Made by a program: the position numbers and the translations under genes
The notes under the pieces: model-generated
What the model saw: only the letters and a program-made list of their open reading frames with translations
What the model was told of the DNA's origin: nothing
The model's database searches: none
Shown here: piece after piece, positions 1-35,937 of the stretch
How positions within the stretch are numbered: the first letter of the stretch is position 1
Layout of the letters: each line of letters opens with the position of its first letter
Virus record (IMG/VR): IMGVR_UViG_3300046375_000020
Span: 1 to 35,937 of that record
Reading direction: 5' to 3' (one strand)
Length of the DNA stretch: 35,937 nt
Origin: a virus

Positions 1-187
1 TGATTGTTCGTCATCGCCTGTGGTTCCTTCGGCCTCGAGCTCGGAATCAGTTGCAGACGAGCCATCGTTTTGAGGCGTTCCATCATTGACAGGTTCATCG
101 GGCGCTGCGCTGCTTTGAGCGCTCGCGTTCGGCGTAAATTGGAACATGTAGGAATCGGGTAGAACAATTTTTTCGCCGGTTTCCTCT
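1..187. repeat. Terminal direct repeat, left copy (contig closure)
   Basis: Identical to 35751-35937 except position 60 (A) versus 35810 (G). It lies inside the portal gene, near the 3' end of its coding sequence. The portal frame runs off the left edge and resumes exactly at the right-hand copy, so this is the overlap of a circular or circularly permuted molecule, not two separate genes. A physical terminal repeat cannot be excluded from sequence alone. Confidence 0.95.
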
Positions 188-1620
188 AAATAGATTTGTT
201 CAGCCGTTCGTTTGGCCCGCAGCATGGCCACCAGGTCCATCGCTTTGCGGAAGGCCTGCGTTTCGGTATCGGTCCCCAATTCCGCGTGAATATCGGTCCA
301 GGTGCGAATACAGGCCTTCAAATCTTCCCGGTCCTGTTGCGCGTCGCGCCCGGCGTCGATCGACGGTTTACGAGGCAAAGAAAATTCCCATTCCATCCAA
401 TCCTCGTTTTCGGGCAAAATTCCGAGCTCGATGGCCCGCGCAATCGCGAACAAAACCCGCTGTTTGGCGCTCGGGTAAAGTTTAACCTGGCGTTCCCGGG
501 TTAAATTGTTAGCCCGGACCCAAAGCGAGCGGGTAGCGGCCGCGTTCGCCCCGTTGGGCTGCATGATCAGATCATAAGGCCAAATGAAATTGATACAGTT
601 TCGGCCCAATCGGTCCAGGAAAGATGTTACCTGGCCGCTTGGCCGCTGGAATTGGAACGCCTTAACATCGGAGCCGGTCCCGGCTTTGAAATATTTGTAT
701 TCGCCGTTATCCGAATATTTGTAAGGAACAACCGGGGTCGGATCGGTCTGGTAACCGGGCGGAACGGGAGGCCCCGGGTTCTCGATCTGGCTGCCAACAC
801 GGTTGGCTTCCAGCCGTACAAATTGAGTTGGATCATTGATATCAATTCCGCCAATCGGGTTGGATTCAAGGAGTGCAATTGCGCTGGCAATTTCCAGTGC
901 CCGCTTTTCGTTGGTTTGCACGGCCATCGAATCCCTGATATCCAAAATCCCGTGTGCGATATGCGATATCGGCCGGGTTTGATCCACAAATTCCCAGTTG
1001 CCAACATGCATGAGTTCAGCGGCCGCAATGTAGCGATCCGCGGCCTTATCCTTGCCCCGGACACAATAGGCGACCGCGGTCCCGGCCTCGTCCTGAATCA
1101 CGCCATAAATGCATTTGAGCCCGGCATACGGGCCGGTGCTTAAAACCCCTTCATTATTAGTGCTCCCGGGCGCCCGCGGGACATCGACGCGGTAAGGCGG
1201 GATATGCTGAAACCTAGGGAATCCGTCCTTATCGATCACCTTATAAATGAAAATCTCGCTGAACACATCCAGGTAACGGGACTCGACTTGCAAACTTTCC
1301 CACCAATTCCAGATCGGGCCGGCCAGGTTCCCGGTTTGAAACCAGATTTGTTCTAACCAATTTGCGGCCATTTTTCCCCAATCGGTATCTTCACCCTGAA
1401 ATTTGGGTATCCAAGCGTGTCCGACCGAATACCGGGCCCGCTCATAAACCGCGGTCCGCAACGGGCCGAAATTGACGAAAACTTTCCGGGCATCGCTCCG
1501 AAGCTTGGTGATCGACCAGCTATCAATGTTGCGATCGGCAACCGGATCAAGAAGCGGATAATAAGTGCGTCGGCCGCGTTCCCATTCAGTTGCTGAATAT
1601 AACCGCCATTCAGTGCGAAT
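1..1620 (-). CDS. Portal protein, lambda B-like family (runs off left edge; ends at 35670 after circularisation)
   Basis: Dodecameric portal at the capsid vertex, through which DNA is packaged and to which the neck attaches. The frame is open without a stop from 1654 to the left edge and continues at 35937-35670, giving about 566 residues, a normal length for this family. Visible hallmarks are an N-terminal stretch ending in YERARYSVG, a central segment with LESNPIGGIDIND, and RPSGQVTSFLDRL followed by a late-portal stretch NCINFIWPYDLI. The C-terminal tail is acidic and low-complexity. No in-frame ATG, GTG or TTG lies between the stop at 1654 and the conserved interior. A strong Shine-Dalgarno AAAGGAGG lies 5 nt before an ATT codon at 1620, which I take as a probable non-canonical start; its upstream sequence is the 3' end of the HNH gene. 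The product is confident, the start is uncertain. Confidence 0.88.
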   Translation of the reverse strand, partial: MRTEWRLYSATEWERGRRTYYPLLDPVADRNIDSWSITKLRSDARKVFVNFGPLRTAVYERARYSVGHAWIPKFQGEDTDWGKMAANWLEQIWFQTGNLAGPIWNWWESLQVESRYLDVFSEIFIYKVIDKDGFPRFQHIPPYRVDVPRAPGSTNNEGVLSTGPYAGLKCIYGVIQDEAGTAVAYCVRGKDKAADRYIAAAELMHVGNWEFVDQTRPISHIAHGILDIRDSMAVQTNEKRALEIASAIALLESNPIGGIDINDPTQFVRLEANRVGSQIENPGPPVPPGYQTDPTPVVPYKYSDNGEYKYFKAGTGSDVKAFQFQRPSGQVTSFLDRLGRNCINFIWPYDLIMQPNGANAAATRSLWVRANNLTRERQVKLYPSAKQRVLFAIARAIELGILPENEDWMEWEFSLPRKPSIDAGRDAQQDREDLKACIRTWTDIHAELGTDTETQAFRKAMDLVAMLRAKRTAEQIYLEETGEKIVLPDSYMFQFTPNASAQSSAAPDEPVNDGTPQNDGSSATDSELEAEGTTGDDEQS

Positions 1621-1759
1621 TTGGGCCTCCTTTCCACGATTTATTTGTGAGAATCAAACTAATCGTTGAGCTGTTGACTCCAAATATTTCGCCGATTTGT
1701 TTTTGCGTCATCCCTTCGAGAGAAAGTCGCCGGATTTCGATAGCTCGGCCGGCTCGGGT
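1610..1759 (-). pseudogene. Detached C-terminal HTH part of the HNH endonuclease
   Basis: In the same frame as the HNH gene but beyond its stop at 1760-1762, this stretch reads IEIRRLSLEGMTQKQIGEIF, then GVNSSTISLI, and ends at a TGA at 1610. That is a typical C-terminal helix-turn-helix of NUMOD4/HNH homing endonucleases. If one copy of a 114-bp insert (1741-1854) is removed, the upstream LTADQA joins directly to IEIRRL and a full 185-residue protein is restored. It has no start of its own, so it is probably untranslated, but it carries the portal ribosome-binding site near its end. Confidence 0.75.
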
Positions 1760-1859
1760 TCAGGATCTGGTTCCGCATCGTGCATCGCATCCCTCGAGGC
1801 GGAACCGTCGATTCCCTTCGAGTGTTCGGGCTCGGTCTGGAAAGCGCCGAGCCGTAGCT
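1741..1859. mobile_element. 114-bp insert flanked by 5-bp direct repeats in the HNH gene
   Basis: The plus strand has TAGCT at 1741-1745 and again at 1855-1859, exactly 114 bp apart. Just inside are 8-bp inverted repeats CGGCTCGG (1750-1757) and CCGAGCCG (1847-1854). Removing 114 bp restores an uninterrupted HNH protein, which is the main evidence that this is an insertion. The insert brings an in-frame TGA. In another minus frame it is open and encodes an acidic Glu-Pro-rich peptide (DAEPDPEPEPAEL), resembling portal tails in composition. It may be a tiny non-autonomous element or a captured gene fragment. Confidence 0.6.
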
Positions 1860-2278
1860 TGATCAGCCGTCAATTTTGCTGCCCAACGATTCCCGAGAGT
1901 TCCGGCAAAGCGCATATTCTGGGATCTGGTCAGATATCGAAGATTTCTGATGTGATTATGGCCTCGGTTCCCGTCAATATGATCAACTTCTTTGCCGTCT
2001 GGACATGGACCAATAAAAACTAAAGCGACAAGTCGATGGATATATTCCCTTTTGATTTTCCCCTGTCGTTTAAGACCGATCCAAAAATAACCGTTCGGTT
2101 TTTTAACTTGAGCTAAAAGCCGCCCGGAATAATGGACGATATGGCTTAAATCTTTGCGCTCGAAACTGCGAGCAACGCTGCGTATGCGGCCCCAATCGCT
2201 TACTTCATAAAATCCTTCCCAACCAGGAATTGCCCTCCAATTCTCGAAAAGTTCCAGCTGTTGGAAATCCAAGTTCAT
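1760..2278 (-). CDS. HNH homing endonuclease, NUMOD4 type, C-terminally truncated
   Basis: Free-standing homing endonuclease that would cut phage DNA and promote its own spread by recombination. Residues about 13-62 form the NUMOD4 DNA-binding motif (NWRAIPGWEGFYEVSDWGRI). The HNH core is at about 80-120, with HRLVALVFIG, the metal-site segment VDHIDGN at 98-104, and NLRYLT. The usual C-terminal HTH is separated off by a 114-bp insert that brings a stop, and about 36 foreign residues end the protein. The catalytic core is complete, so nicking activity could survive with altered specificity. ATG at 2278 overlaps the preceding stop as TGATG; GTG at 2281 is also in frame. It sits directly before the portal start, a common homing site among head genes. 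Confidence 0.85.
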   Translation of the reverse strand: MNLDFQQLELFENWRAIPGWEGFYEVSDWGRIRSVARSFERKDLSHIVHYSGRLLAQVKKPNGYFWIGLKRQGKIKREYIHRLVALVFIGPCPDGKEVDHIDGNRGHNHIRNLRYLTRSQNMRFAGTLGNRWAAKLTADQATARRFPDRARTLEGNRRFRLEGCDARCGTRS

Positions 2279-2550
2279 CACCAGAAAACCGGGTAAACGG
2301 TTCGGATGATCGCCGGTTGACCGCCAATTTGTGCCAAAGCCAGTTGCAGAGCCGAAAATTCTTCCTGCAGCGTCATCGGCCGGCTATAAGCGATATGCTG
2401 GCCGGGTGCGGCAACGCTCACCAGTTGGCCGCCCATGTGCGTGACAATTTGCTGGAAAAGGTCACAGGCCCGTTTTTGCAGGGCCGCTAAATTTGCTGCG
2501 CTAGCCTTGCCGAAAATAACAAGCGCCATCACATATTCTTGGTCAACCAT
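2278..2550 (-). CDS. Small head protein, possible gpW-like head-tail joining protein
   Basis: 90 residues, mostly helical, with no catalytic motif I recognise. In lambda-like head operons the position between terminase and portal is held by gpW, and the length is close to that family, so a connector role is inferred from position. The pattern of alanine-rich helix, short strand (IAYSRPMTLQEEF) and second helix would suit a small joining protein. An in-frame ATG at 2529 is an alternative start. It overlaps the HNH start by TGATG, so the HNH gene appears to have landed exactly between this gene and the portal. Confidence 0.5.
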   Translation of the reverse strand: MVDQEYVMALVIFGKASAANLAALQKRACDLFQQIVTHMGGQLVSVAAPGQHIAYSRPMTLQEEFSALQLALAQIGGQPAIIRTVYPVFW

Positions 2551-2611
2551 TTCTTAAAAATGGCGAGCCGGGTAAACCTTAGTCGTCTTTTAATTACAAA
2601 CTTTTTATTTT

Positions 2612-2725
2612 CTAAATTTCATTTCTTTCACTTAATTCAACCTCAACAAGCCCTATCATATAAAGAAGAGTTTCTTTAAATCTCTCTAACTGCTCATCCG
2701 AATGATTTTTGAATATTTTATTCAT
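2612..2725 (-). CDS. 37-residue AT-rich hypothetical peptide
   Basis: Begins MNKIFKNHSDEQLERFKETL and is predicted to form a single amphipathic helix with an acidic C-terminus (VELSERNEI). Its ATG overlaps the end of the preceding ribbon-helix-helix gene by 8 bp, so translation is probably coupled. No family recognised. It may be a partner of that regulator, an inference from coupling only. Base composition is clearly more AT-rich than the head genes, fitting an acquired accessory cassette. Confidence 0.5.
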   Translation of the reverse strand: MNKIFKNHSDEQLERFKETLLYMIGLVEVELSERNEI

Positions 2726-2882
2726 TGCGGAAAAATACGGCCTCAATATAAGCCGATCTAGTAAGCCCCCGATTTCTCGCAAATCGGTCAATGAGTTCCT
2801 TAATTTCGGGCGCAACCGAGAGCATCATTTTGACTTTGCCGGTCCGCGGCCGGCCAACCGGGCGTTTCACGAATTCTTTCAT
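2718..2882 (-). CDS. Ribbon-helix-helix DNA-binding regulator with basic N-terminal arm
   Basis: 54 residues. The N-terminus KRPVGRPRTGK resembles an AT-hook. It is followed by a strand (KVKMMLSV) and two helices (PEIKELIDRFARNR and TRSAYIEAVFF), the arrangement of the Arc/CopG ribbon-helix-helix family, whose dimers bind palindromic operators. It is divergently arranged from the plus-strand mini-gene operon starting at 2949, with only 66 AT-rich bases between. The natural inference is that it controls itself and that operon. ATG at 2882 is the only good start; the preceding bases are AT-rich without a strong Shine-Dalgarno. Confidence 0.7.
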   Translation of the reverse strand: MKEFVKRPVGRPRTGKVKMMLSVAPEIKELIDRFARNRGLTRSAYIEAVFFRNE

Positions 2883-2948
2883 AGTTTGATTTTAGTTATA
2901 CGAAATTACTTGAATTTTCAATTAATTTGCCGATTAATACCCTTGAAA
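2883..2948. promoter_or_regulatory. Divergent control region between RHH gene and plus-strand immunity operon
   Basis: 66 bp, strongly AT-rich compared with the flanks. It contains TTGAATTTTCAA (a 5-bp inverted repeat around two bases) and two ATTAAT blocks around a central TTGCCG. With short genes facing away on both sides, it must hold both promoters and is the obvious operator for the ribbon-helix-helix protein. I could not assign a convincing -35/-10 pair with standard spacing. Confidence 0.45.
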
Positions 2949-3179
2949 ATGCATTGCGATTTAAACCAATTATTGCGTTTATTGCGCCTTCTCTCAGACG
3001 AGGAATTGATCCGGCTCGGACGCCGGGCCGAACTCGTCGGCGATTCTGAAGTTGCCTTGATTTGTGCTTCGGAACAAAAAATCGAAACATTAAAAGAAAC
3101 GGAAAATGATCATTCTTACCCTATTCCTACTCTTAATTGGCCCGGCTTTTGGCGGATTTCTGGTCTGGCGGATGTATAA
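2949..3179 (+). CDS. Hypothetical helical protein, first gene of plus-strand mini-operon
   Basis: 76 residues from ATG 2949. The N-terminal half is helical and leucine/arginine-rich (LLRLLRLLSDEELIRLGRRA). The last 25 residues overlap the next small gene in another frame and look less natural (PIPTLNWPGFW). No family recognised. It opens a run of genes that are each joined by overlaps, in the opposite direction to the flanking terminase and portal genes. Confidence 0.5.
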   Translation: MHCDLNQLLRLLRLLSDEELIRLGRRAELVGDSEVALICASEQKIETLKETENDHSYPIPTLNWPGFWRISGLADV

Positions 3180-3186
3180 TTTATGA
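3106..3186 (+). CDS. 26-residue single-pass membrane peptide
   Basis: MIILTLFLLLIGPAFGGFLV followed by WRMYNL is one continuous hydrophobic helix with a positively charged cytoplasmic end. It overlaps the 3' end of the preceding gene in another frame and ends in an ATGA overlap with the next. Such peptides are hard to prove. The tight coupling on its downstream side and the second, similar peptide at 3305 support it. It may be a partner of the immunity membrane protein encoded further on. Confidence 0.45.
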   Translation: MIILTLFLLLIGPAFGGFLVWRMYNL

Positions 3187-3308
3187 ATCAAGCGAATTAT
3201 TGCCCAAAATGCCAACGTCCGATGCGCCTAGTCTCAACCCAAAAAATCGTATCTGAAGAGTGCGAATCGTACGGACACTCAAAAATCATTCGCCATAAAT
3301 CGAAATGA
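3183..3308 (+). CDS. 41-residue zinc-ribbon-like peptide
   Basis: CPKC at residues 7-10, then Cys-27 and His-32, could form a compact zinc knuckle; the C-terminus is basic (KIIRHKSK). No family recognised beyond the CxxC motif. It is coupled on both sides by ATGA overlaps. Cytoplasmic nucleic-acid or protein binding is an inference from the motif. Confidence 0.55.
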   Translation: MNQANYCPKCQRPMRLVSTQKIVSEECESYGHSKIIRHKSK

Positions 3309-3382
3309 ATCGCCAGGAAATTATTTTAATTACCGTAATTCTGGCGATACTTTGCCTTGCGGCCACGGCCTGCATTTTATGA
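3305..3382 (+). CDS. 25-residue membrane peptide
   Basis: MNRQEIILITVILAILCLAA followed by TACIL is a polar N-terminus followed by one hydrophobic helix ending in Cys. It overlaps the upstream zinc-ribbon gene and the downstream immunity gene by ATGA. Function unknown; a small membrane subunit of the superinfection-immunity system is plausible from context. Confidence 0.45.
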   Translation: MNRQEIILITVILAILCLAATACIL

Positions 3383-3696
3383 TCTTATTCCTAATTCTTT
3401 TCGGGATTTTTGTCTATTTCGTGCCATCCATTGCTGCTTTAAGCCGGCGCCACAAAAATAGTAGCGCAATCGTTATCTTAAATCTTCTTTTAGGCTGGAC
3501 GTTTTTAGGTTGGGTAATCGCTTTTGTCTGGGCCTATACCAGTAATCTGGAAGAATCCCAACCGCCGATGCCTGAAAAAATCGATCCCTCATTGCAATGG
3601 GATCGATCAGCAATTTACGAAAATGGCCAGCTCAAAAATAATCGGGCCGAAAACAAGAGTTTCCTCGATAAACTCAAAAACCTGGATCTGAAATGA
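3379..3696 (+). CDS. Superinfection immunity membrane protein (T4 Imm-like)
   Basis: 105 residues with two membrane helices, about 2-22 and 30-54, then an acidic and basic cytoplasmic tail. The core IAALSRRHKNSSAIVILNLL followed by GWTFLGWVIAFVWA matches the two-helix superinfection-immunity family, in which a charged RxHKN loop and a GWTFxGWV helix are conserved. Members sit in the inner membrane and block DNA entry of related phages. ATG at 3379 is coupled to the previous gene by an ATGA overlap and begins just before the first helix, so it is preferred to starts further upstream. Expression from its own operon, away from late genes, fits a lysogeny function. Confidence 0.8.
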   Translation: MILFLILFGIFVYFVPSIAALSRRHKNSSAIVILNLLLGWTFLGWVIAFVWAYTSNLEESQPPMPEKIDPSLQWDRSAIYENGQLKNNRAENKSFLDKLKNLDLK

Positions 3697-3896
3697 GTGA
3701 TCGATACAATTTTTTGACCGTCATCCTGGAGAAAGATATCAAGGATGAGGATGCCGAACCCTTAATCCAAGCGATCAAATGTTTGCGAGGCGTTTTGAAT
3801 GTTACGCCTAACGTATCGGATCCGACCGCATTGCTTGCCGAACAACGAGCAAAAGCCGAACTCAGCGCTAAGCTTTGGAAAGTTCTTTATCCTTAA
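3693..3896 (+). CDS. Conserved small phage protein of unknown function
   Basis: 67 residues, MSDRYNFLTVILEKDIKDED then an alpha/beta pattern (LIQAIKCLRGVLNVTP) and a C-terminal amphipathic helix ending LWKVLYP. The pattern of strand, helix, strand resembles a short protein I have seen in many siphophage genomes without a function. Its ATG overlaps the immunity gene stop, and its stop overlaps the convergent TerL stop (shared TTAA at 3893-3896). Confidence 0.65.
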   Translation: MSDRYNFLTVILEKDIKDEDAEPLIQAIKCLRGVLNVTPNVSDPTALLAEQRAKAELSAKLWKVLYP

Positions 3897-5605
3897 ACCA
3901 CCGCTGCCTGCGGCCGCTGCACCGCCCCGAGTATCCCGGCCATCATTGCGGCCGCGGTCTGATAAACTTCGCAATCCCAGGCGTGATTGTTTTTGACGCC
4001 TTGCTGCCAGCTAAGCGTAACCGCGCCCGTCCGCGAATTCCGCACCTCCTCCCTGGCTTCGCGCACGAGCTGGTGCAGATAGATGCCACCGATATCGCCG
4101 GGAATCTCCCAGGCTCTTCCAGCACCGCTGCGCAGATGCGCTGTGATATCTTTTAACCGGTTGGTTGCCAGGTTCACCAGCCGGACCGGAGGCAACCCCT
4201 TGCCTACGCTATAAAATTCAAATTGCGAAAACAGTTTCCGCTCTTCCCGGACAATTTTGCCGACCATATTTCGGATCTTGTGAACGAAACTGTCGACGTT
4301 CGGCAACCCGTGAATCGCGATCCAGCCGTTTTCGCAGCATTCCTTGAGCACCTGCAGCTTCTCATAACCGGCATCGGCAAAAACCAAGTGCGCATTGACC
4401 TCGTAAGCGGCCGCGAGCGTTTCCTTCAATTTCTCATAGGTACCGATCGATTCGTAAAAAAGCAGTTTACTAGTCCCGTCCGCGCGCCAGGCACGGATCA
4501 GAAGCCAATAATGGCCTTTGCCGCGGTCAATGGTTGCAAAGCGCAAATATTCGTCCTCGATCCGTTCGCGATTGGCGAAATCCTTGACCGAATACGTTCC
4601 GCTTAAGCGAACCAGGTCTTTCTCGGCTTTCGTATCCCGGTAATTGCCCGGTTTACAAGCCGTTTCATTCCAGAAAACGCGGATCGGTTCTTTGTCGCCG
4701 ATCTCCGCGGCCGCACAAGCCTTGATCCATTCGGACACGATATCGCGCCAACTAACCCATACCGGCAAAATCGCGTTCCATGTCCAGCTGCGTTCGGCCG
4801 GGTCAGCGTTTTCGTTGTGCGCAATCCATCGGCCGTGTTCCCGCGAATTCAGCCGGGCCCGATCCTGCGGGATATCGCGCCATTGATGAACGCAGGCCGG
4901 ATTTGGGCATTCATACCACACATCTTTGATCACTAGCCCGGCCGCATCATAGCGCATATAATCAAAATCCAGAGGGTGCGCCTCTTGGCATTTCGGGCAG
5001 TCGACGTGCCAATGTTCCGCCGTCCCTTCCTGAAATGCCCGGTCAATCGAATCATCTTCACGTTTCGACGTCGACATCCGCCAGACTTTCGAATCCCACT
5101 TGCTCCGCACACGTTTCAAAGCCTTCGATACGCTTCCTTTGCGCATATCCTTTTCCTCATCCAAAAAAAGGTATCGGATCGGTTTGCCGCTGACCTTTGA
5201 CGGGCTCCCGGCACCCGTAAGGATTAGGGGTGCGGAAACGAAATGCATTTCCAGAGCGGTTTGCATTCCATTGGCCTTCTTTAATGCCTGTAACGGTTGA
5301 CAGGCCTCCATTGATTCCTGTAACCGAGTTTTACTAAAAGTTTTCGCCTCGTCGATTGCCGGCAAAACCCACAGGAACGGCCCGGGATCCTCGCAGATAG
5401 CCCAAAGCGCCAGGATCATCCCGGTCTGGCTTTTGGCGCTTTGCGCCGAGCACCGGCAAACCCCCGATTTTACTCGTGGGTCGGCAAAGGCCAGCATGAT
5501 TTCTTTTAGCCAGGGTGCCCGATCCAGGCGCCATCGGCCCTGGTAAGTCGAGCTCGAGTCGAAAAAGAAATAGCGTTCAGCCCATTGAATCGGGTCGAGG
5601 AACAT
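3893..5605 (-). CDS. terL: Terminase large subunit, GpA family
   Basis: ATP-driven DNA packaging motor with a nuclease that cuts concatemers. 570 residues. There is an unusual Walker A-like loop SAQSAKSQTG (53-62) and a Walker B YLFLDEE (145-151). A zinc-ribbon insertion typical of GpA has Cys-203, Cys-206, Cys-233 and Cys-238. The C-terminal RNase H-like nuclease has Asp-360 (ATIDRG), Asp-411 (VFADAGYEK) and the late HAWDCEVY. The helix leading into the ATPase carries WLKEIMLAFADP, also characteristic. It follows the small subunit and a 60-residue gene, and ends against the convergent plus-strand mini-operon, which separates it from the rest of the head operon. Confidence 0.95.
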   Translation of the reverse strand: MFLDPIQWAERYFFFDSSSTYQGRWRLDRAPWLKEIMLAFADPRVKSGVCRCSAQSAKSQTGMILALWAICEDPGPFLWVLPAIDEAKTFSKTRLQESMEACQPLQALKKANGMQTALEMHFVSAPLILTGAGSPSKVSGKPIRYLFLDEEKDMRKGSVSKALKRVRSKWDSKVWRMSTSKREDDSIDRAFQEGTAEHWHVDCPKCQEAHPLDFDYMRYDAAGLVIKDVWYECPNPACVHQWRDIPQDRARLNSREHGRWIAHNENADPAERSWTWNAILPVWVSWRDIVSEWIKACAAAEIGDKEPIRVFWNETACKPGNYRDTKAEKDLVRLSGTYSVKDFANRERIEDEYLRFATIDRGKGHYWLLIRAWRADGTSKLLFYESIGTYEKLKETLAAAYEVNAHLVFADAGYEKLQVLKECCENGWIAIHGLPNVDSFVHKIRNMVGKIVREERKLFSQFEFYSVGKGLPPVRLVNLATNRLKDITAHLRSGAGRAWEIPGDIGGIYLHQLVREAREEVRNSRTGAVTLSWQQGVKNNHAWDCEVYQTAAAMMAGILGAVQRPQAAVV

Positions 5606-5628
5606 CGGGGTTTTATCCCGTTGATCTT

Positions 5629-5811
5629 TTAATAATCGGCAAAATCAATCTCTTCAAGGACGGCAGTTGTTCCTTTTTTAGCGTGAAAAGACCCCCCTCT
5701 TGTGACCTGGAAAGTGTTCGCTGGTAGGCGGTATGCCTTTTCACCTTTCACGGATTTCCAATCTCTGTTCTTGCAATAGGCATCGTAGGCCACCTCGGCT
5801 AATTCACTCAT
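5629..5811 (-). CDS. 60-residue hypothetical protein between terminase genes
   Basis: MSELAEVAYDAYCKNRDWKS begins a helix, followed by a basic, strand-like stretch (FQVTRGGSFHAKK) and an acidic end. The opening resembles small phage proteins with an AYxAY helix, but the rest does not let me name a family. It is coupled to the small terminase gene by a 4-bp ATGA overlap and precedes TerL by 23 bp. A terminase accessory role is inferred from position. Confidence 0.6.
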   Translation of the reverse strand: MSELAEVAYDAYCKNRDWKSVKGEKAYRLPANTFQVTRGGSFHAKKGTTAVLEEIDFADY

Positions 5812-6554
5812 TGATTTTCTTTCAGTTCTTCAATTTCAATCTCGGTCCGATATTCTTCCCGGATCGCGTGTAACGCCCAGGCTGGCAACCGCAGCTTAGC
5901 TTCCCGGGCCTTGGTGAAAACCGTCTTCATGATTTCCGAAAATGTTTCCTCGGCTTTCGCCTTAAACGCCCGGGAATCGCCGGCAAGCGCCAGCAAGTCG
6001 GGAGTACAGCTTGATAGCCACAAGCGCCAGCCCAAGCGGAACCAGCGCGCCACCGCCGCGGCACCGAGCTCGGCATCGTTGCGAGCGATCAACTGTCCGC
6101 TGTCCCGCATCGCAAGTTCAACCTGGCGCTCGTAATTAAGCAACGATTCGGTGATTTTCCGATAATCGGTGAGCGCATAAGCGATCAGATCGCTGCGGCC
6201 CTTGGCCAGAGCTTCGAGTTGCCGGCTGTAAAAAATCGATTCTAAACCTTGCAACCGTTTTAACGCAGCCGCGGCCCCCTCACCGGTCGGGCTCGGAAGT
6301 TTTTCGATGACTTCCAGGTTCAGCATTCCGGCCGAATCGCGACGGTGACCGTTTAAAGCCTCATCTAAATCCGCTCTTTTAGCCGCTCCGCGGCCCCGAG
6401 CTTCAATTTTGTTTTGGCGCCAGGAAATGATCTCCGCGGGATCGAAAATATTGCAGCCTTCGCTTTTCCAATTACGAATCGTCGCCGTCGAAAGCCCAAA
6501 AGCCGTAGCAATCCCTTCAATTCTCCGAGTTTCGTTGCTTTTATTCCTCGGCAT
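5808..6554 (-). CDS. terS: Terminase small subunit with N-terminal winged HTH (Nu1-like)
   Basis: 248 residues. The N-terminus (IEGIATAFGLSTATIRNWKS then DPAEIISWRQNK) is a helix-turn-helix with the wing-like second half seen in Nu1-type small terminases. A long helical middle (80-200) suits oligomerisation, and the last 40 residues are charged (REEYRTEIEIEELKEN) and would contact TerL. The role is recognition of the packaging site and loading of TerL. Position immediately before the GpA-type large subunit supports the call. Two copies of GGCTAAACT lie just upstream of the start. Confidence 0.75.
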   Translation of the reverse strand: MPRNKSNETRRIEGIATAFGLSTATIRNWKSEGCNIFDPAEIISWRQNKIEARGRGAAKRADLDEALNGHRRDSAGMLNLEVIEKLPSPTGEGAAAALKRLQGLESIFYSRQLEALAKGRSDLIAYALTDYRKITESLLNYERQVELAMRDSGQLIARNDAELGAAAVARWFRLGWRLWLSSCTPDLLALAGDSRAFKAKAEETFSEIMKTVFTKAREAKLRLPAWALHAIREEYRTEIEIEELKENQ

Positions 6555-6670
6555 CGGCTAAACTCATTTCAGAAACTCGTTTCGCGTTGGCTAAACTGCA
6601 CTTTTATTAGAGTGGCCACTGTTTTTTCCGGGATCCTCTCCCGAAATAGATTCCTTCCGGGGGGCCAACA
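6555..6670. promoter_or_regulatory. Spacer upstream of terminase with paired GGCTAAACT repeats
   Basis: The 9-mer GGCTAAACT occurs at 6556-6564 and 6589-6597, 33 bp apart, about three helical turns and so on the same face of the DNA. The position just before the small terminase gene would suit a packaging-site element or a late regulator site. No gene seen here. Confidence 0.3.
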
Positions 6671-6913
6671 TCAACTTAACTCTGCTGCAAATCTAATAGC
6701 CATTGCGGCAACATGAATCGCTTCTTTTCTTAATCGTTCTTTGTCCGGCACTTTTTCTCGGCATTCGTCCCAAAGCTCTTCGAGTTCTTCCAGGATCACG
6801 GCATACTCTTCGTAAACAGAATTGAATAGCGGCCAAGCATCCGAGGCTCTTAATGACTCTATTTGAGCATCAGAAGCAGCGCGCTCTAAGTTTTTCATTC
6901 TCGAATTTGTCAT
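6671..6913 (-). CDS. MazG-like helical protein
   Basis: 80 residues. The core WPLFNSVYEEYAVILEELEE then LWDE, and KEAIHVAAMAIRFA, follow the MazG-like pattern: a first helix with ExxE and a second acidic-ended helix, as in all-alpha NTP pyrophosphohydrolases. Small phage members of this kind are often described as MazG-like without tested activity. If active, it would hydrolyse nucleotides such as dNTPs or alarmones. ATG at 6913 and a second ATG six codons in are both possible starts. Confidence 0.55.
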   Translation of the reverse strand: MTNSRMKNLERAASDAQIESLRASDAWPLFNSVYEEYAVILEELEELWDECREKVPDKERLRKEAIHVAAMAIRFAAELS

Positions 6914-7034
6914 TAAATTCTGTTTCAGGAATTGTTTACGTAATTCATCGGTTAATGCCCGTTCACGCCGTAGCGATACACGGCAGATACCTCTCTTTTA
7001 TACGCGACATTTTGCTGAAAATGTTTCGATACCA
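6914..7034. other. AT-rich spacer without a convincing gene
   Basis: Only very short minus-strand frames (15 residues or fewer with a start) are present. The frame leading into the MazG-like gene is open but has no clear start or Shine-Dalgarno. I see no terminator or promoter. Confidence 0.4.
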
Positions 7035-7280
7035 TTACTCATAAGCAGATGGATGAATTTGTTCTGCTGTATGCGCTATTTCAAATCTTTCATTCCAAGG
7101 ATTTACATCTGGATTATGCACTGCACCATTATTTAAAATGATTGCCCAAGACCAATCTTCAGCGCCCATAACATGAAGATGAAATTTAATTTCTCCTTTT
7201 GGTAGTTCTGGATGATTAGTCTCGCGTAGAATCTTCTGAACTTTATCAGCTATCTCTCTTTTTTGTTGTAAGGAAAACAT
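7035..7280 (-). CDS. Hypothetical protein, AT-rich
   Basis: 81 residues with a helical N-terminus (LQQKREIADKVQKILRE) and then a strand-rich part containing IKFHLHVMGAEDWSWAIILN. No family recognised. The sequence is more AT-rich than neighbours, which suggests recent acquisition. It lies in a series of small early genes with short spacers, all on the minus strand. Confidence 0.55.
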   Translation of the reverse strand: MFSLQQKREIADKVQKILRETNHPELPKGEIKFHLHVMGAEDWSWAIILNNGAVHNPDVNPWNERFEIAHTAEQIHPSAYE

Positions 7281-7301
7281 AATATTAACAGGATGTTAAT
7301 T

Positions 7302-7544
7302 CTAATCAGGCGGCGGATCTTGCGCGAGTTGTTGTTCCAGCGCGCGCATGAAAAAGGCGTGCGCTTCGCCGCCTGGCCCGTCGCTGCCTTGGATCGCGAG
7401 CGCCGCGGCGGCGGCCAGGGCGTTTAAGATTTCGAACACACGGTCCCGAGAAATCGGGCCGTGTTTGTAATGGGTGCGCATGAGGATCAAAATGTCGCCA
7501 AACAACGCTTCGACGCATTCGCGCTCTAATGGTTCGGCTTTCAT
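7302..7544 (-). CDS. Hypothetical helical protein
   Basis: 80 residues from ATG 7544; an upstream in-frame start at 7574 is possible. Helical throughout, with alanine-rich ILNALAAAAALAIQ and a C-terminal FFMRALEQQLAQDPPPD. No catalytic residues or known motif. Part of the run of small early genes. Confidence 0.55.
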   Translation of the reverse strand: MKAEPLERECVEALFGDILILMRTHYKHGPISRDRVFEILNALAAAAALAIQGSDGPGGEAHAFFMRALEQQLAQDPPPD

Positions 7545-7592
7545 GTCATTTTTTCTTAATTGCAAAGCTCTCACATTCTATCGTCCTTTCGA

Positions 7593-7883
7593 TTAATCGA
7601 TCGGATTAGAGTAAGGACCGCTCCGGTCTGTGCAATCTTGAGCTTCATCGGCTATAGCATCCAATTGCATGTGCCTGATCAGATCACCCAATAAACGAAG
7701 CTTGCCTTCCGCTGTTGCTTTGCTGACAAGAAGCTTATTAATGAGTTCTAAAGTTTTCTGATTAAGCACCGGTATATCGGGACATTTTGTGATTGTTTCG
7801 CGGGCCTTCGGGTGATCGGCCAAAATAAAGACATGGCCGAAACAATAATAAAAAGCCGAATCAGGTGGAAATTGAATACTCAT
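7593..7883 (-). CDS. Hypothetical protein
   Basis: 96 residues. Begins MSIQFPPDSAFYYCFGHVFI, then a helical part (TLELINKLLVSKATAEGK and LRLLGDLIRHMQ) and an acidic C-terminus with two Cys or Asp-rich turns. No recognised family. ATG at 7883 overlaps the preceding stop by ATGA, so it is co-translated with the HTH protein upstream. Confidence 0.6.
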   Translation of the reverse strand: MSIQFPPDSAFYYCFGHVFILADHPKARETITKCPDIPVLNQKTLELINKLLVSKATAEGKLRLLGDLIRHMQLDAIADEAQDCTDRSGPYSNPID

Positions 7884-8263
7884 ATTTTTATTCCGCGGCC
7901 GTTATAGCCGCAGCCGTTGGGTTTGAGTTCGGCTAGGCGAAGGAGTTTGGTAACCATTTTTGAAACGGCCATTTTTGAAACTCCAAAACGCCGGCTAATG
8001 ACGAGTTCGGTCAATTCCAGGTAACGCGATGAGGGCAGCCCGAGCGCCAGACTGATCTGTTGCCAGTCGCGTTGGTGTTGCCTGGAATGGCTCATGATAT
8101 CATCGATGGCGCAAAGAACCGGAAGCAACCGCTCGCAAGCCAACCGATAATCGCTCGGGTTGAGAATCCGGTGATCGGTTTGGGCATCATCGATCAGGCT
8201 GGCCGGAAACTGAAACTCAACAGCCGGTTCTGGAATCCATTTACGCTCAGGATCAATTGGCAT
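7880..8263 (-). CDS. HTH-containing hypothetical protein
   Basis: 127 residues from ATG 8263; in-frame TTG codons extend it to 8287. The C-terminal third (ISRRFGVSKMAVSKMVTKLL) looks like a helix-turn-helix with a recognition helix, then RLAELKPNG. The middle is helical (CERLLPVLCAIDDIMSHSRQ). This could be a DNA-binding early regulator or replication accessory protein. I do not recognise a family, and the HTH call rests on pattern only. Confidence 0.6.
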   Translation of the reverse strand: MPIDPERKWIPEPAVEFQFPASLIDDAQTDHRILNPSDYRLACERLLPVLCAIDDIMSHSRQHQRDWQQISLALGLPSSRYLELTELVISRRFGVSKMAVSKMVTKLLRLAELKPNGCGYNGRGIKI

Positions 8264-8295
8264 ATTCCACGTGAAATTTAACAACAAACTTTTAA

Positions 8296-8430
8296 CTATG
8301 TCGAAATCTTCCTATAAGCCGATTTGGCGGGTTTTGATTTTTGCCCGCTATCATCTATCGCCGATCGCTTCAGAAAATCCGCTAGGTATTTTTCTGAATT
8401 TTTGCCGGCCATATCTGCAAGTGTGCTCAA
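8296..8430 (-). CDS. Possible 44-residue peptide with TTG start
   Basis: Reads STLADMAGKNSEKYLADFLK, then a basic tail (KPAKSAYRKIST). The frame is the direct continuation of the upstream 57-residue gene past its TGA at 8494-8496. There is no ATG until the seventh codon and the Shine-Dalgarno is weak. A competing 21-residue frame starting at 8497 (MKNDVRKGN) overlaps it and is ATGA-coupled. Uncertain whether either is made. Confidence 0.3.
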   Translation of the reverse strand: MSTLADMAGKNSEKYLADFLKRSAIDDSGQKSKPAKSAYRKIST

Positions 8431-8493
8431 CTTAAGCCCATCTTTCCCTGAACAATTGCCAAAGACTGAGATTTCCTTTTCTAACGTCGTTTT

Positions 8494-8667
8494 TCATTCT
8501 GTGCCCTTGATAATCGTTCGAAACAGGTTGTAGAGCGCCTTGGCCTGAAATCCGAGCTCGGCCGCGTCGGCCATTCCCTGAACTGGGTCGGCTTGTTTCA
8601 TGTCTTCGCGAATCCGCTCGAGATAAAGCCGGGCCCGATCAAAGCGTTTGGCAATTTTAGCGTTCAT
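8494..8667 (-). CDS. 57-residue helical hypothetical protein
   Basis: Begins MNAKIAKRFDRARLYLERIR, then GFQAKALYNLFRTI. Two amphipathic helices, basic first and mixed second. Its ATG overlaps the stop of the previous gene (ATGA at 8664-8667), so it is translationally coupled. Function unknown; it belongs to the small-gene run after the vWA gene. Confidence 0.6.
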   Translation of the reverse strand: MNAKIAKRFDRARLYLERIREDMKQADPVQGMADAAELGFQAKALYNLFRTIIKGTE

Positions 8668-8867
8668 TTGGTCCGGTCCGGCCGGTTACCGCTGAAAACC
8701 GGTCCGTAAAGTTGCCATCGATGCGCCGTGACGGAGTTCCGGCATTCGAGGAAGGTCCAACCGATAAATTTTGCGAGAATCGGCGCCGCTTTGGTGCAAA
8801 GGCCGTTTTCGGTGACAAAGCCGGCTACGAACCGCGGTCCCTGAACCTGATACAGTTCAATTTTCAT
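8664..8867 (-). CDS. Conserved small phage protein
   Basis: 67 residues, MKIELYQVQGPRFVAGFVTE then APILAKFIGWTF and a closing GPVF. The beta-rich pattern with GPRFVAGF and API resembles a widespread phage protein of unknown role usually found in replication blocks. ATG at 8867 overlaps the vWA gene stop by ATGA, which decides the start against a longer frame. Confidence 0.65.
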   Translation of the reverse strand: MKIELYQVQGPRFVAGFVTENGLCTKAAPILAKFIGWTFLECRNSVTAHRWQLYGPVFSGNRPDRTK

Positions 8868-9586
8868 GCGGTCCGATCGGTTAAAAAGCCGGCAAAATTG
8901 CGGTCGCCGATCCGGTAAGCGTTGGAAGCTTTCGAGAGCCGATCCAACAAAAGCTTGATGCCTTCCGGCGATGTATCGAAGCGGCAAATATTCGCTTTCT
9001 GGATCCCGAGCGATAACCCATAGGCCGCTGCGGTATCGCTGGCGCAAATAAACAGAAATTCCCAACGATGCACGCTGCGCCGATAATTGATCATCGCAAA
9101 AACATCTTCCTTGGTGAATTTCTCGGAGCAATTTTCTAAGCCATCGGTGAGAATCGCGACCAAAGCCCCGCGCCGCGGGGTCCGCAACTTATCGAATCGG
9201 CTGGCAACCGATTGAATGATCGAACCGATCCCGTCAAGCAGAGCGGTCGCACCGGAACGCTCGCTTAAGAATTTAGCATCGATTTTCTCAACCTGGCCGA
9301 GCTCGAGGCCGGCATAGACATGATGAACGATACTCGAGAAACAGTTAAACGACAAAAAACCGGGCCCAGCCGCATGCTGCTCGGCAACAAAGGAATTGAA
9401 CCCGTTCGCCGCGGCCTCGAACAATCTGAACATTGAGTGTGAAGAATCCAGGGTGAACCCGAGCTCAAGCGGGCCGGCCGGCATTTGCACAACCGCACCC
9501 CCTACCTGGTCGGCCGGCTTGCCGAACTTGAGGGGTTTCTGGGCGACGATCGTTTTGGAAGGTTCATTCTGTCGATAGATTGGCAT
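8864..9586 (-). CDS. von Willebrand factor A domain protein
   Basis: 240 residues. The metal-ion-dependent adhesion site is visible: DxSxS at 47-51 (LDSSHSMF), Thr-114 (SGATALLDG) and TDG at 147-149 (ILTDGLEN). Strand-helix alternation fits one complete vWA fold. Such domains bind protein ligands through Mg2+; a replication or host-takeover partner is possible but unknown. ATG at 9586 is chosen because it begins MPIYRQNE, a leader shared with the primase-helicase and SSB-like proteins. It is followed by two coupled small genes. Confidence 0.8.
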   Translation of the reverse strand: MPIYRQNEPSKTIVAQKPLKFGKPADQVGGAVVQMPAGPLELGFTLDSSHSMFRLFEAAANGFNSFVAEQHAAGPGFLSFNCFSSIVHHVYAGLELGQVEKIDAKFLSERSGATALLDGIGSIIQSVASRFDKLRTPRRGALVAILTDGLENCSEKFTKEDVFAMINYRRSVHRWEFLFICASDTAAAYGLSLGIQKANICRFDTSPEGIKLLLDRLSKASNAYRIGDRNFAGFLTDRTA

Positions 9587-9588
9587 TT

Positions 9589-9810
9589 TCAATTCTCGTT
9601 TTTGGTTTCGCTTTTGACTTCGGCAGTCAAACGGGCCGCGCAATCGGTTAAGAGTTCGAACGCAGTTTCGTAATTTTTTTCCAGATTCAATCCGATCGCC
9701 GGCGCAAACATGCCCGGGTACTTGCCGGCCAGTTCACAAAGGCCAATCGTTAGGGTGAGCACCTGGCTAGGGGTAACCTGTTCAATCTTTTTCATGGGAT
9801 TTTTTTTCAT
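9589..9810 (-). CDS. Hypothetical small protein
   Basis: 73 residues from ATG 9810 (68 from ATG 9795). Helical middle with TPSQVLTLTIGLCELAGKYP and ETAFELLTDCAARLTAEV. No family recognised. Its frame is open further upstream to 9981, but that part covers repeats and a hairpin and reads poorly, so I treat it as non-coding. It is separated from the vWA start by 2 bp. Confidence 0.55.
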   Translation of the reverse strand: MKKNPMKKIEQVTPSQVLTLTIGLCELAGKYPGMFAPAIGLNLEKNYETAFELLTDCAARLTAEVKSETKNEN

Positions 9811-9977
9811 TAGAAATTGCGGAGGAATTGCGGAGTGTTTGTGTTGGTTTTCCAGAGTACTCCAAGAGAGTCCATCTCTTGATCTCTCTGTGAGAGAGAG
9901 AGACTCTGGAATGGAAACACAAAACACACTTCCTGGAATCGAATCCTGGAATCCTGGAATATAATTTAGCTTTTTAC
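9811..9977. repeat. Repeat-rich spacer: inverted repeat plus TCCTGGAAT iterations
   Basis: TTCCAGAGT (9850-9858) pairs with ACTCTGGAA (9903-9911), and inside the loop CTCTC/GAGAG forms a smaller hairpin followed by a GA-repeat. Immediately after, TCCTGGAAT occurs three times between 9930 and 9961, as near-tandem iterons. This follows the primase-helicase gene. It could be the replication origin, a protein-binding array or an RNA structure; no terminator T-run is visible. Confidence 0.45.
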
Positions 9978-11996
9978 TCATTTGCCCGGTACTTCCCAGG
10001 TTTTGCTTATCCCGTCGAAAACGATCAGGCCGCCTTTGTCGGCCTCCGCGAACAAGTCATAAAACAAGCTTTTGCTCATTCCGGTTTCGTCCATCACCAG
10101 CTTTTTAATTTGGATCTTAGAGAGGAAATCTTTCCCGATCAGTTGGGCAATGATTGAGGGTGCGAATTTGGGCTTTGGCCCGGGCTTGGCCCGGGTGCCA
10201 CCTTTGGCCAATGTGCCGGGGTCCAGGCTATCGTCCCGCACGAAAATCGGCTTTCGCCATTCCACAACGAAGGGCTCAAGCGGTTGATGATTGCGCAGGA
10301 TTGGTTCAATAACGAAACAACCGGTTTTCGCGTGCGGTGTCATCACGAAAACCGAGTCCGGATCCCGGGCGAAAACCCCGCTGCCGGCCATCCGATCGAT
10401 AGCAACTTTCACCGTCGAATCGCCTTTGGCAAAATGATGACCAAAAAAATTGGTGCCGCCGCAGGATTGCAACATTTCCTCGATCTGCCATAGGAGCCGC
10501 TCGACGTCGCCGGCCGCATTTTCGTTCCGGCCGGCTAAGAGTTTGTAAACCGGATCGGTGACCAGATAAGGGCGCTCGAGGCCGGCGCAATAATCGGCCA
10601 ATTGATCAATGAATTCATCCCAGCGATCCGGGTTGGCCAGGTTGATCCCGCGCAAATGCCAAACGCTGAAATTATCCGGAATCGCGATTGCCCGCAAACC
10701 GGCAATTTCTCGCAATCGGGTTTCGAAAAATGCTCTCGGAATTTCCAGGTTCAGATAAATGACGTTGGCCGAGGCCGTTTTCAGGCCCCACCATTCCGAA
10801 CCGGTTGCGACGGCTAGCGCCTGGTCGATCAAGGTCCAGGTTTTATAGCTTTTGGTGCCGCCGCAGAGCTCCCCTTTTTCGCCATGCGCAATGAGCCCGG
10901 AAATGATATCATCCGGGAGCGGCAAAACCTCGCTGCGCAACCGCTCACCGGCAATGATTTCCGGTAAATGCACCTTTGATTGATGAACGTAGGTTGCCCA
11001 ATCTTTCGGACCGATCCCGAGCGCTAAAAGTTCCTGTTTAGCCGTTCCGCAGGGTTTGCCGGCTTCATCGTAGAGGGTGCGTTGGAATCCGGGCGCTCGG
11101 CTGTAGCGGCTCGGATTTTTATTCTGCGGATCGAAATTAGAATTTTTGAAAATTTCCCAGACTTCGATCCGGCGAGAATCAAATTCGCTTCGGTCGGCCG
11201 CATCGAGCCGGACCAGGCCGTGCAAAGATTTGTCGCCGCTAAATGAAATTGCCGTAAACGGTAGCCCAGAGCGCACAAAGGTTTCCCATTGGGTTGCCAG
11301 CGGGATCCGATTCCCGTTTTCGTCAAGGTCGGATTCGACTAGGGCATGTCGGAAGACTGCAACGTCATTATCGCTTTTGCCGCCCGGTTTCATCGGATTG
11401 ATGCGAATGAAAACGCCTCGATTTTCCGGGAAAATTTTGGCTAGCCGGCCGCTTTTATACGCATCCAGCCATTTATCCCGTTTAAGAACTTGGCCGGCTT
11501 TCGGAATCCAATTGCCGGCGCCGTCTTCTTCGGCCTCGGCGATTGATACATATTCGTCAGGCTCAAAGGCCGCGGTTAACAGCCGCGCAAATCCGTCCGG
11601 AATGGGATCGGGTAATGGAATTGACGAACCCACAACATGAAAGCCCGCGGCTGGCCCGGTCGCCGTTGTGGCTGAGCTCGGACCGTTAGCGGCCGAATTT
11701 GCATTGTTTGCGTGCGAATTTGAATCGGGCCCGAGTGGATCCCGGGCGCCGCGAGTATAGCCGCTTTCAATTGCTTTGCGGGCCTCGGGTTCGGACAGTT
11801 GATCTTTGAGCGCCCGATCGAACAATCTCGGCATTGCTTCGTCGATTGTGTAACCGGCATCGCGAAATTGACAGGCCGCCGAGAACAGTTCCTGGTTCCT
11901 GGTTCCCTTGGAAGATCCGCGGGCCAGATATTCAAGCGTCCGTTTTGGCAACGTTCCTTTGGATGCAAACCGATTATTTTGACGATAAGTCGGCAT
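9978..11996 (-). CDS. Primase-helicase (AEP-like domain plus RepA-like ATPase)
   Basis: 672 residues. The N-terminal 15-85 is a small helical domain (RNQELFSAACQFRDAGYTID) as in primase C-terminal helical modules. The region 210-310 has the archaeo-eukaryotic primase pattern: VESDLD (220-225), SGDKSLHGLVRLD (253-265) and RAPGF. The C-terminal half is a RecA-fold helicase of the RepA type with Walker A GGTKSYKT (379-386) and a Walker B-like YLVTDPV (477-483). An HTH-like tail ends the protein. It would unwind and prime phage DNA. The start MPTYRQNNRF shares a leader with two other proteins of this block. Confidence 0.85.
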   Translation of the reverse strand: MPTYRQNNRFASKGTLPKRTLEYLARGSSKGTRNQELFSAACQFRDAGYTIDEAMPRLFDRALKDQLSEPEARKAIESGYTRGARDPLGPDSNSHANNANSAANGPSSATTATGPAAGFHVVGSSIPLPDPIPDGFARLLTAAFEPDEYVSIAEAEEDGAGNWIPKAGQVLKRDKWLDAYKSGRLAKIFPENRGVFIRINPMKPGGKSDNDVAVFRHALVESDLDENGNRIPLATQWETFVRSGLPFTAISFSGDKSLHGLVRLDAADRSEFDSRRIEVWEIFKNSNFDPQNKNPSRYSRAPGFQRTLYDEAGKPCGTAKQELLALGIGPKDWATYVHQSKVHLPEIIAGERLRSEVLPLPDDIISGLIAHGEKGELCGGTKSYKTWTLIDQALAVATGSEWWGLKTASANVIYLNLEIPRAFFETRLREIAGLRAIAIPDNFSVWHLRGINLANPDRWDEFIDQLADYCAGLERPYLVTDPVYKLLAGRNENAAGDVERLLWQIEEMLQSCGGTNFFGHHFAKGDSTVKVAIDRMAGSGVFARDPDSVFVMTPHAKTGCFVIEPILRNHQPLEPFVVEWRKPIFVRDDSLDPGTLAKGGTRAKPGPKPKFAPSIIAQLIGKDFLSKIQIKKLVMDETGMSKSLFYDLFAEADKGGLIVFDGISKTWEVPGK

Positions 11997-12038
11997 GGAA
12001 AAAATCCTTTCAACAAGCAGAAAAGGGGTGTTCCGAAA

Positions 12039-12386
12039 TTATTGGCCAAGGAATTTATCGATTGCTTCGGCAATATTGCCCCAGCGCGCCAGGATATCGG
12101 GTTTGCTCCGGATCCAATCCCGTTTAGCCATCAGCCAGCCTGGCGGGATATCGCGGAACATTTCGCCTTTGTATTGGCCCCAAGGCATGAATGTTAGCCC
12201 GTAATCAGGTTGGGTTGAAGGGATCGGGACGGGAACGATTTGGGAATTGTTATGGAATTCCTCGAGGGTCGCGGCCCGGTTCCGAAGCAATCTGAAAAAG
12301 AGGTTAGCCGCATTATTCCACTCGTTTTCCGGTGCACCGGAATCGAGCGCTAACGCGACAATTTTGAGCTCTTTTTCGGTGAACAT
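12039..12386 (-). CDS. DUF3820-like protein
   Basis: 115 residues. The signature FMPWGQYKGEMFRDIPPGWL matches the (F/M)PFGKYKG pattern of the DUF3820 family, often found beside or fused to DnaQ-type exonucleases in phages. Here a DEDDy exonuclease is two genes upstream, which supports a shared role. The N-terminal half is helical and variable. Biochemical role unknown. Confidence 0.7.
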   Translation of the reverse strand: MFTEKELKIVALALDSGAPENEWNNAANLFFRLLRNRAATLEEFHNNSQIVPVPIPSTQPDYGLTFMPWGQYKGEMFRDIPPGWLMAKRDWIRSKPDILARWGNIAEAIDKFLGQ

Positions 12387-12405
12387 TTCCGTTCGGAAAT
12401 TGAAA

Positions 12406-12852
12406 TCAAAACGGAATATTGTCGGGTTCCGGTTTCTGAGAATGCGGATTCGCCGCGGCTACATTCCCGGGCGCCGGCATCGGTCCGTTGATAGCCGGGT
12501 TAATGTATTCGGTAACAATATTGCGCTTGCGCCCCGAACCCTTCGGAAATTCGTCAATGTCAATTGAAACCTCACCGCGCCGCTGGATGCAATCGTCAGA
12601 TTCAAGACTCATATCGCTTCCGGGCTTGCCTAACACTTCGCCAGTCGCCAAACGAAACTGGTCAATCTTCCAAAACGAATTTTCGACAAAGGTCAGGTTA
12701 TCGTAAACCGTGAAGGTTCCGTTAACCTGCAACGTGAGCTCGATTTTCGGATTACCGGTCGTGCTAGTGCTCTCTTTCGCGTTCCTAACATAGAACGGAT
12801 AAACGCCTTTTGGGAGAAGGTCGGCTGCTTGGTTTTGTTTATAGCTTGGCAT
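12406..12852 (-). CDS. Single-stranded DNA-binding-like protein (DUF669-like)
   Basis: 148 residues. Begins MPSYKQNQAADLLPKGVYPF and then a beta-rich body (NPKIELTLQVNGTFTVYDNL, FWKIDQFRLATG) as in DUF669 phage proteins, regarded as SSB-like. The C-terminus is disordered and Pro-rich and ends EPDNIPF, close to the acidic DDIPF tip that bacterial SSBs use to recruit repair proteins. It sits between exonuclease and primase-helicase. The SSB role is inferred from fold pattern plus tip. Confidence 0.7.
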   Translation of the reverse strand: MPSYKQNQAADLLPKGVYPFYVRNAKESTSTTGNPKIELTLQVNGTFTVYDNLTFVENSFWKIDQFRLATGEVLGKPGSDMSLESDDCIQRRGEVSIDIDEFPKGSGRKRNIVTEYINPAINGPMPAPGNVAAANPHSQKPEPDNIPF

Positions 12853-12887
12853 AATTTACGGATTGTTGTTTTTTAACTTCTCGGATC

Positions 12888-13649
12888 TTAATAAAATTGG
12901 ATGCCGGGTTTAATTGCTTCTACGGGTTCGAGAACCGGCCCGGGAACGCTAGGCCCGCTCGAGGCCTGCGCCGGCAAATCGGGTAGCGGCCTTCTCATGG
13001 CGCCCATCGCTTCGGCAACGCGCCAGGTGATCTCGATATCATTTTCCAGATAGGCCCGAGCTGCTTCCGGTTTATAGCGCAAAATCTCGCCGAAATCGGC
13101 GCCATCAGCCGATTTGGTCCCAACACCAAAAAATTGTGCAAGCTCATCCAAGGAAACCTCGAATTGATTGGAATACTCTGAACCGGTCCACAGCTGCAAA
13201 AGATCGGTGAAAAAGCTGGTTAGATAACGGCCTCGCACAATGCCGTATGGGATTCGGATTCGGTGAAACCAGGCCCGCCGGATCAAAAACGGAAGATCGA
13301 AATTGGCAATATTAAACCCGATCCAATGGCCGCCTTTATCAACCATCATTTCAAAGAAGGTCATGAAATGGTTAATAATATCCGTTTCCTCGCCGGCAAT
13401 GATTTCGACGGGTCCGGTCTCGCCCTTGATACCTAACATCGCGATCCGACTGGTCAGAGCCGATAACGCAGCCCTGCGCATGAACCGGTTAAATTGCTCG
13501 AGCCTGGCCTTCTCGATTTTGGCATTGATCTTATCCTGATCAACCATGTTACCGGTTTTAATCTCTTCGGGATTAAAGGCCGGCATCACGGCTTGCAACT
13601 GATCAGTCGGCAAAGGAACCGTCTCGATATCGAAAACTAGATTTCGCAT
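12888..13649 (-). CDS. 3'-5' exonuclease, DEDDy (PolB-like exonuclease domain)
   Basis: 253 residues. Catalytic motifs are visible: FDIET (Asp-7, Glu-9), GFNIANFDLPFL (Asp-118) and YLEND (Tyr-200, Asp-204), the DEDDy set of RNase H-like proofreading exonucleases. The family of stand-alone PolB-related exonucleases is common in phage replication and recombination blocks. The last 35 residues are Pro-rich and unstructured. It is preceded by a pentamer array (13662-13711) in the short spacer. Confidence 0.85.
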   Translation of the reverse strand: MRNLVFDIETVPLPTDQLQAVMPAFNPEEIKTGNMVDQDKINAKIEKARLEQFNRFMRRAALSALTSRIAMLGIKGETGPVEIIAGEETDIINHFMTFFEMMVDKGGHWIGFNIANFDLPFLIRRAWFHRIRIPYGIVRGRYLTSFFTDLLQLWTGSEYSNQFEVSLDELAQFFGVGTKSADGADFGEILRYKPEAARAYLENDIEITWRVAEAMGAMRRPLPDLPAQASSGPSVPGPVLEPVEAIKPGIQFY

Positions 13650-13661
13650 AAAAATAAATAA

Positions 13662-13711
13662 GCTGTGCTTCGCTATGCTTCGCTAAGCAACGCTAAAGCT
13701 TTGCGTTGCTA
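13662..13711. repeat. Degenerate pentanucleotide array A (AGCNN on minus strand)
   Basis: The plus strand reads as consecutive GCTNN units: GCTGT GCTTC GCTAT GCTTC GCTAA, then slightly decayed copies. It fills nearly the whole spacer between the 159-residue gene and the exonuclease gene. Period is five with three fixed bases. It is not a simple microsatellite because the other two positions vary freely. Confidence 0.75.
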
Positions 13712-14188
13712 TGATTCTATAAGATCCAAATCTTTTGGTTTGCGTTTCTTTTTAAGCATTTCATCAATTTCGGTTGCTCGCCGCATCGCGTTGAGTTTCA
13801 TTGATGCTTCCCGGACCATATTTTCATGGCGCCGCTTTTCCAGTTCCGAGAACCCCTCGAGAGAGGTATTAACTAAAAGGGTTAATTTTCCATCTAAATC
13901 GCGCTCAGCTCTTTCAATAGCTAATTTCACCACCCATTGATTGTCTCGCGGATGCCAAACCTCGAAGGCTCCGGTTTTTGCGAATCCTTCGCCGCTTAAA
14001 TAAATACCATGACTGTATAGAGCATGGCGAATATCACTGATCAAATACCAAAATGTCTGTGAATTACGACTAATCCCTAATAGTTCCTCAAAGATTTCAG
14101 CTTTTAATAAGGTGCCAGGTTCAAGTGGTTTGCTAACTAAATTAGTAATAGCGCGTTCGATTCTGATTTCTTTATTATTTGGTTCCAC
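13709..14188 (-). CDS. Hypothetical protein of the recombination block
   Basis: 159 residues, GTG start at 14188. N-terminal helical part (RIERAITNLVSKPLEPGTLL) then KAEIFEELLGISRNSQTFWY and a central DIRHALYSHGIYLSGEGFAK that looks like a winged-helix module, followed by a long basic helix ending KKKRKPKDLD. A DNA-binding role is likely from charge and pattern. It is flanked on both sides by pentamer arrays; its stop lies at the edge of array A. AT-rich compared with neighbours. Confidence 0.6.
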   Translation of the reverse strand: MEPNNKEIRIERAITNLVSKPLEPGTLLKAEIFEELLGISRNSQTFWYLISDIRHALYSHGIYLSGEGFAKTGAFEVWHPRDNQWVVKLAIERAERDLDGKLTLLVNTSLEGFSELEKRRHENMVREASMKLNAMRRATEIDEMLKKKRKPKDLDLIES

Positions 14189-14211
14189 TTGCTTTAGTTT
14201 GATTGTTTAAA

Positions 14212-14225
14212 AGGTTTGGTTTGCT
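14212..14225. repeat. 14-bp direct repeat AGGTTTGGTTTGCT, copy 1
   Basis: Identical to 15031-15044. Each copy caps the downstream end (minus-strand sense) of a pentamer array just before the next gene. It may be the residue of duplicated leader DNA and supports a common origin of arrays B and C. Confidence 0.7.
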
Positions 14226-14398
14226 TAGGCTCGGCTAAGTTCCGCTAGGCTGTGCTCCGCTTCATTTAAAGCTTGGCCACGCTCAGTTACGCTAGGCTAT
14301 GGAAATTTTCATTCTTCCCCGGTTGTTTGCTGCGCTTTGCTTGGCTATGCTACGCTACGCAATACTGTGCTGTGCTTTGCTGCGCCTCGCCGGGCTAT
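14223..14398. repeat. Degenerate pentanucleotide array B
   Basis: Two blocks, 14223-14300 and 14328-14398, separated by about 27 bp of unrelated sequence. The plus strand repeatedly shows GCT every five bases (TCGGCT, CCGCTAGGCT, GTGCTCCGCT, then GCTGCGCTTTGCTTGGCTATGC broken into pentamers). It occupies the spacer of about 215 bp between the 202- and 159-residue genes. No coding frame of note is present. Confidence 0.75.
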
Positions 14399-14404
14399 GT
14401 AAAT

Positions 14405-15013
14405 TCACTTAATAACTTCTGCAGAAAACAATCCATGCCGCGGACGCCAGGCTCCGATCCCCACCAATCGGCCGGCTGCGGTCCAATAATCCATTAAGCG
14501 TTCCTTAGTGATCCCGGAATATTCACAGAGAAATTCAAGTGACCAATTCTCAAAGATCGGCCTGGCCACTAAAATGCTCGTTTTGGAGCCGGGAATTTTT
14601 CCCATTCGCAAACTGACGAAACGTTTATCGAGATAAAGTTCCTCGAGGGTTCGCGGACCGTCATAGATGATTTTCGCGGCGCCATTATCAATCTCTTTGC
14701 CGATAAAGCCTTTGATCAACATTTGGCTTTTAACCAGATTCGATTCCTTATATTTAGCAGCCCCATTTTCGCAGCATTTGAGCAGATTATCGACGGGCAT
14801 ATACATGCCGATTTCTTCATCATAATATGCGGAAGATTGAAATTGGAGCCGGGCCAAAAGTTCGTGATCTTCATCAGTCTTTTTTCGTTTCTGGCTGATC
14901 GTTTTGATTTGGCGGGCTTGCGGATCGAACGGGTTCGCACCCTCACCGCGGCAAAGTAACAATGGCCGCGTGCCGGTTATTCGGATTTTGGTTTGATCTA
15001 GGATTGGTGTCAT
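14405..15013 (-). CDS. Conserved phage recombination-module protein, possibly RAMP-like
   Basis: 202 residues. Opening IRITGTRPLLLCRGEGANPF, then basic SQKRKKTDEDHELLARLQFQ and SAYYDEEIGMYMPVDNLLKC, a middle IYDGPRTLEELY, and closing AGRLVGIGAWRPRHGLFSAE. I recognise this as a widespread hypothetical phage protein encoded next to Sak4-like ATPases. The C-terminal glycine-rich GIGAWRPRHG resembles the G-rich loop of RAMP-type RNA-binding folds; that link is my inference. Start ATG 15013. It lies between pentamer arrays C and B. Confidence 0.7.
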   Translation of the reverse strand: MTPILDQTKIRITGTRPLLLCRGEGANPFDPQARQIKTISQKRKKTDEDHELLARLQFQSSAYYDEEIGMYMPVDNLLKCCENGAAKYKESNLVKSQMLIKGFIGKEIDNGAAKIIYDGPRTLEELYLDKRFVSLRMGKIPGSKTSILVARPIFENWSLEFLCEYSGITKERLMDYWTAAGRLVGIGAWRPRHGLFSAEVIK

Positions 15014-15030
15014 TTTCTTTCTTTCATTTA

Positions 15031-15044
15031 GGTTTGGTTTGCTA
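15031..15044. repeat. 14-bp direct repeat AGGTTTGGTTTGCT, copy 2
   Basis: Identical to 14212-14225. It marks the junction between the leader of the 202-residue gene and pentamer array C. Confidence 0.7.
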
Positions 15045-15264
15045 TGCTGCGCTCTGCTGTCTATGCGGTGCTTGGCTAAGCTAAGCTTCGCTGCGCTCCG
15101 CTTTGCTGCGCTTGGCTCGTGCTAGACTCGGCTAAGTTGAGCTCAACATTGCTCGGCTGCGCTTCGGAAATCTTTTGCGGTTCCGTTGTTCCATCGCTGT
15201 GGTTAGCTAGGCTCTGTTCGGCTTCGCTCCGCTTCGCGCCGTTATGCTCCGCTGAGCTTAGTTT
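15042..15264. repeat. Degenerate pentanucleotide array C, entering the Sak4-like coding region
   Basis: Block 15042-15166 is almost unbroken GCTNN on the plus strand; a second block is at 15205-15264. It covers the spacer after the Sak4-like gene and the last 60 or so codons of that gene, and even supplies its TAG stop. Read on the minus strand it is AGCNN; three units make five codons, giving a five-residue protein repeat. Confidence 0.8.
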
Positions 15265-16059
15265 CGTTTCGGAAGTTTCAGATTGCGATGGGCCGAAATA
15301 AAATTCTTTGACCTTTTCTGCAAACGCTTTCCATTCCAACGGAAGTTCAAAAGGTAAATTGAACCGGTTCTTGGCATCGAAGGCCGGCCGATGCTCGGTA
15401 TAAAGACAACGCTCGCCCTCGCCTATACCTTTGCCGCTATTCTTTGAAAGTTCCCTTACTTTTTCATTAAATGAGGCGAACAAAACTGCGTCAACCGCTT
15501 GCCGAACCGCGCCTGCCGCCAAGGGATTAAGTGCTAATTCATACCGATCATAAGCTGCGGTTAATTTCGGATCGTCAAACCGTTTAATTCTAGTGTTAGC
15601 AATTAAAATGACATGCATCTTTTCCACTAATCCGGTGAGTTCCCTTAATATTCCGCGCCAGATTTCATAGGCTCGGGTATGTCCTTTTCCGTAACCGCCG
15701 AAAACCTGTTCAATTGACCGCGGATTATTGGGATCCTCGGCGCATACTTGGCGCCAAATTAAGAGTTCCAAGTAATCCAATGGATCAATCACTAGGCTTT
15801 TAAATGAATGTTCCTGATTTTTTAACCCTTGAATCAGATTACGGAAATCGTTAAGGGTTTGCGGTCGCGGTAATCTGGCAACTTTTAGTTGTTCACTACC
15901 GGCTTCCATGTCGATAAAAACGGGGTCGGGTGCTTCGCTGCTCCATTGCGTTTTTCCCACTCCGTTCGGACCGTAAATAAGGCAAAAGATATGGCGGATA
16001 ACTATACCGTAACTAATCCCGCCCAGGAACCCGCCTAAATCCTCGCGTTTATCACTCAT
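15076..16059 (-). CDS. Sak4-like RecA-fold ATPase (recombination mediator)
   Basis: 327 residues. Walker A GPNGVGKT (30-37), Walker B SLVIDPLD (88-95), and a sensor-like VILIANTRIKRFDD. This matches the AAA_24/Sak4 group, single-strand annealing or RecA-like ATPases found with SSB-like partners and exonucleases. The conserved body ends at about residue 265. The remaining 60 residues are a low-complexity repeat with units SSAEH, NGAKR, SEAEQ, SLANH, SEAQP, SGAQR, encoded by the pentanucleotide array. Such a tail is unusual in the family. The start overlaps the VRR-NUC gene by ATGA. Confidence 0.8.
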   Translation of the reverse strand: MSDKREDLGGFLGGISYGIVIRHIFCLIYGPNGVGKTQWSSEAPDPVFIDMEAGSEQLKVARLPRPQTLNDFRNLIQGLKNQEHSFKSLVIDPLDYLELLIWRQVCAEDPNNPRSIEQVFGGYGKGHTRAYEIWRGILRELTGLVEKMHVILIANTRIKRFDDPKLTAAYDRYELALNPLAAGAVRQAVDAVLFASFNEKVRELSKNSGKGIGEGERCLYTEHRPAFDAKNRFNLPFELPLEWKAFAEKVKEFYFGPSQSETSETKLSSAEHNGAKRSEAEQSLANHSDGTTEPQKISEAQPSNVELNLAESSTSQAQQSGAQRSLA

Positions 16060-16502
16060 ACGAGCGCCTCCCGCGGAAGCTCAAAATATTCAATCAAATG
16101 CTCGATGGCATCGCCGGCTGTTGTGCAAATCACGACATCGATCCCGGCCGCTGTAAGCTCGCCGAAACAATGGAATTGATCGGGTGAGATTCGGCCGCCA
16201 AGCGCTTTAAACTCGATTAGAGCGGCTGCGGTCTTCGGCCGCGGTCCAGCCATTATCTTGCAACAAACCGTGAAGTCCGGCCAACCTCGGCGGATTGTGG
16301 AGCGTTTACGAGGGTTGGCGTGAACGTAGCCGAAAACCGCTTTGCGCAAATTGAGATAGGAACAAAACTCATCATGCATTGCGAGCTCGGCTTTGCGCTC
16401 ATCGGCCGCTCTCCGTTCGCTGCTCGTTAAACGGATCGCTCGCGGCAATTGTGCCCGGTCCTTGGGATCCATCAAATCAATCTGGCGTTGGGTCGGGATC
16501 AT
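16056..16502 (-). CDS. VRR-NUC domain nuclease
   Basis: 148 residues of the PD-(D/E)XK superfamily. RRGWPDFTV places the catalytic Asp at 76, IEFKA places Glu-97 and Lys-99, and the downstream RISPDQFHC supplies the conserved Gln-109. Stand-alone VRR-NUC proteins are typically Holliday-junction or flap-structure nucleases and are common in phage replication blocks. The N-terminal 40 residues are basic. ATGA overlaps join it to both neighbours. Confidence 0.85.
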   Translation of the reverse strand: MIPTQRQIDLMDPKDRAQLPRAIRLTSSERRAADERKAELAMHDEFCSYLNLRKAVFGYVHANPRKRSTIRRGWPDFTVCCKIMAGPRPKTAAALIEFKALGGRISPDQFHCFGELTAAGIDVVICTTAGDAIEHLIEYFELPREALV

Positions 16503-16858
16503 GCGGCCTCCGGTCGAGGATCGGGAGAGGGTGCGTTGGAAAGTTTCGTTTCCAGCAAATTTTTCTTAGGCCGGCCAGGACCGCGTTTCGCAAGAGGCGC
16601 AGGAATCGCGGGTTTAAGATCATCAAAATTCAATTGCTCGGTATTGAACTGCTCGACGGTTGAATCCTTGACCCGTTTGCCGAAACTGATTGTCGTTTCA
16701 ACGACCCGTTCCTGGCCCTGGTACTGGATTAAAGAACTGAACCCGACCTTAATTGATTCCTCGCTATCCCGAAAATCGGTGATATCGGCCCAATGATTAT
16801 TCAACAAAACTTTCGTTTGTTTGGTAATTAATTCGATGATTTGTTCCGGTTCTTTCAT
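16499..16858 (-). CDS. Hypothetical protein with AT-hook-like tail
   Basis: 119 residues from ATG 16858, chosen because it overlaps the previous stop by ATGA; a longer frame upstream is non-coding. The N-terminal half is an alpha/beta fold (IIELITKQTKVLLNNHWADI). A linker then leads to KRGPGRPKKN, an AT-hook-like motif for minor-groove binding. Probably a DNA-binding accessory protein of the recombination block; no family recognised. Confidence 0.65.
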   Translation of the reverse strand: MKEPEQIIELITKQTKVLLNNHWADITDFRDSEESIKVGFSSLIQYQGQERVVETTISFGKRVKDSTVEQFNTEQLNFDDLKPAIPAPLAKRGPGRPKKNLLETKLSNAPSPDPRPEAA

Positions 16859-17007
16859 AACATTCGCTGTTTGCGTTGCTGTTCGGCTATCCATTGGTTG
16901 CGTTTGTGAAATTTGCGCTCCAAATCCCGGGCGATGAAATAAAGTCGGCCGCTGGCCACTAAAAGCGTTGCGCTCCAAACTAGGTTGATCAGGAAAAAAG
17001 CTTTCAT
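16855..17007 (-). CDS. 50-residue membrane-anchored peptide
   Basis: MKAFFLINLVWSATLLVASG is one membrane helix, followed by a strongly basic tail (LERKFHKRNQW, QQRKQRML). ATG 17007 overlaps the preceding stop by ATGA and is preferred to an upstream start. Function unknown; similar short membrane peptides in early blocks can act on the host envelope, but nothing specific can be said. Confidence 0.5.
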   Translation of the reverse strand: MKAFFLINLVWSATLLVASGRLYFIARDLERKFHKRNQWIAEQQRKQRML

Positions 17008-17228
17008 TTGCAGGTGGCAACCGAATTGAATTCTTGCCACCAGGCTTCGAGTTGATCCCGTTCAAAGGACCATTCTTTTCGCGGCCCGAACTGTCGGGCC
17101 CCGGGAATGGTCCCGTCCATAGCGTAGCGCCGGAGTTTCCGGGTCGATAACCCGATCAGTTGCGCAACTTCGGCTAAGGGAATCCGGCGCCGTTTGTCTT
17201 TCTTCCAGATAAGGGGTCGAATTTCCAT
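17004..17228 (-). CDS. Excisionase/HTH regulator (MerR-like winged HTH)
   Basis: 74 residues: IPLAEVAQLIGLSTRKLRRY is an HTH, followed by GTIPGARQFGPRKEWSFERD, a short wing, and QLEAWWQEF. This is the helix-turn-helix 17/excisionase type. With the integrase about 1 kb away and an early position, Xis or an early activator are both possible. A 6-bp inverted repeat (CATGCA at 17226-17231, TGCATG at 17241-17246) overlaps the start codon and could sequester it. Confidence 0.7.
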   Translation of the reverse strand: MEIRPLIWKKDKRRRIPLAEVAQLIGLSTRKLRRYAMDGTIPGARQFGPRKEWSFERDQLEAWWQEFNSVATCK

Positions 17229-17325
17229 GCAGCCAAACTTTGCATGGCTTTTTTGGATTTTTTGGCCCTAGGCAGCTTTAGACAAAGCCCTCCTAGGAGA
17301 AAAAGTGATTGTAGGCGGGAAAAGA
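17229..17325. promoter_or_regulatory. Spacer upstream of HTH gene with palindromes
   Basis: Contains CTCCTAGGAG (a 10-bp palindrome near 17290), a nearby CCTAGG, and the CATGCA/TGCATG pair that covers the start of the HTH gene. These are plausible autoregulatory sites. No clear -35/-10 pair was found. Confidence 0.35.
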
Positions 17326-17607
17326 TTATTGACGCCTAAAAGATTGCAGCTTTGCGGGCGGGACGAGGCAACCGCGAAAAAACCGCTCTTCTGCAGCCGT
17401 AAAGACGAGCTCGGCGCCGACTTGTGCGACATAGGTTTTGGCGAGAAGCAAAGCCGCATAAACCAGGCCCTCGCTGAACTGCGGCAACATTCGCTTGGAT
17501 ACCGGATCGAAAAAAATATTATGGCCGCGGGCAAAAACCCGCTCGAAAGCCAGGCGTTCAGCCTCCGGGAAACGTTCCCGGATCAAATCAAGAAACAATT
17601 CAGCCAA
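17326..17607 (-). CDS. Hypothetical early protein
   Basis: 93 residues with TTG start at 17607. Helical N-terminus (AELFLDLIRERFPEAERLAF) and middle SEGLVYAALLLAKTYVAQVG. The overlapping plus-strand frame has poor amino-acid character. It is the first leftward gene after the divergent spacer facing the ribbon-helix-helix gene. No family recognised. Confidence 0.5.
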   Translation of the reverse strand: MAELFLDLIRERFPEAERLAFERVFARGHNIFFDPVSKRMLPQFSEGLVYAALLLAKTYVAQVGAELVFTAAEERFFRGCLVPPAKLQSFRRQ

Positions 17608-18011
17608 AGCGATGAATCGCGAAAAAACTGATATTTAAAAAGGAACGCGAAAAAATACTTGGCAAATTGCCGAGATTTCCCTATCTGAAGAATAAGATTT
17701 GCAAACCTTAGCGGGTGTGTGAATTCGAAGAGGCCAATCGGGACTCACGATCCTGGTTGGCCTCGGCTCTTCAAAGGCCATTCAGCTTGAATCATCCTCG
17801 TGCCATTCGGAACGTTGACAAAGCCGAATAAATATTTCCAAAAATCCGCTCATTAATCCAAATCCTTTATAAAAACCAGCGGAGGGATTTCTTTCTTAGC
17901 TCGTCAATAGATGATTGCGCAAGAAAAAGATTACAAAAATTTCAAACTTTTTTTGATTTTACCTCCTGCATTGCAAAAAAATCATTTATTGCATTTCGGT
18001 TCAACTGATGC
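17608..18011. promoter_or_regulatory. About 400-bp divergent control region with inverted repeat
   Basis: Lies between leftward early genes and the rightward ribbon-helix-helix gene, so it should contain the main early and lysogeny promoters. GAGGCCAA (17730-17737) pairs with TTGGCCTC (17757-17764), with further imperfect pairing outward (GAAGAG/CTCTTC). There is no T-run, so it is not an intrinsic terminator. The right half (17910-18000) is AT-rich with three ATTGC repeats. No credible gene seen. Confidence 0.4.
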
Positions 18012-18278
18012 GTGCTTTTTTCGTTGGTGCCCGATTCAAAAAAGACTGCGAATATTTCTACTGTGCGGACCACACTTGAAACCAAGCAAAAACTTGAACG
18101 GGTTGTTAAGACCCTCGGGTTTAGCAGCATGGCGCACTTTTTTACGCGAAGCATGGAAACCTTGCTTGAACAGTTTGATGCCGGTCAGGAATTTATTTGG
18201 CCGTTGCGTTTTCAGATAAAAAAAGAGGCCTCCGAAAAACGGAAGCCTCTGAACCCGAGCCCGGCAAAAAAACACTAA
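18012..18278 (+). CDS. Ribbon-helix-helix-type regulator next to integrase
   Basis: 88 residues from GTG 18012, with a nearer GTG at 18027. The core ISTVRTTLETKQKLERVVKT then LGFSSMAHFFTRSMETLLEQ fits the ribbon-helix-helix or RHH-like pattern (strand, helix, turn, helix). The basic tail is KKEASEKRKP. Divergent from the early operon and convergent with the integrase, it is the best candidate for a lysogeny or integrase-control regulator here, since I see no CI-like repressor. Its 3' end overlaps the integrase stop and contains the integrase terminator. Confidence 0.6.
   Translation: MLFSLVPDSKKTANISTVRTTLETKQKLERVVKTLGFSSMAHFFTRSMETLLEQFDAGQEFIWPLRFQIKKEASEKRKPLNPSPAKKH
18218..18250 (-). 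terminator. Intrinsic terminator of the integrase gene
   Basis: On the minus strand AGAGGCTTCCG pairs with CGGAGGCCTCT around a TTTTT loop and is followed by seven T. One internal mismatch in an 11-bp stem. It lies 24 bp after the integrase stop and inside the convergent regulator's coding sequence. Confidence 0.85.
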
Positions 18279-19501
18279 GCTGCAACCGCGGCAATCGGAA
18301 CCACATTCGCCGGTTGATCCGGCCGCAAACCGAACCAGGCGGCCCCGATCCGCGGCTCGAGAGTTTCGACATAGAACTGTTTGCAAATCGCCTCCGAATT
18401 GCCCATTTCCAAGGCTAGCGCCCCGACCCCTTTTCTGCCTTCAGTTGTCAGCGCATAAGAGGCGAACGAATTACGAAAAGCATTTCCGAGAAACTTAATT
18501 CCTGTGCGAACCTGAAATTCAGTTTTGAGCTCGCCCAAGGTCCGTTCAATCGCCGTCACAATAAACTCGCTTTCGCGCGGGACGAGCGTCAACCATGCCC
18601 GAGCGGCTTCGACATATGTCGACGTTTCAATATTGCGCTTGTCGCTCACCCGCTTAGTCCGCTTGGCAACGTCATGCCGGATATGAATAAAGCCGCGGTC
18701 AAAATAAAGATCGCTCCAGCGAATCGCATCATCAGTCAATTTCGTCCGAAAAGCTTCGCAAGAACGTAACCCGCAAAAACCCGAAATAATCATCCAGGGC
18801 AAAAGCGGCAAAAAATCCCGGGTCGGTTCGTCGCCGACCCGCACCCCTTCCAGGCCCGCGGCAATCCGCAGCATTCGTTCGAAGGTCGCCACCGGATAAA
18901 TATCTTTGCGGGCATTCCACCGTTGCGCCGGCGAAAGATTGGCTATTGGATCAATCGCGATAAACCCTTTTTTCCGAGCCCAGCCGAAAAATACGTTGAC
19001 GGTTTTATAAATCGACCGGCTATGGCCTGGGAGGCCATCGAAAAATTCGTCAAGATCGGCTTCCGTAATATCGGCGATCGGAGCGTTGCCGAATTCAGCC
19101 AATAATTTCTTGAGCCGGGAATTGTCATCGCTCCAGGTTCGATGAGCCACCTTGCCGCGTCGGGCCTCTGCGAATGCGTCCGCGACATCGGCCAGGATTC
19201 CGCCTTTAATATTAAGCTTGGTTTTCTGGAAAAACTCGATCGCTTCGAAAACTTTGGTCGGATCCCCGCCGAGCTTGGCGATTGCCGCCATGATAAGGGG
19301 TGCGTGTTCCTTAAGCGCTCCGGCCGGCGCCGTGTCGCCGTCAATGACCGCGAGGCCTTTTTTCTTAACCGCAGAACAGAACTTTTTGGCAGCTTCGAGA
19401 GTTGGGAAATAGCGGGCCTTGCGTTTGCGATCGGGTGACAGAGAGGCCGGCAATTGGACTCTCCAAGGGGTTGATTCGGATTTGAAAGGAGTCGGATTCA
19501 T
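18275..19501 (-). CDS. int: Tyrosine recombinase (phage integrase)
   Basis: Site-specific integration of the phage genome. 408 residues: an N-terminal arm-binding part, a core-binding domain at about 110-190 (ITEADLDEFFDGLPGHSRSI) and a C-terminal catalytic domain. Active-site pieces visible are GLRSCE (Arg I), AKRTKR (likely Lys), GNAFRNSFASYAL (Arg II, with Asn where many integrases have His), MGNSEAICKQFYVE (Asn in place of the second His, nucleophile Tyr in FYVE). The Asn substitutions occur in some integrase subfamilies and do not by themselves mean inactivity. A strong terminator follows. Confidence 0.9.
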   Translation of the reverse strand: MNPTPFKSESTPWRVQLPASLSPDRKRKARYFPTLEAAKKFCSAVKKKGLAVIDGDTAPAGALKEHAPLIMAAIAKLGGDPTKVFEAIEFFQKTKLNIKGGILADVADAFAEARRGKVAHRTWSDDNSRLKKLLAEFGNAPIADITEADLDEFFDGLPGHSRSIYKTVNVFFGWARKKGFIAIDPIANLSPAQRWNARKDIYPVATFERMLRIAAGLEGVRVGDEPTRDFLPLLPWMIISGFCGLRSCEAFRTKLTDDAIRWSDLYFDRGFIHIRHDVAKRTKRVSDKRNIETSTYVEAARAWLTLVPRESEFIVTAIERTLGELKTEFQVRTGIKFLGNAFRNSFASYALTTEGRKGVGALALEMGNSEAICKQFYVETLEPRIGAAWFGLRPDQPANVVPIAAVAA

Positions 19502-19584
19502 TTGAACAGGAATTAGATAAAGGGCCGGGATTTTTTTAGCGTCCCGAACTCACTTTGTCTATACGGAAAGCCGCGGAAACAATT

Positions 19585-19600
19585 GAGATATAAATATCTC
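19585..19600. promoter_or_regulatory. Near-palindrome GAGATAT-AA-ATATCTC upstream of int
   Basis: Seven-base arms around two bases, 84 bp before the integrase start. It overlaps the first TATCTCAGTT repeat. It could be an operator or an integrase/excisionase site. Confidence 0.45.
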
Positions 19601-19843
19601 AGTTATTCGGCCAATCAATGGTTTTTTTGGTCTTTTGCGCTTTAATCCAAACCGATAAAAACCGATCGACCAGATTCCCGAATACTGCTGATAATGAACG
19701 ATTTAGCGATCGAATGCTTGCTCAAATCTGAGGCAATTTCCGCGGCCCTGAAAGGGCGGATGAGAGAAATTCTAAACCCTTGAAAATAAATATCTTGCGA
19801 ATTAACCCAAAAATCCTATCTCGGTTGCTATCTCAGTTTTTCG
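19595..19843. repeat. Arm-type-like direct repeats
   Basis: TATCTCAGTTATTCG (19595-19609) and TATCTCAGTTTTTCG (19829-19843) differ at one base, and TATCTCGGTTGCT (19817-19829) is a partial third copy. Spaced repeats of this kind flanking a core are typical of integrase arm sites in attP. Confidence 0.45.
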
Positions 19844-19853
19844 CCTCTATATT
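19825..19853 (+). promoter_or_regulatory. Candidate sigma-70 promoter
   Basis: TTGCTA (19825-19830), a 17-bp spacer, then TATATT (19848-19853), matching four and five of six consensus bases. Transcription would start near 19860. Confidence 0.5.
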
Positions 19854-19859
19854 CTCGAT

Positions 19860-19960
19860 CGGAATAAGTTGAACTTTACGGTTGATGCTTCTCTGCCCAG
19901 AGAAGGGAAAGCTAGATAGGACGGCCCGGCGAGTGTCGGTGTCCGTCCTATCTTTTCTTT
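19860..19960 (+). ncRNA. Candidate small RNA with two hairpins
   Basis: A transcript from the promoter above would be about 100 nt. It has CTTCTCT/AGAGAAG (19888-19905, loop GCCC) and a terminator hairpin, and no coding frame of note. It is antisense to nothing annotated and lies between integrase and lysis genes. Function unknown. Confidence 0.5.
19915..19960 (+). terminator. Intrinsic terminator
   Basis: Perfect 10-bp stem GATAGGACGG (19915-19924) and CCGTCCTATC (19943-19952), 18-base loop, followed by TTTTCTTT. Polarity is plus. Confidence 0.8.
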
Positions 19961-20117
19961 GAAAAATTGATTCCTTCTTCAATCAACAATATAATTTTCC
20001 TTTCGGGGTTTTTGGTTTTTTATGGTGAGGGTTTCGGGATCGGGGTCGGGCTAACGAAGCTGAACGCGCCGACCCGGGTGATGATCACAGTTTTCTGTGG
20101 CAAAAAGTTGAATGCTC

Positions 20118-21179
20118 CTACGGTAACGGCACTGGAATAGAGGGAACTATCTTGAGTCCACTGACTTGAGCCGGCACGCCCTTTTGGAACGTGAAAGGGG
20201 TCGATTGCGGTCCCTCCAGGCCATAGCCGTTGACCGCCGCTGCGGTCACGGTGTAGGTGGCATTGGTGAGCGGTCCCAGATCATAGAACATGTACTGGAG
20301 CCCGGTCACACCGATCTGAGCCTGGACACTGGCCGGATTAAGCCCCGTCGGAACCGTGAAGGTGATGACGAACTGGACTACGTTCAGGTTGGCATCGGCG
20401 TTGGCCGGAAAAGGGTCGCAGGTCAGATACGGAGCGGCTTTGGCACTGGAGAGCAGGAGTCCCAAGAACACCGCCAGGAATGCCATCAGGCGCATTACTG
20501 ACGTCCCATGCATGACCACTGGACCGCCGACCAGGTCCCAGTTGCCTTTTGCTGCCTCGCGCATGTAGCAGTCCGCCCGGTAAACGGTTTTGTTCAAGAT
20601 CGTGTTGGAATGATTCTTGAGCCACGCATGGCGGGCGCTGAGATAGTCGGTAATCCATTTCTTCTCGTTGCCGCTATCGACCGGCTTTTTCTCTGGGAAC
20701 TTTGCCATTAGAAAGGGGAGCATCGAGCCTGAATGTAGAAATGAGTCGGCAATGACCAGGAAAGACAGAGGTAAAGTAAATCCGTAGGTTTCGCCCCATT
20801 TGATCGCCGGGGCCAAGTATATCCGGTCAAACTCTACGCGCTGGATCGCTTGCATGAGCGCTTCTTTGCCCGCGGCTTTGAGCAACCCGATAAAGGACTG
20901 GTTTCCGGCCAGGGTCCCGCATGTTTTGTCGCCAAGGCCAAGCAAGAACACTTTAAGGCCGGACGCCTGAGCGCCGCCTTCAGTGCAGTAGCGCTCGAGC
21001 ACCTTTTTCAGGTTGCCGCCACCTTCGGTGAACCCGATCGAGAGCGTAATCTGACGTCGAGGCGGTGAAAACCGGTTATCGTCCGAGTAAATGTAAACTG
21101 CGCTCGGATCCCATTCGGCTCGGCCGGTCTCGGCCACCGAAAGAATCCGACGGATAAAATCTAGATCAGTGGCCTTCAT
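20118..21179 (-). CDS. Endolysin: GH46-like hydrolase fused to signal-anchor and Ig-like domain
   Basis: 353 residues from ATG 21179. Residues 1-225 follow the chitosanase (GH46) pattern: SVAETGRAEW with the likely acid Glu-17, YIYSDDNR with the likely base Asp-33 or Asp-34, then LSIGFTEGGGNLKKVLERYC. It would cleave a wall or amino-sugar polymer at lysis. From Met-229 a signal-peptide-like helix (MRLMAFLAVFLGLLLSSAKA) begins, followed by an Ig/Fn3-like domain with YDLGPLTNATYTVTAAAVNG. That second part looks like an independent secreted phage protein. An internal start at ATG 20495, with GGGA upstream, could make it separately. An upstream start at 21212 is less likely. Confidence 0.7.
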   Translation of the reverse strand: MKATDLDFIRRILSVAETGRAEWDPSAVYIYSDDNRFSPPRRQITLSIGFTEGGGNLKKVLERYCTEGGAQASGLKVFLLGLGDKTCGTLAGNQSFIGLLKAAGKEALMQAIQRVEFDRIYLAPAIKWGETYGFTLPLSFLVIADSFLHSGSMLPFLMAKFPEKKPVDSGNEKKWITDYLSARHAWLKNHSNTILNKTVYRADCYMREAAKGNWDLVGGPVVMHGTSVMRLMAFLAVFLGLLLSSAKAAPYLTCDPFPANADANLNVVQFVITFTVPTGLNPASVQAQIGVTGLQYMFYDLGPLTNATYTVTAAAVNGYGLEGPQSTPFTFQKGVPAQVSGLKIVPSIPVPLP

Positions 21180-21378
21180 TGTGTCGTTGTCTTTCCAGTT
21201 GCAGAATCTCATCCAGTTTTGCTACCTGCGCTTTTTGCCATTCAGTTACTTCCTGCTCGAGTTCTTTTTGTTCCGATTCAATTCGTTGCTCTTTGTGCAT
21301 CGAGAACCCTTGCAGAGCGATTATAATTCCGCTGACAATCGCAGCAACCCATTTAGTAATTGTAACCTGATCGATCAT
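21166..21378 (-). CDS. Small membrane protein, holin or spanin candidate
   Basis: 70 residues: one membrane helix at about 10-27 (WVAAIVSGIIIALQGF), then a highly charged coiled coil (EQRIESEQKELEQEVTEWQK) to the C-terminus. This topology fits an inner-membrane spanin subunit or a small pinholin-like protein. It directly precedes and overlaps the endolysin gene by 14 bp, the classic lysis arrangement. Which lysis role it has cannot be told from sequence. Confidence 0.65.
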   Translation of the reverse strand: MIDQVTITKWVAAIVSGIIIALQGFSMHKEQRIESEQKELEQEVTEWQKAQVAKLDEILQLERQRHNEGH

Positions 21379-21692
21379 TAAAGTGCACCAGCAACAGCAT
21401 TAGCAAAGAAATCGATCAGCGGAGCAACAACCTGGTCGATCTGGGCATCGGTAACATTGTTGCCGTTCTCGTAAATGATCTGATCCTGAACGATGGCGCC
21501 CATCATTGTCCGAATCATCGCTTCGGGATCCGAATAGGTTTTGTTAGCCCAGACCACCCGGTTAGCGTGATTCGGCGTCGCCGGATCTTCGCCAATGATA
21601 TAATGCGCGCTAGATTCAATAGAAATCTGGCACCGTTGCCGGAGCAAGGTGTCGGTATACTGCAAGTTGTAACGATCGAGGTAAGTGGTCAT
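21378..21692 (-). CDS. Hypothetical tail/lysis-boundary protein
   Basis: 104 residues. TYLDRYNLQYTDTLLRQRCQ opens the protein; then DPATPNHANRVVWANKTYSD and a helical C-terminus (AQIDQVVAPLIDFFANAVAG). No family recognised, but similar small proteins near fibre genes in siphophages are common. It overlaps the membrane-protein gene by one base (TGATG). Confidence 0.6.
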   Translation of the reverse strand: MTTYLDRYNLQYTDTLLRQRCQISIESSAHYIIGEDPATPNHANRVVWANKTYSDPEAMIRTMMGAIVQDQIIYENGNNVTDAQIDQVVAPLIDFFANAVAGAL

Positions 21693-21697
21693 AAATG

Positions 21698-23575
21698 TTA
21701 AACGTGTTTAATCCAATCAACTTGGATAAATGCTGAGCTTAAATTATTTGCTAATGCAGCAATTCGAAATTGAGTAGGCACATTACTGGCAAAACCTGAT
21801 TGCGCAGCAGTGATTACCGCAAGCGGAAACCAGCCAAACCCATCACTAGATACCGATATCGTGGTATTTTTGCTAGCATCATAAATAAATCGCCAATAAA
21901 GAGGAATCAGATTCGGGATATAGTTATATATTAATGTACCGAAAGCTGCCCCTACACTAAAATTTAAATAAGAAATATTGAAATTCTGAGATTGTGATGC
22001 GCCTCCTTCGATCTCAATTCCGCCCGCTCCCGATCCATATTCCAAATTTAAGCGTATGGCAGCCCAAGCTGAGGCGGTACCTCCCGTAGGAAATCCTAAT
22101 ACAGACGCTTTTAATGAAATTTGATGCGTAACTTGAGCCGGGAGTTGTTGAACAAGGGAATTTGAATAATTGGTTGGACCCGTTGCAGGGCTGGTTGCAC
22201 CAAGACAAAGTTTGCTCCCGGCCTGGCTCGCAATTGGATTTAATGTCCCCGACGTAACCGTTTGGACCCATTTCGCATTGATCGAACCGGAATCGAAATG
22301 ATCATCAAAATTGCCATAGGTCCAAATCGCATCTGGATGATTGGCATAGCGCGGAACGATGATTCCATTCGGAAAGACCGCATCAGAAGTCGTTTCCCCT
22401 AAAAGGACCGGACGTTGTCCTAGAATAGAACCCGATAAAGGTCGGCTGTTATTGGTCCCGTCAATGAAGTCGGTGACATTGCCGCTAGTCTGATTCAACA
22501 AGCCCTTGGTCGATGAACTGGCCAACGGGAGCTGATCAGCGCCAACAAGGTGCGTGATCGCGTGCGGCAACGGCGTTCGATTATCGGCCAGGCGCGTGTC
22601 GCTGGCTAGGACGACTTGAGTCCCGCTGGCATTGCCGCTTGATGGCGGAACATGTCCCAAGAGCGCCTCAGCATTGTCGACGACCCCGCTGGCATTGGCA
22701 TCATAAACCGCCTTAGTCATGTCCCCGACCGGGCTAGGCAAAACCGGAGTACCAGTCACGGCTGAGTACGGGACTTGTTTCTGGGTACCATCACTTGCGT
22801 AGAATTGAACTGCGCTCCCATCGGCTTGCGGCATCAGCCCTCTGGCGCTTGTGCTGGCATTTGGAATCTGATCAGCGCCGGTGACATGGCTCGCCTCATG
22901 CGCCAACGGTGTTCGGGTGTCACTTAACCGCGTGTCACTGCCTAGAACCACTTGGGCCGCCGCGGCGTTCCCGCTTGAGGGGGTGACGTGTCCAAGCAAC
23001 GCCTCCGAATTGTCTACGATCCCGCTGTTATTGGTATCGTAAACACTTTTGAGCATGTCGCCGCCGCCGCCGACCAGGCGCGTATCGTTGCCCAAAACCA
23101 CTTGAGTCGCAGTCGCATTGCCGCTAGCCGGCGGGACATGCCCCAAGAGTGCCTCCGCATTGTCCACAACCCCGCTGTTATTGGTGTCATAGGTCGCTTT
23201 GACCATGTCTCCAACCGGGGCCGGTAAACCAACGACTGCTGCCAAAGGAACCATTTTCTGGCTGCCGTCAGAGGCGTAGAACTGGAGGACTGACCCATTG
23301 GGAGAAGCCATTAACCCAGGCTGCGCACTGCTGGCCACCGGAATCCTGTCAATGCCGGTGATATGGCTGACCGCATGGGATGTCGGTGGCCGGGCATCAG
23401 AGAGGCGGCTGTCGCTACCCAGGACAATCTCGGTTGCTGTAGCGTTCCCACTCGCCGGGGGCACCATGCCGAGCAGGGCCTCAGCGTTGTCCACGATGTT
23501 GTCACTATTGACGTCGTAGACCGCCTTGAGCATGTCCCCGGTTGAGACTACCGGGCTACCAGTAAAGATTGGCAT
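21698..23575 (-). CDS. Tail fibre with four GDM-type repeats and lectin-like tip
   Basis: 625 residues. Four repeats begin at about 13, 122, 172 and 284, each GDMxKxxYDxNxSGxVDNAEAL then SGNAxxxQVVLGSDTRL. Repeat 2 is half-length. The DxNxSGxVD loop resembles a calcium site. The shaft continues with ASHVTGADQIPxAS modules. The last 190 residues (FDDHFDSGSINAKWVQTVTS through IRLNLEYGSG to VDWIKHV) look like a concanavalin A-like lectin fold that would bind a host surface sugar. The terminal gene of the fibre series, most likely the receptor-binding protein or a second one. Confidence 0.75.
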   Translation of the reverse strand: MPIFTGSPVVSTGDMLKAVYDVNSDNIVDNAEALLGMVPPASGNATATEIVLGSDSRLSDARPPTSHAVSHITGIDRIPVASSAQPGLMASPNGSVLQFYASDGSQKMVPLAAVVGLPAPVGDMVKATYDTNNSGVVDNAEALLGHVPPASGNATATQVVLGNDTRLVGGGGDMLKSVYDTNNSGIVDNSEALLGHVTPSSGNAAAAQVVLGSDTRLSDTRTPLAHEASHVTGADQIPNASTSARGLMPQADGSAVQFYASDGTQKQVPYSAVTGTPVLPSPVGDMTKAVYDANASGVVDNAEALLGHVPPSSGNASGTQVVLASDTRLADNRTPLPHAITHLVGADQLPLASSSTKGLLNQTSGNVTDFIDGTNNSRPLSGSILGQRPVLLGETTSDAVFPNGIIVPRYANHPDAIWTYGNFDDHFDSGSINAKWVQTVTSGTLNPIASQAGSKLCLGATSPATGPTNYSNSLVQQLPAQVTHQISLKASVLGFPTGGTASAWAAIRLNLEYGSGAGGIEIEGGASQSQNFNISYLNFSVGAAFGTLIYNYIPNLIPLYWRFIYDASKNTTISVSSDGFGWFPLAVITAAQSGFASNVPTQFRIAALANNLSSAFIQVDWIKHV

Positions 23576-23579
23576 AAAG

Positions 23580-24179
23580 TTATTGCATGTGGAGCAGACC
23601 CAGGAAGGTCCCGCCAGGGGTAAAGGTCGCCGGGTCTGAACTGGTCGCTACATAAAGCCCGCGTAAGGGCGTGATCGGCGAATCAACGCTGGTAACTGAT
23701 TTGGGATAAAACGGAGCCACGATTAACAGGTTGGCCGGTGCGGGGGATACATCATCGTAAATGAAGATATAAAGGGTTACCGACCCCGGATTGAACAGAT
23801 CCAGGCTGGCGAGCACCTTGCCGATTACCCCGATTGGGTTCCAGTTGGCTGCTGGAAAAATCGTTGCCCAACGGATAAACGGCCCGGGCGGACCGCCGCC
23901 GCCGCCGCCGCTCGCCGGAACGTAGATCAGGGAGTCGCTTCCGAGTCGGGCGGTGTTGCCACTGTCGGCACTGATCGCAGTCGGCCCCGGAAGTCCCGGA
24001 GGACCGCCCGGACTATAAATGCCAAGGTTGAATGTTCTCGGAGTAACACCGACCAGGCCAGAGCCACTTAAAACCTTGATGGGACTGGCGCATTTTCCCG
24101 GGGTAACTCCGATCAGGACGGAATCGGTTAAAATCTTTACGGCGCCGCTTGCCGGATAAACGTTGATCGTATTCGGCAT
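23580..24179 (-). CDS. Collagen-like tail protein
   Basis: 199 residues: two N-terminal repeats (VLIGVTPGKCASPIKVLSGS and GLVGVTPRTFNLG), a Gly-Pro stretch SPGGPPGLPGPT, a poly-Gly hinge SGGGGGGPPGPF and a beta-rich C-terminal domain (LYIFIYDDVSPAPANLLIVA). The Gly-Pro run suggests a trimeric collagen-like stalk. It lies between two fibre genes, so it is a fibre or fibre-connector component. Confidence 0.7.
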   Translation of the reverse strand: MPNTINVYPASGAVKILTDSVLIGVTPGKCASPIKVLSGSGLVGVTPRTFNLGIYSPGGPPGLPGPTAISADSGNTARLGSDSLIYVPASGGGGGGPPGPFIRWATIFPAANWNPIGVIGKVLASLDLFNPGSVTLYIFIYDDVSPAPANLLIVAPFYPKSVTSVDSPITPLRGLYVATSSDPATFTPGGTFLGLLHMQ

Positions 24180-24183
24180 AAAT

Positions 24184-24573
24184 TTAGTGAGAGGGTGCGC
24201 TCCGCAGCGTAACGCTTTGATTAATCGGCAGCATGGTCGTCAAAACCGTCGTGCGTTTAAGAGTTGAATTCCATTGCTTCACATCCAGATAATAATTGCC
24301 GGGTGCAAAGGTTGGATTGCCCGCGGCTTGTCCGGGAAGGATAAAAGAAAAGAGTCCGGTACTGTCGCCCGGCAAATCGTCCTGGTACAAAGCCGCGGAA
24401 TCCGGGACCGGATTGCCCTGATTATCGATGAGCGCCTTTTTAACGGTAAGGCCGACAGTGTAGCCTGTCATCGGTTTAGGGGTCACGTTGTCAGGCTGAT
24501 AAAACTGGAAATCGAGCTCGATATCGTCGCCGCTGACAAAGGCCTGAGTAAAGATTGAGCCGCAGGTATCCAT
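24184..24573 (-). CDS. BppU-like baseplate/fibre adaptor
   Basis: 129 residues. The N-terminus has FTQAFVSGDDIELDFQFYQP then YTVGLTVKKALIDNQGNPVP and YYLDVKQWN, the layout of the BppU N-terminal domain, which anchors fibres to a baseplate. It lacks any long C-terminal extension. Its role as an adaptor is inferred from this and from the neighbouring fibres. Confidence 0.65.
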   Translation of the reverse strand: MDTCGSIFTQAFVSGDDIELDFQFYQPDNVTPKPMTGYTVGLTVKKALIDNQGNPVPDSAALYQDDLPGDSTGLFSFILPGQAAGNPTFAPGNYYLDVKQWNSTLKRTTVLTTMLPINQSVTLRSAPSH

Positions 24574-24575
24574 TT

Positions 24576-26693
24576 TTAAGAAATCCTTAAGGCAAAGAAA
24601 TTCGGCAGATTAGCGTAAACTGATCCGAGTGAAGCCGCTACATTGGTTTGGACTATCAATTGAATATAATCGCCGGCATTTAAATGAAGCATGGTGGAAA
24701 TATTCATGACATACGCCTGTGGCGGACTAGCTATAAAGGGTTTCTGATCCGCGACAATATTAGAATTTAATGCACCATTGATTTGAATAGCTAGCAAACC
24801 ATAAGTTTGCCCGGAAGTAATCACCCATTCAACGCAAGCTCCCACAATGTAATAACCGGCTTGACCAGTTGGGATCGTAATTCGGCCGGTTGTCCCGATC
24901 GGGTTAGCGCTCGCCGAATAGGAATCCGTATCAAAAATGCTGGTGTCAAAAGTCAGCGCTTGAACGGCTCCGGCTGAAGGATAACTGATATTCGCCGAGT
25001 TCCGGTAACGGCAACCGTGCTGGCCGACAATCCCGATTGCCGAAATTTTACCGGCTGAAATAGTGATTGTTGAACCGTCCGGCTGCACGATCCCGGGTGC
25101 ACTAGCGGTTGCCAGGATGGCCGCCAGTTTCGAGGCCGAAACCTGGATTGTCAGGTTATCAACTGCGGGACAAAGCCCGGCCGCAGCGGCGCTCGCCAAC
25201 GGAACCGGATCCGCACCCCCTACTAGGTGCGAAACGCCGTGTTGCGCCGGGTTGGCTTCACTAACGGCCAGATAAACGTGCGCCGCGGCCGCAACCGTCG
25301 CGCCGGCCGCGGTCCCGCCTCCGAGATTATAGACGTTCAGCGTTGTGCCACCGGTGACCGAATTGACATAAAGGTTGCATGTGTGCGTCCCATCGGTGAT
25401 CAGCAAACTCATCCCGGCCACGATATCGGCCCAGGCCGCGGTCAACGTAATATTGAAAGCGTTCCCGGATCCGGCCGCAGGCAGAACGAACGAGGCCGCG
25501 GTTGTCGCTACATAAGGTTGCGTGCCGGCCGGGATAACGGCGCTTAGTTTGCCGCCCAAAATATTGATTGTGGTTCCGTCCGGAGGCGGACAAAGGCCCG
25601 CAATCGCCAAAGTTGCCAGGGCAACCGGGTCGCCACCGCTACTTAAATGCTGGGAGCCGTGCGGCGCCGGCGCGAAAGTGCCCGGAATATTAGTCAGGTC
25701 GGGATAATTCGCTTGAGCATAACTTTTATCACCGCGGAAAAAGACTCGTGCCGGGTTAAGCGTAGGCAAGGCGCTAACCAGACCGGCCCTGGTCGTATCA
25801 ACCTGCCCGGCCGAATTGCCCAAATAAACGTGCGCATTAGCGCCCATCGTACCGGATACGGCGCCGGGCGCTCCGTTATTGGTTACGACCAACGCGGTCC
25901 CGCTGATCGTGGCAACCGAACCCGCAATAAAACTGATTCCATCGGTAATCAGAACCGTCGCATTCGGCAACATGTCGGGTGCAATGGCCGCCAAAGTCAG
26001 GGCCGGCGTATTTGCGCCTTCGGCCGGAATGGTAAATGAATTGGTGACAACGGCCACGTAAGGATTGCCGCCGGCGCCGCCGACAACGCTCAATTTGCCG
26101 CTGGCAACATGCAAAGTCGTGTCGATCGGAATCTGGTTCGGGTTCAGGTTGGTGTTTGGATCCAGGCCCGCGTAACCGCTGGCCAGATTCTTGTGCGCAA
26201 TCTGTTCAAAAACGTTCGGGTTACTCGGGTACCCTGGCGGGATGGGAGTTGCGCCACTTGCGCCCTGTGTCGGGTCCGGGTTGACCGTAATTGCGATATC
26301 GGCCGAGCTCGAGAACCGTTCACCATCAGCCGGGTTAAACGTAAAATGGAAATTGCAAACGGCTGGCTTATTCGGAGTCTGAACCAGTGTCGCCAAAGGA
26401 ACGGTTTTTAAATTGACATTGGTCAGATAATAATTAAAGCCGGCCGGATCGGTCTGAACTATCGGTGCGGAGACAATGGCTAAATCTTGTTCGGGCAATG
26501 TCCCGCCCGGCTGAAAAAGCATGGCCCCTAAAGTATCATTCAGCCCGATCGGCTGAAAAATTCCATTAGCAAGGAGATAGGTTGCCAGATTATAATTATC
26601 ACCGTAAACCCAGGTTTCCGAGCCGGCCGGCGCCAACGTCCCGGGCGCCTGGATAATCAGCCGATTATTAATATCGAAATATTGCGTGATCAT
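24576..26693 (-). CDS. Tail fibre with duplicated beta module and C1q-like tip
   Basis: 705 residues. The first 170 residues are an attachment domain (MITQYFDINNRLIIQAPGTL). Two related modules follow, at roughly 205-330 and 392-500, each with PYVA, a LxxVLITDG or MSLLITDG strand and AAAHVYL. Linkers carry SQHLSSGGDPVALA and SHLVGGADPVPLA. The final 150 residues (GCRYRNSANISYPSAGAVQA, FDTDSYS, GDYIQLIVQTNV, FFALRIS) match the C1q/TNF-like jelly roll found at phage receptor-binding tips. It would be trimeric and calcium- or sugar-dependent. Confidence 0.75.
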   Translation of the reverse strand: MITQYFDINNRLIIQAPGTLAPAGSETWVYGDNYNLATYLLANGIFQPIGLNDTLGAMLFQPGGTLPEQDLAIVSAPIVQTDPAGFNYYLTNVNLKTVPLATLVQTPNKPAVCNFHFTFNPADGERFSSSADIAITVNPDPTQGASGATPIPPGYPSNPNVFEQIAHKNLASGYAGLDPNTNLNPNQIPIDTTLHVASGKLSVVGGAGGNPYVAVVTNSFTIPAEGANTPALTLAAIAPDMLPNATVLITDGISFIAGSVATISGTALVVTNNGAPGAVSGTMGANAHVYLGNSAGQVDTTRAGLVSALPTLNPARVFFRGDKSYAQANYPDLTNIPGTFAPAPHGSQHLSSGGDPVALATLAIAGLCPPPDGTTINILGGKLSAVIPAGTQPYVATTAASFVLPAAGSGNAFNITLTAAWADIVAGMSLLITDGTHTCNLYVNSVTGGTTLNVYNLGGGTAAGATVAAAAHVYLAVSEANPAQHGVSHLVGGADPVPLASAAAAGLCPAVDNLTIQVSASKLAAILATASAPGIVQPDGSTITISAGKISAIGIVGQHGCRYRNSANISYPSAGAVQALTFDTSIFDTDSYSASANPIGTTGRITIPTGQAGYYIVGACVEWVITSGQTYGLLAIQINGALNSNIVADQKPFIASPPQAYVMNISTMLHLNAGDYIQLIVQTNVAASLGSVYANLPNFFALRIS

Positions 26694-26700
26694 GAATAAT

Positions 26701-27627
26701 TTAACCAGTTAAATAAACCACGGTTAATATATATAAAAACACAGAGGCCCCGGCAAAAGTCAATGTTTCGACAACCACAGGATTAGGATTATTTGTCGGC
26801 GGCCCATTATACTCATAAACCCATTGCAAATTTCCATGCGAATAACCGGGAACTCCTGAAGGATCAAAAACCCAACCTGAAGTTGGTAATTGAAATGCAT
26901 AGTAACCTCCGGTTGTGTTTCCAAAATCCACAAATTGCGTAGGAGGCGTTATATCAAAAATGGTTACGCCTTCATAAGTGATATTATAATTAAAATCTAA
27001 AGGTAACACACCGCTATTAGCCGGATTATTATTACCGATATAAATCACCGGAGTTGATGGAGGAGTCCCATGATTGTAATCATTCGCAACCAAATAAAAT
27101 GTTGAACCTCCGGTTGGTGGAACGATTGGAGCCTGCGGCGTAAATGTTATAACAGCAGGATTCGCCCCTTGGGGCCTGCCAGTAAAATTTGCATTTTCAA
27201 AACCTTGCTTGCCACTAGGACAGCTTCCAGTTCCCCAAAAAGAATTATCGATGCAAACAACCCATCTGGCCGGATTATTGGCCGGATCAGTCAACCAACG
27301 AATCGGCAGAATGTTCTTCGCAACCTGGCCGGTCCAGATCCAGGTTTCAAAAGATTGCTTCGTATCCAAATTCAAACAAGTTATAAGTGACCAGCCGGCC
27401 TGGTTACCATCCGGGTCCATATTAAAAAGACCAGCAGTTAGCGCTTGCGTTGCGCTTACCTGGCTAAGATCGATTACCGGTCCTTGATCACTTTCGGCAA
27501 CCGGTTTGCCATTGATGGTACGAAGCCCCGCCAACCAGTTAACCGCATCGATCAGTTCATCGAATTTTGCGTTATAGGCGGGGATCCCGTCACCGCTGAA
27601 CTTGGCAATTTTTTTGTTCAGATTCAT
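26701..27627 (-). CDS. Tail tip or fibre-base protein
   Basis: 308 residues. Starts with a coil-like NLNKKIAKFSGDGIPAYNAK then LIDAVNWLAGLRTINGKPVA. A beta-rich body follows with several Trp and Gly-Asn-Asn turns (YIGNNNPANSGVLPLDFNYN) and a hydrophobic end. It resembles small bacteriophage distal tail or fibre-base proteins by position. No family named. Its start overlaps the previous gene by ATGA. Confidence 0.6.
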   Translation of the reverse strand: MNLNKKIAKFSGDGIPAYNAKFDELIDAVNWLAGLRTINGKPVAESDQGPVIDLSQVSATQALTAGLFNMDPDGNQAGWSLITCLNLDTKQSFETWIWTGQVAKNILPIRWLTDPANNPARWVVCIDNSFWGTGSCPSGKQGFENANFTGRPQGANPAVITFTPQAPIVPPTGGSTFYLVANDYNHGTPPSTPVIYIGNNNPANSGVLPLDFNYNITYEGVTIFDITPPTQFVDFGNTTGGYYAFQLPTSGWVFDPSGVPGYSHGNLQWVYEYNGPPTNNPNPVVVETLTFAGASVFLYILTVVYLTG

Positions 27628-28355
27628 GGGTGAGAGGAAACATCATTCGGTTCGTAAAACCCGAGGCTGCCGTGATTATAGGCCAGTTGCCAGGTTTCAT
27701 TACATTTATAGACGCCCGGCGTATTGACGACATCAGGTGTTCCCTGGGTCGTCTTTTTCGATGGGGTTTGCTGTTGGCAAATAAACCTGGTCAGCATCAA
27801 AAGCGGTTTAATCGGGGTCGGAATAATCGGGAACCCTTGGTAATTGTAGCCCGGCTGCAGCGGCGCATTGGTGATATTGGTAAAAACGTCCATCACGAAC
27901 ACAAAACCGCTGGCTAAACTCTGGAAATTGGCCCCGGTTTCCAATTGATAACTGGTATAGGAAAAACTTACCGACCAGGTTGAATATTGAGCGTCGAAAG
28001 TAACAATCGCGACTGTGCCCTTCCATTGTGCCGGCCCGGACCAGGAAAAGGATTGGGCCAAGAGTTCGCCTTGCATCAATAAATCGGTCCAGTTCTGTTG
28101 TTGCAAGATTGTCCCGATATAGACGATCGAAACTTCGATAAGGCCGCCTCCGCGATCTTCCCGGCTGATCGATTGCGCAAACATGCTCGGGAATTGAGGG
28201 TGCGGACTGCCCCTCCGCGGCGCCCAGTTCGCGTAATCGACTTCCATGCCCTGGTAAACGCAGGTCATTGAAGTGAATTGTCCGGCTGAACTGACTATGC
28301 GCCGGCTCGGGATCTCCCAGAATGAGCCGAAAAGATTGGTTGCAATCGAAACCAT
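27624..28355 (-). CDS. Distal tail / minor tail protein
   Basis: 243 residues, beta-rich throughout (GGGLIEVSIVYIGTILQQQN, WKGTVAIVTFDAQYSTWSVS). There is a C-terminal FICQQQTPSKKTTQGTPD. It follows the tape measure immediately, the position of the distal tail protein or minor tail protein in siphoviruses. I see no enzyme motif. Identity inferred from gene order. Confidence 0.6.
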   Translation of the reverse strand: MVSIATNLFGSFWEIPSRRIVSSAGQFTSMTCVYQGMEVDYANWAPRRGSPHPQFPSMFAQSISREDRGGGLIEVSIVYIGTILQQQNWTDLLMQGELLAQSFSWSGPAQWKGTVAIVTFDAQYSTWSVSFSYTSYQLETGANFQSLASGFVFVMDVFTNITNAPLQPGYNYQGFPIIPTPIKPLLMLTRFICQQQTPSKKTTQGTPDVVNTPGVYKCNETWQLAYNHGSLGFYEPNDVSSHP

Positions 28356-28365
28356 AAAAAGGGTT

Positions 28366-29520
28366 TTAGCGCGGATTAACCGCCCGGTGCAGAGCCTCAG
28401 CCGCTTCCTTATGTTCAGCAGCCGCTTCCTTTAAGAATCGAATGGGATCCTGGAAAAGCGTGAAAATATTATTTTCGACACTTTCCAAATAATCGTGAAT
28501 TGGTTTCAAAGGTTGCCCGAATGGATGCGAAGGATTTAGAAGAGTGCCTTGATCCCTTCCAAAGAAAAAATGCAATGCTTTTACAGCGACCGGAACCACA
28601 ACCTTTAATTCTTCTCCGAGTTCATGAAATGATTTTATGATATCGGGCATCTCAGTTTTTAGTCCCCGCAAAGCTTCATTAACAACCGGCAAAAGATCAG
28701 TCCCGAGTTCGCGCCAAAGTTTATTAAATTCCTCGGTTATCCCCATGAATTGGCCTCGGGTCGATGTTTCGGCGCCGAATCTGGCAGGTGCTTGCAACCC
28801 CCCGGGTGCAATAGCCGGCAAAACAGTTTTGAAAAGCCAATCGGCGCCTCCGGCCGCTTTCACCCTGGCCGCTAAACCTTCCTCCGGTGTTGCGCCGGGT
28901 GCCGCGGCGGGACCGCCAGCCGGCAACATTTGACGAACCCTTGCCGCTAAAGCCGGCATTTCCCGGAACATCCTCGGAGGAACTTCGCCTTCACTTCGCA
29001 TTTCAACAAATTTTTCGCCGAGCTCATCCACACCGACCCCGAGCGATTTGGCCGCGTTTTGAATATCGATCAGGTTTTTAAATGCCGTGTCCGGGATTAG
29101 GCCGGTTCGCACTAGCCCGGCAAAAATGGCCATATTTTCTTCAAAGCCGCCCATGACACCGGAAATGGACTGGATTTTTTCGGCCCATGCTTCGGCCTGT
29201 CCCGCAAATGCGGTCCCGAGTGCGGCTCGCAATTTTCCAATTTGCGCCCCAAAATCCAGGGCCGCGGTGACGGCATCTTTGAACCCCTTGACCAACACAT
29301 TGCTAAATTCAACCGCAGCACCGGCCAGGCCCGCGGCACCTAACAATTTAGCGATTCCACCGAGCCCAGTTTGGCTGACAACATTTTGCGAAGCCGCTTT
29401 AATCGCATCCAAACTTTTTTCGACGTTCTCTTTGAAAGCATTAGCTTCCGCGCTCGATTCCTTGAACTTCGCTTTCAGGTCCGAATCGTCGCCTTTGATT
29501 GCTACCTTGATGTCGGCCAT
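28366..29520 (-). CDS. Tape measure protein (short)
   Basis: 384 residues, helical and alanine-rich, beginning MADIKVAIKGDDSDLKAKFK as tape measures often do. A hydrophobic stretch (LGGIAKLLGAAGLAGAAVEF) occurs at about 52-75. It follows the chaperone frameshift gene directly. The length is small, implying a tail of roughly 60 nm by the usual proportionality of tape length to tail length. The C-terminal part carries basic and acidic helices typical of the end inserted in the tail tip. Confidence 0.75.
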   Translation of the reverse strand: MADIKVAIKGDDSDLKAKFKESSAEANAFKENVEKSLDAIKAASQNVVSQTGLGGIAKLLGAAGLAGAAVEFSNVLVKGFKDAVTAALDFGAQIGKLRAALGTAFAGQAEAWAEKIQSISGVMGGFEENMAIFAGLVRTGLIPDTAFKNLIDIQNAAKSLGVGVDELGEKFVEMRSEGEVPPRMFREMPALAARVRQMLPAGGPAAAPGATPEEGLAARVKAAGGADWLFKTVLPAIAPGGLQAPARFGAETSTRGQFMGITEEFNKLWRELGTDLLPVVNEALRGLKTEMPDIIKSFHELGEELKVVVPVAVKALHFFFGRDQGTLLNPSHPFGQPLKPIHDYLESVENNIFTLFQDPIRFLKEAAAEHKEAAEALHRAVNPR

Positions 29521-29526
29521 AAGAAG

Positions 29527-30182
29527 CTAATCAAGAAATTCGAGTTCGGCCGGAAGCTCCCGGATCCAGCTAAGATAGATCGCTGACCATTGAATAACGT
29601 GAACCAGAGGCATTTCGTTCAAGACGTAATCGGCATTGAAACCGCTGGCCCGGATTGCGCCGGCAATGAGCTCAAGTTGCCAGGCCGCTCGATATCGGCG
29701 GGAAGAATTTTTTTTTCGCCGTTATCGCCCAGTTCCTTTTTCGCCGTCTGGAACCATGAAATATGCATCGAATGCAAAATTTTGCCCATGATCTTAGCGC
29801 CTTCGAAAAAGGTTCCGCTCCCATACTTGAGCGGGATTGCTTCGGCCCAATCGTAGATTTGGTCCATTGCTTGGGCCTCGGGAAGTTGTTCTAATTGCAC
29901 AACTTCCTTTTTGTCCAAATGCATCAGGTAAAGCACGACTAACACATCATGATAAACCCGCGGATAAAAGCCCCCGGCCAGGAATTGCGAAACCGAATCA
30001 TTTTCGTCATTCATTCCGCGAAGGAGCCGGCAACCAAGCTGTAAAGCCACCGATTGCCGGCGCACTGTCCAAGGCTCGAGCCGGCGCCCCATAAACTGGT
30101 AGCGGCCGGCCTCGTCATAAGCTCGTTGGACATCGGCCGCGGAGACTTCCCCGGGAATTTCTAATTCATCGCGTAAACTCAT
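29527..30182 (-). CDS. Tail assembly chaperone G-T fusion by -1 frameshift
   Basis: Product of slippage on the A9 run at 29708-29716. After GAA AAA AAA the -1 frame reads AAT TCT TCC and continues for 60 residues (RRYRAAWQLELIAGAIRASG, then PLVHVIQWSAIYLSWI) to TAG at 29527. Total about 218 residues. Lambda-like phages make such a fusion for tape-measure chaperoning. The zero-frame product ends at 29619. Confidence 0.75.
29619..30182 (-). CDS. Tail assembly chaperone, G-type zero-frame product
   Basis: 187 residues. Mostly helical, with VRRQSVALQLGCRLLRGMND and LVVLYLMHLDKKEVVQLEQL. It is the upstream gene of a G/GT pair, immediately before the tape measure. The terminal 29 residues after the slippery run belong only to the unshifted product. 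It overlaps the gene before it by ATGA. The chaperone holds the tape measure during tube assembly. Confidence 0.7.
   Translation of the reverse strand: MSLRDELEIPGEVSAADVQRAYDEAGRYQFMGRRLEPWTVRRQSVALQLGCRLLRGMNDENDSVSQFLAGGFYPRVYHDVLVVLYLMHLDKKEVVQLEQLPEAQAMDQIYDWAEAIPLKYGSGTFFEGAKIMGKILHSMHISWFQTAKKELGDNGEKKILPADIERPGNLSSLPAQSGPAVSMPITS
29708..29716 (-). promoter_or_regulatory. Slippery run for programmed -1 frameshift
   Basis: Nine A on the minus strand (GGCGAAAAAAAAATTC) in a coding region of otherwise balanced composition, containing A AAA AAA. It lies 90-100 bp before the zero-frame stop, where lambda-like phages place their shift site. Confidence 0.75.
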
Positions 30183-30652
30183 CTTTTCTTTTCCAGATAA
30201 AATTTAAATTCGAATGCGCCGGCTTTCTTTTCTTTGATCTCGATTTCCCGAGCTTTAGTCCGCAGGCATTGCGACATCCGTTGGTAATTTTCCAAAAATC
30301 GCCGGCCGTAAATGATCAGCGCATTAATGATCAATTGCTCGAGCTCGAGCCCGATTTTCGTGAATGCCGGATCGGCCTTTAAGCGGTCCAGCATTGAATC
30401 AAGTTCGATATCGGCTTTCTCCGCCGAATAAACCTCATTAACCCTGTTCCAATGTTCCAACGGCACGTTGAATGTGAAATAAGCTTCACCATCGAGCCGA
30501 TCCTGACCGGGTTCGCGCATCACCAAAATGCCGGTGACCGGATCCAAGGGAAGACCGAGCGTCGCAAAAACCACGGCTCGCTTAGTATCTTTAAGGGATC
30601 CTTTCGGCGCACCTTGCAGGCCCCGCAGATCCTCTTTTCTAGGAATAATCAT
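30179..30652 (-). CDS. Tail morphogenesis protein, unassigned
   Basis: 157 residues: IIPRKEDLRGLQGAPKGSLK, a beta part (GILVMREPGQDRLDGEAYFT) and a long helix (DIELDSMLDRLKADPAFTKI then ALIIYGRRFLENYQRMSQ) ending in basic KFYLEKKR. Coupled to the chaperone gene by ATGA. The position before the chaperone suggests a minor tail or tail completion role; no family recognised. Confidence 0.6.
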   Translation of the reverse strand: MIIPRKEDLRGLQGAPKGSLKDTKRAVVFATLGLPLDPVTGILVMREPGQDRLDGEAYFTFNVPLEHWNRVNEVYSAEKADIELDSMLDRLKADPAFTKIGLELEQLIINALIIYGRRFLENYQRMSQCLRTKAREIEIKEKKAGAFEFKFYLEKKR

Positions 30653-30795
30653 AAGGAATTGATTTCTAGAAAAAGCGCGACGGGTAAACCGCGCTAAAGA
30701 GCCGCTGCGGCCTCGGCGCCGAATCCTAGGATGCCGAGCTGGGCCGGCAATGGTATGATAGCGGGCAATGAGTCAAAACGCGCCAGAAACCAATC

Positions 30796-31443
30796 CTAGA
30801 GCCTTCTAAAATCGCCGGCCAATTTATTTTCCAGGTGCCGATAAATATCGGCTTCCTTTTCGCTCACGACCGCGTTCGTTACCGCACCCCCTACCTCGAA
30901 AGCGTTTGTTGCCCGATTAGCGAATTCGGCTAATAAAGTTTGCGGCCAGGCCGGTCGGCCGAACCCGCGGGCCGCGTGCGAATTCTCTTTAATTTTCCCG
31001 GTTTTCGCGGTCCCGAACCCGCGGCCGCCGAAAGCCATCAAAGCTTTATTCCAGCCGGCATACGCGATATAACCGACTGCGTTCAAGCGCCGCTTGATTT
31101 CTTTTTGTGCGGCCTGGCTCATTTGCTGGCCGGCGACACCATGCTGACCGGCTTTACGCCGTTTAGCGTTGACGATCCGGTAAACGAGTTCGGAGGCCTG
31201 GTAAAGGGTTTTCGGCTTTTTCAGAATCCGGCCGCTTTTGCTGGTCGTAACCGTGTAAATGGCTCTAGTGAGCTCGGTTTGGATCCGATGTTTGTCAGCT
31301 TTACGGGTCGCTCGAGCCGATTCAAAGATGATATCCCGGGCCGTAGAATTAATTACTTCGGCTGCGCTCCGGGAAGAAACTGCAATAGCGGCCTTTAAGG
31401 CTCGCTCAAGGCCGCTTAAATCGATTTCGGCCTTAATGTTCAA
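30796..31443 (-). CDS. HK97 gp10-like / minor tail component
   Basis: 215 residues. Opens MNIKAEIDLSGLERALKAAI then AAEVINSTARDIIFESARAT, similar to HK97 gp10-like and minor tail proteins that form a ring at the head-tail joint. Highly basic in the middle (KKPKTLYQASELVYRIVNAK, RKAGQHG). The call is moderate. After its TAG the frame stays open for 33 more codons (to 30694). Confidence 0.6.
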   Translation of the reverse strand: MNIKAEIDLSGLERALKAAIAVSSRSAAEVINSTARDIIFESARATRKADKHRIQTELTRAIYTVTTSKSGRILKKPKTLYQASELVYRIVNAKRRKAGQHGVAGQQMSQAAQKEIKRRLNAVGYIAYAGWNKALMAFGGRGFGTAKTGKIKENSHAARGFGRPAWPQTLLAEFANRATNAFEVGGAVTNAVVSEKEADIYRHLENKLAGDFRRL

Positions 31444-31862
31444 GTCGGTATCGAGATATTCGGCGGGGTCGGGGTCGGTACCTGCACCGCGGCAGCCGGG
31501 ATATCGCCGGGATCGTATCCGGTCGCGTTAACGTTCAACTTGACCAGAGCCGTGTTTTCCATCGCAAAATCGAAATCGTCAATGATCCAGGCGCCGCCCG
31601 CGTTGATGGCAAAATAGGTTGCACTGGCAATCGAGATAATTGAACCGACATCCTTGGCAAAATCGGCATTAAATTCGCCCATGAATGTTCCGGTCCATTT
31701 TGCGCTATGATCGACCCGACCCTGGTAACCGCCCTGGCGTTTGCGGACTTCAATTTTTTCGTTGGCCCGCTTAAGGGTAACCCGATTAACGTTGACCGAA
31801 ATTTCGTCGGCCGGAACGCCCGGGGTATAATCAGTCAAATTCGTCAAAATTGTTGCTGCCAT
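31440..31862 (-). CDS. Major tail tube protein
   Basis: 140 residues: VNRVTLKRANEKIEVRKRQG then AKWTGTFMGEFNADFAKDVG and AGGAWIIDDFDFAMENTALV, a beta-rich body ending with a Pro/Thr tail. Position after the neck genes and before the chaperone suggests the tail tube. The Pro/Thr-rich C-terminus is typical of decoration on siphovirus tubes. No repeated Ig domain. Confidence 0.65.
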   Translation of the reverse strand: MAATILTNLTDYTPGVPADEISVNVNRVTLKRANEKIEVRKRQGGYQGRVDHSAKWTGTFMGEFNADFAKDVGSIISIASATYFAINAGGAWIIDDFDFAMENTALVKLNVNATGYDPGDIPAAAVQVPTPTPPNISIPT

Positions 31863-31878
31863 AAAATCAAATTCTTTG

Positions 31879-32283
31879 CTAGGCGAGTTGCGCTTTAACT
31901 AAAAGTTCCCGCGTATTTTTGCGCCGGTCGCCGAATTGTTGTGAACTGCGCGCGATTCCTTCCCAGGCCAAAAAGGAGAGGCCGGCCGCGGAAATAGCCG
32001 GGTTCGAGCTGTAATCGCCTCCGGGCCCGATCAAAGAATCAATCTCAGTCATCAAGGGATCGGTTTGCGCCATCGCATCCAGGCCGGCAACCGAATTATA
32101 TTCTATCCTGGTCGTGAGATTATAAATCGGGCTCCGGCCGCTGAACCCGGTAATCTCGGAGGAAACGACACAAAAAGGGGCCTCTAAAACCGGTTCGATA
32201 TCTTCGGCCCCGACCAGGACCTTGAGGCCCTGGACAGTTGCCAAGAGTGTGCCGATAGCCTTGTCAACTAAACGATCGATCAT
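31879..32283 (-). CDS. Tail terminator / neck protein
   Basis: 134 residues. Alpha/beta: DRLVDKAIGTLLATVQGLKV then APFCVVSSEITGFSGRSPIY and YNLTTRIEYNSVAG, LSFLAWEGIARSSQQF. The strand-helix-strand pattern and place between connector and tube genes fit the tail terminator of siphoviruses (lambda gpU-like). Confidence 0.55.
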   Translation of the reverse strand: MIDRLVDKAIGTLLATVQGLKVLVGAEDIEPVLEAPFCVVSSEITGFSGRSPIYNLTTRIEYNSVAGLDAMAQTDPLMTEIDSLIGPGGDYSSNPAISAAGLSFLAWEGIARSSQQFGDRRKNTRELLVKAQLA

Positions 32284-32594
32284 GCTTTAGGCTGGATAAG
32301 TTGGACCGTCCAGAATGTGTCGGCATCATTAACGCTAATCACGCGCAATGCTAGCCCGCGGAAAGTCGCCGGCGTATTGGTTAAGGGTGCGTTTGGCAGA
32401 TCTGTTTTAAGAATCGAAACCGTGATATTTTGCGTTTCGCTCGCCCCGCCTGGTTCCCATACTCGATTTCCGCTAATAAGATCCGCGGGCAGACACGCAC
32501 AAGAAATTGAGCCGATTTGGATTGTTTCACCATTGATCGATTGCAAAAGCTGTTGGCCGGCCAGGAACGCGGCCGCTATCTGCGGATTGTTCAC
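32280..32594 (-). CDS. Head-tail connector / head closure-like protein
   Basis: 104 residues: an N-terminal helix (QIAAAFLAGQQLLQSINGET) and a beta-rich body (ISCACLPADLISGNRVWEPG, ITVSILKTDL, ALRVISVNDADTFWTVQLIQ). The pattern and gene position suit a head-closure or stopper protein. ATGA overlaps with both neighbours. Confidence 0.55.
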   Translation of the reverse strand: MNNPQIAAAFLAGQQLLQSINGETIQIGSISCACLPADLISGNRVWEPGGASETQNITVSILKTDLPNAPLTNTPATFRGLALRVISVNDADTFWTVQLIQPKA

Positions 32595-32815
32595 ACGCTG
32601 GTTTCAAATTTTACTTCGGCCGAACTCGCTTTCCATCGGGTCAGCCAAAAAGCATCAATGTTCCGGCAAACCCGAATTTCCCAGAAATCTTTATCTTTGG
32701 CGGATTCAAGGGCCGCTTTGGCCTCGTCGGCATCATAGCCTAAATAAAGCAGTTTCGGGACCGCGCCCGCAGCCTTAAAAGCAAAGGTCGCGGTTAAACG
32801 TCTACTGATAGCCAT
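32591..32815 (-). CDS. Small neck-region protein
   Basis: 74 residues: basic beta start (AISRRLTATFAFKAAGAVPK), a helix, then WEIRVCRNIDAFWLTRWKAS. No family recognised. Between coat-associated and connector genes, so probably structural. A clear Shine-Dalgarno GAAGGAA lies before its ATG. Confidence 0.55.
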   Translation of the reverse strand: MAISRRLTATFAFKAAGAVPKLLYLGYDADEAKAALESAKDKDFWEIRVCRNIDAFWLTRWKASSAEVKFETSV

Positions 32816-32832
32816 AGAAAATTTCCTTCAGT

Positions 32833-33084
32833 TTACGGAGAACTCCAAATAAAGGTTACTGGTCCAATCGCCCTGATCCAAACCGTATTGGCATTGTTAA
32901 CAACCGGAACGCTTAAGGCTCCAAGATCAGGATTGATATGGAAAAAATTGTTTCCCGGAGTTGCCGAATAAGCGATATCAAATCCGCCTCTCTGAAAAAT
33001 TAATTCTTCACAAGCCTGGTTTGGCAATTGTACCCAAGCATTGGCAAGCCCAATGACTTGTGAAATTCCGGCCGCGGTCGCCAT
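32833..33084 (-). CDS. Small head-associated protein, possible decoration protein
   Basis: 83 residues: ISQVIGLANAWVQLPNQACE, then FDIAYSATPGNNFFHINPDL, beta-rich and without long helices. It follows the coat gene with its own AAAGGA Shine-Dalgarno. Size and position resemble capsid decoration or head fibre base proteins, but no specific family is recognised. Confidence 0.5.
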   Translation of the reverse strand: MATAAGISQVIGLANAWVQLPNQACEELIFQRGGFDIAYSATPGNNFFHINPDLGALSVPVVNNANTVWIRAIGPVTFIWSSP

Positions 33085-33100
33085 TCTGATTCCTTTCGCC

Positions 33101-34018
33101 TCAGCTTAGGGTTACCAAAGCCGCGTGCCCGGGAACACCGACCGCAACACCAAAAATCCAGGTTAAAATCATGTCGAGCCGGCCCATCTTAACGTCGTAA
33201 TGGTAACGATACTGAATCGAAAGTCCGGTTTCTTCGTCGGTAACATTTTTGATAATCGCGTTGATCGGGATATCGGCAACAAAGGAGGCCGGATCGCTCG
33301 GAATCCGGGCGGCCATAACCAGGGCGTTTTTGTTGCCGAAAAAGCCGAGGGTGTTCGGCGCATCAGTCGTCAAATCAGCAAACTCATAGATTTTTTCAAA
33401 TCCGCCGATCCCGGTCAAAATACCAAGTTCCTGATCGATCGCATTATCCTCAACATTGATGTAGAACCGGCTGATAATGGTTGGATCCTGCAACAGATAT
33501 TCCATCCCGGTTGAATCCAAGATTCCGAATCGCGGGATTGCCGCGCCGGCCTGTTGCAATTGGAGCCGAGCCGCGGTTAAAACATCCCGGGTAAAATTGG
33601 CCGCAGTCGAAACCGTATGCGTCGGGAAATTAGCCACAATACAAAGAGCCATCAATTTATCGAAAGCATCCTTTCCCAGCGCATAAGCCGCGCCCTCGAT
33701 CTGTTCCTGGACAAGGTTTCGCGGAGTAGAAGCCATTTGATCATCGTAAAAACTTAACGACACATAGCGAAATTGATTGATCGAAACTGGAATATCGGTC
33801 GTCGTCGCTGGAGTGTCCGCATAGCCGGTTGTGTACCCATAAGATCCAACCGCGGGAACGCCGGCGACTCGGGAAATAATCCGAGTGTTCAATCGAACCG
33901 GTTCGTTGCTGAAATCAGTCGCAATCGCGGTCAGCATCGGAAACCGCTTTTTCAAAATTTGGAGGACATCCAAAGTAATAACATCCGGGCTAAGAGTACC
34001 TAAAACGTTTAGAGCCAT
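33101..34018 (-). CDS. Major capsid protein (HK97 fold)
   Basis: 305 residues. N-terminal MALNVLGTLSPDVITLDVLQ with an extended arm, then VRLNTRIISRVAGVPAVGSY, a spine helix (YALGKDAFDKLMALCIVANF), an A-domain segment (IPRFGILDSTGMEYLLQDPT) and a beta-rich end (GLSIQYRYHYDVKMGRLDMI). The order scaffold-coat after an S49 protease supports the HK97-type coat. No long cleavable delta domain, consistent with a separate scaffold. Confidence 0.85.
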   Translation of the reverse strand: MALNVLGTLSPDVITLDVLQILKKRFPMLTAIATDFSNEPVRLNTRIISRVAGVPAVGSYGYTTGYADTPATTTDIPVSINQFRYVSLSFYDDQMASTPRNLVQEQIEGAAYALGKDAFDKLMALCIVANFPTHTVSTAANFTRDVLTAARLQLQQAGAAIPRFGILDSTGMEYLLQDPTIISRFYINVEDNAIDQELGILTGIGGFEKIYEFADLTTDAPNTLGFFGNKNALVMAARIPSDPASFVADIPINAIIKNVTDEETGLSIQYRYHYDVKMGRLDMILTWIFGVAVGVPGHAALVTLS

Positions 34019-34071
34019 AAAGGTTTGTTAGGAGTGAAAAGGGTTAAAGGAATTTTGTCTCGGGGGAGAAA

Positions 34072-34566
34072 TTAATCTTTCTTGGTTTTGCCGTTTGGCC
34101 GGAATAACCGATTGTATTCCTGGTAAAGCCGGCTAAGTTCAGCCGGGTTAGTTTCCTTGGCCATCCTTTGCAAAAATTCGCGCTCGTTGCCGGCCTGCAT
34201 TTTGGCGATTTCGGTCTGGTCAATGGCGATCGGCGCCCCGCCGGAGGCTGCCACCAGTTCCCGGGCATGGAGTTTTGCGCTTTTCTGGTTCTTTTCGAGG
34301 GTATCAACTTTGGTCTGCAGTTCAGAACCCAAATTTGCCAAAGTCACTTTTTCAGCCTTTAGGGCCGAAATTTCCTCGTCTTTCTGGACGATTAACAGCC
34401 TGAAATTCTCGTTCTCGGTTGCCGCAGTACTACCAAAAGCCTTCGCTTCAGCCAAGTCGGCCTCGAGTTCGCCCATACGCCCAAGCTTCTGTTGCGTATC
34501 GGCCAGTTGCGCCGCTAGCGTATCATAAGCGCCGCGGGCCTCGGCCAGGGTTTTAAATTGGTTCAT
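34072..34566 (-). CDS. Capsid scaffold protein
   Basis: 164 residues. A coiled coil runs from about 10 to 105 (AYDTLAAQLADTQQKLGRMG, LKAEKVTLANLGSELQTKVD), then a helical basic end (LSRLYQEYNRLFRPNGKTKK). Composition and position between the S49 protease and coat fit a cleaved scaffold. It is probably removed by the protease encoded just upstream. Confidence 0.75.
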   Translation of the reverse strand: MNQFKTLAEARGAYDTLAAQLADTQQKLGRMGELEADLAEAKAFGSTAATENENFRLLIVQKDEEISALKAEKVTLANLGSELQTKVDTLEKNQKSAKLHARELVAASGGAPIAIDQTEIAKMQAGNEREFLQRMAKETNPAELSRLYQEYNRLFRPNGKTKKD

Positions 34567-34595
34567 TGTTTTTATTAATTAAAGTGAATGGTAAA

Positions 34596-35429
34596 CTAAG
34601 GAATTGCGTTTAAAAGCCACTGGTAAGCGTCGTCATAAGAGCCGATTTGATCGGCCAGGTTCAGATCGATTGCGGTTTTGCCAAAGTATGCGCCGGCCTT
34701 CAATTTGGCGTGATCGAGCTCGCGATAATTGCTGACATGCTCCCGGAAAACCGCGCTCATGGCGTCAACCTGGCCCTGCAAATGCACGCGATCGGTATCG
34801 GTCAGCTCCGGACCCGCCCCTGTACCTTTAAAAGTTTCACCGGCACCGATCACCGGTTCCCAACTAATCCCGAATGCGTCCCAGAGCCTCGTCTGATCGA
34901 TCCAGGGTAAAATCGTCCCGATAGACCCGCTCCAGGCGCTCGGGCTAACGAATTTCCGGTCAACCGAGCTCGAGAGGAAATAGGCCGCGCTCGCATCCAG
35001 GCCGGCCGAGTAGGAAGCCTTCGGCAACTCGAGTTCGGCTATCCTTTGCGCCGTCTCGAGCGCCCCTTGCGCCTCGCCTCCGGGCGAATCAATCTCGAGT
35101 AAAAGCGCTTTCGCACCCTCTTCCTGGCATTGCTCGAGCTCGGCCTGAATATCTTCGTAATCGGTGAATCCAAGAAGTTTCTCGAGCGGTGTCAGGTTAT
35201 TTCCTAAAATCCCGGAAACCGTGATAACTGCGATCCCGTTCGAATCGATCTGGACCGGAGGCCGCTGATTAATGAAAAAGGAAAAGAATTCCCGGGCCTC
35301 GTCCTCCATATCGCTCTGATTTTTGAAATCCAGTTTCTCGAATGCGGCCTTGATACTCTGAAAATAATCGGGCCGGATATACCAGGCTGCATGATGCAAC
35401 TTATAATGGAGTGAGACCAGGGGAAGCAT
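34596..35429 (-). CDS. Capsid maturation protease, S49 (SppA-like) family
   Basis: 277 residues. Ser-Lys dyad: the nucleophile is likely Ser-147 in GLDASAAYFL, and Lys-201 in GETFKGTG is the general base. The oxyanion segment is LLLEIDSPGGEA at about 109-120, and SAWSGSIGTI follows the serine. This is the lambda gpC-like type that cleaves scaffold and portal during head maturation. No signal peptide, as expected for a head protease. Confidence 0.9.
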   Translation of the reverse strand: MLPLVSLHYKLHHAAWYIRPDYFQSIKAAFEKLDFKNQSDMEDEAREFFSFFINQRPPVQIDSNGIAVITVSGILGNNLTPLEKLLGFTDYEDIQAELEQCQEEGAKALLLEIDSPGGEAQGALETAQRIAELELPKASYSAGLDASAAYFLSSSVDRKFVSPSAWSGSIGTILPWIDQTRLWDAFGISWEPVIGAGETFKGTGAGPELTDTDRVHLQGQVDAMSAVFREHVSNYRELDHAKLKAGAYFGKTAIDLNLADQIGSYDDAYQWLLNAIP

Positions 35430-35444
35430 AAGGCGCTCGAAAAT

Positions 35445-35651
35445 TTAGATTCCGGCCGGGTTTTTTGCGGCAATCTGACGGCCGGGAAACAAATTGCTCA
35501 TCAACCATCCGTGGGAATGGGTTGCGTCATTTACGCTGGCAGCCGTCTGACCTTTAACAATGAACCGAGACGGACCGCTAGTGGCAATCGCTGGCGTATT
35601 GCTAGCCATTTGTGATTTGGTTGCAATTAAACCGACGTAATAGCGAGGCAT
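35445..35651 (-). CDS. 68-residue hypothetical head-region protein
   Basis: MPRYYVGLIATKSQMASNTP then FIVKGQTAASVNDATHSHGW. Mixed composition, no known family. Preceded by an AAAGGA Shine-Dalgarno and placed between portal and protease, so probably a head structural or assembly factor. No helix long enough for a coiled coil. Confidence 0.6.
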   Translation of the reverse strand: MPRYYVGLIATKSQMASNTPAIATSGPSRFIVKGQTAASVNDATHSHGWLMSNLFPGRQIAAKNPAGI

Positions 35652-35669
35652 AGATTTTTCCTTTCTCTC

Positions 35670-35937
35670 TCAAGTTTGGTTTTGCTTTTCTAATAAGCTC
35701 TCGTCCGGCTCGGGTGATTCGGTTTTTTCAATTTCGCGATTGCCGGCCTTTGATTGTTCGTCATCGCCTGTGGTTCCTTCGGCCTCGAGCTCGGAATCAG
35801 TTGCAGACGGGCCATCGTTTTGAGGCGTTCCATCATTGACAGGTTCATCGGGCGCTGCGCTGCTTTGAGCGCTCGCGTTCGGCGTAAATTGGAACATGTA
35901 GGAATCGGGTAGAACAATTTTTTCGCCGGTTTCCTCT
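35670..35937 (-). CDS. Portal protein, C-terminal part (right-edge copy)
   Basis: The 3' end of the portal gene, carried over from the left edge. It encodes the acidic tail from EETGEKIVLPDSYMFQF to the stop at 35670. This copy reads NDGPSATD where the left copy reads NDGSSATD, from the single base difference. Together with 1-1620 it makes one gene of about 566 codons. Confidence 0.85.
   Translation of the reverse strand, partial: EETGEKIVLPDSYMFQFTPNASAQSSAAPDEPVNDGTPQNDGPSATDSELEAEGTTGDDEQSKAGNREIEKTESPEPDESLLEKQNQT
35751..35937. repeat. Terminal direct repeat, right copy
   Basis: Right partner of 1-187, with G at 35810 opposite A at 60. A mixed population or sequencing error could explain the difference. 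Confidence 0.95.

Follow-up and report, generated by a model that had tools for sequence, protein, structure and literature searches.

Pentamer arrays at three gene junctions of a temperate phage

The window, by which we mean the entire stretch of DNA analyzed (35,937 nt; IMG/VR virus record IMGVR_UViG_3300046375_000020, positions 1-35,937), encodes an integrase, an excisionase-like protein, a terminase, and a head protein, identifying the host of the arrays described here as a temperate phage. The genes and arrays of the locus are as follows, with the basis of each assignment at the end of its line.

12888..13649, minus strand: 3′-5′ exonuclease gene (exo; DNA_pol_B_exo2, phrog_25228), neighbor and near-target; family matches
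13620..13643, minus strand: near-match of guide A10 in the first exonuclease codons (NLVFDIET); wobble phase, 15/16 bases
13660..13710, minus strand: array A, 10 units (guide A10), 5′ of the exonuclease gene; NN match to the exo start
13709..14188, minus strand: vap1 homologue, 159 aa, predicted accessory protein; iterative profile search
14212..14298, minus strand: array B, 6 + 7 units plus the shared 3′ sequence AGCAAACCAAACCT; unit parsing
14327..14396, minus strand: array B, guide B14, 14 units, between vipr and vap1; unit parsing
14405..15013, minus strand: vipr, 202-aa Vipr/RAMP homologue, phrog_4652; SUSP1 homology, PDB 36pp, predicted fold
15030..15058, minus strand: end of array C, 4 units plus the shared 3′ sequence AGCAAACCAAACCT, just before vipr; unit parsing
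15068..15117, minus strand: array C, guide C10, 10 perfect AGC/NN units; unit parsing and chain count
15119..15163, minus strand: array C, 9 AGC/NN units; unit parsing
15194..15268, minus strand: array C, guide C15, 15 units, overlapping the 3′ end of the sak4-like ORF; NN match to sak4
15076..16059, minus strand: sak4-like gene (AAA_24, phrog_124), its last ~64 codons being array C; family matches
15394..15429, minus strand: near-match (protospacer-like) of C15 within sak4; skipped base in the wobble position, score 279

The 36-kb window contains 14 copies of a four-unit GCTNN chain, GCTNNGCTNNGCTNNGCT, all on one strand and within 13662-15117, and 100 dinucleotide shuffles of the window contain none. 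GCT autocorrelation across the window reaches 48 at lag 5 and stays between 5 and 17 at lags not divisible by five. No lag-5 autocorrelation was seen for plus-strand AGC in the window, and outside this locus neither strand of the whole window holds a block with at least five AGC in eight units. The period-5 AGC pattern with free NN pairs that a sequence-only reading had described on the minus strand is thus enriched over shuffles and confined to one locus, rather than evenly spread over the genome. The same reading placed the arrays in the spacers after genes; the AGC strand is the coding strand, and the arrays are better described by the next gene on the mRNA, with A lying 5′ of exo, B 5′ of vap1, and C 5′ of vipr, in each case on the sense strand.

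Tolerant hand parsing yields about 75 units, with A at the first position in 67/75, G at the second in 67/75, C at the third in 72/75, and near-random bases at positions 4 and 5. The triplet is exactly AGC in 57/75 units, and the exceptions are mostly one-step changes (AAC, GGC, AGT, TGC, CGC); given this partial degeneracy, some guides may be decaying. Across 2089 units from many phages, NN entropy is 3.85 of 4 bits. The 14-bp sequence noticed earlier at the inner ends of arrays B and C, AGGTTTGGTTTGCT, is indeed identical at 14212 and 15030, the gene-proximal ends of the two arrays.

Array C enters the 3′ end of the sak4-like ORF in frame, as had been pointed out, but the translated repeat is an incidental by-product of overlap with an ORF end; in a related phage (contig L079) one array runs into the 3′ end of another gene, of 176 aa. 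Array C RNA is predicted to fold no better than shuffles (z -0.93), which argues against the previously suggested structural role for the array RNA itself. Rfam gave no match in the window or in nine loci, and the region had no DNA match in the phage collection.

Vipr and Vap1 homologues between the arrays

The 202-aa protein encoded between arrays B and C aligns over its full length with ALH47069.1 of Escherichia phage SUSP1 (BLASTP, 35% identity, E 2e-38), the gene for which (28474-29061) lies among GGTNN arrays. Its best solved-structure match is PDB 36pp_D, "SUSP1 Vipr protein," with E 1.5e-29 from the single sequence and 3.1e-62 by profile, compared to E 0.05 for the next best, Csm5. An AlphaFold (AF2) model of the protein (pLDDT 91.9) has Csm3/Cas7-type RAMPs as its top structural matches (Z 10-11), and the protein has a conserved G-rich C-terminal motif. 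Judged by homology and predicted fold, the 202-aa gene is vipr. No direct BLAST match links the 159-aa protein to SUSP1 vap1. Iterative profiles do reach SUSP1 28031-28471, as well as, at about 30 loci, the gene that follows vipr, and by this profile evidence the 159-residue gene is a Vap1 homologue.

VIPR, described in a bioRxiv preprint of April 2026 (PMC13142463), pairs a phage-borne RAMP protein, Vipr, which is small and has an RRM core, a G-loop, and a thumb, with pentamer guide RNAs of the form GGY/NN; the preprint defines the triplet as GGY "or a related consensus." The guides comprise 9-16 repeats with a conserved structured 3′ tail, are ~100-nt RNAs bound by Vipr, and are read on double-stranded DNA with one base skipped per unit (PMC13142463). 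The SUSP1 vipr gene is reported to be flanked by pentamer arrays, matching the GGTNN arrays that we see beside it, and transcription block was shown for SUSP1 (PMC13142463).

The arrays in the window very probably encode the guide RNAs (vrRNAs) of VIPR, a CRISPR-like silencing system, here borne by a temperate phage. The sequence-only reading knew of no described element of this form, which the VIPR vrRNAs do have (PMC13142463). It also proposed a functional tie between the arrays and a locally encoded protein, for which homology points to the 202-residue one; its suggestion of a binding array for recombination proteins fits poorly with arrays that have the form and gene context of VIPR guide RNAs.

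Varied AGC arrays accompany Vipr across phages

Searching viral contigs for runs of seven GCTNN units recovered both simple repeats and degenerate arrays, which we separated into simple-repeat loci (one or two kinds of NN) and varied-NN loci (six or more kinds). The search in other phages that had been proposed at the outset thus found varied-NN AGC arrays at 49 viral loci. Vipr was present in 40/49 of these within the fetched stretch, rising to 43/49 with whole records, compared to 1/62 of the simple-repeat loci, and AGC lies on the vipr strand in 39/40. The one case of opposite strands is L090 (289-1281, plus strand), where the Vipr-like ORF, at 330 aa, is exceptionally long and its boundaries may be wrong. 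In two contigs with varied-NN AGC arrays, L089 (49-kb record G006) and L238 (39-kb record G009), no Vipr was detected in the whole record; a very divergent Vipr, a fragment, or an element borrowing Vipr in trans are possible explanations.

These counts bear on the simplest alternative, an ordinary expanding pentanucleotide microsatellite tolerated in spacers and gene ends. Many contigs do contain simple GCTNN tandem repeats built of one or two unit types, but the co-occurrence test refutes such an origin for the varied arrays, which accompany a Vipr gene and its strand. Further, their NN pairs are near-random and their units are not copies of one another, as the sequence-only reading had also argued against slippage, and the NN strings match genes by a skip code (see below). 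We consider a microsatellite extremely improbable.

We also weighed a DNA or RNA binding array for another protein, be it Sak4 or a TRAP-like ring that recognizes NAGNN within mRNA leaders. TRAP reads (G/U)AGNN repeats, and the arrays are sense-strand sequences immediately 5′ of start codons. However, the gene that accompanies the arrays in unrelated contigs encodes a RAMP rather than TRAP or Sak4, and neither the information content of NN nor the target matches have a place in such a model. We abandoned the TRAP-like leader when the partner turned out to encode a RAMP, and a binding array of either kind appears very unlikely.

Vipr loci collected by protein similarity, with no preset triplet, carry GGC or GGT arrays; as AGC loci were gathered by the AGC pattern and GGY loci by protein, the share of AGC among VIPRs cannot be read from these counts. 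In a phylogeny of 77 Viprs, the AGC and GGY types are intermingled, with eight changes on the best tree and at least four forced by well-supported branches. Both triplets are R-G-Y. Because the published definition allows a related consensus and AGC and GGY interchange on the Vipr tree, we treat AGC as a VIPR variant rather than as grounds for exclusion.

The L079 phage, with a Vipr 83% identical to that of the window, carries arrays at the same junctions. This homologous locus agrees in position and differs in length: its arrays are near-perfect runs of 28-35 units, unlike the degenerate arrays of the window. Other layouts were also seen. An unbroken AGC/NN array of 69 units adjoins vipr in L029 (8675-9019), far above the reported 9-16. 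Four contigs (L016, L040, L019, and L035) have tandem guides of 9-13 AGC/NN units separated by ~60-nt spacers that hold small hairpins (e.g., GGCTACAAAGTAGC), resembling the SUSP1 tail layout. In L177 (~3566-3790, vipr strand), arrays are followed by a repeated tail containing GGGTTCAAGCCCCGGACGC, which resembles a tRNA T-arm; a tRNA-like 3′ tail may serve as a processing signal for these guides.

Guides match genes with a one-nucleotide skip

The NN strings of the 211 guides that we parsed were compared with 2 Mb of fetched DNA, allowing skips of 0-3. The best skip-1 match among all guides was that of C15 to the sak4 gene of the window itself, at 15394-15429 (score 279; 11/12 dinucleotides, 23/24 bases), with the skipped base at the wobble position and no match at other skips. 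None of 1500 unit shuffles in the window reached this score (shuffle maximum 168). Guide A10 agrees at 15/16 bases with the opening codons of the neighboring exonuclease gene, a match whose score is reached by 15/1500 shuffles over the whole window and by 0/100 within 700 nt.

Considering all guides, seven skip-1 matches (one guide counted twice) score at least 150 within 700 nt of their own array, compared to 2/0/0 at skips 0/2/3 and 0.44 expected from shuffles, with shuffle probabilities being rough for long arrays. Matching at the protein level gave the same skip-1 excess (15 vs. 5-7 at score 41), and the skipped base is in wobble phase in 5/5 cases with a clear reading frame. A guide in L019 (2648-2697) matches an adjacent excisionase-like HTH gene (2731-3024) in antisense and in wobble phase; this is a lysogeny-switch type of target, a type reported for other VIPRs.

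Exact scans of viral_contigs returned no targets for C15 (12 units), B14 (10 units), or the L079 terminase-side guide described below. A10 had six exact matches there, which we attribute to chance because none is in an exonuclease. For C10, one exact 20-base skip-1 match sequence was present in two contigs (L246 12059-12087 and L247 111-139), in a small phage gene (HAKGADFFQT) and in wobble phase; this could be about what chance would give. The L247 record itself encodes a Vipr.

Some guides adjoin the phage's own copy of the gene they match

A subset of guides adjoins the phage's own copy of the gene they match, namely sak4 and exo in the window and the terminase gene in L079. The L079 guide scores 253 to TerL of a rival contig, L109 (IFEAVDRCGYAVL), compared to 147 to its own TerL (IFAGLDRCGYNVL), and the two matches fall at the same codons. 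L079 and L109 may come from one site, given their close IMG study numbers. Mismatches in the self-matches resemble conservative differences between homologues (R/K, V/L, C/S).

The main rival reading of these placements is autoregulation, in which C15 and A10 would dampen transcription of their own sak4 and exo through partial matches rather than attack rivals. Consistent with this, the matches of C15 and A10 were found only in the window's own adjacent genes, and several independent guides in other phages match within ~600 nt of their array. However, every self-match has mismatches of the conservative-homologue kind, the L079 guide is a better fit to the rival's allele than to that of its own phage, and published VIPR functions are mainly inter-phage attack (PMC13142463). 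We regard autoregulation as unlikely.

We favor instead a reading in which the guides attack homologous genes in related phages while the phage's own, diverged allele stays beside the guide; L079 and L109 provide one direct rival case. There the rival allele is the better match, so that inheritance would keep the guide together with the allele it targets less. We tentatively suggest from these sequences, as a possibility short of probable, that AGC-type VIPR phages often place guides beside their own diverged allele of a gene attacked in rivals, and that the two may co-travel through recombination as an RNA-guided allele (marker) exclusion. Such placement hints at a way for phages to gain guides while remaining protected from them, a question that bears on VIPR and on how CRISPR arose.

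Proposed mechanism and comparison with known systems

Drawing on the gene homology, fold, vap1, array form and strand, co-occurrence, and skip-1 matches with a wobble skip observed here, we hypothesize that the arrays are transcribed and loaded, with AGC as the fixed scaffold triplet held by Vipr subunits in place of the GGC/GGT of SUSP1 and the free NN pairs as the guide. Vipr would polymerize along the RNA and present each NN pair to double-stranded DNA, skipping one target base per unit; by extension from SUSP1, transcription would be blocked, possibly with the assistance of Vap1, and the action would fall on homologous genes of competing phages.

The AGC consensus, the repeated AGC/GGY switching, and the guides beside the matched gene are new here, with the caveat that AGC may already be one of the "related" consensuses in fig. 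S17 of the preprint (PMC13142463). The one-nucleotide-skip, non-contiguous guide code is supported with a different scaffold triplet and by sequence evidence independent of the discovery preprint, and AGC-type VIPR is spread over many uncultivated phages. As the triplet has switched repeatedly while the Vipr fold was kept, the Vipr-triplet recognition code can be tested with sister Viprs.

The closest known system is the VIPR of SUSP1 (PMC13142463; PDB 36pp). Both are phage-borne, with homologous Vipr (35%) and Vap1 (by profile) and with fixed-triplet/free-NN pentamer arrays flanking vipr on its strand, and in both, targets are read with a 1-nt skip at the codon wobble, here as sequence matches alone. 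They differ in that the window arrays are AGC rather than GGY, overlap ORF ends, and are longer and unbroken in L079 (28-35 units), and in that some guides lie next to the gene they match in their own phage. The guides of the window parse to 9-15 units; the ends of B and C share only the short AAACCAAACCT, and no structured 3′ tail or hairpin was seen at the array ends.

Class 1 CRISPR-Cas systems (Csm3/Cas7 RAMPs) share the RAMP fold, the G-rich C-terminal loop, and an RNA-guided logic. Unlike them, the window has no CRISPR repeats, Cas1/2, or other Cas genes that we could see, and its guide is non-contiguous. We rejected membership in class 1, as the arrays are period-5 rather than repeat-spacer and no cas family matched among the replication-region proteins scanned.

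In the intronless homing, or marker exclusion, of T-even phages, a homing endonuclease cuts the DNA of a co-infecting relative. There, as proposed here, a selfish selector adjoins the resistant allele of the gene attacked in the relative. The selector in our proposal would be an RNA-guided repressor rather than a DNA-cutting enzyme, making the analogy a functional one.
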